DNA of 64,000 nucleotides from Planctomycetota bacterium. GTDB taxonomy: Bacteria; Planctomycetota; Phycisphaerae; Sedimentisphaerales; Anaerohalosphaeraceae. The DNA is taken from contig VRUI01000018.1 of the NCBI GenBank assembly GCA_019456225.1, positions 1-64,000 on the forward strand, read 5' to 3'. The notes under the pieces are model-generated. The model had not been told where the DNA came from and did no database searches. It saw nothing but the letters and a program-made list of their open reading frames with translations. The position numbers and the translations under genes were made by a program. Of this stretch, positions 1 to 64,000 are shown piece after piece (within the stretch, counting starts at the first letter, position 1; each line of letters begins with the position of its first letter).

Positions 1-362
1 TCAGGAGATATCAAAAGAATATCAACCTTGTTGTCGAGCAAGTCTTGCTGAATAGGTTCCCAATCATCTGTGTTGCTACTGTTGATTGTTTCAGCTCTAA
101 TGCCAATTCGCCCAGCAGCTTCAAGTTGATTGCGCATCAAAGACAACAAAGGAGATATTAATAAGGTCGGCCCTTTTCCCTGGTCACGTAAAAGTTTGGT
201 GGCAAGAAAATAAACCATACTCTTGCCCCAGCCAGTTCGCTGCACTACAAGAGTTCTTTGGGAGTCTAAAAGTCGTTCAATACTTTCCCACTGTCCATGA
301 CGAAAATCGGCTTCTGGGTCATTTAACGCTGTTCTTAAAAACCCTAATGCTCTTTCTTTCAT
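1..362 (-). CDS. RecQ-family ATP-dependent DNA helicase, N-terminal part (cut by window edge)
   Basis: The reverse strand is open from an ATG at 362 to the left edge. It encodes the start of a superfamily 2 helicase. The segment FRHGQWESIE resembles the RecQ motif 0 (F-x-x-G-Q). RTGWGKS is a Walker A loop, here with Trp where RecQ usually has Gly. LLISPLLSLMRNQ matches motif Ia, and ILLISP marks the approach to motif II. Family members unwind DNA 3'-5' during repair and recombination. The frame stays open upstream to a stop near 440 but has no better start. The C-terminal three quarters lies outside the window, so RecQ proper cannot be told from a longer RecQ-like defence or repair helicase. 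Confidence 0.8.
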   Translation of the reverse strand, partial: MKERALGFLRTALNDPEADFRHGQWESIERLLDSQRTLVVQRTGWGKSMVYFLATKLLRDQGKGPTLLISPLLSLMRNQLEAAGRIGIRAETINSSNTDDWEPIQQDLLDNKVDILLISP

Positions 363-1472
363 ATAGATAGCGAAAGCCTTCCCTACTTTTAAATCACTTT
401 TTAATAAACCACCATCGGCTCCGCCGATTCCACAAGAAAATTAAAAGGATCAGGCACTTTTCCGGGGGGGGTTAGATAAAATAGCATGCTGCAATCCCGT
501 CCGTTTAATTAACTTCCCTATTTTCCAACCCAATTGACAAACTCCCAAATCCCTAAATCTGGAACATCCCGGCGGCCTGCCCCGATAGTTTTATTGTTCG
601 GGTTCGCCAATAAAATCACCACTCACCACTTACTACTTACCAGAATAAAACAAAAAGTAAAGAAAAAAACCCCAAAAACCACCAAATAAATCCGCGTACA
701 TTTTCAAATCTTTTCTCTGTGTACCTCTTTTTCCTCCGTGGCAAATCTTTTAAAAAATCCGCGAAGCTGAGCAAAGCGAAGTCCGGCAGAGCAGTAATGA
801 CGGACGGCTAAATTTCCCCACTTGCCACCTTCCAAACTTGTCACTAGAACCGCGCGCTATGTCGATGAGCGACATTTTGGGTATACATATACTATAGCCC
901 CCGTAACGCAACTGCACTCCTCACCACTTTCTTTTCCGCTGCCCGCTGCCCACCGAACGCTGCGCGAGAATACCCCCGTAAAGGGGTATTCTACCTTTGT
1001 TGAATTTAGTTTACCTCTGAATTAGGGGTCAAAAAACGTTCAAAAACGCGCCATTTTTCTTCATTAATTGCAAAATATCTTCATTTTTCTCGTTTTTTGT
1101 CAATTAATTTCGATTAATTTCAAAAAATAACGCCCAAAACCATAGGTGGGAAATGTCGACAATGTCCAGAATCCCATGAAAATCATAAATTCAATCCTCA
1201 CTCCTCACACTTTTCGCATCGATTGCGCCGACACTATCCCGCTATCACCCAAAAAAATAAAACTTTTTAATCCCATACCCGCAAATCACTTAGCGATTTT
1301 AGGGGCTAAAAAAATCCTCCATTTTCGCACAAAACACGCATATTCGTGCTAAATATGTAAGGGCAATTAATACCCGACAGATAACAGATATTACGGGCAA
1401 TGTTTTCTGCTCTATTTCAAAAACGGTCAAAAACGGTAAACTTCAGTAAACTTTTTTGAAAGGATTTCCACA
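363..1472. other. Long intergenic region without a convincing gene
   Basis: About 1.1 kb separates the RecQ-like gene from the HTH gene. The short open frames here are low-complexity and lack ribosome binding sites and family resemblance. The DNA contains short repeat-like pieces that recur elsewhere in the window: a GAGCAAAGCGAAGTCCGG-type segment at 763-792 and a GCTGCCCGC-type segment at 936-966. Just before the HTH gene there are imperfect direct repeats (AAAAACGGT twice, then GTAAACTT twice). I see no transposase remnant or tRNA. Confidence 0.6.
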
Positions 1473-1886
1473 ATGGAACCAAAACAAGCCCAATTCATTG
1501 AACTACGCGCAGCCGGTCAAAGCTACAACAAGATCTCCGTCCAGCTCAAAGTATCCAAACCAACCCTGATAAAATGGAGCAGAAAGTTTTCCAATGACAT
1601 TAAAAACGCAAAAGCACTCGAGATCGAGTCAATCCGCGAGGAATATCTGCTCGGTCGTGAGCATCAGCTGCGCGTTCTGGGTACGCAATTAAGCAAACTA
1701 ACCAAGGAGATCCTCAAACGCAACCTTAAAGAAATACCCACCTGGCGGCTGTTCGATATGCAGCGCAAGATCATCGCCCAGATCGCAAAAAACGACGAAC
1801 AGATCGAATTTTCCACGGAAGTAGAAAAATACACGCCAGAAGCGACAAAGGAATATAGGAGAAAAATAATAAACTGGACCGGATAA
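1473..1886 (+). CDS. Small helix-turn-helix protein of unknown role
   Basis: The 137-residue product starts with ATG behind an AAAGGA site 11 bases upstream. Residues about 5-37 form a likely helix-turn-helix (segment KISVQLKVSKPTLIKWSRKF), followed by a charged, probably helical C-terminal part. The N-terminal pattern resembles HTH proteins annotated as terminase-small-subunit-like or transposase-associated, but no terminase or transposase is nearby, so no function is assigned. Its position in a gene-poor stretch next to a helicase fits an accessory region. It is most likely a DNA-binding protein. Confidence 0.6.
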   Translation: MEPKQAQFIELRAAGQSYNKISVQLKVSKPTLIKWSRKFSNDIKNAKALEIESIREEYLLGREHQLRVLGTQLSKLTKEILKRNLKEIPTWRLFDMQRKIIAQIAKNDEQIEFSTEVEKYTPEATKEYRRKIINWTG

Positions 1887-2104
1887 CCTTACCGCGACGA
1901 GCGAGCCCATGTTGTCAACTAAAGGCACATTGAGCTTAATTCGGTAATCTATAGTTAAGGTGTTGCCCCTTTTGGCCGAATTATTAGTTGAAAGTGTCTA
2001 TTTTTAACGTAAAAATCCGTATTTGAACCGTTTTATTGGATTTACCCGCATTTAGCGGCTATTTTTTAGGACTCAAGTTAGCAATTATCAAAGGAGCAGT
2101 AATT

Positions 2105-2827
2105 ATGAAGTCAAAGTTTGTTTGGTTTTTAATGGCGGTATTGTTTGTTGTAATTATCAGCGGTTGCCACAGGGTCGCCCAGGACACCACAACCTTTAAC
2201 CAGTACTATAGGACAGCTTTGAAAGTGAGTACGTCTGCCGATGTCATCTCGATGATCGGAGCAGAAGGCGAAGCTCGCATACTAGGCGAAAACGCTGTCG
2301 CTTCATGCGGCGAAGCGAAAAAAGGCTCTGTGATCTGGTTTAACGCGGTAGCGTTTGACGATGACACCTCCAGGGCTTTTCGCAAGTACGCATTTGTCGC
2401 AAACCCTAAGGCCAAGGGCTTCGGCATGGCCAAAACGCAGACAATGCGATTTGACGCCAAGCTGGTTATCAACATCGACGTACTCAACGAACCGCATGCC
2501 AATGACAATGCCAGAAAGATCGCGGTCCTGAAATCATTGCTCAAAGATTTCAGCGGCGACTTAAAACCGCTGGAAAAAGACAGCAGTGTATTAAAAAGTG
2601 GTTCGCTGATGGTTAAGCAGTTGCTAAAAGGTCTCATTTATAAGCTTGAAGCTTCACCTGCTCGTGCCGGCGATCTGGAAAAATTTACCGGCATGGATTT
2701 TGACCACATGACCCTGGATAAGGGAAAAGCCAGAATGGTAATCGATAACGGCGTTGTAGAGTTGAAAGTAATGACAGGTTCTACAATTAAAAACTTCAAC
2801 AAAAAGCTGGACGTGCTAAGCATGTAG
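2105..2827 (+). CDS. Predicted lipoprotein of unknown function
   Basis: The best start is the ATG at 2105, directly behind AAAGGAG; an in-frame start further upstream lacks a site. The 240-residue product begins with a lysine-containing n-region, a hydrophobic stretch (residues 5-19) and a lipobox ISGC, so it should be lipid-modified and anchored in a membrane. The rest is a soluble domain with no motif I recognise. It contains an Ala/Gly-rich early segment and alternating hydrophobic strands near the C-terminus (MVIDNGVVELKVM). It ends 30 bases before a rho-independent terminator, so it appears to be a single-gene unit. Confidence 0.75.
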   Translation: MKSKFVWFLMAVLFVVIISGCHRVAQDTTTFNQYYRTALKVSTSADVISMIGAEGEARILGENAVASCGEAKKGSVIWFNAVAFDDDTSRAFRKYAFVANPKAKGFGMAKTQTMRFDAKLVINIDVLNEPHANDNARKIAVLKSLLKDFSGDLKPLEKDSSVLKSGSLMVKQLLKGLIYKLEASPARAGDLEKFTGMDFDHMTLDKGKARMVIDNGVVELKVMTGSTIKNFNKKLDVLSM

Positions 2828-2855
2828 AAGTTTATGCCGGACAATTTAATTCTCA

Positions 2856-2885
2856 AAAACCATCCGGTTAAACCCGGATGGTTTT
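2856..2885 (+). terminator. Rho-independent terminator after the lipoprotein gene
   Basis: The perfect 10-bp inverted repeat AACCATCCGG / CCGGATGGTT (2858-2867 and 2874-2883) has a short loop and continues into TTTT and a T-rich stretch on the plus strand. Confidence 0.85.
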
Positions 2886-2914
2886 CTTATGCGTATGCCC
2901 GGCTGGGCACACAG

Positions 2915-2944
2915 AAAAAAGGGACACATCTTTCGATATGCCCC
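2915..2944 (-). terminator. Rho-independent terminator ending the structured RNA candidate
   Basis: Read on the minus strand, GGGGCATATC pairs with GATGTGTCCC over 10 positions (two G-U pairs) around a GAAA tetraloop, followed by six T residues. The two wobble pairs would be mismatches on the plus strand, so the element is oriented leftward. Confidence 0.85.
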
Positions 2945-3110
2945 TTTTTCGAAGCTATCAGACAGTTCCACTGAAGATTTAAACCTTACAGCCAGCCTCT
3001 TCTCTTTGGCTGGACGGCCAGTTTAATATCAGCATAGCATCCTTGCCGAAACTGTCTGAAACGGGTTCCTTTTCCCGTGCAAGCTTCTTAACCGGAGATT
3101 ATCATCCGTA
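2945..3110 (-). ncRNA. Candidate structured non-coding RNA downstream of the nrdR/ATP-cone pair
   Basis: Between the ATP-cone gene and the leftward terminator, the minus strand can fold extensively. GAAGCT (3087-3082) pairs with AGCTTC (2956-2951). Inside that lie a hairpin ACGGG/CCCGT (3078-3074 with 3065-3061) and a perfect 10-bp stem TCAGACAGTT/AACTGTCTGA (3059-3050 with 2967-2958), giving a three-way junction. The long arm continues with a CTGA/TCAG plus TTAAAC/GTTTAA stem and an apical CCAGCC/GGCTGG hairpin (3013-3008 with 2997-2992). A CGGA/TCCG hairpin lies 5'. No open frame explains this conservation of pairing. It does not match riboswitch, 6S, SRP or tmRNA signatures that I can recall. 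It could be a free RNA or a structured 3' UTR of the upstream operon. Confidence 0.6.
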
Positions 3111-3160
3111 TCGCATTAAAATGCGCAATATTTATAAATACTACTTTCTGCTGGACGTTG

Positions 3161-3718
3161 CTAACCTGCTATAATTTGCAGTTGTTTATAGGCCTGGAGC
3201 ATTGAGTCCATGTCGGCTATTACAAGCTGCTTTATAAGCCGTCTGGACACTCTCAGCATCTCCAGCATCAGGATCTTTTCTTCCACCGACGATGCGATGA
3301 CTCTCGCCATCTGCCTGCTTAATCCGTTTTTCTTAACCAGGTCTTCTGTAATACAAGACTTATCCCACTGGCATGGGGCATAATAACAACCCTTTTTCTC
3401 ACACTGCCGGTCATCGTAAACCTCGACACGTTTACGTTTTAGCTTTCGCGTAAGCCGGTGCTCGGAAAGCAACTTAGCCGCTTCGTAATAACCGGTCGAG
3501 CTAAGCACCGATTCGATCATCAAGTGAACTTCATCACTTGTGATGGCGTGAGCGGTTTTTTCACGATAAAGATGATAGGTGACCGCTTCGGCAAACTGTT
3601 CGGCTGCATAGACGCTGGGCTTGCCGGCAAGAGCAAGAGCATTATTAAATGTCCCGATCACTTTCGTATGCAGATATTCTTCTACACTTCCGTCGCATTT
3701 AATTATTTTAAGATGCAT
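3161..3718 (-). CDS. ATP-cone domain protein with a cysteine cluster, function unknown
   Basis: I place the start at the ATG at 3718 because GGAAGG lies eight bases upstream; the frame also extends to a TTG at 3754 without a site. The 185-residue protein begins with an ATP-cone (starting IIKCDGSVEEY; roughly residues 3-90), the nucleotide-sensing domain of ribonucleotide reductases and NrdR. The second half has four Cys within 17 residues (C-x4-C-x4-C-x5-C type spacing), possibly a metal site, then a helical region. It follows nrdR by about 60 bases in the same orientation and is probably cotranscribed. That suggests a nucleotide-responsive partner or regulator related to deoxynucleotide supply. 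It is too short to be a reductase, and no reductase gene is in the window. Confidence 0.7.
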   Translation of the reverse strand: MHLKIIKCDGSVEEYLHTKVIGTFNNALALAGKPSVYAAEQFAEAVTYHLYREKTAHAITSDEVHLMIESVLSSTGYYEAAKLLSEHRLTRKLKRKRVEVYDDRQCEKKGCYYAPCQWDKSCITEDLVKKNGLSRQMARVIASSVEEKILMLEMLRVSRRLIKQLVIADMDSMLQAYKQLQIIAG

Positions 3719-3776
3719 CAGTTTTGCCTTCCATTGCAATAACGTCTGATCCAAACTTCATTTTTTAGCAAGCCCC

Positions 3777-4268
3777 TTAATCGTTAAAGAGACTGGGCTG
3801 GTCATGAGGGCCGGACTCTTCGATTACCTGGGTGACCTCATTGATTAATTCGCCGGCGTCTTTGAAATCCCTGTAAACGCTGGCAAATCTGATATATGCC
3901 ACTTTATCAACTGCCCGCAGATGTTTCATTACGCTTTCACCTATGAAACGCGACAAAACTTCCTTGTCGAAATTCTTGAAAATATCTTCTTCGACCTTGT
4001 CGGCGACTTCCTGTATCTGGTCGACAGAGACAGGCCTTTTGTAACAGGCTTTCTGAAGACCGGATATAAGTTTGTCTCTGTCGTAGGGCAGCCTTGATCC
4101 GTCCTTCTTGATCACATTAAGCTTAAAACCCTCTCCGATCTTCTCGTAGGTCGTAAACCGTTTTTCACATTTCATGCAAGCGCGACGCCGGCGTATGACC
4201 CGCCCGCCTTCACTCGAGCGTGAGTCAATCACCTTATCTTTATCTTCTTTGCAAAAAGGGCATCTCAA
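3777..4268 (-). CDS. nrdR: Transcriptional repressor NrdR
   Basis: The 163-residue product has the NrdR layout: an N-terminal zinc ribbon (CPFC near residue 3 and CMKC near residue 31), an Arg-rich RRRR segment, then an ATP-cone from about residue 49 (VIKKDGSRLPYDRDKL). NrdR binds ATP/dATP and represses ribonucleotide reductase genes. The start is a TTG at 4268: it gives the canonical M-R-C-P-F-C beginning and has AGGTG about seven bases upstream, while the nearby ATG at 4263 is out of frame. A candidate NrdR box lies 80-96 bases upstream. The downstream neighbour is another ATP-cone protein. Confidence 0.96.
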   Translation of the reverse strand: MRCPFCKEDKDKVIDSRSSEGGRVIRRRRACMKCEKRFTTYEKIGEGFKLNVIKKDGSRLPYDRDKLISGLQKACYKRPVSVDQIQEVADKVEEDIFKNFDKEVLSRFIGESVMKHLRAVDKVAYIRFASVYRDFKDAGELINEVTQVIEESGPHDQPSLFND

Positions 4269-4348
4269 AGTTTACACCTGAAATCAAGATATTCTGAACG
4301 ACCTGATTAATGCTGCCTGCACTACATCTTGCATTTAGATTATATTAA

Positions 4349-4364
4349 TGCCAATATATAGTAT
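4349..4364 (-). promoter_or_regulatory. Candidate NrdR box upstream of nrdR
   Basis: On the minus strand, ATACTATATATTGGCA matches the known NrdR-box pattern acaCwAtATaTwGtgt at 12 of 16 positions, including all of the central CTATATATTG core. Its position before nrdR would allow autoregulation. NrdR boxes are usually paired at reductase promoters; I see only one clear copy here. Confidence 0.45.
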
Positions 4365-4502
4365 ATGTCAAAGGAAATAATATAAACTTTTTTAAAAGAA
4401 GATTGCCACGCCTGTGAGTAAATACTTAGCATTAATGTAATTCCATGCCAGATAAGAACTAACGATAATTTCCACAGACAACTCACAGGTGAAAATATGC
4501 AT

Positions 4503-4536
4503 AAAAAAACCACGGATTTTATGGAATCCGTGGTTT
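4503..4536 (-). terminator. Rho-independent terminator after the sugar-operon cupin gene
   Basis: AAACCACGGATT (4507-4518) and AATCCGTGGTTT (4525-4536) form a 12-bp stem with a six-base loop. On the minus strand it ends in a run of T residues, 24 bases after the stop codon at 4560. Confidence 0.85.
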
Positions 4537-4559
4537 TTATTACGCAAATGAATAGCTGA

Positions 4560-5258
4560 TTACGGGAATTTGAGATTCGTATCCGAATGCTTTACGCCGT
4601 CGTTGTCGTGGACGCTGGCTACTTCGGTGATGATCGCCCCTTCGGGGCCGGCGAACTGCCAGTGTCGGCTTCCGACCTTGGTAAGCGGGGTGAACATGCC
4701 GGGCTTTAGGACAACTTCATGACTTACGGTTACAGTCCCGTTCATGTGGCACTTGGGCACGACAGCCTTCATCGGCTTTGTCGGTTCGCCTTCGCCGTAA
4801 ACATAGCTGAGCCCATGCCTGCAGAGCCACCCTTCCATCTTCGCCGGGTTCTTGTCTGTGCTTAGATGGTAATGCTCCGGGAGCATCTGACCGGGCAGAA
4901 GGTAAAAATCCATGAGCATATAGCGGTCTTCCTCATTATTGACGTACATGTTGGCAGCAAGTCCGAGTTTAGTAAACTGGCCGGTACCGTAATCCGAAAC
5001 CCACAGTTTTTCCTTAAAGCCGTCAAAAACCGGACAGCCGTGATAATTCATCAACGCGATAATAGCGTCCTTGGCCTTGTCTTCGCTGAATTTGCCGTCG
5101 GCATCATAGAAGTAATCGTTATCAAAATTGATCGATCCCTTAGCTGAAGGGCTCTTTTCATTACATCCGGCAAGCGACATCGCCCCGCCAACAGCGGCTA
5201 CTGCTGCGGTTGCCTTGATCACATTACGCCTGCTCATTTTCTCGTCTTTAGTCTCCAT
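4560..5258 (-). CDS. Tat-exported cupin protein resembling D-lyxose ketol-isomerase
   Basis: The 232-residue protein starts MET…SRRNVIKA, a twin-arginine signal followed by an Ala-rich hydrophobic segment and a lipobox-like SLAGC, so it is probably exported folded and lipid-anchored. The mature part is a single cupin: PGQMLPEHYH supplies His ligands, KMEGW a Glu, and RHWQFAGPEGAIITEV corresponds to the family's HWFQAGPEGAVVSE-type segment with a further His. Family enzymes interconvert D-lyxose and D-xylulose with a divalent metal in the cytoplasm, so export here is unusual and suggests periplasmic sugar processing. It is the last gene of an operon with an MFS permease and an SMP-30-like protein. 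SD is AAGGGAA. Confidence 0.7.
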   Translation of the reverse strand: METKDEKMSRRNVIKATAAVAAVGGAMSLAGCNEKSPSAKGSINFDNDYFYDADGKFSEDKAKDAIIALMNYHGCPVFDGFKEKLWVSDYGTGQFTKLGLAANMYVNNEEDRYMLMDFYLLPGQMLPEHYHLSTDKNPAKMEGWLCRHGLSYVYGEGEPTKPMKAVVPKCHMNGTVTVSHEVVLKPGMFTPLTKVGSRHWQFAGPEGAIITEVASVHDNDGVKHSDTNLKFP

Positions 5259-5298
5259 AACAATTCCCTTAAATTAGATAATAATATTTCCATTTACA

Positions 5299-6627
5299 TT
5301 ATGCTTGCTCAGCTTTTTCTTCTTCAAATTTATCATGTTCCTTATCATGGAAAGTAAAAGCGAACAGGACAAAAATAACACCGGCGATACAACTTGGAAT
5401 AATCCAGATCATTTGCCAATTGTGCATAGCCGCAGCTGCTCCAATGTCATCAGATACAACTTTGAATTTATCGACGGCAAATCCCGCCAGCGTATTACCC
5501 AAAAGCATACCGACACCGAATGTAATAAACGATATAAATCCCTGTGCGCTTGCCTGGATTTCCTTAGGAGCTTTCTTGTCGGTATATATCTGCCCTGTGA
5601 CAAAAAAGAAGTCGTAACATATGCCATGAAGGGCGACCCCTAAGTAAAACATAAACACAAGATTATCAATATTGCCGAATGCAAACAAAATAAATCGCGC
5701 TATCCATGCAGCCATTCCCAGCAGAAGCATTTTCTTGACACCAAGTTTTCTAAAAAAGAAAGGCATTATCAGCATAAAAACAACTTCTGACATCTGCCCG
5801 ATGCTCATTTTGAATTGAGCGTACGGCCATTCCATTTCGTTGAGGAACATGTTGCAGAATGACCAGTAGAAAGCCCCGGCAAACGTAATAAGAAATGAGC
5901 ACAGCACAAAGATCGCAAAGCAGGGTTCTTTCAATAACTGTAAAGCCTTGAGGCCAAGGATGTCGGCGACTGTGATTTTATGATCGATAGATTTAGGAGG
6001 TGTCTTAGGAAGAAAGAAAGAAAATATGCCGGCGGCGATTCCGATATATGCTCCAATTAACATAGGCCAGGAAGTAACCTCGATATTCTTTCCTGCTAAT
6101 TCATTAAGAAAGCCTACCCCGGCGAATTGATCCAGTTTGCCCAAAGCACTCAGCAGGCCTACTGCGCTTACGACAACCCAGCCAATAGTCCCCAATACCC
6201 GGATACCGGGAAATTGTTTGTCGGGCCTTGTCATGTGCGCCATAGCGATTGAGTTTGTCAAAGCCCATGTAGGCATATAGCATAAAGTGTGGCCCAGCAT
6301 CGCGATGAAGAAAATAACCGGTTGAGGCTCGCCCTCGGTATTTGTCGCCGACTTCATACATACCAATAAAAGTCCCGCGGCTAAGATGTTCAATATCCCC
6401 AGAACTTTTTGGGCTGAAAAAAAACGGTCGGCTATCATGCCGATGAAGAAAGGTGCGATAAGACAAGCGATTGCCGAAGCACTATATGCCCAGCCGATCG
6501 CCTTACCGCTAAATCCTACTGAGTTAAGATAAGCGCCCATCGGTATGACCCAAATACCGTACATCGCATACTGTAGGAACATCATCACGCTAAGCTTGAT
6601 CCTGACGCTCATTGACATCTTTTCCAT
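5299..6627 (-). CDS. MFS permease of the nucleoside:proton symporter (NupG-like) group
   Basis: The 442-residue protein has about 12 hydrophobic segments. The N-terminal pattern (RIKLSVMMFLQYAMYGIWVIPMGAYL, given in part) is characteristic of the NupG/XapB-type nucleoside-H+ symporter group, whose planctomycete and Bacteroidetes members are often found in carbohydrate loci. It sits between a lyxose-isomerase-like cupin and an SMP-30-like lipoprotein, with gaps of about 40 bases. Substrate uptake for that pathway is therefore more likely than nucleoside scavenging alone. The ATG at 6627 has AAGGAG eight bases upstream. The C-terminus is acidic and charged. The substrate cannot be read from sequence. 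Confidence 0.8.
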   Translation of the reverse strand: MEKMSMSVRIKLSVMMFLQYAMYGIWVIPMGAYLNSVGFSGKAIGWAYSASAIACLIAPFFIGMIADRFFSAQKVLGILNILAAGLLLVCMKSATNTEGEPQPVIFFIAMLGHTLCYMPTWALTNSIAMAHMTRPDKQFPGIRVLGTIGWVVVSAVGLLSALGKLDQFAGVGFLNELAGKNIEVTSWPMLIGAYIGIAAGIFSFFLPKTPPKSIDHKITVADILGLKALQLLKEPCFAIFVLCSFLITFAGAFYWSFCNMFLNEMEWPYAQFKMSIGQMSEVVFMLIMPFFFRKLGVKKMLLLGMAAWIARFILFAFGNIDNLVFMFYLGVALHGICYDFFFVTGQIYTDKKAPKEIQASAQGFISFITFGVGMLLGNTLAGFAVDKFKVVSDDIGAAAAMHNWQMIWIIPSCIAGVIFVLFAFTFHDKEHDKFEEEKAEQA

Positions 6628-6669
6628 AAGTCTTACTCCTTAGAATTCATTTCTATAATTCGTCAGTGA

Positions 6670-7752
6670 CTATTTAAGCTTGATCACAGAAAGTGTATGA
6701 TGCGTATCGTGCTCAGTGTTCTTCAAACCAGGGAAAGGATAGTCGAAGTTCACGATGATCAGCTCATCGCCGCGAACGAGAGGTTCACAAGGCTGGTCGA
6801 GCAATCCATCAGAACCGTCTGCATCGTCGTTTTCCCACAGCAAAGTGCGCTTGCCATCTGTGGTAACCAAGTGGATCGCATTCTTTTCAGAATCGGTTAC
6901 GATAATAACGTCACGTTTTTTATCATAGAAAATACCGTCAACACAAGTCAATTTATCATCCTTGAAAAACGGTTTGGGTTCTTTTTCTTTTGCGGTTCCA
7001 TCTTCGTTGAATTCGATCTTATACATTTCACCATCACCGAACATACCGGTGTAAAGATTGCCTTCACTATCAAACGTCAAACCATCGGCGCCTGCGGGAT
7101 CATCTCTATGATTTGGAATAGTAACGAACTGAGCGATAAGTCTTTCGTCCTGTGCATTGGGCTTGAGCGTTACAGTGCCGGCGTCCATATCGGCTTTGCT
7201 GATCTTGTAGATACCGCTGGCACCGGGTTTATCTTCCAGATCAAAGAAAGTATCGCTTACATAAATATCGTCGCCCTTCCAGATAACAGCGTTGGAAAGT
7301 TTGAAACCGTCGACAGCGACTTCTGTGCGAACGGGCTTGCCGTCTTCGATAACGATACGCAAAAGCCTCGACTTATGGTCTTTGTCTGTGAAGTACTGGT
7401 TGTCGGCAACATATATATTGCCGTCCGGACCGTAATCCAAACCCATCGGACGGGCGTGTGTGCTGTCTCCCTGAGGAGGAATAGTGTAGAACAACTCGGC
7501 TTTGTTGTCCTTGCCGATTGTCATAAGAACACCGACATTTTTCTCATCCTGGAAGTTCGGACAGGCAAGAATAATACTGCCGTCCGGCGCCATCGTCATA
7601 GCATCGGGAGTGTCATTGCTTTGGTCCAGCGACAAAAACAATGTTGGCTTGTAGCTATGCGGATCTTTTTCTTTAGGTTCGCAGCCCATAAAACAAACAA
7701 CTAAAACTGCCAACAACAGTACTGCCAGGGTTGATACATTTCGCTTCTTCAT
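6670..7752 (-). CDS. SMP-30/gluconolactonase-like beta-propeller lipoprotein
   Basis: The 360-residue product has a cleavable lipoprotein signal (hydrophobic residues 7-21, lipobox CFMGC with Cys24). The mature part shows recurring six-bladed-propeller motifs: APDGSIILA, YGPDGNIYVADN, KGDDIYVSDTFF, FDSEGNLYTGM and DGIFYDKKRDVIIVTDSEKN. This resembles SMP-30/gluconolactonase/LRE-like enzymes, which hydrolyse sugar lactones using a divalent metal; a binding-only propeller is an alternative. It is the first gene of the leftward operon with the permease and Tat-cupin, so all three may act on one extracellular sugar or sugar acid. GGAG lies nine bases before the ATG. An inverted-repeat operator candidate lies about 90 bases upstream. 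Confidence 0.75.
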   Translation of the reverse strand: MKKRNVSTLAVLLLAVLVVCFMGCEPKEKDPHSYKPTLFLSLDQSNDTPDAMTMAPDGSIILACPNFQDEKNVGVLMTIGKDNKAELFYTIPPQGDSTHARPMGLDYGPDGNIYVADNQYFTDKDHKSRLLRIVIEDGKPVRTEVAVDGFKLSNAVIWKGDDIYVSDTFFDLEDKPGASGIYKISKADMDAGTVTLKPNAQDERLIAQFVTIPNHRDDPAGADGLTFDSEGNLYTGMFGDGEMYKIEFNEDGTAKEKEPKPFFKDDKLTCVDGIFYDKKRDVIIVTDSEKNAIHLVTTDGKRTLLWENDDADGSDGLLDQPCEPLVRGDELIIVNFDYPFPGLKNTEHDTHHTLSVIKLK

Positions 7753-7840
7753 TGCATTCTCCTAAAATAAAAGTTATTAAACCTATTTAAGTTAATTAAG
7801 ATAACCTGCAATCCATAATAAATCAAAATATTTTTACGAT

Positions 7841-7860
7841 TTGCCAAAATAAGTTGGCAA
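7841..7860. promoter_or_regulatory. Inverted repeat, candidate operator of the sugar operon
   Basis: TTGCCAA and TTGGCAA form a perfect 7+7 inverted repeat with six bases between. It lies in the divergent intergenic region 89 bases before the lipoprotein start. Size and symmetry fit a dimeric repressor site; no regulator gene is adjacent. Confidence 0.4.
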
Positions 7861-7996
7861 AAGCATAATCCCGATTTATCAGCCCCCTTACAATAACACA
7901 ATTCCACTCATACTTAATGCCACTCAAAACCCACAATGCCTTGTTATTTCCGCATTTTTGCACATAATAGACTCATCTTCTTCGTATATTTTATTG

Positions 7997-8025
7997 TTGC
8001 TTCTGAACTTGACTTTTCATATAAT
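7997..8025 (+). promoter_or_regulatory. Sigma-70-type promoter for the Nfu gene
   Basis: TTGCTT and a perfect TATAAT are separated by 17 bases and lie 42 bases before the start codon at 8067. Confidence 0.55.
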
Positions 8026-8066
8026 GCTATTTTCTAAGTGTAATTTTATTATTAGGGGAATTCCTG

Positions 8067-8327
8067 ATGTGTGAAGGTTGTGGTTGCGGAAGCGAAAAGT
8101 CGTTTGAAGAAGAAGTTGCAGAAGTCATCCAGTCAATAAGGCCTATGCTGCAAAATGACGGCGGGGACATCGAACTGGTCAACATAGACGAAGACAAGAC
8201 CGTCAACGTACGCCTCCAGGGCGCCTGCAAAGGTTGTCCCGGTGCGGCAATGACGCTTAAGATGGGCGTCGAAAGACTCCTGAAAGAAAGAATACCGGAA
8301 GTAAAAGAAGTCGTCGCGGTCCAGTAA
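8067..8327 (+). CDS. NifU C-terminal-domain (Nfu) iron-sulfur scaffold protein
   Basis: The 86-residue product is a stand-alone Nfu domain. MLQNDGGDIELV and the CKGCPGA motif (C-x-x-C) match the conserved part that binds a transient Fe-S cluster for delivery to target proteins. An extra short N-terminal segment MCEGCGCG carries three cysteines not usual for the domain; it might bind metal or extend the scaffold. The start is an ATG behind AGGGGA. The gene is monocistronic, with its own promoter upstream and a terminator hairpin at 8401-8445 that overlaps the end of the opposing glycosyltransferase gene. Confidence 0.9.
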   Translation: MCEGCGCGSEKSFEEEVAEVIQSIRPMLQNDGGDIELVNIDEDKTVNVRLQGACKGCPGAAMTLKMGVERLLKERIPEVKEVVAVQ

Positions 8328-8400
8328 GCAACAAACAGGTATAATTATAATCCGCCATGTTTTTCACATGCGCAATCTAATTATATCTCACGATAAACGT

Positions 8401-8445
8401 ACCGCCCAAGCCTGGTTCTATTGCTTTGGTTTGGGCGGTTTTTTG
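8401..8445 (+). terminator. Terminator for nfu overlapping the 3' end of the opposing gene
   Basis: ACCGCCCAA-G-CC (8401-8412) pairs with GG-T-TTGGGCGGT (8428-8439), giving a 12-bp stem with one G-U, followed by six T on the plus strand. The right arm and T-run lie inside the last codons of the convergent gene ending at 8418, so its Lys/Pro-rich tail is shaped by the terminator. Confidence 0.85.
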
Positions 8446-10274
8446 CTTGGGGGCATTTGCAATTCGAAAATATTTACAAAACGCCTCCCGTTTTCTATCC
8501 TTTTTATGAATTTATATGGCCCCTGTGACTGTGGATGCATTAATGTCTTTATCTTTTCAAGATGGTAGAGTTTGTAATAGGGATCTGTAGGCGCAAGTCC
8601 AAGCCTTGAGTCCCAGGCAATATATTTGATTCCTTTTTTGTGAAGCTTATTGGCAAAATCTGCCGGACCGGTAGATTTTATATTTCTGTAGTTGACTATG
8701 CCAGAGGGATTGGAAACATAGAGGGAAACAACAGGAGTCATAGAAGTTGCCATTTTTTCTCCAGGCTTAGCGTTTTCTGTGTACCAGTCTGCAAGGACTT
8801 TGAATTCAGAGTCATGCTTCCCTGTCTGCATAAGCGATGCTACGCCTAACTGGTTTGAGACTATCATTACCGCAAAGAGGAAAACTACGGTCAGGGCATG
8901 CATCGCACCTTTGAAACGCATTAACAGCACGGGAACAATCGCAAGTGCCAAAACGACACCGAAAGTAACAAAAGCTATCGAAGATGACTGTGGGCTAATT
9001 TTATTTGCGTACTGAATATGTGTCGGAACACGCGGATCGGTTGATAGAAGCTTAAAAAGCCAGACTGCTAAGCACGATATTGTCAGCACTTGCATGCAAC
9101 AAACTACCGGACGCGGAATCCTGTTGCCCTTGTCGGCAAATTTCCATAGTTCGACGATTCCGTAAAGACATATCGCAAGCACTATCCAGAAACTGATTGC
9201 GTGGAACCTGGCTATCGGATATGGATAATATGCGTGTACAAGTACGTATGGTGCGAGGAAACAAAGTAGTACCATAATTTTCCAGTTTTTTCGTATCGCG
9301 GCAAAAACCAGCCCCAAAATAAATGTCGAAGAAACCAGGAATTTGCTTATATTGAAAAATTCCTTATAAACTTCTCTGTCTGTATCGAGAGGAAGGCCAA
9401 ACAAATACCTGAAACCAACTGACCATATAATGTTAAAATGCTTTATTATTCCGGTTTTATCAGCACCCATATCCTTAAACTCTTTGGAAGCGCTGAAAGA
9501 AAAGACGTTGAAATAATGTGTAGTCCCTTTTGTTCCGCTTTTAAGTGTACCGTACATCCAAAGCATAAGAGGAATGGCAGCCAGGAAAGCGAATAGAAGG
9601 GCTTTTAGCCGCTGTTTTTTGTTTTTTGAGTATATCATGTCAACGAGAAAAGCAGCAATGACCAGCGTAGCAGCTTCATATCTAACCATAGTAGCAGCCA
9701 TCCCGGCGAGATAACACCAGGATGTGCGTTTAAAAATAAGATATATCGTAAGCAATACAAAGAAAAGCATCGTAGTTTCGGCTATCGGTTCGATCAGAAG
9801 ACTTAATGTCCATGGGTTTACAATTACCAGTATCGCTAACCACTTGCCGGATTTACCCAACATCTCCTTGCCAATAAGCCAAAGAAGGACCAGGCTGAGT
9901 GGATTAAGTATTGCGTTAACCATCCAACCGGCTCTGAGGTGGGGATATGGTGATTTCATAAAGAAAGATGTCATATACTGCAGTAAACCGGTAACCGGAG
10001 CACGTTTGTATGACGTAGGAAGTTGGAAATTGGCGATTTGCCTTCCTGTCCTGTAAAAGCCCATAAAATCAGAACACGGAACGATTTTGTGCCCGTAGTA
10101 CAATATCGAAAGATAGGCCCCGAAAGCTATGAGAACGGCAACGACAAAAATCGCTAAGTATTTCTCGCGTTTTTTTATCTGCTCATCTGTCAAAACAACA
10201 GACAAAAGCTTTTTCGGTGCAGATTCTACGCCTCTACGATTTGCGCCGCGTCTTCTCTTGTGATGCCTTTTCAT
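8418..10274 (-). CDS. Polytopic membrane glycosyltransferase (GT-C fold), unknown substrate
   Basis: The 618-residue protein has a basic N-terminal tail (MKRHHKRRRGANRRG), then about ten to twelve hydrophobic segments from residue 39 onward, with a soluble C-terminal domain after roughly residue 490. An acidic residue in the first extracytoplasmic loop (PCSDFMGFYRTGR) and the helix pattern fit GT-C enzymes, which use polyprenyl-phosphate sugars on the outer face of the membrane. The gene follows a methyltransferase and a methyltransferase-GT2 fusion whose GT2 half resembles polyprenyl-phosphate sugar synthases. That pairing fits supply and use of a lipid-linked sugar. AAAGGAATG precedes the ATG closely. 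The acceptor is unknown. Confidence 0.7.
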   Translation of the reverse strand: MKRHHKRRRGANRRGVESAPKKLLSVVLTDEQIKKREKYLAIFVVAVLIAFGAYLSILYYGHKIVPCSDFMGFYRTGRQIANFQLPTSYKRAPVTGLLQYMTSFFMKSPYPHLRAGWMVNAILNPLSLVLLWLIGKEMLGKSGKWLAILVIVNPWTLSLLIEPIAETTMLFFVLLTIYLIFKRTSWCYLAGMAATMVRYEAATLVIAAFLVDMIYSKNKKQRLKALLFAFLAAIPLMLWMYGTLKSGTKGTTHYFNVFSFSASKEFKDMGADKTGIIKHFNIIWSVGFRYLFGLPLDTDREVYKEFFNISKFLVSSTFILGLVFAAIRKNWKIMVLLCFLAPYVLVHAYYPYPIARFHAISFWIVLAICLYGIVELWKFADKGNRIPRPVVCCMQVLTISCLAVWLFKLLSTDPRVPTHIQYANKISPQSSSIAFVTFGVVLALAIVPVLLMRFKGAMHALTVVFLFAVMIVSNQLGVASLMQTGKHDSEFKVLADWYTENAKPGEKMATSMTPVVSLYVSNPSGIVNYRNIKSTGPADFANKLHKKGIKYIAWDSRLGLAPTDPYYKLYHLEKIKTLMHPQSQGPYKFIKRIENGRRFVNIFELQMPPSKKPPKPKQ

Positions 10275-10354
10275 TTCATTCCTTTCCTTTTGCCTGGAGC
10301 TATGCCCGAAGCCGGACCATAGCGGCCAGAATAAGCTTATGATATTTTTTTCTG

Positions 10355-11131
10355 TCAGGCTTTTCTTTTTATAATTTCTATTGTTTGAAACATTCCTGTT
10401 ATACTACTTACCGGCGATGCCAGGTACTCAACAGTTTTGAAAAATCCATATGTCCATGACGGCACCAATTGACGAAGGGTTAAACCGCCGCTTAAAAGGT
10501 ATCTGATGGGAGTATGGTTTTTAATTTCTGCAATTTCCAGTTCAGGAAAAAGATCGCAGAATTTTTTACGATCGCGATTAAAGATTATCCAGGGCAATGC
10601 ACCATTCGCCTGCGATAGAGGCCCGGATACGCTAAGATTCCAGTCTGCTTGCGGATTAAAATCCTCATGGTGAAAGTTTTTATAAATAAAACGCGACCAA
10701 GGTGTATTTGCAGGTTCTATCATTATTATTTTTCCGCCGTCGACAAGACACCGGTCGGCTTGTCGAAAAAATTCTTCAGGGTTCGGGATGTGATGGAGGA
10801 CATCTATCATTATGAAAGCGTCGATGGAACTGTCACCGAAAGGCATCTCAAGTGCGGAAAAGATGTGGTCCAGACCCGGCAGATCAAGTACATCAGATGT
10901 TTGGGCAAAAGGTATTATTTCCTTAATAAATCCGCCGCCGCTGCCAAGCTCGACAACTGATCTTGCTGATTCCGGGAGCTTGCGCTTGAGGCTTCTATAA
11001 AAATCAACGTACAGTTTTCTCAGAAATCTCTTACTGTTTATAATCTCTGCGTGAAGCATCGTCGCCGAAGGATCGTCAAGGTCCTCGATAACATCTGTCT
11101 GTGGCAATTTTAGCAGGTTCATTATATTCAT
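10355..11131 (-). CDS. Class I SAM-dependent methyltransferase
   Basis: The product (about 258 residues from the ATG at 11131; a TTG at 11140 is also in frame) has the class I methyltransferase signature. Motif I is VVELGSGGGF, the acidic and post-I region includes DVLDLPG, DAFIMIDVLHHIPNPEEF covers motifs II/III, and GGKIIMIEPANTPWS follows. The LHHIPNPEEF segment is typical of small-molecule or glycolipid methyltransferases. The gene starts 13 bases after the stop of the methyltransferase-GT2 fusion and precedes the GT-C gene, so it probably modifies a sugar or lipid in the same glycan pathway. The exact substrate cannot be inferred. Confidence 0.8.
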   Translation of the reverse strand: MNIMNLLKLPQTDVIEDLDDPSATMLHAEIINSKRFLRKLYVDFYRSLKRKLPESARSVVELGSGGGFIKEIIPFAQTSDVLDLPGLDHIFSALEMPFGDSSIDAFIMIDVLHHIPNPEEFFRQADRCLVDGGKIIMIEPANTPWSRFIYKNFHHEDFNPQADWNLSVSGPLSQANGALPWIIFNRDRKKFCDLFPELEIAEIKNHTPIRYLLSGGLTLRQLVPSWTYGFFKTVEYLASPVSSITGMFQTIEIIKRKA

Positions 11132-11144
11132 AGAGGGCAACCGT

Positions 11145-12554
11145 TTAATTGATCCATTTAATTTTCCTGAAAGCTACCCAACTCATCTTCAGCAGCAGCA
11201 GCCCATGCCTGAAGCGACTTATACTCGTAGAACCGTATGTTCTGGCACGATAGGTTACAGGAACTTCTGCGACTTTAAAGTTCTGCTTGACTGATCCGAA
11301 TATCAAATCAAAATCTCCAAATGGGTCGAATTCTCCAAAGTAGGAACGGTTTTCCGCGATCAGATCGTAATGCTTTTTAGTAAGCATTTTCGTGCCGCAA
11401 AGGGTATCGCGGAATCTCTGCTCAAGCAGCCATGAAAAAAGCATTCCAAAAAATTTGTTGCCCAGAAGATTAAGAAAACGCATTGCCTGATCTTCCATCG
11501 GGTATACCAATCTCGAACCATTGATGTATTCGCCCTTGCCGTCGCGCAGAGCATTGAAAAATTTCGGGAGATCTTCGGGCGGTGCTGTAAGATCGGCATC
11601 CTGTATAACCAGCACATCCCCGGTGGCTACTGCAAATCCTTTACGAACAGCGTCACCCTTGCCGACTCCGTCACCCTGATGCACCAGTTTGATCTTTCGG
11701 TCCGGATAAGCCGCCATCTGTTTTTCGATCTCTTCGGCAGTACCGTCCGAACTATTTCCATCAACAAAAATTATCTCGGTCTCTCTGCCCATATCGGGAA
11801 TTCTTTTTATTGCATCTTCAATATTACCTCGTTCATCTTTACAAGGAACTAAAACAGAAACTGAATAGTAGTCATCGGATTTGGGAACGGGTAACCGTCT
11901 CGCAATAACGAGATTAACGAGATTCAGATGTCGCAGTATGGGCATTATTGAAAGTATGCGGTTGCAAAAAGTTGATAATAGCGGAATGTATTTCGGCAGC
12001 ATCATGTATGAAGATGTCCGAATTGTGTCCCACCCGCTCAGCATGAGAAGATTTGCGATATCCTCTGAAGGGAGCCAGTTCTGATACGACTGCTTACGAC
12101 GCATCCCCAGCATAGAACCGAGGCCTAGAACACCCTCCCAAAGGTGGCTGTAATATGTGACAACGATCCGAGTGTCGTCATGGGCACATTTACTCAAACG
12201 TTCGAGAACATCCTGAATGTCACTCCAGGAACCGATGGAGTTACAGATAACTATGTAGTCAAATTTTTCGTCAAGATCAAGTTGCTGCGGATCGGTAGTA
12301 AAAAAATGCAGATCACTGAAGCGTTCCTTTGCCAACTCTACCGCAGATTCGTCTGGATCTAAACCAACTCCGTACGAGGGCTTAAGGGACGAAAGGAGAT
12401 CGCCAGAGCCGCAGCCAACATGAAGCACTCGACTTCCGGGACGAATGATAGAAGCATAAAGCTTGTCAAGGAAACTGTAATAATATGAATTGCGTCTTCG
12501 CCACTTCATAAGTTTTTTTTCGTTAGCCTGTAATTCAGAAAGCGTTTCTGGCAT
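11145..12554 (-). CDS. Fusion of SAM methyltransferase and family 2 glycosyltransferase
   Basis: The 469-residue protein has two enzyme domains. Residues about 40-140 form a SAM methyltransferase (motif I VLHVGCGSGDLL; later FDYIVICNSIGSW). From about residue 228 a GT2 domain begins: VSVLVPCKDERGNIEDA, IIFVDGNSSDGT, the metal-binding VIQDADLTAPPED, then NGSRL and LCGTKML. The GT2 half most resembles polyprenol-phosphate mannose/glucose synthases, which make lipid-linked sugar donors. The order suggests a methylated or paired activity feeding the GT-C enzyme encoded two genes downstream. There is no stop or frameshift between the halves, so it is a true fusion. The ATG at 12554 is preceded by AGGAAAA. 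Confidence 0.85.
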   Translation of the reverse strand: MPETLSELQANEKKLMKWRRRNSYYYSFLDKLYASIIRPGSRVLHVGCGSGDLLSSLKPSYGVGLDPDESAVELAKERFSDLHFFTTDPQQLDLDEKFDYIVICNSIGSWSDIQDVLERLSKCAHDDTRIVVTYYSHLWEGVLGLGSMLGMRRKQSYQNWLPSEDIANLLMLSGWDTIRTSSYMMLPKYIPLLSTFCNRILSIMPILRHLNLVNLVIARRLPVPKSDDYYSVSVLVPCKDERGNIEDAIKRIPDMGRETEIIFVDGNSSDGTAEEIEKQMAAYPDRKIKLVHQGDGVGKGDAVRKGFAVATGDVLVIQDADLTAPPEDLPKFFNALRDGKGEYINGSRLVYPMEDQAMRFLNLLGNKFFGMLFSWLLEQRFRDTLCGTKMLTKKHYDLIAENRSYFGEFDPFGDFDLIFGSVKQNFKVAEVPVTYRARTYGSTSISRFRHGLLLLKMSWVAFRKIKWIN

Positions 12555-12649
12555 CTTAATTTTCCTAAAATTTGTACTATGTTCTTTTACCTGCCCGTAA
12601 TATTCTTCTTTTTCACTTTCTACCTAAGATCGTTTTGAGCCTCAGTCGT

Positions 12650-13711
12650 TCACTTCAAATGCTCGAAAACACTCTGATAACACGGATTATTTATAACACC
12701 TCTTTCCGTAATAATCGCCGTTATATTTTTCGCCTCTGTAACGTCAAAAGCCGGATTATAAACCTTTACACCTTCCGGTGCAACATTATTCCCACCAAAA
12801 AAGGTCACCTCAGCGGGGTCTCTTTCTTCTATTGGTATTTCGTCGCCGGTTTTGATGTTAAGATCAAAAGTACTCGACGGAGCTGCAACATAAAACGGTA
12901 TGCCGAATTCGGCGGCAAGTATGCTCACTCCACAGGTTCCGATCTTGTTTGCGGCGTCTCCGTTTGCCGCGATCCGGTCGGCACCGGTTATTACTGCCGA
13001 TACCTTACCCTGCTTCATAAGCGTCGCAGCCACATTATCACAGACAACGGTTACATCAATTCCTGCCTGGGTTAGCTCCCATGCAGTCAACCTTGAACCT
13101 TGAAGCAGCGGGCGGGTTTCGTCGGCATATACTTTAAATTTCCTGCCGAGCCTGTGCGCTTCATACATCGGCGAAAGAGCCGTCCCCTGCCCGGCGGTCG
13201 CAAGAGCGCCGGCATTGCAATGAGTCAAAATGCCGGAGTTTTCCTTTATGAATTTTTCGCCATTAACACCTATAGCTTTGCACATCTGCTTATCTTCGCG
13301 GCAAATAGCGTGCGCTTCATCAAGCAGGGCTTGCAAAAAAGCATCAACACCGACATCGCTATTTTCAGATATAAAACGAGTCGCTAGATCTTTCATTCTA
13401 TCAAGGGCCCAGAAGAGGTTGACAGCTGTCGGGCGGGAAGTTGCCAGATATGCCGCGTTTTTTTCGAGATGCTCGGCAGCCGCTGTAAGGTTGCTCCGCG
13501 GCGGCAAAGCCTGCATTGCTACGCAAACTCCATACCCTGCGGCGACTCCGATAGCCGGTGCCCCGCGGACTGCAAGGGTTTTTATAGCATCGAAAACCTG
13601 CTCAACTGTTTTGCACTGAAGCTTTTCAAACCTGCCCGGCAAAATGCGTTGATCAATAAGTTCCAGACAACCGTCTATCCCTCCGATCCATTCAAGTGTT
13701 TCAAATGCCAT
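12650..13711 (-). CDS. mtnA: S-methyl-5-thioribose-1-phosphate isomerase
   Basis: The 353-residue protein matches MtnA along its length. VRGAPAIGVAAGYG lies near residue 48. The catalytic Cys165 lies in THCNAGALATAG and the catalytic Asp245 in TGADRIAANGD, followed by NKIGT. MtnA converts 5-methylthioribose-1-phosphate to the ribulose form in methionine salvage, in the cytosol. Family members are related to eIF2B subunits, but both catalytic residues are intact, so the enzyme assignment is favoured. It starts nine bases after the uvrA stop with GGAGATAC upstream, so it is probably cotranscribed with uvrA. No other salvage genes are in the window. Confidence 0.95.
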   Translation of the reverse strand: MAFETLEWIGGIDGCLELIDQRILPGRFEKLQCKTVEQVFDAIKTLAVRGAPAIGVAAGYGVCVAMQALPPRSNLTAAAEHLEKNAAYLATSRPTAVNLFWALDRMKDLATRFISENSDVGVDAFLQALLDEAHAICREDKQMCKAIGVNGEKFIKENSGILTHCNAGALATAGQGTALSPMYEAHRLGRKFKVYADETRPLLQGSRLTAWELTQAGIDVTVVCDNVAATLMKQGKVSAVITGADRIAANGDAANKIGTCGVSILAAEFGIPFYVAAPSSTFDLNIKTGDEIPIEERDPAEVTFFGGNNVAPEGVKVYNPAFDVTEAKNITAIITERGVINNPCYQSVFEHLK

Positions 13712-13720
13712 ATGTATCTC

Positions 13721-16597
13721 CTATTGCTGCTCCAAAGTTTTGGTGTCTTGTGTTTTCTCTGCTTTTAGTTTTTCTCTCAGATATTTTGCTGTATAGCTTT
13801 TTCGTTTTTTCGATATCTCCTCGGGCGATCCGCAGGCAATCACCTCACCGCCGCCATCGCCGCCTTCCGGACCCATATCAATAATATAGTCTGCCATTTT
13901 TATTACGTCCAGATTGTGCTCGATAACTATCACCGTATTTCCGAGATCACAAAGCCGTCGAAGCACATTCATCAGGTTGTGAATGTCGGCAAAATGCAAA
14001 CCGGTTGTCGGTTCGTCGAGAATATACATCGTATGGCCGGTTCCGGGCTTTCCAAGTTCCGACGCAAGTTTTACACGCTGAGCCTCGCCGCCAGACATTG
14101 TCGTTGACGGCTGACCAAGCTCCATGTACCCCAGCCCTACATCACACAATGCTTTCATGAGGCGAATGATCTTTGGAAAATTCGCGAAGAACTCTTTCGC
14201 TTCATCGATGCGCATCTTAAGAACGTCCGCAATATTTTTACCTTTGAAAGTAACCTGAAGTGTCTCGGGATTATATCGCGAACCTTTGCAGTCCTGACAG
14301 ACAACATAAACGTCCGGGAGGAAATGCATCTCAATTTTCTTTGTGCCCTGCCCCTGGCAGTGTTCACACCTGCCGCCCTTGACATTAAAACTGAATCGCC
14401 CGGGTTTGTAACCGCGAATTTTTGCCTCACGCGTTATCGCGAACAGTTGCCTTATAAGGTCAAATACACCGGTGTACGTCGCCGGATTACTCCTCGGTGT
14501 TTTGCCGATAGGCGACTGGTCGATCTCAATTATTTTGTCGATATGCGAAACGCCGAGAATACGTTTGTGCTTGCCCGGCCGAGCCCTTGAGCCATAGATT
14601 CGGCGTTTCAGTGCCTTGTGCAAAATCTCCGTGACAAGTGTGCTTTTGCCGGAGCCGGAAACTCCGGTTACACAGGTAAGAACGCCGATAGGAAATTTAA
14701 CGTCAATACATTTCAGATTGTTTGCCTCGGCTTGTTTGACCTCAACACAGTTTCGAAGATTATACTTTCTGCGCTTGACAGGAAGTTCAATTCTATTCGT
14801 CCCGCTCAAATATCTCCCGGTGATCGACCGTTTACAATCACAAATTTCTTTATAAGAGCCTGTGACAACTACTTCACCGCCGTGCTTGCCGGCGTATGGA
14901 CCAATGTCAATTATATGATCGGCGCTTTGAATTACGTCCTCGTCGTGCTCTACTACTATCACGGTGTTGCCGATATCACGAAGAGTTTTAAGAATCTCCA
15001 GCAGCCTCTCATTATCACGTCGATGAAGTCCGATCGTCGGTTCGTCAAGAACGTAGCAGCAGCCGACCAGCCCGCTGCCAACCTGCGTGGCAAGACGAAT
15101 ACGCTGAGCCTCGCCGCCCGACATCGTGCGGCTCGTACGGTCAAGCGTCAAATAACCCAGGCCGACATCCTTCATAAATTTAAGTCTTGCACGAATCTCT
15201 TTTAATGGCTCAGCGGCGATAATCTGACGCTCATCGACAAACTCAAGAGCGTTAAAAAATTCGGCGGACGCTTCGATACTCATCGCCGTTATTTCGCTAA
15301 GACTCTTGCCGCCTATGGTTACCGCGATGGCTTCCGGTCTAAGCCTCGCCCCGTTACAAGCGGTACACGACTGCTCGGAAAGATAACTGTGAAGCTTTGC
15401 CTTGACATATTCACTCGTCGTTGTTTCCCATCGCCTGCTGAGATTCGGGATCACACCTTCAAACGATACGCCGAATTTCTTTTTGTCCACATCTGTTGTT
15501 CCGTGAAGTAATATCTTGCGGACACGTATGGGAATTTTGGAGTATGGAGTTTCCCTGGCGATCCCAAAGTTTTTGCAGAACCGCTTGATCATACGGTTAT
15601 AGTAGATGTTCATTCGTTTGCCGCCCTTTCGCCAGGCGTCTATCGCACCATGCTCGAGAGCAAGATTTCTATCGGCAACAATAAGATCGGGATCAAACTC
15701 AAGCATCGTCCCCAAACCGTCACAACTGCGGCACGCACCGTATGGACTGTTGAAACTGAACAGCCGCGGCGAAAGTTCTTCAAGCGATGCCTCGGGATGT
15801 TTTGTGCATGCAAATTTTTCGCTGTATAAAACCTCCTGCCAATCGGATTCGCCCGGTCGCTGAAGCAAGACAAAAACAGAACCTTCCGAAAATTTCAATG
15901 CTGTCTCTATGGAGTCGGCAAGCCGAACCCGGATCGAATCTTTTATTATCAGCCGGTCAATGACAGCTGCTATATTATGCTTTTTTGTTTTGCTCAGAGG
16001 CTCAACATTTTTAACATCCGATATCTCACCGTCAACACGAACCCTCACGAAACCCTCTCGCATTACTCTTGTGAAAACTTCCTTATGCTCGCCCTTTTGA
16101 CCGCGGATCAGCGGCGCACAAACCTGCATCTTCGTTCCTATCGGATTGCTCAAAATCGAATCAACGATCTGCGTTGAATGCTGGCTGGTAATAGGCTCGC
16201 CGCAAATCCAGCAATGAGGGACACCTGCCCGGGCAAAGAGAACCCGGCAGTAATCATAAATTTCTGTGGTAGTGGCAACGGTCGATCGCGGGTTACTCGA
16301 ACCGCTTCTTTGTTCGATAGCGATCGTCGGGGGCAGACCTTCTATGTGTTCAACCTGGGGTTTCTGCATCTGGTTAAGAAACTGGCGGGCATAAGCGCTT
16401 AGCGACTCGATATATTTCCGCTGACCCTCTGCATAGATCGTATCAAATGCCAGCGAACTCTTGCCAGAGCCGCTAATACCGGTAATGACAACCATCTTAT
16501 CGCGCGGAATATCTACGGCAATATTCTTGAGGTTATGCTCGCTAGCCCCGGTTATCCTGATAAATCTCTCTGATTTTTCCAACCTGTAAACCGCCAA
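13721..16597 (-). CDS. uvrA: Excinuclease ABC subunit A
   Basis: The 958-residue product has the full UvrA layout: a first Walker [10 protein letters not shown] near residue 40, the UvrB-binding region with a Cys pair CWIC near 130, paired Cys CRSC near 290, signature [12 protein letters not shown], a second Walker [10 protein letters not shown], the second zinc module CEHC…CQDC, and the second signature [12 protein letters not shown] with LDEPTTGLH. UvrA dimers find bulky DNA lesions and load UvrB. The start is probably the TTG at 16597; another in-frame TTG lies 15 bases downstream, and neither has a strong site. mtnA follows closely. Confidence 0.96.
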
Positions 16598-16778
16598 TTA
16601 CAAAATAGTAAACATGTTCAGGGTACTAGTGTTACTCAGCAGTATCAACACGCACCAAACCACCCATTTTAGCAGATCGGCGATAAAATTGAAAGAAATA
16701 ATTAAAATTGATCAAATATTGTCGCCTAAAAACCTAAAAAACACCCCCCGATCCCACCAAATCGCCTATTGAATGCAA

Positions 16779-16807
16779 TAGACTTATATACGGCAACGTT
16801 GTATAAT
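16779..16807 (+). promoter_or_regulatory. Promoter for the sulfatase pair
   Basis: TAGACT and a perfect TATAAT lie 17 bases apart, 41 bases before the first sulfatase ATG at 16848. The fit to sigma-70 consensus is good at -10 and 4 of 6 at -35. Confidence 0.6.
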
Positions 16808-16847
16808 ACATGCTTACCTATATTAATATGTATTTTCGGAGCACACA

Positions 16848-18371
16848 ATGAACAGACATCTCAAAAAAACAGCCGTTTTAGCCTTAATTTTGCCGGCATT
16901 GCTGCTATCGACCCTCAATGCGGCCGAAATTTCCCCAAAAAACACCAAAAAACTCAATTTCGTCTTTGTCCTGATCGACGATTTCGGCTGGACGGACCTT
17001 GGATGCTTCGGCAGCACCTTTTACGAAACACCAAATATCGACCGCCTTTGCGCCGATGGCATGAAGTTCACCAATGCCTATGCGGCGTGTTCGGTATGTT
17101 CGCCAACCCGCGCTTCGATCTTGACAGGAAAATACCCGGCGAGGATCGACCTTACCAATTATATAGGCGGAGGAGCCAGGGGCAAACTGCTGCCTGCTGA
17201 GTATGTTCGCCATATGGCACCGGAAGAAGTAACCATGGCAGAAGCTTTCAAAGAGAATGGCTACACGACATTTTTTGCGGGCAAATGGCACCTTGGAAGA
17301 GAACCCGAACACTTGCCCGAAGCTCAGGGGTTCGACATCAACAAAGGCGGCTGGCGAGCCGGGGCGCCATCTTACAGTTACAAAAACAGAGAAGGCAAAA
17401 GGGTAGGAACAAATAGAACCTTCAGAGGCGGATTCTTTGTGCCTTACAATAACCCGAAACTGGAAGATGGTCCCGAGGGCGAATATCTTACAGACCGCCT
17501 GACAGATGAATCAGTAAAATTTCTTGAGCAACATAAAGACGAACCATTTTTGCTTTATCTTTCTCACTACGCGGTTCATAATCCCCAGCAAGCCAAAAAG
17601 GAGTATATCGAAAAATACGAAAAGAAGCTGGCCAGGATACAAAAACCTGCCGGCCCGGAGTTTGAACCTGAGCATAGAAATAGAAATCGATTGATACAAA
17701 ATCAGCCTATCTATGCGGCGATGATACAAAGCGTCGATGACAGTGTCGGGCGTGTAATGGAAAAACTCAAAGAACTTGAGCTGGAACAAAATACCGCAAT
17801 AATTTTCATGAGCGACAACGGCGGGCTTTCCACCTCCGAAGGAATGCCAACTTCCAACCTGCCGTTGCGAGCCGGTAAGGGATGGGCATACGAAGGCGGA
17901 ATTCGCGAACCGGTAATCGTCAAGTGGCCAGGCGTTGCCAAGCCCGGCAGCGTATGCGATTTCCCAATTATTAGTAACGATTTCTACCCGACAATGCTGG
18001 ACATGGCAAACCTGCCGCTAAAACCAAAACAGCATGTTGACGGAATAAGTTTTGCGAGCCTGCTTAAAGGCAAAAAGAAACTTAACCGCAAGGCGATCTA
18101 CTGGCACTACCCGCATTACAGCAACCAGGGAGATTCGCCGTCAGCAGCCGTTCGCGCCGGCGATTTTAAATACATCGAACACTTCGAAGAAGGCTCCATC
18201 GCCGAACTTTATAACCTCAAAGACGATCTCGGTGAACGCAATAACCTCGCAAAGAAAATGCCGTCCAAATTAAAAGAGCTAAAAACAATGCTTCATAAAT
18301 GGCTAATAAGCGTTGATGCAAAAATGCCAAAACCGAACCCAAACTATAAACCTCGAAAAAGAAGAAACTAA
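16848..18371 (+). CDS. Secreted Cys-type sulfatase (arylsulfatase A family), Sec signal
   Basis: The 507-residue protein has a Sec signal peptide (hydrophobic residues 9-23, cleavage after LNA region), then the sulfatase metal-site segment FVLIDDFGWTDLGCFG and the FGly motif CSPTRAS with Cys84 and Arg88. GKWHLG and IIFMSDNGG supply further active-site residues. Such enzymes remove sulfate esters from polysaccharides or glycosides outside the cytoplasm after Cys is converted to formylglycine. The C-terminus is Lys/Arg-rich. It is followed 11 bases later by a second sulfatase, so the two are an operon. No formylglycine-generating enzyme gene is in the window. The substrate is unknown. Confidence 0.9.
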   Translation: MNRHLKKTAVLALILPALLLSTLNAAEISPKNTKKLNFVFVLIDDFGWTDLGCFGSTFYETPNIDRLCADGMKFTNAYAACSVCSPTRASILTGKYPARIDLTNYIGGGARGKLLPAEYVRHMAPEEVTMAEAFKENGYTTFFAGKWHLGREPEHLPEAQGFDINKGGWRAGAPSYSYKNREGKRVGTNRTFRGGFFVPYNNPKLEDGPEGEYLTDRLTDESVKFLEQHKDEPFLLYLSHYAVHNPQQAKKEYIEKYEKKLARIQKPAGPEFEPEHRNRNRLIQNQPIYAAMIQSVDDSVGRVMEKLKELELEQNTAIIFMSDNGGLSTSEGMPTSNLPLRAGKGWAYEGGIREPVIVKWPGVAKPGSVCDFPIISNDFYPTMLDMANLPLKPKQHVDGISFASLLKGKKKLNRKAIYWHYPHYSNQGDSPSAAVRAGDFKYIEHFEEGSIAELYNLKDDLGERNNLAKKMPSKLKELKTMLHKWLISVDAKMPKPNPNYKPRKRRN

Positions 18372-18382
18372 AAGGTGAAATA

Positions 18383-19843
18383 ATGAAACGTCGTGACTTT
18401 TTAAAAAACCTGGCAATCACCGCTGCCTGCGCCACCGCAGCACCACAGGCACTGGCCTTAAAAATAGCTCCTAAAAAGCCAAACATCATATACATCATAG
18501 CTGACGATCTCGGTTACGCCGACATCGGCTGCTACGGCCAGAAGATCGTAAAGACTCCCAACCTTGACAAGATACGCGCAGAAGGCATCAAGTTCACACA
18601 GCACTATTCCGGCTCGACCGTCTGCGCACCGTCGCGATGCGTATTGATGACCGGCGTCCATACCGGCCACGCCAGCGTACGCGGAAATGGCAAATGGAAA
18701 CCCGAAGGCCAGGGCCCGATCGCAAAAAACGTACTAACTGTCACCGAATTGCTTAAAGATGCCGGTTACACCACAGGCGGATTCGGCAAGTGGGGAATGG
18801 GCGGCCCGGGCTCAGGAGCAGAACCAAACGACCGCGGTTTCGATTACTGGTACGGTTTTAACTGCCAGTCGCTGGCGCACAATTACTACCCGAATTACCT
18901 CTGGAAAAATTGCGAGAAGGTTATGCTCAACGGAAACAAAGGCGGCAAGTGCAACCAGTTCTCGCACTCTCTCATAGTCGAAGAAGCACTCGACTTCATC
19001 AAACGCAGCAAAGACAAACCCTTCTTCGCGTTCCTGCCGTTTACGATCCCGCACGCCGAGCTTGCCGCGCCAAAAGAAGCAATGGACGTCTACGAAGGCA
19101 AGATCGAGGAAACAAAAGCTTACCGCAATCCGTCGGCGCCTTACACACCAAACGGCGGCTACAATGCCCAGCAAAAACCGCATACCGCTTTTGCTGCAAT
19201 GGTGACGCTGATGGATAAAAACATAGGCAGGGTAATGGCACTGCTTAAAAAACTCGGCATTGACGACAACACCATCGTAATGTTTACAAGCGACAATGGC
19301 CCGCACGTCGAAGGCGGAGCGGACCCGAAATTCTTTGATAGCAATGGCCCGCTGAAAGGTTTTAAGCGCGACCTCTATGAAGGCGGCATACGCGTACCGA
19401 TGATCGCTCGCTGGCCGGGCAGGATCAAACCGAACACGCAAACGGATCACATCTCAGCATTCTGGGACGTACTGCCGACCATGTGCGAGATCGCAAATAT
19501 TAAGCCGTCAAAAAATATCGACGGAATTTCATTTCTGCCGGCAATGCTCGCCAAAAAACAAAAATCCCACGAATACCTCTACTGGGAATTCCACGAACGA
19601 GGCGGCAAGCAAGCCGTGCGAATGGGCAAATGGAAAGGCGTGCGGCTAAGAGTCTTTTCAAACCCCAACGCCCCGATAGAACTATACAACCTCGACAAAG
19701 ACATCGGCGAGGAAAACAACATCGCGAGCAAACACCCTGAAATAACCGCAAAGATAAAAAAGATAATGAAAGAGGCAAGAGTCCACAACAACGACTGGCC
19801 CTTCACCGCAAAACCAAAAAAGAAGAAGAAAAAGACCCAATAA
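18383..19843 (+). CDS. Cys-type sulfatase with Tat signal
   Basis: The 486-residue protein begins MKRRDFLKNLAIT, a twin-arginine signal, so it would be exported folded, unlike its Sec-type neighbour. The catalytic core includes IIYIIADDLGYADIGCYG, the FGly motif CAPSR (Cys81, Arg85), GGFGKWGMG and MFTSDNGPHVEGG. ELYNLDKDIGE near the C-terminus is typical of the arylsulfatase A group. The tail is a run of Lys residues. It follows the first sulfatase by 11 bases with AAAGGTGA upstream, so the pair is probably cotranscribed and may remove different sulfates from one polysaccharide. If export is by Tat, formylglycine would have to form before transport. Confidence 0.9.
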   Translation: MKRRDFLKNLAITAACATAAPQALALKIAPKKPNIIYIIADDLGYADIGCYGQKIVKTPNLDKIRAEGIKFTQHYSGSTVCAPSRCVLMTGVHTGHASVRGNGKWKPEGQGPIAKNVLTVTELLKDAGYTTGGFGKWGMGGPGSGAEPNDRGFDYWYGFNCQSLAHNYYPNYLWKNCEKVMLNGNKGGKCNQFSHSLIVEEALDFIKRSKDKPFFAFLPFTIPHAELAAPKEAMDVYEGKIEETKAYRNPSAPYTPNGGYNAQQKPHTAFAAMVTLMDKNIGRVMALLKKLGIDDNTIVMFTSDNGPHVEGGADPKFFDSNGPLKGFKRDLYEGGIRVPMIARWPGRIKPNTQTDHISAFWDVLPTMCEIANIKPSKNIDGISFLPAMLAKKQKSHEYLYWEFHERGGKQAVRMGKWKGVRLRVFSNPNAPIELYNLDKDIGEENNIASKHPEITAKIKKIMKEARVHNNDWPFTAKPKKKKKKTQ

Positions 19844-19916
19844 AAGCGCGCGAGCGCAAGCTCGCCGATATAACCGTACAATTTCAATTGTGCGTACTAT
19901 AGCTTGAAAGCCCAAA

Positions 19917-20591
19917 ATGGAAGTAAAAAAACTTCACAAATGGGACATAACATACGAAGAGGCCAGGAGCCTTCAGGAGCACCTGGCCTCAAAGCTTCGC
20001 TTTACACCTGTCAGAAAAACTCCAAAACTTATCGCAGGCATCGACTGCGCATTCAGCAAAGACGGCAAACGAATCGGTGCAGCCGTAATTGTAATGGACT
20101 TCCCTGAACTAAACGTAATAGAAACAAAAACCGCAACCGCCGAAGTAACATACCCATACATCCCGGGCCTGCTCTCATTTCGCGAAGCCCCCGTCTGCAT
20201 CAAAGCCGTCGAAAAACTCGAAAACACCCCCGACGTCTTCCTAGTCGACGGCCAGGGCATAGCCCACCAACGCAAGCTCGGCCTCGCCGCACACCTGGGA
20301 CTGTTTTTCGACAAACCGACAATCGGATGTGCAAAAAGCAGACTCGTAGGCGAGTACAAAGAACCCGAAAAAGAAAAAGGAAGCTACTCGCCGCTGACAT
20401 ACAAAGGCGAGCAAATCGGCGCAGTAGTAAGAACAAGAACAAATGTAAAACCCCTATTCATCTCCGTAGGAAACAAATGCGGCCTGGACTTCGCAATAAA
20501 AACGACACTGGCCTGCACAAAAAAATACCGTCTGCCCGAACCAACAAGATTGGCCCACCAAACGGTAACAAAACTGAAACCAGAGATATAG
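19917..20591 (+). CDS. nfi: Endonuclease V
   Basis: The 224-residue product carries the endonuclease V motifs: AGIDCAF with Asp43, YPYIPGLLSFREAP with Glu90, LVDGQGIAH with Asp111, and GCAKSRLVG. These place the metal-binding acidic residues as in the family. The enzyme cuts DNA one base 3' of inosine and similar deaminated bases. The usual AHPR is AHQR here, a mild change outside the metal site. The ATG at 19917 lacks a clear ribosome site. The gene lies 73 bases after the sulfatase operon and may be read through from it, but a GCGAG/CTCGC hairpin lies in the gap. Confidence 0.92.
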   Translation: MEVKKLHKWDITYEEARSLQEHLASKLRFTPVRKTPKLIAGIDCAFSKDGKRIGAAVIVMDFPELNVIETKTATAEVTYPYIPGLLSFREAPVCIKAVEKLENTPDVFLVDGQGIAHQRKLGLAAHLGLFFDKPTIGCAKSRLVGEYKEPEKEKGSYSPLTYKGEQIGAVVRTRTNVKPLFISVGNKCGLDFAIKTTLACTKKYRLPEPTRLAHQTVTKLKPEI

Positions 20592-20626
20592 CGATTAGCA
20601 ATTAGCAATAAGCTATTAGCTAAAAG
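20592..20626. repeat. Intergenic word repeat (ATTAGC type)
   Basis: Directly after the nfi stop, units of the form (G)ATTAGCA / ATTAGCTA recur imperfectly. The same type (GCTAATCGCTAATTGC and variants) occurs at 22670-22690, 57150-57178 and 59103-59118. Confidence 0.55.
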
Positions 20627-20633
20627 ATTTTTC

Positions 20634-21641
20634 TTAATCCCATGAATGCTCTTTGATTGCTTCGAGGATCATTGCTGCACACTCCAATGCTTGCAAACCT
20701 TCTTCGCCTGTTACTTCCGGTCGTGCGTCGTGTTTTCGAACTGCTTCGAGGAATGATTCCTGCTCGACCTTCAACGGTTCTCTGTCGTCGATGTCAAGCT
20801 GCTCTATATTCAAAAGATCCGGCCAGTTTACCGTGCTGAAATCAAAATCCTCCGCGTCCTGATGTTGCTTGACCCACTTAACGACGTCAACATTAGGAGC
20901 CGTCTTAATAACAATCCCTTCTTTCCTGAGATAGTCCAGGCTCAGATACGCCTGCTTGCTGAAAACACGAATCTTACGCTCGGTCTTCATGGCCAGCCTC
21001 GACGCGGTAATATTGGCAACACAACCATTCTCAAAAAACACGCGAGCATTGCAGATATCTTCGTGTTCGCCGATAACATTAACACCAACCGCATCGACCT
21101 TCTTGATCTTGCTGCCGGCGAGCGACAGAACAATATCGATATCGTGGATCATAACATCAAGCACCACGCCAATATCGGTCGACCTGAATGGATACGGGCT
21201 GATGCGGTTTGCCTCGATAAACTTCGCCTCGATATCAAGACGCTTCATCGCCTGCGACACAGGATTGCATCTCTCGGAATGACCGACGGCAACGACAACA
21301 TCATGCTTTTTCGCCAGGTCGACGATCTTCTGACCCTCTTCGACGCTGGCGGCAAGCGGCTTTTCGATCATCACGGCAATACCGTTTTCGATAAATTGTT
21401 TGGCAAGCTCATAATGATATATCGTAGGAGCCGAAATGGTAACGGCATCAACTTTGCCGATCATCTCATCGACACTGCCGAAAGCCTTACACCCGAAATC
21501 GCCGGCTATCTTTTCCGCCGATTCCGCCACGGTATCATAAACGCCGACAAACTCACAATTGTCCAGCTTGCTGTAAACCTTAGCATGGATCCCACCCATC
21601 TTACCTGCACCGACAACGGCAGTGCGAATCCTGTCTGACAT
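20634..21641 (-). CDS. Gfo/Idh/MocA-family NAD(P)-dependent oxidoreductase
   Basis: The start at 21641 has AGGGAG six bases upstream; an in-frame ATG 51 bases earlier lies in a repeat and lacks a site. The 335-residue protein has the Rossmann fingerprint AVVGAGKMGGIHAKVYSKL, then the conserved EKPLAASVEEG, with the catalytic Lys in EKP, and a C-terminal alpha/beta domain (VMIHDIDIVLSLAG). Family members oxidise or reduce sugars and nucleotide sugars. The gene is last in the lpx run, and in other bacteria similar dehydrogenases sit beside lpxA or lpxB. A role in making a modified lipid A precursor sugar is plausible but unproven. Confidence 0.82.
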   Translation of the reverse strand: MSDRIRTAVVGAGKMGGIHAKVYSKLDNCEFVGVYDTVAESAEKIAGDFGCKAFGSVDEMIGKVDAVTISAPTIYHYELAKQFIENGIAVMIEKPLAASVEEGQKIVDLAKKHDVVVAVGHSERCNPVSQAMKRLDIEAKFIEANRISPYPFRSTDIGVVLDVMIHDIDIVLSLAGSKIKKVDAVGVNVIGEHEDICNARVFFENGCVANITASRLAMKTERKIRVFSKQAYLSLDYLRKEGIVIKTAPNVDVVKWVKQHQDAEDFDFSTVNWPDLLNIEQLDIDDREPLKVEQESFLEAVRKHDARPEVTGEEGLQALECAAMILEAIKEHSWD

Positions 21642-21663
21642 TTTTTCTCCCTGTAAAATTAAA

Positions 21664-21750
21664 TTGCATCCGCCAAAGGCGGTTTCCATCATTATACATT
21701 AGACAATAGACATTATACATTCCAAACTGGCCGAAAGGTCAGTTTGCAGT
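21664..21750. repeat. Composite intergenic repeat between lpxA and the dehydrogenase gene
   Basis: Three pieces that recur elsewhere are joined here: a CCGCC-AAA-GGCGG palindrome (about 21670-21682; a variant lies at 43739-43751), ATTATACATTA/GACAATA words (21692-21720), and an imperfect palindrome AAACTGGCC-GAAA-GGTCAGTTT (21724-21746). The last piece resembles sequences at 30639-30661 and 60625-60640. Confidence 0.55.
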
Positions 21751-22562
21751 CAGTCTCTGAACAATTCCAGATGTCTGCCGAAACGATGCTCGTTACTTCG
21801 CTGAATCGATTCAACCATATAACGAACATTCTCATCGAGATCTTTTTCAGCGGCCAAAGCATTTACTCTATCAGAAAAGACACCTTCGTCGCTTTTGTAA
21901 ATTCTCTTGAAAGCTTTGAGAATATTCTTCTGCTGCTGAGCATCGTAACCCGCCCGGTCAAGGCCTCGCTTATTGATACTCCGAACTTCCGGAGGATAGT
22001 GCCCGCTGATCATAACAAACGGGGGGACGTCATGATTGATACCGGAAAGACCGGCAGCATAACTCCATTTGCCTATCGTTACAAACTGGTGAACAAGCAC
22101 AACCCCGGCAAACCAGACGCCCTCTTCGACTTTGCAATGACCGCTAAGCTGAGTATAGTTACTCATGACAATATTATTTTCGACAACACAGTCGTGCCCG
22201 ATATGCATACCGATCATAAGAAGATTGTCACTGCCAATAGAAGTAGTCTTGTCAGGATACATGCTCGGGTGAATGGTAACCATTTCACGGATAGTATTGT
22301 TGTCGCCGATAACCAGCGTACCGTATTCGCCATCAGGCTTTAGCCCCAACAGCTGCGGCGCACGACCGATTACGGAATTGGCGTAAAAACAGTTGCCCTT
22401 ACCGATCACAACATCTTTGCCAACGGTTACATTTGCGTCAAGGATGGTACCATCGCCAATGACGGTACCTTCGCCAACAACACAGTTTGGTCCGATCACG
22501 ACATCGACGCCTAATTCGGCCTTTGCGTCAATCACGGCACTAGGATGAATCTTACTGCTCAT
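21750..22562 (-). CDS. lpxA: UDP-N-acetylglucosamine O-acyltransferase
   Basis: The 270-residue protein is a left-handed beta-helix acyltransferase built of hexapeptide repeats (for example VVIGPNCVVGEGTVIGDG). The catalytic His123 lies in MHIGHDCVV, and GLSGINHD and VHQFVTIG match LpxA. A C-terminal helical part (residues about 195-270) is typical. LpxA moves an acyl chain from acyl-ACP to UDP-GlcNAc, the first step of lipid A synthesis, in the cytosol. It follows lpxC-fabZ by about 125 bases and precedes the dehydrogenase. Acyl-chain length choice cannot be read reliably. Start ATG at 22562. Confidence 0.96.
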   Translation of the reverse strand: MSSKIHPSAVIDAKAELGVDVVIGPNCVVGEGTVIGDGTILDANVTVGKDVVIGKGNCFYANSVIGRAPQLLGLKPDGEYGTLVIGDNNTIREMVTIHPSMYPDKTTSIGSDNLLMIGMHIGHDCVVENNIVMSNYTQLSGHCKVEEGVWFAGVVLVHQFVTIGKWSYAAGLSGINHDVPPFVMISGHYPPEVRSINKRGLDRAGYDAQQQKNILKAFKRIYKSDEGVFSDRVNALAAEKDLDENVRYMVESIQRSNEHRFGRHLELFRD

Positions 22563-22640
22563 AAAACTTCTAAGCCTCCAATCAAAATAATTGTTATAGC
22601 TCTAATTAATATTTATAATCTTACTTTTTATCAATCGCTG

Positions 22641-22690
22641 TTGAGCGAAGCGAAATCCGCAGAAGGCTGACTAATTGCTAATAGCTATTT
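22641..22690. repeat. Intergenic repeat between lpxC-fabZ and lpxA
   Basis: TTGAGCGAAGCGAAATCCGC (22641-22660) is identical to 48600-48619 and close to 766-785. It is followed by CTAATTGCTAATAGCTA words that run up to the stop codon of the lpxC-fabZ gene. Confidence 0.6.
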
Positions 22691-23999
22691 AAACAACCTC
22701 ATCGTCAACAAGCATAAACTTGAGAATCGCCTCTGCGGCAACTTCGTCACCGACCATCGCCTTGCATTTACACATTGCGCTTCTTCCGCGAATCTTTACC
22801 GCCTCGGCAAGCAGTATAAGCTGATCGCCGGGAACTACGGACCTGCGAATTTTAACCTTGTCCATCGTCAGCAAAACAGCAAGCTTACCGGTGTGTTCCA
22901 GCTTCTGAGCAAACAACAAACCCGAAACCTGGGCAAGCGCTTCGATGATCAACACGCCCGGCATTATCGGTGTACCGGGAAAATGACCCTGGAAAAACTG
23001 CTCGTTAAACGTTACGTTTTTAATTCCGCGAATATGCTTATCGCCAACAACCTCGATAACTTTATCAACCAGCAGGAAAGGATACCTGTGCGGCAAAATT
23101 CTCTGTATCTTACGAATATCAAGAAGTGCCTCGTTGCCAATCGCCTCATTATCGTCGGCTTTCTTAGCCATCTTGACAAGACGCCTTGCAAGTTTCTGAT
23201 TAAGAGAATGCCCGCTTTTATACGCGACGATCCTGCCGATAACCGGCCTGCCAACCAGCATAAGATCGCCAATAAGATCGACGACCTTGTGACGAACACA
23301 CTCGTCTGCAAACCGGAAACTGTTTTTGATCGGACCGTCGGAATTTATCACCAGGATTTCTTTGGGAGTAAGATGGGCACCTATACCCTGTGCCTGCATC
23401 TGACGAGCTTCGGCTTCCAGACAAAAGGTCCTCGCCGTCGAAAGTTCCCGACCAAAATACGCCGTCGAAAGTGAGCAGCTGAAAAGCTGCCTGCCTATTC
23501 CCGTGTGCTGCGTATAGTCAAGATCGTATGTAATATTCAAACTGTCGGATTCGTACGGCAACGCATAGATTGAACTGTCGCCTTCACTGATACTAACCGA
23601 TTCGGTTATGATCAATTCTTTTCTGTTGCCCTGCTGCTCGACAATACCCGCCTTGCTGAGTGCCTTGAAATATTCATCGCTGCTTCCTTCAAAACCCGGA
23701 AGTTCGCCGCCGTCTATTTCGATTTCAAGGTTGTCAATCTCCAATGCACTAATCGCCGCAAGACAATGTTCCGGCGTTTCAATACTTACAGAACCGCTCT
23801 TCAATGCACTCCGCCTGTCACGTTCGGCAATATTTTCGGCGAGCGCAGGTATTGTAACCGGTTCGGCAAGATCGGTGCGCACAAAAACAATACCGGTATC
23901 GACCTGGCCGCCGCGAAGGACAACCTTGACATCCTTACCGCTAAAGAGCCCTTTTCCGGCAATCTTTGCTTCGCTCTTAATTGTTTTTTGAAGCTTCAA
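22689..23999 (-). CDS. lpxC-fabZ: Fused LpxC deacetylase and FabZ dehydratase
   Basis: The roughly 436-residue protein joins two enzymes. Residues about 1-275 are LpxC, UDP-3-O-acyl-GlcNAc deacetylase: TIKSEAKIAGKGLFSG at the start, PEHCLAAI with a zinc-binding His, and CVRHKVVDLIGDLMLVG with the other His and Asp. The rest is FabZ, 3-hydroxyacyl-ACP dehydratase: LPHRYPFLLVDKV with catalytic His and GVLIIEALAQ with catalytic Glu. The same fusion is known from Bacteroidetes. I choose the TTG at 23999 because AAAAGGG lies about nine bases before it and the protein then starts at the family position. It overlaps the lpxD 3' end by 23 bases, so translation is probably coupled. Confidence 0.93.
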   Translation of the reverse strand: MKLQKTIKSEAKIAGKGLFSGKDVKVVLRGGQVDTGIVFVRTDLAEPVTIPALAENIAERDRRSALKSGSVSIETPEHCLAAISALEIDNLEIEIDGGELPGFEGSSDEYFKALSKAGIVEQQGNRKELIITESVSISEGDSSIYALPYESDSLNITYDLDYTQHTGIGRQLFSCSLSTAYFGRELSTARTFCLEAEARQMQAQGIGAHLTPKEILVINSDGPIKNSFRFADECVRHKVVDLIGDLMLVGRPVIGRIVAYKSGHSLNQKLARRLVKMAKKADDNEAIGNEALLDIRKIQRILPHRYPFLLVDKVIEVVGDKHIRGIKNVTFNEQFFQGHFPGTPIMPGVLIIEALAQVSGLLFAQKLEHTGKLAVLLTMDKVKIRRSVVPGDQLILLAEAVKIRGRSAMCKCKAMVGDEVAAEAILKFMLVDDEVV

Positions 24000-25023
24000 G
24001 ATCTTGCACCCTTTTAACAAGTTCTTTCATCTGTTTAGCCATCTTCGGCAAACGGTGGACATGAACCAACTGCCGCATATGATCTTTCATGTCCCGCCCG
24101 GGAGTACCCGAAACTGTCATACCCGCAGGTATATCATTCAATGCAGTCGCCCGCGTGGTAACTACAACACCGTCGCCAAGCGTACAGTTATCGCCAACCC
24201 CGCCATCGCCGGCCAAAACAACACCATCACCTAGAACACTGCTTCCGGCAATAGCCGACCTACCCGCGAGAAGACAGCACCTGCCGATAATTACATTGTG
24301 CGCAACCATCACAAAATTATCGATCTTCGTCCCGGCGCCAATTATTGTATTGCCAAACTTAGCCCGATCAACGGTGCTATTGGCTCCTATCTCAACACAA
24401 TCTTCAATAATAACTCCGCCGTTATGCGGAACAAGCTTATGCTGACCATCGATAAGCGAATAACCAAACCCGCACGCACCAATCGTCGTGTTTGCCTGGA
24501 TAACACAATTATTCCCTATAACACAATTGCGATAAATCACAACACTAGAATCGATCCGGCAATTTTTCCCGATCACCACGTTGTCACCAATACTGCACCC
24601 GGACGCGATCTCACTACCGTCACCGATCGACACATTACGACCGATGCACGCACAGGGCCCGATACTGACATTGTCGCCGATCTCAGCACTCGCATCGACA
24701 ACCGCTGACGGGTGAATTCCAGGTTCTGCTGCAACTTCCACAGCAAAAAGATTTAACACCGCAATCAATGCAGCATCAACATTTTCGACTATTAACTGAA
24801 AACCGTCAAACCCTTCGACTTTGCTTGCTGAAATCAACGCAGAAGCCTTAGACTCCAAAGCCTTCGATTTCATTTTTGCCTTTGATACAAATGAGATTTC
24901 ACCCTGACAGGCTTCGCCCAGAGAATTCACACCACAGACATCTAAACTACCGTCACCAATAACTTCGGCGCCGGCAACGCCGGCTATCTCACTTATCGGA
25001 AACGTTTTTTTGCCACTACACAT
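23977..25023 (-). CDS. lpxD: UDP-3-O-acylglucosamine N-acyltransferase
   Basis: The 348-residue protein has the LpxD plan: an N-terminal uridine-binding domain (about residues 1-105), a hexapeptide-repeat beta-helix (about 105-310) containing the catalytic His in FVMVAHNVIIG, and a C-terminal helix (LPKMAKQMKELVKRVQDLE). It adds the second acyl chain to the glucosamine in lipid A synthesis. ATANTTIG-like and GFGYSLIDG segments match the family. The gene lies 74 bases after skp and overlaps the start of lpxC-fabZ, in the common bamA-skp-lpxD-fabZ-lpxA order. Confidence 0.95.
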   Translation of the reverse strand: MCSGKKTFPISEIAGVAGAEVIGDGSLDVCGVNSLGEACQGEISFVSKAKMKSKALESKASALISASKVEGFDGFQLIVENVDAALIAVLNLFAVEVAAEPGIHPSAVVDASAEIGDNVSIGPCACIGRNVSIGDGSEIASGCSIGDNVVIGKNCRIDSSVVIYRNCVIGNNCVIQANTTIGACGFGYSLIDGQHKLVPHNGGVIIEDCVEIGANSTVDRAKFGNTIIGAGTKIDNFVMVAHNVIIGRCCLLAGRSAIAGSSVLGDGVVLAGDGGVGDNCTLGDGVVVTTRATALNDIPAGMTVSGTPGRDMKDHMRQLVHVHRLPKMAKQMKELVKRVQDLEASKNN

Positions 25024-25097
25024 AAAGTTAACTTTCGCGGTTTTATTCTACAAGTTTAAGCACACCCAGACTCTACAGAATCGAATGCATCGGATAT

Positions 25098-25700
25098 CTA
25101 GGGATTTACTTTCACTGCATTCCAGGCTTCAAGAACTTCATCTGTTATATCCAACTCCTCTGAATGATAGATCACCTTGGTGGTTTGGATAATCATCATT
25201 AACTCTTCATGGGATCTCGAAGGCCAACGCTGTGCTTGTTTGGAAAGTATAATATCGTAACCTTTGGCCTTTGCGATTTTCTCGGCTTCTCTCATTATCG
25301 ACCTGAACGAAAACTCACGCCATTTCAGAATCTGATGATCAAGATCCTGCTGTAAGAATTTTCCTCTTGCCTCATAAAGAAAGTCTTTTTCCCTCAACGC
25401 ACGCACGTACTTGTCATAATCTTTGCTAGTCGGCTTAAGTGTCGCTAGAGACTTATTAAGCGCCAGCATTTCTTTTCGAAGGTTTTCCAGTTCGGCAGTC
25501 GCCTTCTCCTTGCGCGAAATTTGACGACTCTCGAACTGTTCGTTGTTTTTACCTTCCAGGATAAGTTTCTCAATATCAATGACTGCGATCTTAGCCGGGA
25601 CAATTTTTTTGACGCTCTCGGCAATACCCTTCTCATGAAATACACAAACAGATACTAATAAACTCAGCAAAATTACAATAATAAGATTTTTAGACTTCAT
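25098..25700 (-). CDS. OmpH/Skp-family periplasmic chaperone
   Basis: The start is the ATG at 25700 with GGAG seven bases upstream; a TTG 12 bases earlier is less likely. The 200-residue protein has a signal peptide (hydrophobic residues 6-20), then the family's KIAVIDIEKLI strand and a long charged coiled coil (about residues 55-135) that forms the tentacles of the Skp trimer, and a short C-terminal AKAKGYDIILSK strand. Skp holds unfolded outer-membrane proteins in the periplasm and delivers them to BamA, whose gene lies directly upstream. The level of identity does not allow finer naming. Confidence 0.88.
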   Translation of the reverse strand: MKSKNLIIVILLSLLVSVCVFHEKGIAESVKKIVPAKIAVIDIEKLILEGKNNEQFESRQISRKEKATAELENLRKEMLALNKSLATLKPTSKDYDKYVRALREKDFLYEARGKFLQQDLDHQILKWREFSFRSIMREAEKIAKAKGYDIILSKQAQRWPSRSHEELMMIIQTTKVIYHSEELDITDEVLEAWNAVKVNP

Positions 25701-25756
25701 TGCTTTCTCCAATATTTAGTTCCAAATTCTGATTAATATATATTCTTAACTTTAGA

Positions 25757-28129
25757 TTAAAATAAAGCGCCAATCGTAAAACTGAATACCTTGGTTTCAT
25801 CAACATCTTCTTTTGTAATAGGAGCGGCCAGCTCAAACCTCATCGGAACCGGACCGAACCACTGCGGCAACAGAATCTGTATGCCTGTACCAACTGAGCT
25901 TCGTACCCTGCCACTGTCGATAGCACCTGCATCGACAAAGAACAGCCACGAAAGAACTTCAGTCGTGATCGGAACCGCAATTTCGGCATTACCGGTAAGA
26001 ATCCAGTCACTTCCGATCGGATCCCTATACTCCGGCGTACCCGGCCCCGTAGAAAGTCCTCTCGTGCTCACACCACGGTAATCGAAACCACGAATAGAAC
26101 CGGTTCCGCCGGCATAGAATTTTTCAAACATCGGAGCTTCACCAACAATCGTACCACTCTGTATCTTGGTCTCAAGAACAGTTTTACGCCCGCCGAGATC
26201 TTCATATAAGGTTTTGTACCACCTCTGCGTAGCGTTTATAACTCCGAATGTAAAATCACCGCCGACCTGTTCGTAACCTGCCGTAAAATTATAACCTTCG
26301 CTCGGAAGGAACCTGCTGTCGGTAGTATCACGTCTGATATAAAGCCTTAAACCATACAAACTGGTGCCGCCTTTTACCTTTTTGATTTCTACGGGTACGT
26401 CAGGGGCAAGATCATGAATATTTACATTTTCAGCCCTGAACGAAAAACCTCTTCGCCAGTCATTCTGGTATCGCTTCTCCAAACCTATATGACCCTTGAG
26501 TCTCTTTTCGTCAAAAATCTTTTTCTTATGAGATATCTGCCTTCTCTCATAGCTCGAAGCGATCATGTCCAGTTGAACTGGTTTGTCATACAAATAAGGC
26601 TCCGTAAAACTCACCGAAAAAGCACTTCGACGCGTACCTGGACTAAGCGAAATCCTGAGCCTCTGACCGGCACCTTTAAAAGCCCGACCTGTAATAAACT
26701 CGCTAAAACTTTCAGGCACATCGAAGATATCAAAATTACGCTGATCATAAACAACCTGACCAATAAGACCGCTGTTACTGGCAACGCCGACACCAAGCAT
26801 GATCGAACCGGTCTGCGATTCCGATATGTTTACTTGTGCATCGCGTTTTCCAGGCGTCCTGTCATTCGGCTCCATACGGATAACCACAGACTCGGCCATG
26901 ACTTTCCGCTGAACGAATCGTTCCAACTCACCGGTTCCGTTACCACGAGCCATATCGGCGTTGTACCATCGACCAGGAACAAAGTCTTCCTCTTCAAGGA
27001 CACGACGAATTACGTTTCCGTGAACTTCATCATTGCCGGTTATCGATATTTTGCCGATCCTGAAACGCTCTCCTTCGAAAATATCAAAAACCACAGAAAG
27101 TGATTTATCCGTTCCAGAGAACAACCTGCGATGCTCGACTGTCGCATCCACAAAGCCTGCTTCGAGATAACGCGTCAGAATTTTACCCGCGTCGAAATCA
27201 CCGTATTCCTTACTGTAAATACCGCCTGTTTTCAGACGCAAAGTCTCGGTCAGCACCGAAGTATCGAAAAACTCATTGCCGGTTATCGATATTTCACTGA
27301 TATAAAAAATGCCGCCCTCGTCGATGGTAAAAGTAACCAAAGCACCTTTGCCGTCCTCTGTCAATTCGACCTTGGCAAAAACCGCAACATTAAGAAAACC
27401 CCTCTTCTGGTAGACTTCTTCGAGCTTTGCTATATCTTCCTCAATAACTTCGGAATTGAAGTAACCACGCCAGAAAATGTATTTGCGTTTCTTTGTGTCA
27501 ATTGCCTTTGCAAGCTCTTTGCCTGACAAGGTTTCGTTACCGGTAAAAGTAATTTTTTGGATCTTAATCCTGTTACCTTCGCTGATGTTATAGACCACCT
27601 CGCCTTTATCAAGTTGATCTTCAGCCAACTCGATCTTCACTTTCGCAAAGCCTTTCTTGTGATAATAATCGAGCAACGACTTAACGCTGTCTCTTACAAT
27701 AAAAAGATCAAGATAGTCACCTTTTTTAAGCCCGGTTTTTTTCCGGAGCTTTGCGTCTTTAAAAGCTGTATTACCGTTAAAATTCAGCAACCTGATAAGA
27801 TTTTTTTCTATGACAATATATGTCAGTTTTACCGCATCACCAGTAACAACAGTGTTATAGTAAGCGTATTTAACACCGTCTAATTTTCCAATCCTTTCCG
27901 CATCTTCTTCTGCGGAAGCCTTATTGAATTTCTCACCGGCACGCGCGCGAACCTGAGCCAGGATCTTGGCCCTGAAAATCGAAACGTTTCCAGCGGTTTC
28001 AATAGATGTTATCTTCTTACCTTCAGCGGGCACATCTTCAGTACCCTCGGCCAGGCAAAAACCGGCAAAGACAAACAATAGAAAAAACACAACGCCTGCC
28101 ATGACAGTTGATTCTCTCAATATTAACAT
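25757..28129 (-). CDS. bamA: Outer-membrane protein assembly factor BamA
   Basis: Starting at the ATG at 28129 (AAGGATG upstream), the 790-residue protein has a signal peptide (GVVFFLLFVFAGFCLAEG), then about five POTRA repeats (residues about 35-410; units like NRIKIQKITFTGNETLSGKELAKA, in part) and a C-terminal beta-barrel that ends in Phe. The barrel contains GGTGSIRGFDYRGV, matching the conserved loop-6 VRGF/Y-type motif, here IRGF. BamA folds and inserts beta-barrel proteins. Its presence shows a true outer membrane. It follows dnaB by about 160 bases and is cotranscribed with skp and the lpx genes. Confidence 0.95.
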   Translation of the reverse strand: MLILRESTVMAGVVFFLLFVFAGFCLAEGTEDVPAEGKKITSIETAGNVSIFRAKILAQVRARAGEKFNKASAEEDAERIGKLDGVKYAYYNTVVTGDAVKLTYIVIEKNLIRLLNFNGNTAFKDAKLRKKTGLKKGDYLDLFIVRDSVKSLLDYYHKKGFAKVKIELAEDQLDKGEVVYNISEGNRIKIQKITFTGNETLSGKELAKAIDTKKRKYIFWRGYFNSEVIEEDIAKLEEVYQKRGFLNVAVFAKVELTEDGKGALVTFTIDEGGIFYISEISITGNEFFDTSVLTETLRLKTGGIYSKEYGDFDAGKILTRYLEAGFVDATVEHRRLFSGTDKSLSVVFDIFEGERFRIGKISITGNDEVHGNVIRRVLEEEDFVPGRWYNADMARGNGTGELERFVQRKVMAESVVIRMEPNDRTPGKRDAQVNISESQTGSIMLGVGVASNSGLIGQVVYDQRNFDIFDVPESFSEFITGRAFKGAGQRLRISLSPGTRRSAFSVSFTEPYLYDKPVQLDMIASSYERRQISHKKKIFDEKRLKGHIGLEKRYQNDWRRGFSFRAENVNIHDLAPDVPVEIKKVKGGTSLYGLRLYIRRDTTDSRFLPSEGYNFTAGYEQVGGDFTFGVINATQRWYKTLYEDLGGRKTVLETKIQSGTIVGEAPMFEKFYAGGTGSIRGFDYRGVSTRGLSTGPGTPEYRDPIGSDWILTGNAEIAVPITTEVLSWLFFVDAGAIDSGRVRSSVGTGIQILLPQWFGPVPMRFELAAPITKEDVDETKVFSFTIGALF

Positions 28130-28291
28130 ATAACATCCTTGATTATAACACTCAAGCAAATCGCCAAAAATTAAAGACTAACCACCAACGGCTATTAACC
28201 ATTATGGTTTCGGGTAGATAATACTAAAATTTTCGGGGAAAAGCGAGAAATTTAATTACAACTTATTTCATTATATCGTAAAAATGCATAT

Positions 28292-29731
28292 CTAAAACAC
28301 GGAATGGGGGTCGTGTGGGTCTTCACCGTGATAACGAGGCTTAAAACGCGTAGTTTTGCTGTCAAAAATAAGCTCAATAATACCAGTCGGGCCATTTCTC
28401 TGTTTTTCTATAATCACCTCTGCAAGGCTTGCCTCAGGAGAATCATGGTCATAATCAGGGTCGTTGCGGTGATAATAGGATTCACGGTGTAACATTAACA
28501 CAACGTCGGCATCCTGCTCGATACTTCCGCTGTCCCGCAGGTCACTCATCCGGGGCCGATGACCCTCGCGACCCTCAGAAGCACGGTTTAACTGGCTCAA
28601 TACCAGAACAGGCACTTCAAGTTCACGAGCCATGCCCTTAAGATACCTCGACATCATACTAACTTCCTGCTGACGAGACTCTGCTTTACCGCCCATGCTC
28701 ATAAGCTGCAAATAATCCACCATTACACACTGAATTCCAACCTGACTCTTAAGTCGCCTGCATTTCGCACGCATCTCAAGAGGTGTAATACCAGGCGTAT
28801 CGTCAATATAAATCGGCTTGTCAAAAAGCTCACCGCTAGCCTCGGTCAAAAGCTGAAGCTGATCGCTGTTGAGATTTCCGGTTCTGACCAGCTGAGCGTC
28901 AATACCGCTTCTACTGCAAAGAAGGCGCTCAACAAGCTGAGCCTTGCCCATTTCAAGTGAAAAAATAACTACAGGAATGTTCTCATTGGCGCCAATATGC
29001 TCGGCGATATTCATCGCTAAACTGGTCTTACCCATACTGGGACGAGCGGCGATGATAATCATCTCACCGGGGTGAAATCCGCAAAGTTTGTTGTTAAGAT
29101 CCTCAAAACCGGTATCAAGACCGGTCAAACCGCCCCCGCGAGATTCGATATTCTCAAACGCTTCGTGAAGGAGTCCTTTGATAGGCGTCGCAGAACTAGC
29201 GATCTTCTTTTCGGTCACCCGGAATATCTTCTGCTCTGCCGAATCGAGTTTTTTGCTCACTTCACCCGATTCGTCATATGCCTCTTTCAAAATCTCATTG
29301 CTAGCGGCAACAAGCTCGCGAAGCAAATGCTTATCTTTTACGATATTGGCATAATACTCGACACTCGCTGCTGAAGGAACAGATTCAGCTACCCGAACCA
29401 TGTAATCAACCCCCCCGGCCTGCTGAAGTTTATTGGAACGCTTAAGCTCATCCCGCAACAGAACCAGATCTACAGCACTGTTGTTCTCATAGAGCCTGAC
29501 CAATGCGCCGAATATTGCCTGATGTTCCAGACGATAAAACGAATCCTCGCCAAGCAACTGAACCACCTGACCTATGCATTCACGGTCAAGGACCATAGAT
29601 CCAAGTACCGCGGTCTCGGCTTCATAGGATTCGGGCATACTGCGGCCCGATTTAACCTCTCCGCCTAAGCCCGAGTCACCCGAAGGGCTACTCGTCGCCG
29701 GATTCGTCACTGGATTCGTTACTGGATTCAT
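28292..29731 (-). CDS. dnaB: Replicative DNA helicase DnaB
   Basis: The 479-residue product has the N-terminal DnaB domain (AETAVLGSMVLD onward) and the RecA-like C-terminal motor: GEMIIIAARPSMGKTS (Walker A), VVIFSLEMGK, CVMVDYLQLMSM (Walker B), and DLRDSGSIEQDADVV. It unwinds DNA at the replication fork as a hexamer. There is no intein. The ATG at 29731 lies 44 bases inside rplI; an ATG at 29638 would avoid the overlap but lacks a well-spaced site. The first residues (NPVTNPVTNP) come from the same short DNA repeat that makes the Asp/Ser tail of rplI in another frame. Confidence 0.95.
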   Translation of the reverse strand: MNPVTNPVTNPATSSPSGDSGLGGEVKSGRSMPESYEAETAVLGSMVLDRECIGQVVQLLGEDSFYRLEHQAIFGALVRLYENNSAVDLVLLRDELKRSNKLQQAGGVDYMVRVAESVPSAASVEYYANIVKDKHLLRELVAASNEILKEAYDESGEVSKKLDSAEQKIFRVTEKKIASSATPIKGLLHEAFENIESRGGGLTGLDTGFEDLNNKLCGFHPGEMIIIAARPSMGKTSLAMNIAEHIGANENIPVVIFSLEMGKAQLVERLLCSRSGIDAQLVRTGNLNSDQLQLLTEASGELFDKPIYIDDTPGITPLEMRAKCRRLKSQVGIQCVMVDYLQLMSMGGKAESRQQEVSMMSRYLKGMARELEVPVLVLSQLNRASEGREGHRPRMSDLRDSGSIEQDADVVLMLHRESYYHRNDPDYDHDSPEASLAEVIIEKQRNGPTGIIELIFDSKTTRFKPRYHGEDPHDPHSVF

Positions 29732-30197
29732 CTGATTCGATATCCTCAGTTAGAGGTACAACAACAACAGTAACAGAAGCTGTAAGCTCAGCGGCAAGTT
29801 TAATGGTAACTTCATGCGTGCCAACTTCTTTAATATGATGACCGCCGGTAAACTTGACCATATTATCGGCAATCTCAAAGCCCTGTTCCCGAAGGTTAGT
29901 CGCAACATCACGCTCGCTGACAGAACCGAAAAGGTGACCCAATTCGTTTGCCTTCGAAGCAATAACCGCTTCAGCACCTTCAACTGCTTCTGCTGCACGT
30001 TCAAGCTCAACATGAGCGAGTTTACGCTCTTGGGACTTTTTAGACTTAGCATCGGCCAACGAACGAATGTTACCTTCGGTAGGAACTGTCGCGATACCGT
30101 AAGGCAAAAGATAGTTCCTGGCATACCCGTTCTTGACTTCTACAACATCTCCAAGCCAGCCGAGCTTTTCTACATCTTGACAAAGTAAAACTTTCAT
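29688..30197 (-). CDS. rplI: 50S ribosomal protein L9
   Basis: The start is the ATG at 30197 (MKVLLCQDVEKLGWLGD), with GGTGGAG upstream. The 169-residue protein has the L9 N-terminal domain including NGYARNYLLPYGIA, a central helix (about residues 40-75) and the C-terminal rRNA-binding domain. It ends with an added acidic tail of Asp, Glu and Ser (SDESSNESSDESGDE) encoded by imperfect 12-base repeats; the tail is not part of the usual L9. The gene follows rpsR in the standard rpsF-ssb-rpsR-rplI order, and its 3' end overlaps dnaB. Confidence 0.95.
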   Translation of the reverse strand: MKVLLCQDVEKLGWLGDVVEVKNGYARNYLLPYGIATVPTEGNIRSLADAKSKKSQERKLAHVELERAAEAVEGAEAVIASKANELGHLFGSVSERDVATNLREQGFEIADNMVKFTGGHHIKEVGTHEVTIKLAAELTASVTVVVVPLTEDIESDESSNESSDESGDE

Positions 30198-30261
30198 AAT
30201 ATAACTCCACCGCATTTAGTCGGTTGAAAGAAATTTCTGTTTTCTTGTAATCTCAAAAAAA

Positions 30262-30534
30262 TTAAGTAGTAAACGGCAGCAATGCCATAAATCTGGCACG
30301 CTTGATCGCACGCTGAACCTTACGCTGACATTTCGCACAGTTTCCGCTGCGTTTACGCGAAAAAATCTTACCACGATTTGTCAGAAGTTTTTGCAAAGTA
30401 TCAATGTCTTTGTAATCGACATATTTCACTTTCTCTCTGCAAAAACGACACTGCGATTGTTCGCGAACACCTGCTCCAAACTTTTTCCGACGATTACCCG
30501 GACCTCGTTTATTTCTCGGTGACATTTGTGCCAT
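30262..30534 (-). CDS. rpsR: 30S ribosomal protein S18
   Basis: The chosen ATG (30534) gives a 90-residue protein with GAGG nine bases upstream; an in-frame TTG lies 15 bases earlier. It has the S18 core [20 protein letters not shown] and RRSGN-like [29 protein letters not shown]. Two Cys pairs (CRFC and CAKC) suggest the zinc-binding form of S18, whereas many bacteria have lost these. S18 binds S6 on the small subunit, and the gene lies in the rpsF-ssb-rpsR-rplI run. Confidence 0.95.
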
Positions 30535-30575
30535 ACAATAAAACCTCAATCAAAAATTCATTATTTTCCGGTTAA

Positions 30576-30661
30576 AATAGCCTCGGCCTTCAGGCCGATT
30601 CATCAATTCGTAATTCGTAATTTATAATTCGTAATTCTCAAGCTGACCAATAGGTCAGTTT
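30576..30661. repeat. Composite intergenic repeat between ssb and rpsR
   Basis: The stretch contains a small palindrome (TCGGCC-TTCA-GGCCGA, 30586-30601), AATTCGTAATTCGTAATTTATAATT words, and GCTGACC-AATA-GGTCAG. All three types recur elsewhere (34149-34206, 60625-60676, 21724-21746). It lies directly beside the ssb stop codon. Confidence 0.55.
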
Positions 30662-30664
30662 GAG

Positions 30665-31162
30665 CTAAAACGGTATATCATCCGTAGGGTTAAACGGAGG
30701 ACTGTCAAAGTCCTGTGCAGGAGCAGAATTCTGCTGCTCCTGCGGCTGCTGTTGCTGTTGCGGTTGCGGTGCTTGCTGCTGCTGACCGTAACCACCGCCG
30801 CCTTGGCCCTGTCCCTGCTGACCGCCGTCACGGCGACCGCCTATAAACTTAAAACTTTCGACAAAAACTCTCATCTTGCTCCGCTTGGATCCATCCTGAG
30901 CCTGCCATTGATCAAGCTTCAAGCGACCTTCGACAAGTAGCGGGTCACCCTTATGGAGATATTTGTTAATGGTTTCAGCAGACTTGCCGAACATCTGGCA
31001 ATCCGTAAAACATACCTCTTCGCCCTGCGAACCGTCCTGCTTCTTATAAACTCGGTTTGTTGCAATACCAAATTCCACAACCGGCGTATTACTGGGCAGA
31101 TACGACAACTGAGGATCCCTTGTCAGATTACCCATCAATATCACTCTATTAAAACTTGCCAT
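30665..31162 (-). CDS. ssb: Single-stranded DNA-binding protein
   Basis: The 165-residue protein has the SSB OB-fold (NRVILMGNLTRDPQLSYLP at the start; residues 1-110), a low-complexity Gly/Gln/Pro linker (about 112-150), and the acidic tip DDIPF that recruits other replication and repair proteins. It protects single-stranded DNA at forks and repair sites. It sits between rpsF and rpsR, a common placement that couples its expression to ribosomal protein genes. The ATG at 31162 is the family start. Confidence 0.97.
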   Translation of the reverse strand: MASFNRVILMGNLTRDPQLSYLPSNTPVVEFGIATNRVYKKQDGSQGEEVCFTDCQMFGKSAETINKYLHKGDPLLVEGRLKLDQWQAQDGSKRSKMRVFVESFKFIGGRRDGGQQGQGQGGGGYGQQQQAPQPQQQQQPQEQQNSAPAQDFDSPPFNPTDDIPF

Positions 31163-31228
31163 GCTAAACTCCTTTTAAGCTTTTCATCCCGTACAATTAC
31201 GCAAGAGATTTGCTAAAACAATGTCGTA

Positions 31229-31807
31229 TTATTCGCTAGATTCTTCAGTTGTTTCTTCTTCTGCTGGAGCCTCTTCTGTCGGAACCTCATCTACAGGCGC
31301 ATCTTCAGCCGGAGCAACCTCTTCCTCTACGGGAGCTTCTTCTACAGGAGCCTCTTCCGCAGGAGCTTCTGCTGCCTTAGCCGCCGCTTTTTCTGCTGCC
31401 TTAGCCGCTGCTTCTGCAGCTGCAGCCTCAGCCTTTTCCGCCGCTTCTGCTTCTTCACGCTCAACTTTTGCCCGTGGTGTCTCACGCTTTATATCATCTT
31501 CGCTCATCTTGTCGGTCTTAAGGACCATAACACGCAAGATACGCTCGGACAGCTGGACATCTCTCTCGATCGCACCGATCTTAAGAGGATCACAGTTAAA
31601 ATACACCAGGATATAAGTTCCGCGACTCTTTTTCTTAATATCATAGGTGAGTTTTCGCTCGTCCCATTTTTCCAGCGTCACAACTTCACATTCCGCTCTG
31701 GACAAAACTTTTTCGATAGCGCCGATCACGCCGTCCCAGTCGGATGCAGCTTCAGCCGAATCGACCAGAAACAATCCTTCATACAATCTTTTTATAGCAG
31801 TTTCCAA
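31229..31807 (-). CDS. rpsF: 30S ribosomal protein S6 with a long Ala/Glu-rich tail
   Basis: I choose the TTG at 31807: GGAGG lies eight bases upstream and the protein then begins with the family's YEGLFLVD strand within the first 15 residues. The 192-residue product is a normal S6 domain for about the first 105 residues (KLTYDIKKKSRGTYILVYF, in part), then an extension of about 90 residues made almost only of Ala, Glu, Pro and Val (units such as EEAPVEEAPVEE). E. coli S6 has a short Glu tail added by RimK, so a genetically encoded acidic tail is notable. It heads the rpsF-ssb-rpsR-rplI group. Confidence 0.93.
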   Translation of the reverse strand: METAIKRLYEGLFLVDSAEAASDWDGVIGAIEKVLSRAECEVVTLEKWDERKLTYDIKKKSRGTYILVYFNCDPLKIGAIERDVQLSERILRVMVLKTDKMSEDDIKRETPRAKVEREEAEAAEKAEAAAAEAAAKAAEKAAAKAAEAPAEEAPVEEAPVEEEVAPAEDAPVDEVPTEEAPAEEETTEESSE

Positions 31808-31848
31808 ACTTGTTACCTCCAAGTCATTTCACTATATTAATGTTCATT

Positions 31849-32478
31849 TTAACGTACGTTATATTTATTCATTGCCGGCTCAATTCCTTCATTGACCCAG
31901 CAAAACAATGCTTCCTTCGATCTGGCGACAGCTTCGTCGATGAGATCTTTCTCATCGGCTGTCGGTCGCCCGAGAACGTAATCACGACCGATTATATACT
32001 CGCTTCTGCCAATGCCGACACGCAACCTTGCATAATCCTGACTTGACAGCTTATTCGCTATATCCGAAAGCCCGTTATGACCGCCCGCCGAGCCTTTCGC
32101 CCGAAGACGAATCCGACCAGGCTCTAATGCCATGTCATCGGTTACTACTATTATATTGTCAATAGGCAATCGGTAAAAACCCACTGCCGTCGCAACTACC
32201 TGTCCGCTCAAATTCATATACTTCTGCGGCTTGACCACAAGAACCTTCGTCTCGCCAACTAATCCGTCACCTACAATACCGCCGAACTTTTTCTTCTTTA
32301 CTTCGATCCCATACTGCCGGGCAAACACGTCAACAACATCAAAACCAACATTATGCCGCGTTCTTTCATATTCCTTGCCGGGATTACCCAGCCCTACTAT
32401 CATCCGAACGCCGGACGCGTCTTTGCCAAGTTCCTTACGCTCGGCTTTCGCCTTTAATTTACTAAAAAAACCGGCCAT
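31849..32478 (-). CDS. pth: Peptidyl-tRNA hydrolase
   Basis: The 209-residue protein matches bacterial Pth after an N-terminal extension of about 24 residues. MIVGLGNPG carries the conserved Asn, TRHNVGFD the catalytic His, VVTDDMALEPG the Asp, and GSAGGHNGLSDI the loop near the active site. It releases peptides from peptidyl-tRNAs that drop off the ribosome. It lies between rplY and rpsF in the same orientation with short gaps, a frequent rplY-pth pairing. A shorter start at the Met of VRMIVGLGN (residue 26) is possible. Confidence 0.95.
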   Translation of the reverse strand: MAGFFSKLKAKAERKELGKDASGVRMIVGLGNPGKEYERTRHNVGFDVVDVFARQYGIEVKKKKFGGIVGDGLVGETKVLVVKPQKYMNLSGQVVATAVGFYRLPIDNIIVVTDDMALEPGRIRLRAKGSAGGHNGLSDIANKLSSQDYARLRVGIGRSEYIIGRDYVLGRPTADEKDLIDEAVARSKEALFCWVNEGIEPAMNKYNVR

Positions 32479-32507
32479 CGTTCAGATTATCCCCAAAACA
32501 ATACGCG

Positions 32508-33149
32508 TTAGGACTCTTCACCTTCCGGCTCTTCGGCCTTTTCGGTAATAACTTCAGGACCAACAGGCAATTCTTCTTCAAGCTCTTCAGTCGACTTAGC
32601 TATAGCAACCAGGTGACAGTTGAGAATAAGTGCCTCACCGTCGGTCTTAAGCGTACTGCCGTCCGGCAATTCAATGTCGCTTGCGTAAATGGAATCACCA
32701 ATATTGATTTCCTTAACAACAACATCGATCGCTTCGGGAATTTCGCTAACCTTACATTCAACCTCGATCGCGTCAAGATGAACATCAAGCATACCGCCTT
32801 CATGCGTTCCCGCCGCGATACCTTTAAAGTTAAGATCAACAGAAACGGTAACAAGCTCTGCAAGATTGACGCGAATAAAATCGATGTGAATATAATTCTT
32901 GCCAAGATAATCATACTGAATATCCTTAACCAGAAGAGTCTCTCTCTTACCGTCAATCTCAATATCAAACAAACGATGCCCGTGGTGAATAGCTTCGGTA
33001 AGATCATGAAGACCCAAAGCAAAAGATGACGTCCCTTTGCCATGACCATACATTATCGCCGGCAACTTACCCTGTTTGCGAAGCGCAACTGCCTTGCTTG
33101 TGCCGACCTGTTCTCTAGACTCGCCTTTTAATAACATTCTATCTGCCAT
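32508..33149 (-). CDS. rplY: 50S ribosomal protein L25 (general stress protein Ctc form)
   Basis: The 213-residue protein has the N-terminal L25 domain that binds 5S rRNA (LRKQGKLPAIMYGHGKG) and the longer C-terminal TL5/Ctc domain (VSVDLNFKGIAAGTHEGGML, in part), with a short acidic Glu-rich end. Length fits the Ctc type rather than the short E. coli type. GAGGAAG lies just before the ATG at 33149. It follows prs by 27 bases and precedes pth; prs-rplY-pth is a common bacterial operon. Confidence 0.95.
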   Translation of the reverse strand: MADRMLLKGESREQVGTSKAVALRKQGKLPAIMYGHGKGTSSFALGLHDLTEAIHHGHRLFDIEIDGKRETLLVKDIQYDYLGKNYIHIDFIRVNLAELVTVSVDLNFKGIAAGTHEGGMLDVHLDAIEVECKVSEIPEAIDVVVKEINIGDSIYASDIELPDGSTLKTDGEALILNCHLVAIAKSTEELEEELPVGPEVITEKAEEPEGEES

Positions 33150-33176
33150 AACTTCCTCTAAATTAAACTTTCGCAG

Positions 33177-34127
33177 TTATTTCTTTGAACGGAACATCGC
33201 ACTAACCGATTCGTTCCTGTGTATTCTTTTTATTGCCTCTCCGAGAAGCTCGGAGACTGTTAACACTTTTATGCCGTCAATCTTTTTCGCCGTCGAATTC
33301 AATGGTATCGTATCGGTTACGACAACCTCGTCAAACGGAGCAGCTTCAATTCGCTCAAACGCCTGACCGGCAAAAACGCCATGTGTCGCACCGGCGATAA
33401 TCCGCTTTGCGCCTCTGTCCTTCAGCACTTTGGCGGCACCGCAAAGCGTACCGGCCGTCGAGATCATATCGTCACACATAATAATGTTTCTGCCTTCAAC
33501 TTCGCCGATCACCTCACCGCACTCAACTTCTGTGCCGCTGATACGACGCTTGTGAATTATAGCAAGCTCACCTCCAAGCGTCGAGGCATATTTCGCGGCC
33601 TTTTTCATATTGCCGACATCAGGTGCCACAACTGTCAGGTCTTCAAGCTTTAAACTCTTGAAATACCTGGTAAGAACAGGCTCAGCCATCAAGTGATCCA
33701 TCGGGATATCGAAAAATCCCTGTAACTGAGCGGCATGCATATCTATAGATAAAACACGATCAGCACCAGCTACCGTAATAAGGTTCGCAACCAGCTTAGC
33801 CGTAATCGGAACACGCCCTTCGTCCTTGCGATCCTGACGGGCATAACCGAAATACGGAATAACCGCCGTTATCCGTGCGGCACTGGCCCGGCGAAGACAG
33901 TCGAGGAAAACGAGAAGCTCCATAAGATTCTCATTTACCGGACAGCACGTCGACTGAATAACAAAACAGTCCTTGCCGCGAACGTCGTCTTCAAGCTTAA
34001 TAAACATCTCGCTATCGGGAAAAGGCTCGATTTTAACATTGCCGGGAGCAACACCAAGGTAAGTACAAACAGAATCCGCAAGCCGCGGGTTACTGGTACC
34101 ACTAAATACCTTAAGAGTCTGAATCAC
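33177..34127 (-). CDS. prs: Ribose-phosphate pyrophosphokinase
   Basis: The best start is the GTG at 34127, with AAGGGC eight bases upstream; this gives a 316-residue protein that begins at the family position (VIQTLKVFSGTSNPRLADSV). DVRGKDCFVIQS, YFGYARQDRKDEGR (the ATP-binding flexible loop), DMHAAQLQGFF (cation and ribose-phosphate site) and the PRPP loop IIMCDDMISTAGT are all present. It makes PRPP from ribose-5-phosphate and ATP for nucleotide, His and Trp synthesis. The gene lies 87 bases after tRNA-Gln. Confidence 0.96.
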   Translation of the reverse strand: MIQTLKVFSGTSNPRLADSVCTYLGVAPGNVKIEPFPDSEMFIKLEDDVRGKDCFVIQSTCCPVNENLMELLVFLDCLRRASAARITAVIPYFGYARQDRKDEGRVPITAKLVANLITVAGADRVLSIDMHAAQLQGFFDIPMDHLMAEPVLTRYFKSLKLEDLTVVAPDVGNMKKAAKYASTLGGELAIIHKRRISGTEVECGEVIGEVEGRNIIMCDDMISTAGTLCGAAKVLKDRGAKRIIAGATHGVFAGQAFERIEAAPFDEVVVTDTIPLNSTAKKIDGIKVLTVSELLGEAIKRIHRNESVSAMFRSKK

Positions 34128-34146
34128 AAAAAAGCCCTTATAATAA

Positions 34147-34206
34147 AATAGCCTCGCCCGCAAGGGCGAATCCTTCATTATACATTATACAATAATCATT
34201 ATTCAT
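34147..34206. repeat. Intergenic repeat between prs and tRNA-Gln
   Basis: A palindrome CGCCCGCAAGGGCG (about 34154-34167) is followed by ATTATACATTATACAATAAT words (34181-34205). Both types are shared with other spacers in the window. Confidence 0.55.
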
Positions 34207-34213
34207 TCAAAAC

Positions 34214-34285
34214 TTACCCGGCCAGGACTTGAACCTGAAATGCGAGGATCAAAACCTCGAGTGTTGCCAATTACACCACCGGGTA
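34214..34285 (-). tRNA. tRNA-Gln (anticodon TTG)
   Basis: The minus strand folds into a cloverleaf. The acceptor TACCCGG pairs with CCGGGTA over seven positions. The anticodon stem CGAGG/CCTCG carries the loop TTTTGAT, which places anticodon TTG. The T arm contains GGTTCAAGTCC. The U1-A72 end pair is typical of bacterial tRNA-Gln. The 3' CCA is not encoded. It lies directly before prs and may be cotranscribed with it. Confidence 0.93.
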
Positions 34286-34655
34286 AAAAATCTCATTCTG
34301 ACCGCGTATATATATGCAAAAAACCGCAATATCAGCATAAAAAACCACCACAGGTACACAATATACTACCCGGTAGCCGGAAATCAAGTTGCTCGCGGAG
34401 TTTGCACTGCTGCAAACTGACGGGCCCCTGCCGGAGGCTTGAACTGGCCATGCCGCGATAGCTGCCAGTCCCAGAAAAGCACAAATAACCCCGTGCGACA
34501 GAGAATCAAAAAGATGAATATACTGATATATCAAAGGAATGCAAGGCTTTTTTATTAATTTTGACAAAAAAACACCAAACCACTTGTTTTATCATCAAAA
34601 CAAGCCCCCCTCGTCATCCCCGCAAAAGCGGGGACCTTGACTAACAATCACAATG
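34286..34655. other. Intergenic region upstream of tRNA-Gln
   Basis: No credible gene lies here. It must contain the promoter for the tRNA/prs run. A small GTTTGCA-CTGC-TGCAAAC hairpin (about 34403-34420) and a CCCCGC-type hairpin repeat near 34617 are the only structures I see. Confidence 0.6.
34614..34635. repeat. GTCATCCCCGC hairpin repeat
   Basis: TCCCCGC-AAAA-GCGGGGA (34617-34634) is a perfect 7-bp hairpin after GTCA. A related element lies at 63128-63150. Such TCATTCCCGCG…GGGAAT elements are widespread intergenic palindromes in bacteria. Confidence 0.6.
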
Positions 34656-35741
34656 TCACTCGGCGACCTCAATCCCCTCAAACTCCTCCGGGTGCAACTC
34701 CTTGTATCTAGCAATCTCTTCTTTGTATTCAGTTGGGCTTTTTTGGTATTCAAACGACACAATAAAAAAGTCCTCAGCGCCTTTTTCCGGAAATGCTGTA
34801 TAATTGCAGGCTAACCATATTAGGTCACCTGATGATTTTATCCAATATTCATGGTAGTATTGAGCAATCGCCGCCTCCCCGTCTATCACTATTTCGTCCT
34901 TCTCCCATTGCCCGTTATTCTCTATTCCCGTTCCTTCTAGCTTATAACTTAACTTTTTCCAGTTATAATCCATAAGTCTTTTCTCAATCGCAGGATAGCA
35001 CGCAAACTCATCAGGAGTCTCTTCGACCGTAAAAATCATACGGTAATTGTTTGGCCTGACATTATAATAACTGACATTCTTACCAGCGTTCGGCAGAACT
35101 AGCACCTCCGGGAATCCTTTGGGCCGCGATAAAATTGACGCAGAAGGAGTTTTGGCTTTATATTCCGGCAACAGTGACCACATTCCGTCTTGAATTGGCC
35201 CTAAAACCTTGCTTATTCCACCGGTTTTCAGTCCGACTATCAGCACAACTATCCAGATCATGGACCATTTGCCCGAGATCGTCGGTTTCATTCCTGGTAT
35301 CAGGCACGGCCATATCTTGCTGCCGTCCAGCGGCGGGATCGGCACCAGGTTGATCGCCGCAAGCATGCCATTGATAAGAAAAACGCCTATAAGAAAGTTA
35401 TAAACTTTAATCGGCGGGTGCATGTACATAATTCCAAGGCTGATCCCGCATAGTATAAGATTCGACAAAGGACCGGCAAGCGAGCTCAGCAGGTAGTAGA
35501 ATTTAGGCTTTTTGAAGTTATAAAGGTTAACGATAACAGGCTTACCCCAGCCGAAACCCAGGAAGAATAACGCCAAGGTACCATAGATCGACAAATGCCG
35601 CAGCGGGTTCAAGCTAACCCTGCCCATTTTTTCAGCAGTACGGTCGCCGAGCCACTTAGCCGATATAGCATGAGCGGCTTCATGGACAGTAAGCCCGATT
35701 ATCAAGCCGGGCAGCAATAGTAATGCCAAGTCTAAATTCAT
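34656..35741 (-). CDS. Site-2-protease-like membrane metalloprotease (M50) with extra C-terminal domain
   Basis: The 361-residue protein begins with about six hydrophobic segments. VHEAAHAISA carries the zinc-binding HExxH motif in the second part of helix 1, and INLVPIPPLDGSKIW gives the third ligand Asp, as in the small M50B-type site-2 proteases without a PDZ domain. Residues about 200-361 form a soluble part (WxxLP…YYNVRPNNYRMIFTVEE; DFFIVSFEYQ) that I do not recognise and that is not part of the minimal protease. Such enzymes cut substrates within membranes. Neighbours give no substrate clue. The downstream gap holds a hairpin repeat. Confidence 0.8.
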   Translation of the reverse strand: MNLDLALLLLPGLIIGLTVHEAAHAISAKWLGDRTAEKMGRVSLNPLRHLSIYGTLALFFLGFGWGKPVIVNLYNFKKPKFYYLLSSLAGPLSNLILCGISLGIMYMHPPIKVYNFLIGVFLINGMLAAINLVPIPPLDGSKIWPCLIPGMKPTISGKWSMIWIVVLIVGLKTGGISKVLGPIQDGMWSLLPEYKAKTPSASILSRPKGFPEVLVLPNAGKNVSYYNVRPNNYRMIFTVEETPDEFACYPAIEKRLMDYNWKKLSYKLEGTGIENNGQWEKDEIVIDGEAAIAQYYHEYWIKSSGDLIWLACNYTAFPEKGAEDFFIVSFEYQKSPTEYKEEIARYKELHPEEFEGIEVAE

Positions 35742-35758
35742 AAATCACAATTCCCTAT

Positions 35759-36571
35759 CTAATTTCGCATAGCACAATATTCAGAAAATCTGTCCGACTC
35801 GATTATATATTTAATCGCCGGATGGCCCTGCTCTTTCTTATAACCGCCCCTGACCGCCTTATATATCCATTCCATAGACTCATCAACACGGTCAGCAGCA
35901 AAATACGCCAGCGCGACATTGACGTTGTAATCGATCTCTGACAGATGCTTCCTGCTTTTTGCCAACAGTTTCTTTGCAAGCGTGTCTTCATTACGTATCA
36001 AACACATTTCTGCTTTCAGGTATTCGGCAGACAGGTCTTTCTTAATCCTTAGTATGTGGTCTACGATCTCTTCGGCTTTTGGATATTGCCGTTCTTTAAA
36101 CAGGAGGTACGCTTTATTAAGAAGAGCCTGATGTGTGTATTCCATTGGCAGATAATTACACGCCAGCATCTCTTCAACAATCTCACCGTGGTCATACTCT
36201 GCGATCTTGTGCGACATGCCTAACTTTACCGACAGCAAATGGTAGCAATCCTCACAACCCATTTCTTCTGCAAGGTCGATCCATTCTTTAGCGGCGTCAT
36301 AATTCTTCTCCAACCTCTCTGCATGTGCAATTCCATATACAATCATCGCTGATCTGGTCTCTTGCAAAATCTCATGCGCCAATGCCCGCCCAGCCCCAAG
36401 ACCAAACTTCTCAACAGTCATCATAACCAGCCGAAACCCATCTTCGGTTGTCCTGCCAACTTTCCAGGTCCACTTAACCAGCGCATACTGGTCGACAACC
36501 GGAAAAAACCGGCAAACCAAAAGCAAAAGCCGCAAAGGCAGCACCAAAATTTCTCGAATCAATTTAACCAT
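35759..36571 (-). CDS. TPR-like protein with N-terminal membrane segment, unknown role
   Basis: From the ATG at 36571 the product is about 270 residues; an in-frame TTG 36 bases upstream is less likely. Residues 3-26 form one hydrophobic segment (IREILVLPLRLLLLVCRFFPVV, in part). The rest is helical with tetratricopeptide-like pairs: GIAHAERLEKNYDAAKEWIDLAEEM, in part, ALLNKAYLLFKERQYPKAEEIV, in part, and VNVALAYFAADRVDESMEWI. Such repeats mediate protein contacts. It ends close upstream of the M50 protease gene (17 bases), so the two are probably cotranscribed and may act together at the membrane. Confidence 0.65.
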   Translation of the reverse strand: MVKLIREILVLPLRLLLLVCRFFPVVDQYALVKWTWKVGRTTEDGFRLVMMTVEKFGLGAGRALAHEILQETRSAMIVYGIAHAERLEKNYDAAKEWIDLAEEMGCEDCYHLLSVKLGMSHKIAEYDHGEIVEEMLACNYLPMEYTHQALLNKAYLLFKERQYPKAEEIVDHILRIKKDLSAEYLKAEMCLIRNEDTLAKKLLAKSRKHLSEIDYNVNVALAYFAADRVDESMEWIYKAVRGGYKKEQGHPAIKYIIESDRFSEYCAMRN

Positions 36572-36692
36572 GGATATATGATAGTAGAATTCCCGCCAAA
36601 TGTCCAACTTAAGTTATTGAGTCCGTGCTGTTGGCTCGATGCCGACATAACGGGGATTAGCCCGGCGCTCGCGCTTAGGGCTTCTGTTGTCT

Positions 36693-37616
36693 CTATAAAA
36701 TCTCTACCTCAATCTTTTTTTCGATTTTGTTCCAACTGCGACTGTCCGACCATGCCCTCGCGGCGGCGACTTTTAATCCTTTGGTTAGTGAATCTTCCAG
36801 GCCGGCGCCACTGAGAAAGCCTGCCAGGAAGTAATCTCCGCAGCCGACTGTGCTGACGATTTTATTTTTCGTAATACACCGGCCCTGTAGCACGCTATCT
36901 TTAGTAACAACAACGGCACCTTTTTCGCCTCGGGTTACAACTATTGTTTTTAACTTATCCAGAAGCGTTTTTGCGGTCCATGCGATCGCGGCCGGGTTGT
37001 CCTGGATATTTACGCCAAGGAGTTCGGAAAGTTCGTCGAGGTTTGGTTTTATAATTTCAATGTCGCCAAGAGTGACTATTCTATCAAGCGCCTCGCCGCT
37101 TGTGTCTATGACTATTTTTGCGCCGCAATCTTTCGCTGCTTCGATAACAGAAATGACTCCGTCTAAAAGTTCGCCTCCCGGCATGGAACCGGCAAAGACA
37201 CAAACGCTGTCTGCGCCGATCATCCCGCGCAAATCGTTTTCGAGATTTGCTAATGATTCAACAGTAGCAAGGGAACTGCTTGCCCGAAGATGCATCTCCC
37301 GATTGCCGCTTTCATCAACAACCGTAATATTTTCCCGCGTCCGCCTCGCCGCCCTGGTAAACCGAACGTCAACAAGGCCGGAAACAGTATCAACCGCCGC
37401 CGACATCTCGGAATAATCCACCTCGCCCCACAATCCTGCCGCCACGCTCGCTACGCCCATCCAACCAAGCGCCCGCGAAACATTAAAAGCCTTACCGGCA
37501 ACGGTACGCCTTTGTGAAACTTTCGGATGACTGGACCAGTCGATATTTTTTCCCGAGCAAACAACGTCCCACGCAGGACAAATACCAACAGTAATAATCG
37601 AACAGTTGTCAAACAT
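36693..37616 (-). CDS. PfkB-family sugar kinase (1-phosphofructokinase-like)
   Basis: The 307-residue protein has the ribokinase/PfkB plan: an N-terminal strand with the substrate Asp (VGICPAWDVV), VAGKAFNVSRALGWMG for the G-K-x-x-N-V-A-type sugar site, IKPNLDELSELLG, VTRGEKGAVVV, and the signature TVGCGDYFLAGFLSG with the catalytic Asp. The order and the FNVSRAL segment are closest to the fructose-1-phosphate/tagatose-6-phosphate kinase branch. No fructose PTS is nearby, so the substrate is open. The usual G-A-G-D is G-C-G-D. It lies 68 bases downstream of ftsK and is probably part of its unit. Confidence 0.82.
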   Translation of the reverse strand: MFDNCSIITVGICPAWDVVCSGKNIDWSSHPKVSQRRTVAGKAFNVSRALGWMGVASVAAGLWGEVDYSEMSAAVDTVSGLVDVRFTRAARRTRENITVVDESGNREMHLRASSSLATVESLANLENDLRGMIGADSVCVFAGSMPGGELLDGVISVIEAAKDCGAKIVIDTSGEALDRIVTLGDIEIIKPNLDELSELLGVNIQDNPAAIAWTAKTLLDKLKTIVVTRGEKGAVVVTKDSVLQGRCITKNKIVSTVGCGDYFLAGFLSGAGLEDSLTKGLKVAAARAWSDSRSWNKIEKKIEVEIL

Positions 37617-37652
37617 TTACGACCCAATCAAAAAAGCAAACCCGGGAAAACT

Positions 37653-37684
37653 CCGCTGCCCGCTGTTCGCTGCCCGCCGCACAC
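37653..37684. repeat. GCTGCCCGC-type intergenic repeat after ftsK
   Basis: CCGCTGCCCGCTGTTCGCTG and CCCGCCGC follow each other just before the ftsK stop (minus strand). Related units occur at 936-966, 49533-49563 and 54874-54906. Confidence 0.55.
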
Positions 37685-40273
37685 CTATTCTTCTTCGTCT
37701 TCATCGACATACTCCACCTCGACTGTTTCAATATATTCCTCGTCATCATCTTCATCCTCCGACTCATCTTCCTCGTACTCGTCATCGTCAACATCTTCAT
37801 ATTCGTATTCATCGTCATCATCGCCGCCGGCGTTGGTAAGATCGGCATAACCAGAAACTTCATCCTCGAGCATCTGCCTTTTCATAGCATCATACTCGTC
37901 AACGGTCATGGTAACCTCGCGCGCCTGGCTGCCCTTATACTCGCCGAGCAAACCGCCCTGTGCCATCATCTCAATAATCCGAGATGCCCGTGCATAACCA
38001 ATACCAAGTCGCCTCTGAAGCAACGACACACTCCCACGCCCGCTCTCGAGCACAACCCGGATAGCTTCTTCATAACGATCATCCTTAGACATGCCGGATA
38101 TATCAACCTTATTAAGCTGCATAAGCTCCGGGTGGAACTGCGGAGCAGCTACGGTCTTTAAATAGTCGACAATACTCAACAATTCTTCGTCGTCAAGGAA
38201 AGCGCCCTGCGAACGAACAAGGTCGCTGGTACCGGGCTTAAGGAAAAGCATATCGCCCTGGCCAAGCAAAGTCTCGCCGCCGTTCTGGTCAAGAATGATC
38301 CTGCTGTCCATCCGGGCAGCGACACGGAAAGCAATTCGCGCCGGCATATTAGATTTGATAAGCCCGGTAACAACCGTCGCCTGCGGACGCTGCGTCGCGA
38401 CGACAAGATGGATCCCGATCGCCCTGCTCTTCTGAGCGATACGAACGATATACGACTCAACCTCTTTCGCCGAAGTCATCATAAGGTCGGCAAGCTCGTC
38501 AATAATAATAACGATATACGGAAGGTGCTTGGGAATCTTCGCTTCTTCTTCTTTAGTCGAAGGATTAAACCTTTCGATGATCTCTTCCTGCGTAAGTTTA
38601 TTATACGAACCAATATTACGAACCTTTGCCTCTGCAAGAATCTCGTAACGCTCGTCCATCTTAGTCGTCGCCCATTCCAGAATCTGCTCGGCCCGGCGCA
38701 TATCGGTAATCGTCGGACACATTAAATGCGGAATGGATTCAAATGCGGCCATCTCAACCATCTTCGGGTCGATGAGGATCAGTTGAACCTCGTCGGGCCG
38801 GCGCGTCATCATAATACTCGTAATAATACTGTTGATACAAACACTCTTACCGGAACCGGTGGTCCCTGCGATGAGCAGATGCGGCATGGCGGCAAGGTCG
38901 GAAACAAGCGACTCACCCGAAGAACTCTTACCAAGGAAAAGCGGAATATGCATCTTGCTGCTGGCATTGCCCGACGTCTCTATAACCCCCTTAAGCCGAA
39001 CTGTTTCACGCTCGGTATTCGGCGCCTCGATACCGATAGTATGTTTACCTGGAAGAGGCGCGACAACACGAACGGAACCGGCTCCCAGCGCCCTGGCCAT
39101 ATCGTTAGCCAGGTTCGATATCTGACTTACCTTAATCCCAGGTGCAAGCTCAAGCTCATACATAGTGATCGCAGGACCGGGCTCTGCATTTACAACATTA
39201 GCGTTCACACCAAACTCAGCTAGCAAACCTTCCAGAACTTTGGCCTTCTTATCAACCATCCTGCTCTGCTTGGCCATGTATCCAAGCTCAGGCTCTTTAA
39301 GCAGCGTAAGCGGCGGAAATTCATAATCCTCATAGCTCTTTGGAACATATTCCTGCGGCTGCGGCGGACGAGCGGTACGTTTCTTTTTCTTCTTCCGTTT
39401 TCGCCTGGCATGCTTTACATCCGCCGAGCCTTCATCGCCGCCTTCATCTTCGACATCAACATCGACATCTTCAGCCTCCTGGTCCTCTTGCTCTTCGTAA
39501 TATTCCTCGTCTTCTTCGGCGTCGACATACTCATATTCGTATTCTTCTTCGGCCAGCGTTTCAAGCTGCCGGTCACCGGCTTTGGTTATCCGAACTTTTT
39601 CAAGGCCCTCGGCTTTTTGACGCATACTGATCCGTGTCCATATATCGCCAAGCGAACTGGAACGCTGCCGAGCCGTCGCCCAGGCCGGCAAGACCGCGAC
39701 AAGTACTTTACTGATACCTATGGCAAACCAGTGAACAAGTCCAAGAACGAATGTGTCGGCAAGCAGGATCAAGCCGACCACCCACGCCCAAAATAGAACA
39801 ATAAAAGCACCCAAAGCACTAACATGTTCATAAAGAAAATACCCCGTCGAAATTCCAAGCACTCCTCCATTACCCATCGGAAATCCGTTGTCACTGCTGG
39901 GCCAGATCAAATAAACCGTACTCGAAAAAGCGCAAACCAGCAAACCCATCCCCACAAGACGAAGCGCTGCCTGTGTCACCTTGATCCCGCTAAGCCGAAA
40001 CGCCATCCACCAGATCGCCGTCAAAAACAATACAAAAACACCGGGACCGATATAATACATCAGGTAATACGCAAGAAATGCCCCCGACTGACCGCAAAGG
40101 TTCTTCGCCGGTTCGTTGTGCGGCCAGACATACTGGCTCGGTTTGTCGCCAAGATCGAATCCCTTGTCAAAACCGGGGATAATATCGCTCGGAAGACAGC
40201 TGAAAAGCAAAAATACACAAATCCCAAACAATAGGACTTCTATAGCAACCTTATACAAATTCCTGTTACCCAC
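37685..40273 (-). CDS. ftsK: DNA translocase FtsK/SpoIIIE with acidic linker and acidic C-terminal tail
   Basis: The 862-residue protein starts with GTG at 40273 (GGGGAC upstream). It has about four membrane segments (residues 9-190), then a very acidic Glu/Tyr/Asp linker (about 240-290) with a Lys/Arg cluster, then the motor: HLLIAGTTGSGKSVCINSII (Walker A, about residue 460), LIDPKMVEMAAFE, VIIIDELADLMM (Walker B), VATQRPQATVVTG. A winged-helix gamma domain (SVSLLQRRLGIGYARASRII, in part; about 715-785) reads DNA polarity. Unusually, about 60 residues of almost pure Asp/Glu/Tyr follow the gamma domain to the stop. FtsK pumps DNA at the division septum. Confidence 0.95.
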   Translation of the reverse strand: MGNRNLYKVAIEVLLFGICVFLLFSCLPSDIIPGFDKGFDLGDKPSQYVWPHNEPAKNLCGQSGAFLAYYLMYYIGPGVFVLFLTAIWWMAFRLSGIKVTQAALRLVGMGLLVCAFSSTVYLIWPSSDNGFPMGNGGVLGISTGYFLYEHVSALGAFIVLFWAWVVGLILLADTFVLGLVHWFAIGISKVLVAVLPAWATARQRSSSLGDIWTRISMRQKAEGLEKVRITKAGDRQLETLAEEEYEYEYVDAEEDEEYYEEQEDQEAEDVDVDVEDEGGDEGSADVKHARRKRKKKKKRTARPPQPQEYVPKSYEDYEFPPLTLLKEPELGYMAKQSRMVDKKAKVLEGLLAEFGVNANVVNAEPGPAITMYELELAPGIKVSQISNLANDMARALGAGSVRVVAPLPGKHTIGIEAPNTERETVRLKGVIETSGNASSKMHIPLFLGKSSSGESLVSDLAAMPHLLIAGTTGSGKSVCINSIITSIMMTRRPDEVQLILIDPKMVEMAAFESIPHLMCPTITDMRRAEQILEWATTKMDERYEILAEAKVRNIGSYNKLTQEEIIERFNPSTKEEEAKIPKHLPYIVIIIDELADLMMTSAKEVESYIVRIAQKSRAIGIHLVVATQRPQATVVTGLIKSNMPARIAFRVAARMDSRIILDQNGGETLLGQGDMLFLKPGTSDLVRSQGAFLDDEELLSIVDYLKTVAAPQFHPELMQLNKVDISGMSKDDRYEEAIRVVLESGRGSVSLLQRRLGIGYARASRIIEMMAQGGLLGEYKGSQAREVTMTVDEYDAMKRQMLEDEVSGYADLTNAGGDDDDEYEYEDVDDDEYEEDESEDEDDDEEYIETVEVEYVDEDEEE

Positions 40274-40467
40274 CGATCAAGTCCCCTGCAAATTCTTGTC
40301 AAGTTCAATTACGAAAAAAATGTCACGAATCATATTATATCGGCAGGAACCGGCATTTCTCTAAAGAAATTGCCTGCAGAAACACAGCAGCACAAGGCCT
40401 CCGATAATAAACCCCACTTAACAGGCGAATTTCACAATTATACATTCATCATTGGACATTGGGCATT

Positions 40468-41148
40468 TTATTTAACGCCTTCAGCCCCATCGGTTTTTTC
40501 AGGCTCAATCCGTTGAGCCCCTGGAAGTTCAACCCGAATTCCAAGCCTGCCCAAGGCCTCGGAAACCTCTGACGTCGGATTAAGCTCAAAGCTGCGGCGA
40601 AGATACTGCTCGGCTCGAACAAGATCGTTTTTCTCGCGATAAAAATAACCGATTTGCATGTTGAGTACCGCTGAATTTGGAGCGATCGTCAATGCCTGAT
40701 TATAACTTGCAAGAGCCTCGTCGTCGAGCATCTCATATTGAAACGCCTTGCCCATGCCCAATGAAGAAGCCGCAGAAAAACCTGCCTGCTTAATATACTT
40801 CGCCGCCATCGCGATAGCTCGCTCCTTCTTGCCGTCTTGATAAAGCGTCTTAACGATAGCCGCCGCCGACTCCCAGTTAACAGGGTCATAGCTCTTGGCA
40901 ATATCAAATTCAAATATCGCCTTGTCCCACAAACCTTCGGACTGGTAGATCTTGCCAAGCTCATAATGGATCTTTGGGTTGTTGTATTTCCTGGCAAGCA
41001 ACCGCTGAAGCTCGAGCTTTCTCATGTCAGAATCGACCAGTGGAAACTCATTTTCAATCGGTTCCTTATTAGCCGGCTGACAGCCGCAAACCAGAAAAAC
41101 ACAAAACAATAACAAAACCGCACTTCGAATAATTTTAATATCTGACAT
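40468..41148 (-). CDS. TPR-repeat lipoprotein
   Basis: The 226-residue product has a lipoprotein signal (hydrophobic residues 8-20, lipobox VCGC) and then tetratricopeptide-like repeats: NPKIHYELGKIYQSEGLWDKAIFEFD in part, a middle pair around KKERAIAMAAKYI, and AVLNMQIGYFYREKNDLVRAEQYLRRSFELNP in part. The last turn ends in a Pro/Glu-rich tail. It resembles BamD/PilF-type assembly lipoproteins in plan but lacks features that would fix either. It lies between gyrB and ftsK in the same orientation, 51 bases after gyrB. A role as a protein-binding envelope factor is an inference. Confidence 0.7.
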   Translation of the reverse strand: MSDIKIIRSAVLLLFCVFLVCGCQPANKEPIENEFPLVDSDMRKLELQRLLARKYNNPKIHYELGKIYQSEGLWDKAIFEFDIAKSYDPVNWESAAAIVKTLYQDGKKERAIAMAAKYIKQAGFSAASSLGMGKAFQYEMLDDEALASYNQALTIAPNSAVLNMQIGYFYREKNDLVRAEQYLRRSFELNPTSEVSEALGRLGIRVELPGAQRIEPEKTDGAEGVK

Positions 41149-41199
41149 TTCAGTATCCCTTCTGAAAAAGAATAAATATAAATCAAAAATAGCTAAATC

Positions 41200-43716
<2,517 letters not shown>

Positions 43717-43732
43717 TCAATAAATTTATTCT

Positions 43733-43760
43733 ATCAATCCGCCAAAGACGGTTTCTTTTA
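43733..43760. repeat. Short palindromic intergenic repeat upstream of gyrB
   Basis: ATCCGCC-AAA-GACGGTTTC (about 43736-43754) is a variant of the CCGCC-AAA-GGCGG palindrome found at 21670-21682. It lies between the DciA-like gene and gyrB. Confidence 0.45.
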
Positions 43761-43767
43761 ATCCATG

Positions 43768-44142
43768 TTAGTCTTGGAAATCTTCTTTTGTTTTTTTCGC
43801 AACCAACTTAATCTTCTTCACCTTACCTTGACCGCAAACATCGCAAAGATGCTCGACAAGCTCATTGCTCATCAAACGCATCTCATGCATATAAGCGCCC
43901 GACTCAACTTCAACTTCTATTACCCCGCCTTCAATTTTCGATATGCTGCAGTGCTCTGTCATCTCTTCCGGCAAAAGCTCCTGCCAGGCATCAACGATTT
44001 TCGCACTTTGCCTAAGCCGCCTGAGATTGGCCCCAAGATATTCACGACCACTGCTAGCTATACTGCTGGTCGTCTCCTTCCGCCGCCGCTGCCAGCTGAC
44101 AGCACCTGCAAGAAGCTCATCCTCATCAACATATTTATCCAT
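43768..44142 (-). CDS. DciA-like (DUF721) protein
   Basis: The 124-residue protein contains the DUF721 core, a small KH-like domain: IVDAWQELLPEEMTEHC, then GGVIEVEVESGAYMHEMRLMSNELVEHL, in part. DciA in other bacteria recruits or loads the replicative helicase in place of DnaC. Here it lies between dnaN and gyrB, the site where recF is often found, and recF is absent. That placement fits a replication role. It is short and lacks the long linker of some DciA proteins, so assignment rests on this core and context. ATG at 44142, 41 bases after dnaN. Confidence 0.78.
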   Translation of the reverse strand: MDKYVDEDELLAGAVSWQRRRKETTSSIASSGREYLGANLRRLRQSAKIVDAWQELLPEEMTEHCSISKIEGGVIEVEVESGAYMHEMRLMSNELVEHLCDVCGQGKVKKIKLVAKKTKEDFQD

Positions 44143-44183
44143 AAAATTGCCTCAGCCGCCAGGCAGTATCATCCATTATACAT

Positions 44184-45287
44184 TTACAAATTTACTGGCA
44201 TGACGATATAGATAAAATCGTCACCGCTCTTGATAACGCCGGGCCTTTCCGGATCACCAACTTCAAGCACAAAATCGTCGGCCTTAATAACCCGCAGAAC
44301 ATCGATAAGAAACTGAGGATTAAACCCGACATCCATCGGCTTGCCTTTGTACTCGACAGCCATATCGATCTGGGCATCGCCCGTCTCAGGTGCCCTGCTC
44401 GAAAATATCAGCTTATCGGCGCTAAGACTCAGCTTGATCCCCTTGCTGTCTTCGTTGGAAAGAAGCGACGCACGCCGAACCGCACTAAGCGTCTGCTCTG
44501 TCGAAAGCACGACCTGGTTGTCGTAGTCTTCGGGAATTATATCTTCGTACTTCGGAAAATTACCCTCGACAAGATTAGAGCTAATTACTACCTGACCGCA
44601 GGAAAGAACGATCTGGTTATCGACAAACCGAATCCCAACCATCGCATCTTCCGCCCCGCCAACCCTGTCAAGCAGGTGCATCGTTTTTGTCGGAACGATT
44701 ATACGCCCTTCGGGAAGTTTACCGGTCGCCGAAGAATCCACCCGCACAACACTCTTAGCAAGCCGCCGCCCGTCGGTGGCCACCATATACATTTTCTTAT
44801 CGTCGACTTCCCACAAAATACCGTTAAGCGCATACCGCGTACTTTCCTTAGCCGCGGCGAACACACTTGTCTCAATTCCCTTTTGGAGTTTACCAAGAGC
44901 GATCTCAAAATCGCCCTTATCGCCGGCGCCTGGAACCGCCGGAAACTGGCTGACGTCATGGCCATAGATCGTAAAGTGACTGTCGGCACCTTTGATGGTG
45001 ATCGTAGAGTCAACCGATTCGATCTCGATCACTTCGTCGATGCTCTCACGAACGATCGAAGCAAGCTTATCAGCCGGCAAAACAATATCGCCGGGATCGT
45101 CGATCTCGACTTGCAGGATCTGGATATTGATCCCAACCTCGAGGTCAGTGGCGCAAATTGTAACCGCGTCAACTTCCGACGTAATCCGAAGACATTGAAG
45201 AATCGGCTTGGGTGTCCGAGTCGGAACAACGCTGGTAATAAGACCAAGTGCCTCTTGAAGTGCTTCCCTGTTAAATTTAATTTTCAT
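44184..45287 (-). CDS. dnaN: DNA polymerase III beta subunit (sliding clamp)
   Basis: The 367-residue protein has the three-domain clamp plan: an N-terminal start MKIKFNREALQEAL, TDLEVGI near residue 50, the domain-2 segment ESTRYALNGI and VATDGRRLA, and the domain-3 end VGDPERPGVIKSGDDFIYIVMPVNL, in part, with the typical VMPV/MPM C-terminus. The dimer ring holds polymerase III on DNA. It starts at 45287 and is the first gene after the candidate origin. The usual dnaA neighbour is missing on this side. Confidence 0.96.
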   Translation of the reverse strand: MKIKFNREALQEALGLITSVVPTRTPKPILQCLRITSEVDAVTICATDLEVGINIQILQVEIDDPGDIVLPADKLASIVRESIDEVIEIESVDSTITIKGADSHFTIYGHDVSQFPAVPGAGDKGDFEIALGKLQKGIETSVFAAAKESTRYALNGILWEVDDKKMYMVATDGRRLAKSVVRVDSSATGKLPEGRIIVPTKTMHLLDRVGGAEDAMVGIRFVDNQIVLSCGQVVISSNLVEGNFPKYEDIIPEDYDNQVVLSTEQTLSAVRRASLLSNEDSKGIKLSLSADKLIFSSRAPETGDAQIDMAVEYKGKPMDVGFNPQFLIDVLRVIKADDFVLEVGDPERPGVIKSGDDFIYIVMPVNL

Positions 45288-45862
45288 ATCAACTCCGTTT
45301 ATATATTATATCAACCCCATAATCTAACCGAAAACAATCAATATGAAAAGAACAATGATACCCAAAAAACAATATTTTTTTTCATCGGCCTCCTGACCCG
45401 TCAGGAGGTTTTAATCAGATCGTTAATATTTGTTTACTGGTTACCGGAGGCTGGTTGCTCACAACTCTATATGACTATTAATCTATTAATATAAAAATTA
45501 GTATTAGTAATCATAGGGGCGGTGAAATTGTTCGATTCCAGGACTGATAACACCATAAACTACGCAAAACAAACACCTTAGGCCCCAAAAAACACCTAAA
45601 AGCCCTGTGGAAAACCTGTGAGATACTCCTGTGGTAAATGTAAGTAATTACCACAGTCCGCTTATCAATACTGAAAACTCACATTTAACAAAGATTCACC
45701 TAACAGAAGCCACACAATTAATCACAGCTTATCCACAGGATTAATTACAGGCCTATACTCCCCAGTTTAACAATCTCTTACAGTATTTGAAAGAAAAACA
45801 GAAGCCCGAAGCGCGAGCGCAGGGATAAAATCCCAGCAAAACAAACAAACCTCAGCAAAAAA
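45288..45862. other. Non-coding region upstream of dnaN with DnaA-box-like sequences; candidate replication origin
   Basis: This 575-bp gap has no credible gene. It contains one perfect DnaA box TTATCCACA (45729-45737), the near-match TGTGGAAAA (45606-45614), and two relaxed copies that form the 9-bp inverted repeat CTGTGGTAA/TTACCACAG (45629-45637 and 45648-45656). TTAATCACA lies at 45718-45726. AT-rich tracts flank them, and a CCTCCTGA/TCAGGAGG hairpin lies at 45389-45408. Position beside dnaN is typical of bacterial origins. Against it, dnaA is not adjacent, and genes on both sides point leftward for many kilobases. Confidence 0.5.
45802..45829. repeat. AAGCCCGAAGCGC-type intergenic repeat
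   Basis: AAGCCCGAAGCGCGAGCGC followed by AGGGATAAAA. A copy with one main change lies at 57667-57694, and shorter or longer variants lie at 48467-48490 and 48588-48640. Confidence 0.6.
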
Positions 45863-47815
45863 TCAGCCGTGCTTATGCTCGTAAACCTCGTACAAAAGTT
45901 CCAGCCGTTTCTTTTCCGCATTGATTTTCTCATGCAACTCAGCCATTTTTTCGTGGTCCTTGTACACGTTTTCATCGGCAAAGCCGGCTTCCATGGCAGG
46001 GATCGCATCTTCAAGTTCCATGATCATATCCTCGATTTGATCGATGCTATACTTATTATATTGTCGAATCTCGCTGGAAACCTCCTTTTTTGCTCCAGCT
46101 GCCGACCTGCTGCGTTTAGCCTTCCTGCCGCCGCTTTTCTTGAAACAGGCGTCCTCGACAGCGGTATTTCGCTCAACAACCATCTCATGGTACCGCGAAT
46201 ACGCCTTCTCCTCGGCATCAACCATCTCACATTCGCCAAAAACCCGCTTTCCAAGGCTATTTACCCCAACCACAAGCAACTTATTAACGACCCTGTCCAA
46301 AAAGAAGCGGTCATGGCTGACAACGATTATCCCGCCGTTAAAACCCTTCAGCGCGCTCTCCAGTACCTCCTTACCGGCAATATCAAGGTGGTTTGTCGGC
46401 TCATCCAGAACCAGTACATCGGGCTCGGCCAGAACCAGCTTACACAGCATCAAACGGTTCTGCTGGCCGCCGCTAAGATCGCCGACACGCTTAAAAACAT
46501 CATCCCCGCTAAACAAAAACGCCCCTAATCGCCCCCGGATAGCTTCTTCACTAAGCTCGGGACAAACACTCCTCGCCTCGTCCAGAACACACTTATCCAC
46601 ATCTAGCTCTTCTCCATGTTGATCCAGATACCCCACCTTCAAACTGCTCCCGAGCCGGATAATACCACCAAAATCGCCGATTATACCCAGCGCCATCTTC
46701 AGGAATGTACTTTTGCCGGTTCCGTTAGGCCCGGTTATCCCCAACCGTTCCCCACACAGCAGATCAAACGTAAGGTCTTTAAAAAGCACAAGATCGCCGT
46801 ATGATTTCTCGAGCTTTTCGCACCGCAATACAATATCGCTGCGGCTGTCGCTTTCTGCGAATGAAAAACTGATATTCCTGGCTTGCCCCTGCAGTTCGGG
46901 CCGCCCCTCCTCTTTCAATTTCCTCTCTAAATGCTTTCGCCGCCCGCGCGCGGCCCCCTGCATCCCCTTAAGGTTGATATTTCGCTTGATAAAATCTTCC
47001 GTCCGTTCGACATACTCCTTTTGCTTGCGATAATTCCGCTCTGCCTCAATCCGCGCGACCTCCTTATTCTTGACGTATTCGCTGTAATTACCCTTCCAGA
47101 CCGTAACTTTTCCGTTCTCAACCTCCGCGATTTTCCCCGCGACCGAGTCCAGCAGATACCGGTCATGGCTGATCGCTATCACCGCACCGTCATAATTCCG
47201 GAGGAAACCCTCAAGCCACTCAACCGCCTGCAGGTCCAGGTGATTGGTCGGCTCATCCAGCAAAAGCACATCCGTATCAGCAAGCAGCACCTGTCCAAGC
47301 CCAAGCCGCGATAACTGCCCCCCGCTAAGCGCTGAAGTCTTCAGGTCGAAATGCTCCTCGCCAAAACCAAGCCCGGCAAGAATACTCTTGGTCTTCGCCT
47401 CATAAGTAAACCCGCCGCTAATCTCAAAAGCATGCGACAACCTGTCATATTCCTTCATCGCCCCCTCAAGCGCATCGCCGGAAAGTACGCCAAGCCGCTT
47501 GCTGATATCCTCCATCCTTTCCTGGATGGCAAACAAGTCTTCAAGGCCGGCATGCATCTCCTCAACAACCGTCCTGGTCCCGTCAAAAACCGCTTCCTGC
47601 GCCAAATAACCGATACGAAGCCCTTTGCGAACCCGAACCTCGCCGACATCAGCGTCGATCTCACCAAGTATTAGCCGAAAGATCGTAGTCTTACCGCTCC
47701 CGTTATTGCCGACAAGGCCAACCTTTTCGCCGGCAAAAAAACGCGCAGAAACCCCTTCGAACACGATCTCGCTGCCAAAACATTTATGAACATCAATTAA
47801 ACTAATAACCGGCAT
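45863..47815 (-). CDS. ABC-F family ATPase (Uup/EttA-like)
   Basis: The start is the ATG at 47815 (MPVISLIDVHKCFG); the frame extends upstream without support. The 650-residue protein has two ABC domains and no membrane segments: Walker A GNNGSGKTT and GPNGTGKST, signatures LSGGQLSRLGL and LSGGQQNRLML, Walker B LLLDEPTNHLD and LVLDEPTNHLD, and the charged inter-domain linker (ERNYRKQKEYVERTEDFI, in part). A C-terminal coiled coil (IRQYNKYSIDQIEDMIMELE, in part) favours the Uup or YdiF side. ABC-F proteins act on ribosomes or on replication/repair intermediates. A broken copy of its 5' end lies 630 bases upstream. Confidence 0.9.
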   Translation of the reverse strand: MPVISLIDVHKCFGSEIVFEGVSARFFAGEKVGLVGNNGSGKTTIFRLILGEIDADVGEVRVRKGLRIGYLAQEAVFDGTRTVVEEMHAGLEDLFAIQERMEDISKRLGVLSGDALEGAMKEYDRLSHAFEISGGFTYEAKTKSILAGLGFGEEHFDLKTSALSGGQLSRLGLGQVLLADTDVLLLDEPTNHLDLQAVEWLEGFLRNYDGAVIAISHDRYLLDSVAGKIAEVENGKVTVWKGNYSEYVKNKEVARIEAERNYRKQKEYVERTEDFIKRNINLKGMQGAARGRRKHLERKLKEEGRPELQGQARNISFSFAESDSRSDIVLRCEKLEKSYGDLVLFKDLTFDLLCGERLGITGPNGTGKSTFLKMALGIIGDFGGIIRLGSSLKVGYLDQHGEELDVDKCVLDEARSVCPELSEEAIRGRLGAFLFSGDDVFKRVGDLSGGQQNRLMLCKLVLAEPDVLVLDEPTNHLDIAGKEVLESALKGFNGGIIVVSHDRFFLDRVVNKLLVVGVNSLGKRVFGECEMVDAEEKAYSRYHEMVVERNTAVEDACFKKSGGRKAKRSRSAAGAKKEVSSEIRQYNKYSIDQIEDMIMELEDAIPAMEAGFADENVYKDHEKMAELHEKINAEKKRLELLYEVYEHKHG

Positions 47816-47894
47816 AAAAAACCATATAAACTCAAAACCACAATTATTCCGAAGATTATACACAAAATGCAAAACAATTCAGCAATATTCTAAT

Positions 47895-47931
47895 CAAAAA
47901 AAGCCTGGAAGGCAAAAACTCTCCAGGCTTT
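47895..47931 (-). terminator. Rho-independent terminator after the TM2 gene
   Basis: AAAGCCTGGA (47900-47909) and TCCAGGCTTT (47922-47931) form a 10-bp stem. On the minus strand it runs into TTTTTGATTAG, 22 bases after the TM2 stop codon. Confidence 0.85.
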
Positions 47932-47952
47932 AATAAATACATTTCAAAGTAA

Positions 47953-48168
47953 TCAAACAGATAGTTTAACTTTAGCTCCTTCACTGTCAGTAAAAGCACC
48001 GCAAACGATCATAATTAGATCGATCAGCCACCACAAACCAAATCCGCCAAACGTCAAAATCATAAGAACGCCAGTACCAATTTTACCCACATAAAATCTG
48101 TGGATACCAAGAGTCCCAACAAGTATACATAACACCAAACAAAGCACTCCATTTTTATCACTATCCAT
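47953..48168 (-). CDS. TM2-domain membrane protein
   Basis: The 71-residue product is a TM2 domain: a first hydrophobic segment ([20 protein letters not shown]) and a second ([20 protein letters not shown], in part), joined by the conserved G-x-H-R-F-Y-x-G and followed by the D-L-I motif. The function of TM2 proteins in bacteria is not settled. The SD AAGGGAATTGTT before the ATG is identical to the one before the Tat-cupin gene. It lies between the ABC-F gene and the broken copy of that gene's 5' end. Confidence 0.88.
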
Positions 48169-48343
48169 AACAATTCCCTTCCGATAAAAGAAAAATAATA
48201 TTTAAACTTGTAGACAGATATAATCTACTTCTATGACATAATAGACTACCAAATAGAGGATTTATTGCAAACTTTTTATAAGAAAAATATTATGTAGTGT
48301 TCTGGCTAGTCCATAGTCGGGAACTTATGCGTAAAACTATTAC

Positions 48344-48448
48344 TTAAAAAGAACGGTCTTTACTTCCGGTTCTTGGCGAGATACCTCTTTTTACCCCGAT
48401 CTCGCTACCAAAACACTTATGAACATCAATTAAACTAATAACCGGCAT
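48344..48448 (-). pseudogene. Broken duplicate of the ABC-F gene 5' end
   Basis: From an ATG at 48448 the first 17 codons (MPVISLIDVHKCFGSEI) are the same as the ABC-F gene at 47815. After that the sequence diverges and stops at 48344. DNA similarity also covers the upstream side: ATTCCGAAGATTATACACAA and following bases occur both near 47848-47867 and near 48500-48519. The copy therefore arose by duplication of the 5' end and leader, leaving the TM2 gene between. It cannot encode a working ATPase. Confidence 0.8.
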
Positions 48449-48587
48449 ATATATCCTATATAAACATCGCCCCGAGGCGCAGGGATAAAAAACCAAACAA
48501 TTCCGAAGATTATACACAAAAAACAAAATAATTCAGCAATTTTCTAACCAAAAAAGAACACCCCCAAAGCCGTACCCGTATAAAAGT

Positions 48588-48672
48588 AAAAGCCCGAAGT
48601 TGAGCGAAGCGAAATCCGCCTGTGGCGGATCGCAGGAATAATTATACATTATTCATTAGACAATATATATTC
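48588..48672. repeat. Composite intergenic repeat before the DUF2007-like gene
   Basis: AAAGCCCGAAG is joined to TTGAGCGAAGCGAAATCCGC (identical to 22641-22660), then the palindrome ATCCGCCTGTGGCGGAT (48614-48630), then ATTATACATTATTCATTAG words. It shows how the separate repeat types are combined. Confidence 0.6.
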
Positions 48673-48688
48673 GCAAAGGGGGGCAGCA

Positions 48689-48964
48689 ATGCCAAGACAG
48701 AAGAAAATCAGTTCAAAAGTAAAATTCGCGGCCATCGCCCAGGCCGAGGACCGCCCTCTCGCCGAGGACTGTGTAAGGCTCCTGAAAGATAATGAGATCG
48801 TAGCCAGAATTGTAGAGTCCAAAAAAAACACATTCATAATCGAGGTAGAAGAGGGAAGATTCAACGAGGCATACATAATAATACAGATCCATCTTACCCC
48901 GGAAGGTTTCTTCGACATACACAAAATAAATCAACAAACAAAAGACCCAAACCAGGCCGCATAA
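48689..48964 (+). CDS. Small protein, possibly DUF2007 type
   Basis: The 91-residue protein starts at an ATG behind AAAGGGGGG. After a basic tail (MPRQKKISSKVKF), the segment FAAIAQAEDRPLAEDCVRLL, then NEIVARIVE and FIIEVEEGRFNEAYIII resemble the alpha-beta layout of DUF2007 'putative signal transducing' proteins, in which a short domain begins with a strand and a helix that contacts the next strand. No catalytic residues are evident. It is isolated on the plus strand between the ABC-F remnant and a convergent lipoprotein gene. The family assignment is tentative. Confidence 0.6.
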   Translation: MPRQKKISSKVKFAAIAQAEDRPLAEDCVRLLKDNEIVARIVESKKNTFIIEVEEGRFNEAYIIIQIHLTPEGFFDIHKINQQTKDPNQAA

Positions 48965-49000
48965 ACTTTCCCGCCGGTTTGCTTGAGTACGCCCAGAGAG

Positions 49001-49486
49001 CTAGTTTTCAGAAAGCACAGACTTGATCGTTCCGGCATTGGGCGGGATTGCTGTCTTGAGCCCGATGACTCGTGAATTGATCGCCCCAACGATCTTTGCT
49101 TTGTTATCTTCGGATTTCAGTTTGCCGGTATTGTTAAGTATTTTCTTTTTAGCTTCATGACAAAAATCATCGTTGCCGATAAGCGCCAGCAAAACGTTCA
49201 CACCGGCATCTTCATCGTTGAGTTTATTAAGCGATGTTTCAACAAGGCGAACCTGCGCCCGTTTACTTATACCGCTGCGTCCGGCAACAGCCAGCAAACC
49301 CTCCAGCATCGCCTCGCCGGATTCAAGTTTCCCCACCGCGTCGATCTCAGCAACAGTAGCCTCGCTCTTGGCGTTGATCCCAAGAATCCCGCCCGCAAAC
49401 TCATCGATCCCCCTGCCAATGTCCTCAAAACAACCCCCAACAAAAATACAAAAAACCGCCAAAACAAAATAAACAAAATGTCTCAT
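49001..49486 (-). CDS. Small predicted lipoprotein
   Basis: The start at 49486 (GGAG about ten bases upstream) gives 161 residues with a lipoprotein signal: hydrophobic residues 4-15 and lipobox FVGGC. The mature part is mostly helical, with segments KLESGEAMLEGLLAVAGRSG and KRAQVRLVETSLNKLNDEDA followed by a Lys-rich region. No family is recognised. It resembles short repeat-rich envelope proteins in plan. It is read leftward and follows lepA after about 90 bases, with a GCTGCCCGC-type repeat in the gap. Confidence 0.65.
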   Translation of the reverse strand: MRHFVYFVLAVFCIFVGGCFEDIGRGIDEFAGGILGINAKSEATVAEIDAVGKLESGEAMLEGLLAVAGRSGISKRAQVRLVETSLNKLNDEDAGVNVLLALIGNDDFCHEAKKKILNNTGKLKSEDNKAKIVGAINSRVIGLKTAIPPNAGTIKSVLSEN

Positions 49487-49532
49487 ATCTCGCAGCTCCA
49501 AAAAAATACCATTTCCTTCTTCATCATAATTG

Positions 49533-49563
49533 TCCCGCCGAACGCTGCCCGCTGCCCGCCGAA
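49533..49563. repeat. GCTGCCCGC-type intergenic repeat
   Basis: CCCGCCGAACGCTGCCCGCT followed by GCCCGCCGAAC lies between lepA and the lipoprotein gene. It is related to 936-966, 37653-37684 and 54874-54906. Confidence 0.55.
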
Positions 49564-49577
49564 CTACACTAGCGACA

Positions 49578-51374
49578 TCAGTCGCTTGTGTCTAAAATAC
49601 TCATAAATGCCTTCTGCGGAATCTGCACCGAGCCTACGCTCTTCATGCGTTTCTTGCCTTCCTTTTGTTTTTTCAGTACCTTCATCTTACGCGTAACATC
49701 ACCGCCATAAAGCTTGCTCGTCACATCCTTGCGGAACGCCTTAATAGTTTCACGCGCAATGATCTTACCGCCGATAGCCACCTGCAGCGGAATCTCAAAC
49801 TGATGCCGGTCGATACTTCTGCGAAGTTTAATGATCAGCCGCCGGCCTCTCGCCTCGGCATTGGTCCGATGCACGATCAAGGACAGCGCGTCGACAGGAA
49901 TCTTATTAACAAGAATATCGATCTTAACCAGGTTGCTCTTTTCATACCCGGTAAACTCATAGTCCATCGTCGCGTACCCGTGGCTGACACCTTTGAGCAC
50001 GTCATAAAAATCATAAACGATCTCAGCAAGCGGCGCCTTATACTCAAGCATCACACGCGTCTTGCTGAGGTAGTCGGTCTTGAGCAGTTTGCACCTGCGC
50101 CCTTCGGCAAGCTTCATGATCCCGCCGATAGTATCGACGCCGGTAATGATCTCAAGTTTTACAAACGGCTCGCGAAGCTCATCGATATGGCTCGGGTCCG
50201 GCAGCATACTCGGTGAATCGATCCGCTTAACTGCGCCGTCGTTTGTCTTCACTTCATAACTAACCGTCGGGGCGGTCTGGATAACCTCAATATTATGCTC
50301 ACGCTCGAGCCGCTCCTGCACGATCTCCATATGCAAAAGCCCAAGGAAACCGCAGCGGAACCCAAACCCCAGCGCCGGCGAACTTTGCGCGGCGAATGAA
50401 AAACTCGAATCGTTCATCGCAAGCTTATCAAACGCGGCCCGAAGTTTCGGATAGTCCGTATTGTTGCCCGGATAGAAATCCGAGAAAACCATCTGCATGG
50501 GTTTATGGTAACCCGGCAAAGGTTCCTGGGCCGGGTCGTTATCGTTGGTGATCGTATCGCCGACAGTTACGTCGGCAAGGTTACGAATATTAGCGACAAG
50601 ATAGCCAACCTCACCGCAGCCGATCTCATCGACCGGAGCCATCCGCGGAGTCATCTTTCCAAGCTCGGTAATAATATAATTTCGCCCGGTTCCCATAAAC
50701 CGAATCTTCTGGCGAGTTTTAAGGCTCCCGGAGAACACACGAATAAAACAGATCACCCCGCGATAATCGTCGCAAATACTGTCAAAGATCAGGGCCTGCG
50801 TTTTACGGTCGCCCTTATCTTCCGGCGGAGGCAAAAGTTCAATAACCGCACTGATAAGTTCTTCGATTCCAAGACCGCTTTTAGCGCTGATTTCAAAGCA
50901 CTCACCGCGGGATATTCCAAGGACATGTTCGATCTCTTCGGCGACAACATCAGGTTGAGCAGCCGGAAGATCGATCTTGTTTATAACCCCAAGCAATTCG
51001 TTTCCCGTCTCGATGGCAAGGTAGGCATTGGCAACGGTCTGGGCCTCTACTCCCTGAGAAGCATCCACAACAAGAAGCGCACCCTCGCAAGCCGCCAAAG
51101 CCCGCGACACTTCATAGTGAAAATCAACGTGGCCTGGAGTATCGATAAGGTTGAGCATATAGCCCTCGCCCTCATACTCATAGTTCATAGTAACAGCCGA
51201 CGCCTTGATAGTGATCCCGCGCTCCCGCTCAAGCTCCATACTGTCAAGCAGCTGCTCTTTGGCCTCGCGTTCGGTGATCGTACCGGTAATCTCAAGCATA
51301 CGATCGGCAAGCGTACTCTTGCCATGGTCAATATGAGCAACAATAGAAAAATTCCGTATATGTTTAGTATCCAT
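49578..51374 (-). CDS. lepA: Elongation factor 4 (LepA)
   Basis: The start is the ATG at 51374; an in-frame TTG lies 12 bases upstream. The 598-residue GTPase has G1 AHIDHGKST, the effector region, DTPGHVDFHYEV, NKIDLPAA, and the LepA-specific C-terminal domain ending in KLYGGDVTRKMKVLKKQKEG, in part, KKRMK and VQIPQKAFMSIL. Length and this C-terminal domain separate it from EF-G. It acts on ribosomes and can back-translocate or aid initiation. Codon use and spacing are unremarkable. No signal peptidase gene (often linked) is present. Confidence 0.96.
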   Translation of the reverse strand: MDTKHIRNFSIVAHIDHGKSTLADRMLEITGTITEREAKEQLLDSMELERERGITIKASAVTMNYEYEGEGYMLNLIDTPGHVDFHYEVSRALAACEGALLVVDASQGVEAQTVANAYLAIETGNELLGVINKIDLPAAQPDVVAEEIEHVLGISRGECFEISAKSGLGIEELISAVIELLPPPEDKGDRKTQALIFDSICDDYRGVICFIRVFSGSLKTRQKIRFMGTGRNYIITELGKMTPRMAPVDEIGCGEVGYLVANIRNLADVTVGDTITNDNDPAQEPLPGYHKPMQMVFSDFYPGNNTDYPKLRAAFDKLAMNDSSFSFAAQSSPALGFGFRCGFLGLLHMEIVQERLEREHNIEVIQTAPTVSYEVKTNDGAVKRIDSPSMLPDPSHIDELREPFVKLEIITGVDTIGGIMKLAEGRRCKLLKTDYLSKTRVMLEYKAPLAEIVYDFYDVLKGVSHGYATMDYEFTGYEKSNLVKIDILVNKIPVDALSLIVHRTNAEARGRRLIIKLRRSIDRHQFEIPLQVAIGGKIIARETIKAFRKDVTSKLYGGDVTRKMKVLKKQKEGKKRMKSVGSVQIPQKAFMSILDTSD

Positions 51375-51394
51375 GTAAATCCGCAAAAAAACTA

Positions 51395-51470
51395 ACTATT
51401 AACTAATCGCCTCCAATAATAATACTTGGATATTCGATATTCCTTGTTGGATATTGGTTATTCAAAATCC
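51395..51470. repeat. AT-rich intergenic word repeat
   Basis: TAACTATTAACTAATCGC is followed by TTGGATATTCGATATTCC and TTGGATATTGGTTATTC. TTGGATATTGGATATTC of the same type lies at about 63190-63208. Confidence 0.5.
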
Positions 51471-51556
51471 ACACAAATTCATCAAAACCCAATATTATAC
51501 CAAAGAATCCCAAAAAATTCAATACTTGTATCGGCATTCCGCCAATTAAACGCCAT

Positions 51557-51904
51557 CTACCCCCAAAAACAGCCAAATGCATCTTCACCGACAATATCAA
51601 GAAATTCTTCGAATCGATCAATTTGGCGGACCGGTTCGTAAGGATGCCACTTCAAATCTGCCCTCTGCCAGTATATTTTCCAGATTTTCCGGCTTTTTAC
51701 AAAGGTCGTCTTAGCGACCGTACGCTCGATTTTTTCATCAGGGTCATTCCATCTTGGTGTGATCTCAAAGATAATAACACTTTGCCCGTCAATACGAAAA
51801 GAAATATCAATTTTCTGCCGAAGATAAACCGGGGGCCTGCGTCTTTCAACAAACTCATCAGTCAACGCCTCTATCTTTTTATATGTAAACTGTTCAAAAG
51901 CCAT
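51557..51904 (-). CDS. DUF3024-type protein
   Basis: The 115-residue protein matches the DUF3024 pattern: RRPPVYLRQKIDISFRIDGQ in part, SVIIFEITPRW, VAKTTFVKSRKIWKIYWQRADLKWHPYEP, in part, and a C-terminal VGEDAFGCFWG. The many conserved Trp and Tyr residues suggest a compact fold. The family's function is unknown. It stands alone between menG/ubiE and lepA, about 180 bases before lepA. It begins MAFEQFTYKKI at an ATG with no clear ribosome site. Confidence 0.8.
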   Translation of the reverse strand: MAFEQFTYKKIEALTDEFVERRRPPVYLRQKIDISFRIDGQSVIIFEITPRWNDPDEKIERTVAKTTFVKSRKIWKIYWQRADLKWHPYEPVRQIDRFEEFLDIVGEDAFGCFWG

Positions 51905-51987
51905 TTTATTTACGCCTAATCGTTATGATAAGTTATTGTAAAATAGGTGATTTAGCGGATTTATTCCACCACTGAAAAGTAACTTTA

Positions 51988-52713
51988 CTAAATCTTCTCA
52001 AACACATAAATCTTTGCTATACCTTTGCTTAGCGGCTTAACAGTTACCCTCTCCAGCCCCGCCGCCTCAAGGGACTTGCCTAGGTCGACTTCCTTGTCCC
52101 ACTTGACAATACTATCAGTAAAATACCGATAAGCCGAAATCTTGCCCGTAATGATCCCGCCGAAAATCGGCAAAATATACCGCAGATACAATAGATACCC
52201 CGCCCTGCACACGGCGCATTTTGGCAGCGAAAACTCGATTATACAAACCCTGCCCCCCTTTTTCAAAAGCCGGTATATCTCGGCCAGCCCGCTTTCAAGA
52301 TCGGCCATGTTGCGAACCCCGAACCCGCAACTGATAATATCAAAACTTTCGTCTGCATAACTAGTCGCGGTGCAATCTCCGGTAGCCCATTGAAACTCAG
52401 TATCACCAAATTTTCCTTTTATATTGAGCTTTTCCTCTTTGATCCGGGCCAGCCGAACCATCTCTTCGCTAAAATCACACCCGACAACCTTGGCTATCTC
52501 GCTATGTTTAGCAAAACAAAACCCAAGATCCCCCGTCCCGCAGCACATATCCAGCACAACATCACCCTTTTTCGCCCCGCAAAGCTTAACCGCAAGCCGC
52601 CGCCACAAAAAATCCACCCCCCCGCTAAGCAGATGATTCGCCAGGTCATACCGCCGGGCGATACCATCAAACATCCCGGCGACTTTACCGGCATCTTTAT
52701 CTAATTCCTTCAT
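51988..52713 (-). CDS. Demethylmenaquinone/ubiquinone methyltransferase (MenG/UbiE family)
   Basis: The product is about 241 residues from the ATG at 52713; ATG at 52731 and GTG at 52752 are also in frame. FDGIARRYDLANHLLSGGVDFLWRR, in part, is the characteristic UbiE/MenG N-terminus. Motif I is VLDMCCGTGDLGF, GCDFSEEMVRLA follows, and NMADLESGLAEIYRLLKKGG matches the family segment before IIEFS. The enzyme methylates the quinone ring in the last steps of menaquinone or ubiquinone synthesis. An anaerobic lifestyle would favour menaquinone; the sequence does not settle this. It lies 54 bases after hemW. Confidence 0.9.
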   Translation of the reverse strand: MKELDKDAGKVAGMFDGIARRYDLANHLLSGGVDFLWRRLAVKLCGAKKGDVVLDMCCGTGDLGFCFAKHSEIAKVVGCDFSEEMVRLARIKEEKLNIKGKFGDTEFQWATGDCTATSYADESFDIISCGFGVRNMADLESGLAEIYRLLKKGGRVCIIEFSLPKCAVCRAGYLLYLRYILPIFGGIITGKISAYRYFTDSIVKWDKEVDLGKSLEAAGLERVTVKPLSKGIAKIYVFEKI

Positions 52714-52767
52714 GGCCTCAATGTCCTTCATGGCAAAACACACGCTCGGCACCCCTGCAAAACGCCA

Positions 52768-53901
52768 TCAAAAATTCGCAAATTCACAAATAACAGTATC
52801 AGCAATGGGCAATGCGATTTTAGAAAGATAAACCCGCCCAGCTGCATCATCATGTACGATCATACCATTTCTGACGAATCTTTCAACAATATCGCCGAAA
52901 ATATCAAGCAGATCAAACCCCGTACGCGATTTAAACTCGTCAAGTACGATACCCTTTCGCCGCCGAAGATTGACAACTGCCGTCTCACATGCAACCTCTT
53001 TCGTATCGGGACGGTGGCTTTCGGCAATAACGCTTTCGCCGCCGCCGATCCCGTCAACATACGCGGCAACATCGGCAACATTACTAAACCGCACGCCATT
53101 ATAATACGAACTTGCAGCCGGCCCGACACCTATATACGGATCGTTCGCCCAACACCCAAGATTGTGCCTGCACTCAAACCCGCACCTGGCAAAATTAGAT
53201 ATCTCATACTGGACAATCCCCGCCTCCCCAAGCCGATCGATCGCCATCTCATACATCGCCCGATCAGCGGTTTCATCAACTTTTACGATCTCTCCTTCTA
53301 CTTGTGCCCTGCCAAACGGCGTCGACGGTTCGATAGACAAACTGTAAGCAGAAACATGTTCACTGCCAAGCGATATCGCCCTGTCAAGCGAACGGCCAAA
53401 CATTTCAATAGTCGATCCTGGAATCGCAAATATCAGATCAATGCTTATATTACCAAACCCAGCCGCCCGCGCAAGATCAAAAGCTTTTTCAATCGCTGCC
53501 GAATCATGCCGCCTGCCAATAAACTCAAGCTCACTGTTATCGAACGATTGCGCCCCGATAGAAAGCCGGTTCACCCCACGATCAAACAACCCCTTCAAAA
53601 ACTCTTCGTCGACCTGTCCAGGATTGACCTCGACACTAAACTCTGTAACCTTGCCGCAATTGACCGAAACAAAATCAACGATAGAATACAATTCCTCCCT
53701 CGGCAAACAACTCGGGCTCCCCCCGCCAATATAAACCGTTTCAACATCACCAACGTCATACCGTTCCATATCACGCAAGATCGCGGAAACCACCTCAACA
53801 GTATCGCGCTCACAAACAACCTCAGAATAAAAAGCGCAATACCGGCACTTACTTTGGCAAAATGGGATATGAACATAAAGTCCGAGCATAGCGGCATTCA
53901 T
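52768..53901 (-). CDS. hemW: HemW-like radical SAM protein
   Basis: The 377-residue protein begins YVHIPFCQSKCRYCAFYS, the HemW-type radical SAM motif C-x3-C-x2-C followed by F. YIGGGSPSCL, VNPGQVDEEF, NRLSIGAQSFD and YEISNFARCGFECRHNLGCW, in part, match HemN/HemW proteins. In HemW the heme-binding and radical SAM roles support heme insertion; true HemN oxidase motifs are not fully present. It starts at 53901, one base overlapping the pssA stop (TAATG), which implies coupled translation. Confidence 0.88.
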   Translation of the reverse strand: MNAAMLGLYVHIPFCQSKCRYCAFYSEVVCERDTVEVVSAILRDMERYDVGDVETVYIGGGSPSCLPREELYSIVDFVSVNCGKVTEFSVEVNPGQVDEEFLKGLFDRGVNRLSIGAQSFDNSELEFIGRRHDSAAIEKAFDLARAAGFGNISIDLIFAIPGSTIEMFGRSLDRAISLGSEHVSAYSLSIEPSTPFGRAQVEGEIVKVDETADRAMYEMAIDRLGEAGIVQYEISNFARCGFECRHNLGCWANDPYIGVGPAASSYYNGVRFSNVADVAAYVDGIGGGESVIAESHRPDTKEVACETAVVNLRRRKGIVLDEFKSRTGFDLLDIFGDIVERFVRNGMIVHDDAAGRVYLSKIALPIADTVICEFANF

Positions 53902-54836
53902 TATTCATTTTCTGATTCGTTGGTAACATTCATCACCGGAGGCTCAACTTCCTTGTCTTTACCAAGCCCCTTGCTCCACTGATAGACCCATCGCAGATAA
54001 CCGACCAACGCAAACCCGCAGAAACAAACTACAAGTGCCATCTCCAGGAACCAGATGATCAGCGCGATAATGACCAAAGCCCAGACAAGATTCGTAAGCG
54101 GTTTTCGACCTTTCAGATAGTAGTTGAACACATGCGGAAAACTAACCCTGCTGATCATCAAAACGGCAATCCCGATAGTAACGAACGGAAGCAAATATAT
54201 TATGATCTGTTCACAGACTATGAAGAAAGTGTTATCATGCCCAAGCCGCAAACGCAAGTCTTCGTAGTAGACAACCAGGCTCGCAAGAACACCGGCCGCC
54301 GCCGGCGTGGGCAATCCGATAAAATCCATATGAGCAGTCTCGTCCTCTTCGTTTTCCACATTAAACCTGGCAAGCCGGATCGCCGAGCACACCAGGTAAA
54401 CAGCCGCCGCGATCCAGATGAACCGCTGCAAAAAACCGGTAAAGAACATCGGGGGATTAACAAGATCGAGTAGTTTAAAATGCAGCACCTTAAAGATCAA
54501 GAACGCCGGAGCAACCCCGAAACTTACAATATCGCAAAGGCTGTCAAGCTGACCGCCAAAACTCGACGTCGAATGACTCATCCTCGCAACGCGCCCGTCA
54601 AGCATATCTGCGATCATCGCGATGAAGATCAGGTACCCGGAAACCGCAAAATATGGAATGTCAAACTTTTCAAATGTCCGACCGCCCTCACTTGCAAAAC
54701 AGATCGCCGCGAACCCGCAGATCCCGTTTATCAGTGTTATCAGCGAGGGCAAAATGGCGATATACTTAAGCCGCTGCTTCTGAACACGCTGCAAAAGATC
54801 ATGCTTCCTGTTACCGTTAAATCCGGAATCACTCAA
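53901..54836 (-). CDS. pssA: CDP-diacylglycerol-serine O-phosphatidyltransferase
   Basis: The product is up to 311 residues with a TTG start at 54836. It is a polytopic CDP-alcohol phosphotransferase: MLDGRVARMSHSTSSFGGQLDSLCDIVSFGVAPAF carries the D-G-x2-A-R-x8-G-x3-D-x3-D motif. About six to eight hydrophobic segments follow. The enzyme joins CDP-diacylglycerol and serine; psd directly upstream then makes phosphatidylethanolamine. The usual psd-pssA pairing supports the name. The N-terminal 20 residues are basic. A second CDP-alcohol substrate cannot be excluded. Confidence 0.9.
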   Translation of the reverse strand: MSDSGFNGNRKHDLLQRVQKQRLKYIAILPSLITLINGICGFAAICFASEGGRTFEKFDIPYFAVSGYLIFIAMIADMLDGRVARMSHSTSSFGGQLDSLCDIVSFGVAPAFLIFKVLHFKLLDLVNPPMFFTGFLQRFIWIAAAVYLVCSAIRLARFNVENEEDETAHMDFIGLPTPAAAGVLASLVVYYEDLRLRLGHDNTFFIVCEQIIIYLLPFVTIGIAVLMISRVSFPHVFNYYLKGRKPLTNLVWALVIIALIIWFLEMALVVCFCGFALVGYLRWVYQWSKGLGKDKEVEPPVMNVTNESENE

Positions 54837-54863
54837 AGTAATTACTCAAAATATAAAACAAAA

Positions 54864-55589
54864 TTATCGTTTTTCGCTGTCCGCTGCCCGCGGCCCGTTG
54901 TCCGCCAAAAACCTTACAAAGACATCAAGCCCTGCTCTTACTTTATCGCCAATTGAAACTTCCACCTTAACCGAATCGCTGTGGGGCAGGTAGAGTTCCG
55001 TCCGCGACCCAAACTTGATCATACCAAACTGATCGCCGGACTTAAACTCGTCTCCTGCCTTCGCCGAGCACACAATGCGACGCGCGATCGCCCCGCTGAT
55101 CTGCCGGACAACCAGCTTATCGGCCGGCTCATCAAGACGCGTCATCAAAACAGCGTTAGCTTCATTGACACGCGCCGACTCAGGATCCAAGGCGTTTTTG
55201 AACTTGCCTTCTTTATACTCGAGACCATCGATCCGAACGGCGCACGGAACACGGTTTAGATGCACATTAAAAATGTTAAGAAATATCCCGATCCGAAGAA
55301 CTTTCCCCTCGATCCACGGGCAATCCTCAATAACTTCGATATCGCTGACAACCCCGTCAGCAGGCGAAAGCAGAATGTCCTTACCATCTGGAATCGTTCG
55401 CAAAGGATCCCGAAAAAACGCCAGAACCCAGCCAAGAACAACTAATAGTAGAAGTTCAATTATCACAATAGTCACTGCCGAGGCCTTAAATTTCAGACCG
55501 ACAAGCAGCGCAACAACCATTATCCCAAGCACAATCGACGGAAAAACCGCAACCTGAGGCAATCCATATTTACTAAGAGGAATCCGCAT
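54864..55589 (-). CDS. psd: Phosphatidylserine decarboxylase proenzyme
   Basis: From the ATG at 55589 the product is 241 residues. Two hydrophobic segments at the N-terminus are followed by FRDPLRTIPDGKDILLSPADGVV, in part, FLNIFNVHLNRVP, and the self-cleavage site FGSRTELYLP, where the Ser becomes the pyruvoyl group. This is the short form of the enzyme that makes phosphatidylethanolamine from phosphatidylserine. It lies 27 bases before pssA. The last residues (GPRAADSEKR) come from a GCTGCCCGC-type intergenic repeat that has run into the 3' end. Confidence 0.92.
   Translation of the reverse strand: MRIPLSKYGLPQVAVFPSIVLGIMVVALLVGLKFKASAVTIVIIELLLLVVLGWVLAFFRDPLRTIPDGKDILLSPADGVVSDIEVIEDCPWIEGKVLRIGIFLNIFNVHLNRVPCAVRIDGLEYKEGKFKNALDPESARVNEANAVLMTRLDEPADKLVVRQISGAIARRIVCSAKAGDEFKSGDQFGMIKFGSRTELYLPHSDSVKVEVSIGDKVRAGLDVFVRFLADNGPRAADSEKR
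54874..54906. repeat. GCTGTCCGCTGCCCGC-type repeat inside the psd 3' end
   Basis: CGCTGTCCGCTGCCCGCGGC followed by CCGTTGTCCGCC covers the last codons of psd. It is the same type as the intergenic copies at 936-966, 37653-37684 and 49533-49563. Confidence 0.55.
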
Positions 55590-55713
55590 AGCGGGATATA
55601 ATACACTATTTCCCTCACATTGCAAGAAACTCCCCTAACCAGCAACAAATTCAGCAATTATCCCGAAATTGTGCAGAATATCACACAAAAGGCCGACTCA
55701 ATAATATCTCCCC

Positions 55714-55742
55714 TTGACTTACAGGCCGTTTAACGCTATTAT
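55714..55742 (+). promoter_or_regulatory. Sigma-70 promoter for eno
   Basis: TTGACT and TATTAT are separated by exactly 17 bases, 64 bases before the enolase start. Both hexamers match consensus at five of six positions. Confidence 0.75.
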
Positions 55743-55802
55743 CTCGGCGACTTTATGGGGATTTTGAATAAATCGAGTAATTTAACTATCACGAAAGGAT
55801 AA

Positions 55803-57095
<1,293 letters not shown>

Positions 57096-57111
57096 AAGCA
57101 GCACAGACAAC

Positions 57112-57146
57112 GCAGAGGCCCCACGGAAGGGGGCTCTGCTTTTTTT
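57112..57146 (+). terminator. Rho-independent terminator after eno
   Basis: GCAGAGGCCCC (57112-57122) pairs with GGGGGCTCTGC (57129-57139) around a six-base loop. Seven T residues follow. Confidence 0.88.
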
Positions 57147-57149
57147 AAG

Positions 57150-57178
57150 CTAATCGCTAATTGCTAATCGCTGAATAA
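57150..57178. repeat. GCTAATCGCTAATTGC word repeat
   Basis: GCTAATCGCTAATTGCTAAT followed by CGCTG lies between the eno terminator and the next start codon. Similar words lie at 59103-59118 and 20592-20626. Confidence 0.55.
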
Positions 57179-57694
57179 ATGTCAAAGACCGCCCTATTAA
57201 TAAGATATATTTTCTTCTGCTTGTTCTTTGCTGTCGGAGCAGGTTCGATGACGCTTTCCTTCCTCGCCCTCGAGATACTCGACAATTATGAAAGCATAGA
57301 TGAGATCAAGCGCATCGAAGCCAGCAACGAAAAGCTCCAGGAGCTTATCAACATCTACGAAAAACAGATCGAGATGGCAAAGAGCGACCCGGACATACTA
57401 AATCGGCTGCAGCGAAAAACATTCGGAACAGAAACCCCTCCCGAAGACGCAGCCTTCCCGCAAGCTTCGCAAGAGTTAATTAAGTTAGCCAGAAAGGCAT
57501 TAGCCGAAACAGAAAAGACCATTGCCCGCCCGGCAAAATTAAGAAAATACATAGAGCACTCCGCCGAGAAAAAAAACAGACTCGGCCTGTTCTACTCAGG
57601 AGCGGCACTAATACTAATAGCCTTCATATGTTTCTCCGCCCCAAAAAGAAAACAACCCGTTAAGCAAAAGCCCGAAGCGCAAGCGCAGGGATAA
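57179..57694 (+). CDS. Two-helix membrane protein with coiled coil, unknown role
   Basis: The 171-residue protein has a transmembrane segment at residues 7-31, a charged coiled coil (about residues 42-130, EKLQELINIYEKQIEMAKS), a second transmembrane segment (about 140-156, LFYSGAALILIAFICFS) and a short basic tail. Both ends would be cytoplasmic with an outer coiled coil, or the reverse. No family is recognised. There is no good ribosome site before the ATG at 57179. The last residues (KPEAQAQG and stop) are encoded by an AAGCCCGAAGCGC-type repeat, so the true C-terminus has been shaped by it. Confidence 0.6.
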   Translation: MSKTALLIRYIFFCLFFAVGAGSMTLSFLALEILDNYESIDEIKRIEASNEKLQELINIYEKQIEMAKSDPDILNRLQRKTFGTETPPEDAAFPQASQELIKLARKALAETEKTIARPAKLRKYIEHSAEKKNRLGLFYSGAALILIAFICFSAPKRKQPVKQKPEAQAQG

Positions 57695-57695
57695 A
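57667..57695. repeat. AAGCCCGAAGCGC-type repeat at the 3' end of a gene
   Basis: AAAGCCCGAAGCGCAAGCGC followed by AGGGATAAA supplies the last codons and stop of the preceding gene. It is nearly identical to the intergenic copy at 45802-45829. Confidence 0.6.
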
Positions 57696-57807
57696 CCCAA
57701 ACGCAATACAAATTAAAAGCGCGTCACCGCAAGGGCTCCGATGACTTTGCAGCAAAATTGACTCAACGCTTGACCATAGGGCGGGCCGTGCCCGCCAATA
57801 TGAATCT

Positions 57808-58608
57808 TTAGAGGTTCCCTGTACTTCTCAGCCGACTATCAATATAATCAACCAGCCTATCTCTCACCTTATATATAGTATCATCCGCCGGCAGCATATC
57901 GATAAATGCCTGGATATACTGCTTTTCTTTGATTATTTTGAAAGTCGGCTGGAAATTAACGTCAAAAACCATCGCCAGGATCAGCAGTTTAAAATCGTTT
58001 AGTGTTTTAACCTCTGAATAATGAATCTGTTCGCCGTTGAAAATCGACTGGATGATAATTTCCGAGTACCACGGTTCGTCGGGGTGTTCAAGCTCAAGAT
58101 TATAATTTTCGGGGTCGTTGATATACTCTAAGTACTTTTCCTGCAGCACCCTGTAGATATCCAGCTTATCAGCATCCCGAACGATCCGGCAATGCAAAAG
58201 CGTCTTTTCGCTAAGCTCGCCCGGCAGATCCTTTATCCCATGAAGCTTCACTGCCGACAAAATAATCTCTCTTTCCCCTTCATCAAGGCCGTCAAGCACA
58301 CCTTCGGCCAGGATGATATCGACCGCTAAGTCACTGTGGTTAATACTGTTACAATCGGAATATGTCTGATACTTAACAAACTGCTCAAACCGACCAACAT
58401 CATGCAAAAGCCCAGCAGTCTCGGCGGCCAATACATCATTTTCATCAAGTCCGACCCCGCAGGCAATATACCGCGCCGCTTCAACAACGAAACCCGTATG
58501 CTCTTTCTTAAGCTCAAGATTAGCATTAATATAGCCGTCATCACCAAAAAAACCGCCAATATATTCATAAAACCAGTCTGTATAACGCTTTAAATCACTC
58601 TTTTGCAT
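57808..58608 (-). CDS. HD-domain phosphohydrolase
   Basis: The 266-residue protein carries an HD domain: a first His in the helix before AAETAGLLHDVGRFEQF, the HD pair in LLHDVG, a later His in INHSDLAVDI, and an Asp in IVRDADKLDIYRV. Such domains bind metal and hydrolyse phosphate esters, often of nucleotides. The N-terminus (KSDLKRYTDWFYEYIG) is helical. Substrate is unknown; a role in (di)nucleotide signalling or metabolism is possible. It reads leftward and ends next to the hairpin GGCGGGC/GCCCGCC at 57780-57796. ATG at 58608. Confidence 0.82.
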   Translation of the reverse strand: MQKSDLKRYTDWFYEYIGGFFGDDGYINANLELKKEHTGFVVEAARYIACGVGLDENDVLAAETAGLLHDVGRFEQFVKYQTYSDCNSINHSDLAVDIILAEGVLDGLDEGEREIILSAVKLHGIKDLPGELSEKTLLHCRIVRDADKLDIYRVLQEKYLEYINDPENYNLELEHPDEPWYSEIIIQSIFNGEQIHYSEVKTLNDFKLLILAMVFDVNFQPTFKIIKEKQYIQAFIDMLPADDTIYKVRDRLVDYIDSRLRSTGNL

Positions 58609-58646
58609 AAAAAAAACCTCACTCTGCTAATCCTCATAGATATTTG

Positions 58647-58676
58647 TTGACAAATCGCAATATATAAGTGTATAGT
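58647..58676 (+). promoter_or_regulatory. Strong sigma-70 promoter
   Basis: A perfect TTGACA and TATAGT lie 18 bases apart, 31 bases before the small open frame at 58707. It also serves the cupin and probably the protease genes that follow. Confidence 0.75.
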
Positions 58677-58706
58677 CTATCAAACTTTAGTTAAGGAGGC
58701 AATACT

Positions 58707-58787
58707 ATGTGCAAATTGATGAAATTGACGTTTTTAGGGAACTCTATTGCAATTTCCACCTGCCTTCAATTCCAGACGACTAAGTAA
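58707..58787 (+). CDS. 26-codon open frame with strong ribosome binding site; possible leader peptide
   Basis: An ATG at 58707 follows AAGGAGG by seven bases and a consensus promoter by 31 bases. The frame encodes MCKLMKLTFLGNSIAISTCL and six more residues ending in TTK, then TAA. The middle is weakly hydrophobic. The gap to the cupin gene is 35 bases. The signals are the best in this neighbourhood, so translation is likely. It could be a leader peptide that controls the cupin, a small toxin-like or membrane peptide, or the remnant of a longer gene. Confidence 0.5.
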   Translation: MCKLMKLTFLGNSIAISTCLQFQTTK

Positions 58788-58822
58788 TCCTCATACCCGA
58801 AACAACCGATATGGAGTTATAA

Positions 58823-59104
58823 ATGCCTGCTATAAAAGATGTTATCGTAAAAAAACCAACCGACCAGGAGGTTGAAACCTGCAAAAACTGGCCAATCTGG
58901 CAAGGCCAGGTCAGCACCTTCGACTGGGGCTACACCCAGATAGAAACATGCCTGATCATAGAAGGAAAAGTAACCGTCACCGACCGCCCCGCAGGCGACG
59001 ACTCGATCACGTTCGGACCGGGCGACATGGTGGTTTTCCCCGAAGGCCTGGAATGCATCTGGAATATCCAGGAGCCGGTCCGAAAATATTACCAGTTCAG
59101 CTAA
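58823..59104 (+). CDS. Small cupin protein (DUF861/cupin_3 type)
   Basis: The 93-residue protein is a single small cupin: WPIWQGQVSTFDWGY begins the barrel, ETCLIIEGKVTVT is the first conserved strand pair, and FGPGDMVVFPEGLECIWNI ends it. It matches the DUF861/EutQ-like group (cupin_3), whose usual His ligands are mostly replaced, so metal binding is uncertain. GGAG lies seven bases before the ATG. It follows the 26-codon ORF and precedes the protease genes by 35 bases, so it is probably part of the same transcript. Confidence 0.8.
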   Translation: MPAIKDVIVKKPTDQEVETCKNWPIWQGQVSTFDWGYTQIETCLIIEGKVTVTDRPAGDDSITFGPGDMVVFPEGLECIWNIQEPVRKYYQFS

Positions 59105-59139
59105 TCGCTAATCGCTAAAAAAAGGAGACACCAACGAAA

Positions 59140-60630
59140 ATGAAAGATTTAAATCACAAATGGTTTGGCCTGACCGGCTGCATTATATTTTTAATAGTTG
59201 CAGCAACCGGTTCACCCGCTTTAGCCGAAGTTACCAACGGCAATACTTACGACAAATCCGTAATTATGGTACGCTGCGTACAGCAGCAGTTCGACTACTC
59301 GACACCGTGGAAACAAAAAGCGATGGGTTCGGGAGTAGGCTCCGGATTCATCGTCGGAAAAGGACTTATCCTGACCAACGCACATAATGTCGGCAACGCA
59401 AAATACATCGAGCTGCGAAAGCAGGACATTGCCAAACGTTATCTCGCCAGGGTCGCTTTTGTCGGTCACGATTGTGATCTCGCCGTACTCAAGGTCGCTG
59501 ACATGAGTTTTTACGACGGTATGGTAAGCCTCGACCTCGGTGACATACCGACCGTAAACTCAACCGTCCAGACATACGGTTTCCCAATGGGCGGCAGACA
59601 AATATCAGTCACAGAAGGTGTCGTCTCAAGAATACAGATGGATGGATACGCACACACCCGCGCCGACAGCCACCTCGTAGTCCAGACCGACGCCGCCATC
59701 AACCCCGGCAACAGCGGCGGACCCGTCATACAAAACGGAAAAGTCGTAGGCGTAGCTTTCCAGGGAATAGCCGCAGCCGACAACATCGGTTACATGATAC
59801 CGACGACGGTCATCCGTCATTTTCTAACCGACATCAAAGACGGTAAATACGACGGCTTCGGTTCGCTGGGATTTTCAATGTTTCCCGGATTGCATTCGGA
59901 AAGTTATCGCGACTACCTGAAAGTGCCCAAAGGCCAACAGGGTGTCGTTGTTCTCTCAACGATGATGCACAGTTCGGTTGAAAAACTTTTACAGAAGGAA
60001 GACGTACTTACAAAGATAGGCGACTTCGACATGGACAACGACGGCATGATAAAGATCTACGGCCGGCGACTGCATATGTCCGAGGTCGTAGAACAAAAGC
60101 AGCTTGGCGAAAAAGTTGAACTGACTTTTTATCGAAACGGTGTAGAGAAAAAAGCAACCGCCACCGTCGCCCTGAACAGACCTTTGATGACATACTGGCG
60201 GCAGTTTGATGTCCTGCCGCGATACGAGGTATTCGCCGGTTTAACATTCGTACCTGTAAGCAGAAACTTCCTTGAGACATGGGGCTCAGGCTGGTCTACG
60301 AATATACCATTTTACCTGCGGTACCTCTTCGCCAATTCCAGAGACCTGAATACTTCGCGGAAAAGAAAAGAATATGTCGTTCTTTCCGAGATACTCGCAG
60401 ACGAAGTAAATTCATACGCACAGGGTTTCCAGAACAAGGTCGTCGAAAGCGTCAACGATATCAAGATCAATTCGCTGGAAGAACTCGGCGCAGCTTTCAA
60501 AAGCAACACAGGACCATTCTGTACGATTAAATTTATGTCCAACAAAGTCCCTCTCATCCTCGACAACAAAAAAGCCGTCGAAAGACATGATGAGATAATG
60601 AAAAAATACCAGGTACCGAATTCAAACTGA
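59140..60630 (+). CDS. HtrA/Deg-like serine protease with two PDZ-like regions
   Basis: The 496-residue protein has a signal peptide (hydrophobic residues 11-27, cleavage near PALA-E). The trypsin-like domain has the full triad: His82 in TNAHNV, Asp113 in HDCDLAVLKV, Ser192 in NPGNSGGPV. After about residue 235 come a first PDZ-like region (GSLGFSMFPGL; GVVVLSTMMHSS) and a second (about residues 400-470, NKVVESVNDIKINSLEELG). This layout resembles plant-type Deg2/9/10 proteases more than E. coli DegP. It would degrade or process periplasmic proteins. AAAGGAGA lies upstream. A paralogue without the catalytic His and Asp follows. Confidence 0.88.
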   Translation: MKDLNHKWFGLTGCIIFLIVAATGSPALAEVTNGNTYDKSVIMVRCVQQQFDYSTPWKQKAMGSGVGSGFIVGKGLILTNAHNVGNAKYIELRKQDIAKRYLARVAFVGHDCDLAVLKVADMSFYDGMVSLDLGDIPTVNSTVQTYGFPMGGRQISVTEGVVSRIQMDGYAHTRADSHLVVQTDAAINPGNSGGPVIQNGKVVGVAFQGIAAADNIGYMIPTTVIRHFLTDIKDGKYDGFGSLGFSMFPGLHSESYRDYLKVPKGQQGVVVLSTMMHSSVEKLLQKEDVLTKIGDFDMDNDGMIKIYGRRLHMSEVVEQKQLGEKVELTFYRNGVEKKATATVALNRPLMTYWRQFDVLPRYEVFAGLTFVPVSRNFLETWGSGWSTNIPFYLRYLFANSRDLNTSRKRKEYVVLSEILADEVNSYAQGFQNKVVESVNDIKINSLEELGAAFKSNTGPFCTIKFMSNKVPLILDNKKAVERHDEIMKKYQVPNSN

Positions 60631-60676
60631 CCTTATCGGCCAGTCTGATAATTACTAATTACGAATTACGAATTTA
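60620..60676. repeat. Composite intergenic repeat between the protease paralogues
   Basis: The stretch contains AACTGACCTTATCGGCCAGT (an imperfect palindrome related to 21724-21746 and 30639-30661) and AATTACTAATTACGAATTAC words, and ends a few bases before the second protease start. Confidence 0.5.
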
Positions 60677-60685
60677 GGATAAGAT

Positions 60686-62203
60686 ATGAAATCGAACTAC
60701 AGGTTATTATTTATTGTCGCGTTTTTCGGCGTTATGATTTTATCAGACCCCAGCGAGGCTGTTGCCGCCGGTAAAGCTAAAAATAGCAAACCGGATTTTG
60801 AAGACCGCATCAAGAAGTCGATAGTCCACCTTACCGTAACGGCCAACTCATACGAAAATCTTCAGCCGTGGAAGCGATCGACTGTCAGAAAGAAATCCGG
60901 CTACGGATGTGCGGTAGCCCCCTACCAGATTTTAACGACAGCCTGGAATGTCAGCAACGCCACTTTTATCAAAGTCAAGATCGCCGGCCAGAACGAGTTC
61001 GTTCCGGCAACCGTCAAGGTAATTGATTACGAAAGCAACCTTTGCCTGCTCGACCTTGACCGCGACTCCATGAGCGAAGGCCTGACCCCGCTGACCTTTT
61101 CCGAAGATTTCGACGAGGACGAAAAAGCCGCTTCATACAGACTCACCTCCGGCGGACACCTGAAAACCGGCAGGGGAATTCTCGACCGAGCCGAAGTAAA
61201 TATCTCAACCATGTCGTTCGGATACTTCCTTGATTATGTCGTCGTAAACGCCCCGTCAAGCTCCGGCAGAGCAAGTCTCTATTGCGTTAACGAAAAACCG
61301 GTAGGTATCGCAAACTGGGCAGAGATCGACAACAAGGAAACAGGACTTATTCCAGGCATTGTTATAAATAAATTTCTAAAGGATGCCGCAAAAGGCGAGT
61401 ACAAAGGTTTTCCATCGTTTGGCTTTTCCGCAAAGAAACTTATCGACCCCGCAACGCGAAAGTTCTTGAAGATGCCCGACGACCTAAAGGATGGCGTCTA
61501 TGTCAGCAAGGTCTTTAGCCTGGGAACCGGCAGCAAGGAACTTCGCGAAGGCGACTGCATTCTTTCGATCGACGGAAATACGCTTGACCCTTATGGAAAG
61601 TTTTCCGACCCGGTCTTCGAGAAAATACTTTATCACCACTTGATCTCCGGCCACACTGTCGGCGATAAAATTAAATTTGTCGTATGGCGAGATGGCAAAA
61701 AGGTAAAGTTTGATGTTAAGGCCAAAACGGTTAACGCAGCCGACATGCTCGTTGATTATCACGAGTACGGCCTCCAGCCCGAGTACATCATCACTGCAGG
61801 CTTCGTCATCCAGAAACTCACCAGGCCGTACCTGAAGATCTGGGGTGACGGATGGAGTGGAAAAGTCCCGCCGCATCTCTACCACTATTATCGCGACACG
61901 GCATTTAATCCCACTAAAGACCGACAGGACATTGCAGTGCTAAGCTATGTCCTGCCAGCCGACATCAACCAGGGATACCACTCTTTGGGCCGCCTGGTAA
62001 TCAGTAAAATTAATGGAAAAGTAATCAAATCGTTTAAAGACGTACCAGCCGCATTGAAGGCAGCCACGATGTCAAGGTTCAACACAATAGAATTCGAACA
62101 TGACTATCCGACAGTAGTAATAGAAAGAGCAAAACTCGAAGAAGCAAACGCCTTCATAGCCAAAACATACAGAATACAAAAACTAAAAAACATCCGACAA
62201 TAA
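60686..62203 (+). CDS. HtrA-like pseudoprotease (catalytic His and Asp replaced)
   Basis: The 505-residue protein has a signal peptide (residues about 7-28) and aligns with its upstream neighbour along the protease and PDZ regions. The catalytic His is Trp87 (TTAWNVSNA against TNAHNVGNA), the Asp is Asn118 (SNLCLLDL against CDLAVLKV), and the region of the nucleophile is SSSGRA instead of NSGGPV, with Ser193 kept. It should therefore not cleave peptides. PDZ-like regions follow (SFGFSAKKL; LVISKINGKVIKSFKDVPAA). A scaffold, inhibitor or substrate-adaptor role for the active enzyme is likely. The reading frame is intact, so it is under selection rather than decaying. Confidence 0.85.
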   Translation: MKSNYRLLFIVAFFGVMILSDPSEAVAAGKAKNSKPDFEDRIKKSIVHLTVTANSYENLQPWKRSTVRKKSGYGCAVAPYQILTTAWNVSNATFIKVKIAGQNEFVPATVKVIDYESNLCLLDLDRDSMSEGLTPLTFSEDFDEDEKAASYRLTSGGHLKTGRGILDRAEVNISTMSFGYFLDYVVVNAPSSSGRASLYCVNEKPVGIANWAEIDNKETGLIPGIVINKFLKDAAKGEYKGFPSFGFSAKKLIDPATRKFLKMPDDLKDGVYVSKVFSLGTGSKELREGDCILSIDGNTLDPYGKFSDPVFEKILYHHLISGHTVGDKIKFVVWRDGKKVKFDVKAKTVNAADMLVDYHEYGLQPEYIITAGFVIQKLTRPYLKIWGDGWSGKVPPHLYHYYRDTAFNPTKDRQDIAVLSYVLPADINQGYHSLGRLVISKINGKVIKSFKDVPAALKAATMSRFNTIEFEHDYPTVVIERAKLEEANAFIAKTYRIQKLKNIRQ

Positions 62204-62231
62204 CCACCAAGGACAGAAGGAGAACTAAACA

Positions 62232-63077
62232 ATGACAACCAGAAAAATAATTGCCTTGACCTGCATAATAATCGCATCGCTGATGGTTCTACTGACCAAA
62301 CAGCACCAGAAGATAAAGAAACTGGAAACTCAGATTGCAGACATTGAGTTCCAACATCAGGTCAGATCGCTCGTCAATGAACTGCGCATCCCATCCGAGG
62401 CGCTCTATGATGAGCATAAGGCATCGCGGCAAATTTCCGAGATTAGACAACAAGCTTATGAAAGAATGCAGGTTAGAGAATTCCTTCCATACGCAAATGT
62501 CTTTGCCGAACCCGAGAAAAGCATATTTCATAGCAGATTCAGTAACGTTCTTGGCCAATGGGCTCCTACCCAGTACGGCTCGGCTGCCAGCCCCGGGGGG
62601 AGCATATACTGTCCAGTGGTAGAAGGTGCTTTGACAACGGTAAGCTCGGCTTCCTATGAGAATTTCTGGGTGAATCGAATACATTTTGCCATCTTGAGCC
62701 TTAAACATGATTTAGATGAAAACTACCGGCTTGGTAAATATTACAACGAGCATCCAGATGAATTTGATAAGGTCATTAAGCCCTGGGTATTAAGGATAAC
62801 ACGGTCTACGCACGTAGATACGAGTTTGAAGGCCTGTGAAATTCTGCTTAAAAAAGGGTATAAGGACCAGGAGATTAAAGAGGCCCTTCAGCAGGTGATA
62901 GAACGTTCGCCTTCAAAAAACCCTGTTTCAAGAAGTGACATCAAAATGGCTGTACGTCTGAGCAACCTGTATCAACTTGGACTTGACTTGCCGGCAATAT
63001 ATGTCACGAAGCCAAAACAGGAAATCAGGAAACCTTTAGATCCGAATTCTGTAGACCAGCCTGATCTTGGATTATAA
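62232..63077 (+). CDS. Single-pass membrane protein of unknown function
   Basis: The 281-residue protein has one N-terminal transmembrane segment (about residues 6-21) followed by a charged helical region (QKIKKLETQIADIEFQHQVR) and a soluble domain with no family I recognise (FLPYANVFAEPEK, VEGALTTVSSASYENFWVNR). The last third has a helical-repeat feel (SLKACEILLKKGYKDQEIKEAL, in part). AAGGAG lies before the ATG at 62232, 28 bases after the pseudoprotease stop, so it is probably cotranscribed with the protease pair and may belong to the same envelope complex. Confidence 0.6.
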   Translation: MTTRKIIALTCIIIASLMVLLTKQHQKIKKLETQIADIEFQHQVRSLVNELRIPSEALYDEHKASRQISEIRQQAYERMQVREFLPYANVFAEPEKSIFHSRFSNVLGQWAPTQYGSAASPGGSIYCPVVEGALTTVSSASYENFWVNRIHFAILSLKHDLDENYRLGKYYNEHPDEFDKVIKPWVLRITRSTHVDTSLKACEILLKKGYKDQEIKEALQQVIERSPSKNPVSRSDIKMAVRLSNLYQLGLDLPAIYVTKPKQEIRKPLDPNSVDQPDLGL

Positions 63078-63127
63078 CAGTCAATTAAAGGTCTGACGGA
63101 TGCTGTGTAGAAAACCTGCTTCAGACT

Positions 63128-63150
63128 GTCATTCCCGCGAAGGCGGGAAT
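63128..63150. repeat. GTCATTCCCGC hairpin repeat
   Basis: ATTCCCGC-GAAG-GCGGGAAT (63131-63150) is a perfect 8-bp hairpin following GTC. It may also end the upstream transcript, and it is related to the element at 34614-34635. Confidence 0.65.
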
Positions 63151-63189
63151 CCAGACTAGCAATAACGATCCCGCTATGCAAAACATAAA

Positions 63190-63238
63190 TTGGATATTGG
63201 ATATTCAAAAAAATAATCAATAATCAGTAATCAATAAT
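63190..63238. repeat. AT-rich word repeat before the right-edge gene
   Basis: TTGGATATTGGATATTC is followed by AATAATCAATAATCAGTAATC words up to the stop codon of the leftward gene. Similar words lie at 51395-51470. Confidence 0.5.
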
Positions 63239-63241
63239 AAA

Positions 63242-64000
63242 TCATTTCCCTCGCCGAGCCTCCCTAAGCTTCCACTCCGCAATATAATAAGGCTTCCACT
63301 TGCTATAAACATCATAACGCTTCTGAGAACTGGTATACCCATGCTGCGTCTTTTTGACTTGTCGATAATTATCGTACTCTCTAAGGCTTGGCTTATCTTT
63401 ACCGATCTTGTCAAGCAATTTTTGTGCCTCATCCAATTTGCCTTTTTCAATAAGCCGGCCGACAATCATACTGTACCAGTAAAATCCTCGTAAGCTCTCG
63501 TCGCCAAATCTTTCCCTGGCTTCTGCCATGGAACTTTCAATAACCCCAATAGCTTCTTGTAGTTTCCCCATCTCCATAAGACATTTGCTCATACCAAGCT
63601 GTTTCGACAAGATATTGTTCTTGATGGTGTTTCTCTTATCCTCTGCAAGTGACGGATCCTCAAGCCGCGCTTTCATCAGTTCAACCGCCCTGCCATATTT
63701 CTCAATTGCCTCTGAATATCGTTCTTGTTTTTCAAGGCTGTATGCCTGGCCTGAGACCTTAACCCATTCGCCTAAATCTTTAATGCCCTGCTTAATCTTT
63801 TTCCAGGCATCAAACTCGCCCTTGAGTTCTTCAGCGTTTCTTTCCGAAGCTTTAGGCAGGTCGATCTCTATCGGCATATAAATTGTCGGTTTCGGCCAGC
63901 TGCCGCTCGGCTTATCCTTTAGAACACCTTCAATAATAACAGAAAATTCCAGGTTTAGTGTATCACCGTTTTTATCAAACATATAAAGCTGACTGTTATA
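63242..64000 (-). CDS. Helical (TPR-like) protein, 5' end outside the window
   Basis: The frame is open from the right edge to a stop at 63242. An internal ATG lies at 63982, but codons upstream of it (encoding YNSQLY) remain open, so the true start is probably beyond the edge. The visible 252 residues begin with beta-type sequence (FDKNGDTLNLEFSVIIEGVL), then TPR-like helix pairs (SEAIEKYGRAVELMKARLED; MSKCLMEMGKLQEAIGVIES; YSMIVGRLIEKGKLDEAQKLLDKIG, in part). The C-terminus is basic. Function unknown; the repeats suggest protein binding. Confidence 0.65.
   Translation of the reverse strand, partial: YNSQLYMFDKNGDTLNLEFSVIIEGVLKDKPSGSWPKPTIYMPIEIDLPKASERNAEELKGEFDAWKKIKQGIKDLGEWVKVSGQAYSLEKQERYSEAIEKYGRAVELMKARLEDPSLAEDKRNTIKNNILSKQLGMSKCLMEMGKLQEAIGVIESSMAEARERFGDESLRGFYWYSMIVGRLIEKGKLDEAQKLLDKIGKDKPSLREYDNYRQVKKTQHGYTSSQKRYDVYSKWKPYYIAEWKLREARRGK

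Follow-up and report, generated by a model that had tools for sequence, protein, structure and literature searches.

At the 3' end of an operon made of nrdR and an ATP-cone gene, in the Sedimentisphaerales (an order within the Phycisphaerae, Planctomycetota), we find a conserved structured RNA with hairpin loops that match CsrA binding sites. The reading that we prefer, with a probability of roughly 0.58, is that this part of the operon transcript binds CsrA and acts as a decoy that titrates it. The RNA was found in the window, by which we mean the whole stretch of 64,000 nt that we analysed, from contig VRUI01000018.1 of a Planctomycetota bacterium (GCA_019456225.1, here labelled G000).

In the window, nrdR, which encodes the transcriptional repressor of ribonucleotide reductase genes (3777..4268, minus strand; Pfam Zn_ribbon_NrdR and ATP-cone), is followed by a gene for an ATP-cone domain protein (3161..3754, minus strand; Pfam ATP-cone, 31.6 bits), directly upstream of the RNA. 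This second ATP-cone protein has no zinc-ribbon match, and its gene adjoins nrdR across much of the order. The conserved core of the RNA, which matches our models R1 and R2, occupies 2958..3078 on the minus strand, starts 82 nt after the stop codon of the ATP-cone gene and consists of hairpin A, the long stem P3, the inner hairpin C and a variable arm. Hairpin A (ACGGG-AAAAGGAA-CCCGU, 3061..3078, minus strand) carries the first A(N)GGA site in its loop (GGA at 3069-3067). The long stem P3, which covaries in 33 homologues, is in the window a perfect 10-bp pairing TCAGACAGTT/AACTGTCTGA of 3059-3050 with 2967-2958 (5' strand UCAGACAGUU, 3050..3059; 3' strand AACUGUCUGA, 2958..2967; both on the minus strand). 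Hairpin C (GGC-AAGGAU-GCU, 3036..3047, minus strand) presents the second site as an ANGGAN hexaloop (GGA at 3042-3040), inside which the minimum-energy fold of the window copy adds one more pair. An outer stem, P1 (GAAGCU 3087-3082 with AGCUUC 2956-2951), closes the span 2951..3087 of the minus strand, and the 3' end of the RNA is an intrinsic terminator, as expected of a sponge sRNA: GGGGCATATC-GAAA-GATGTGTCCC-TTTTTT (2915..2951, minus strand), with a GAAA loop that lacks GGA, a U6 run and an end at about 2915.

A sequence-only reading had proposed a structured RNA at this place, either a free sRNA or a regulatory 3' UTR, built from GAAGCT/AGCTTC, ACGGG/CCCGT, a 10-bp stem and a GAAA/T6 terminator; we located all of these on the minus strand where it had put them. 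It had further claimed that there is more pairing than in a simple 3' UTR, and this is borne out by the fold of 2915-3090 (minus strand, 176 nt), whose minimum free energy is -75.7 kcal/mol as compared to -44.1 +/- 3.95 kcal/mol in dinucleotide shuffles (z = -8.0; 0 of 200 shuffles as stable). A riboswitch or a leader of a downstream gene was rejected, since the neighbouring gene beyond the RNA (2036-2827, plus strand) is convergent. A search for tRNA and tmRNA found only a distant tRNA-Gln.

Homologues were found by reading the sequence downstream of ATP-cone orthologues, where the same design recurs in many genomes. The RNA diverges too fast for a nucleotide search, which gave nothing useful; one match in the genome G008 is a 29-nt stretch on another contig and was taken as chance. 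From 17 copies (alignment A1) we built a covariance model, R1, which matches 32 of the 161 genomes of the order at E <= 0.05, with one match per genome. All of these belong to two families, f1 and f2, except one noise-level match in f7. The match to the window copy (E=2.3e-10, 60.9 bits) is partly by construction, as this copy is among the training sequences. Two extra f1 copies (L016 and L027) were recognised in the locus search and again by R2, a refined model made from 33 copies (alignment A2). At every f1 and f2 locus where the genes could be checked (one, L096, is at a contig end), the RNA lies directly behind nrdR or behind nrdR plus the ATP-cone gene, with a gap from stop codon to RNA that ranges from -63 to 148 nt. 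In samples of the class and the phylum, R2 found no convincing copy elsewhere, with scores of at most 28 bits; presence outside the order was rejected, because both R2 and R3 (a model of the f5 version described below) match there at noise level, about 22-28 bits.

The fold is a real, conserved RNA and not a chance 3' UTR. In A2 (33 sequences with a mean pairwise identity of 55%, the window copy being 41-56% identical to the others), standard pairs are found in 90% of cells, and 17 of the 20 pairs show compensatory change on both sides. The covariation score is 0.433 vs 0.209 +/- 0.014 in shuffles, none of which reaches the observed value, and sliding the partner by one base lowers the pairing to 35-45%. 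Since A2 was fitted to the structure model, it leans towards the structure. The plain sequence alignment A1 gives an agreeing picture, with compensatory change at 13 of 18 pairs, as does f1 alone, where the region is non-coding (15 of 20 pairs). Thus the covariation that the sequence-only reading had asked for in relatives is strong, and together with the nrdR linkage and the Rfam result it supports a structured RNA. Its three-way junction survives in part: conservation in relatives extends to the ACGGG hairpin and the 10-bp stem but not to the outer stem P1, and we therefore rejected a P1-closed junction as the conserved design. P3 is followed by a U-run in most f2 copies and in several f1 copies.

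In f2 the ATP-cone frame extends 54-63 nt into the RNA; in f1 it ends before the RNA. Protein coding as the cause of the conservation was rejected, as hairpin A covaries in f1 as well as in f2. At 13 f2 loci (L073, L074, L075, L078, L081, L085-L089 and L093-L095) hairpins A and C also encode a conserved, RLRQPQNGLCP-like C-terminal peptide, so that coding and structural constraints are combined there.

What the sequence-only reading had lacked is a signal of function, and this comes from the conserved A-N-GGA-N hairpin loops. Among the 33 homologues, the loop of hairpin A begins with A in 32, followed by a free base N (C14 G8 T7 A4), a nearly invariant GGA, another free base and then G in 27; the window copy is shifted by one column in this alignment. 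The loop of hairpin C has A in 32 of 33, a free N, GGA in all 33 and a varying next base. ANGGA is found in both loops of 31 homologues and the full ACANGGANGU in hairpin A of 12; the closing pair of the loops is frequently C-G. While hairpin A is an ANGGAN hexaloop in most relatives, it has an 8-nt loop in the window copy, which has only two clear loop sites. In several f1 genomes A(N)GGA occurs in the terminator loop too (GACC-ACGGAT-GGTC, GATC-ACGGAT-GATC). The cores hold 132 ANGGA/AGGA motifs vs 56 +/- 7 in dinucleotide shuffles, and 67 mostly unpaired GGA vs 19.5 +/- 4, although these are related sequences and not 33 independent trials. Hairpins with ANGGA (stem >= 3) number 1.9 per core vs 0.06-0.09 per 120 nt elsewhere, and their density in the RNA exceeds that in its upstream flanks 20- to 80-fold.

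These features can be set beside what has been published on RNA recognition by CsrA/RsmE: the motif is a hairpin that closes an ANGGAN hexaloop, and the SELEX consensus for CsrA is RUACARGGAUGU, in which ACA and GGA are fully conserved (PMC7652899). A CsrA dimer binds two sites that are 10-63 nt apart, with an optimum above 18 nt (PMC7652899), and the GGA-GGA spacing from hairpin A to hairpin C is 25-28 nt in all 33 copies. As far as sequence comparison goes, the loops are this motif at dual-site spacing.

The source genome encodes a CsrA (C124:96415-96570, MLVLSR...VHRKEVY; Pfam 87.6 bits) that has the key RNA-binding residues L4 and R44, numbered after the E. coli sequence, in agreement with the PDB alignments. 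The PDB relatives of this protein include the RsmE-RNA structure 2jpp. Altogether, a CsrA gene was found in 86 of the 98 genomes searched. FliW above the cut-off was found in no f1 or f2 genome searched, with one partial match below the cut-off, and in 12 of 13 f5 genomes. Given the motif with its freedom at N, CsrA in the genome and FliW below the cut-off in f1 and f2, we consider it very likely that the candidate RNA binds CsrA.

The decoy could work as follows. The 3' end of the nrdR / ATP-cone transcript would be a CsrA-binding RNA, in which hairpins A and C would present their A-N-GGA-N loops, 25-28 nt apart, to one CsrA dimer; further sites could come from additional A(N)GGA motifs, which lie in the arm and in some genomes also in the loop of the terminator. 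P3, with the U-run that follows it in many genomes, would end the transcript. Whether cut out of the operon mRNA or still part of it, the RNA would titrate CsrA off its mRNA targets, so that the expression of NrdR, a regulator of nucleotide status, would be linked to the global regulator CsrA. We infer that the RNA is transcribed together with the operon. That titration is its role and that it is released as a separate sRNA are both predictions, to which we give slightly better than even odds.

The main rival is a cis-acting role, given the tight linkage, the missing promoter signal and the f2 coding frame that continues into the RNA. Here, CsrA would bind the 3' UTR and control the stability, processing or termination of the nrdR / ATP-cone mRNA without being titrated. 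The loop evidence applies to this equally well, and the U-run after P3, the linkage to nrdR at every checkable locus and the overlap with the ATP-cone stop region in f2 all agree with it, as does the f5 version, which is found only in genomes where an ATP-cone gene was found. Moreover, no dedicated promoter was found upstream of the RNA (promoter score 7.74 vs 7.58 +/- 0.13, that is, no enrichment). On the other hand, the sites are distant from any start codon, the usual place of CsrA action; the stop-to-RNA gap is variable; and the genome G034 keeps the RNA directly after nrdR with no ATP-cone gene between them. A purely cis role is, in our view, the less probable account, with a chance of around one in four. 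Titration is favoured by the paired dimer sites away from start codons, by the persistence of the RNA where no ATP-cone gene adjoins it, and by precedents among sRNAs (RsmX/Y/Z) as well as parts of mRNAs (flaA, fimAICDHF; PMC4894983). Several observations nevertheless speak against the decoy. A free trans-acting sRNA need not stay linked to nrdR, as this one so tightly is. No promoter signal of its own was seen upstream of the RNA, and in f2 its start overlaps coding sequence. The window copy offers two clear loop sites only, its hairpin A is not the ideal hexaloop, and most of f5 has FliW as well as the RNA. Finally, three genera (g2, g8 and g16) have CsrA and no copy that the covariance models detect, which means that CsrA can do without the RNA.

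These CsrA-bearing relatives would also fit an alternative in which the GGA loops of this conserved structured RNA have a purpose other than CsrA, such as binding another protein, a loop-loop contact or a ribosome-binding site of a small ORF, and so would the stretches conserved outside the loops, GAAACAGAC in some f1 and GCCGATCGAGCAG in f5 copies. However, free N positions next to an unchanging A and GGA, together with the C-G pair that often closes the loops, match recognition by CsrA in particular (PMC7652899), the genome does encode CsrA, and the commonest loops, ACGGA and ATGGA, are poor Shine-Dalgarno sequences; we regard this explanation as unlikely. An ordinary stable 3' UTR plus terminator with no regulatory function would likewise follow an operon and end in a terminator, but the covariation and nearly invariant loops at a mean identity of 55%, as well as the z-score of the fold, make it highly improbable.

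Next, we compared the RNA with known systems. An Rfam covariance-model scan, which the sequence-only reading had named as a check on novelty, found no family that reaches its gathering score, either in the window region or at 20 homologous loci, and this includes CsrB, CsrC, PrrB/RsmZ, RsmY and related families. A known Rfam family was therefore rejected; a permissive scan gave chance-level matches only, and a PyrR-like match (E=0.33) consists of two unrelated hairpins. It follows that there is no detectable homology to RsmX/Y/Z or CsrB/CsrC. If our reading is right, the RNA would work like a Csr/Rsm antagonist. We do not assign it to any Csr/Rsm RNA family, since no Rfam model matches it and its expression and binding are predictions. 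It shares with RsmX, RsmY, RsmZ, CsrB and CsrC the compact size, several A(N)GGA hairpin loops, an intrinsic terminator and a CsrA/RsmA-type protein in the same cell; RsmX/Y/Z are similar to it in length, at about 110-150 nt. Unlike these RNAs of Gammaproteobacteria, the planctomycete RNA has a fixed architecture of two hairpins and a long closing stem with fewer sites, and it is located where the nrdR operon ends, with no promoter of its own seen.

Another likeness is the flaA leader of Campylobacter jejuni, which titrates CsrA next to FliW (PMC4894983). It too is a conserved, mRNA-embedded pair of ANGGA stem-loops with compensatory changes outside the Gammaproteobacteria, at a spacing of 21 nt (here 25-28 nt, within reach of one dimer, in all 33 copies); whereas the flaA element lies in a 5' UTR and in addition represses the translation of its own mRNA (PMC4894983), our RNA is an operon 3' end. 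The Salmonella fimAICDHF leader, as cited in PMC4894983, is a part of an mRNA that titrates CsrA and is itself no target of CsrA regulation; it is a 5' leader unrelated to nrdR, and not a 3' end. FliW, which was suggested as a CsrA antagonist that Planctomycetes may use (PMC4682653), would share with the candidate RNA the effect of counteracting CsrA, but it is a protein.

The literature that we searched (open-licence papers, mostly by title and abstract) holds no CsrA-antagonising RNA in Planctomycetota. One survey put forward that, beyond the Gammaproteobacteria, BarA-UvrY-type systems seldom or never drive the transcription of sRNAs that antagonise CsrA (PMC4682653), and the combination of FliW with an sRNA is left open for any bacterium (PMC7652899). 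How CsrA is controlled outside the Gammaproteobacteria is an open question, and here we see whole families with CsrA, no FliW above the cut-off and a conserved RNA with textbook CsrA loops. We tentatively suggest, at somewhat less than even odds, that this is an independently evolved family of CsrA decoys in Planctomycetota, which at the 3' end of the NrdR operon would wire nucleotide status to global post-transcriptional control, and in f5 would do so alongside FliW. If true, this would extend the CsrA antagonists by a type that is linked to an operon and lies at its 3' end, and it might connect nucleotide metabolism with CsrA.

In family f5, a divergent version follows the ATP-cone gene in all seven genomes whose flank was read. 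Most of the seven have a GGC-ANGGAN-GCC-type hairpin upstream, and then a terminator-like stem, GUCAGGUG ... CACCUGAC (or CACCUGGC), with GC-ANGGAN-G inside it in 7/7 and a U-rich stretch after it in most. With the f5 model R3, only these seven copies score above noise. Judged by its position and design, the f5 RNA is more probably a homologue than an analogue at the same site. Since most of f5 has FliW and the RNA together, a simple anti-correlation of the two was rejected. Genomes without CsrA do not provide a clean loss test. The genus g9 is the only f1 genus with two genomes (G008 and G018) of which neither has a CsrA that we found, and the RNA is absent from both, but this co-absence counts as one event, one of the genomes is only 68% complete, and incomplete genomes blur the remainder.

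Some minor features were seen in and around the RNA. In the f1 loci L014, L023, L046, L051 and L052 the otherwise variable arm contains GAAACAGAC or close variants, a possible further binding site. In the f5 loci L063, L065, L104, L105 and L106 the region that separates hairpin C from the terminator stem's 3' strand contains a conserved stretch, GCCGATCGAGC. The only f3 genome carries, at the place equivalent to that of the RNA, a GGAC-AAGGAC-GUCC hairpin. Finally, positions 2857-2886 of the window form a strong hairpin, AAAACCATCCGG-TTAAA-CCCGGATGGTTTT, flanked by A and T runs, which is likely a bidirectional terminator that separates the RNA from the convergent gene.
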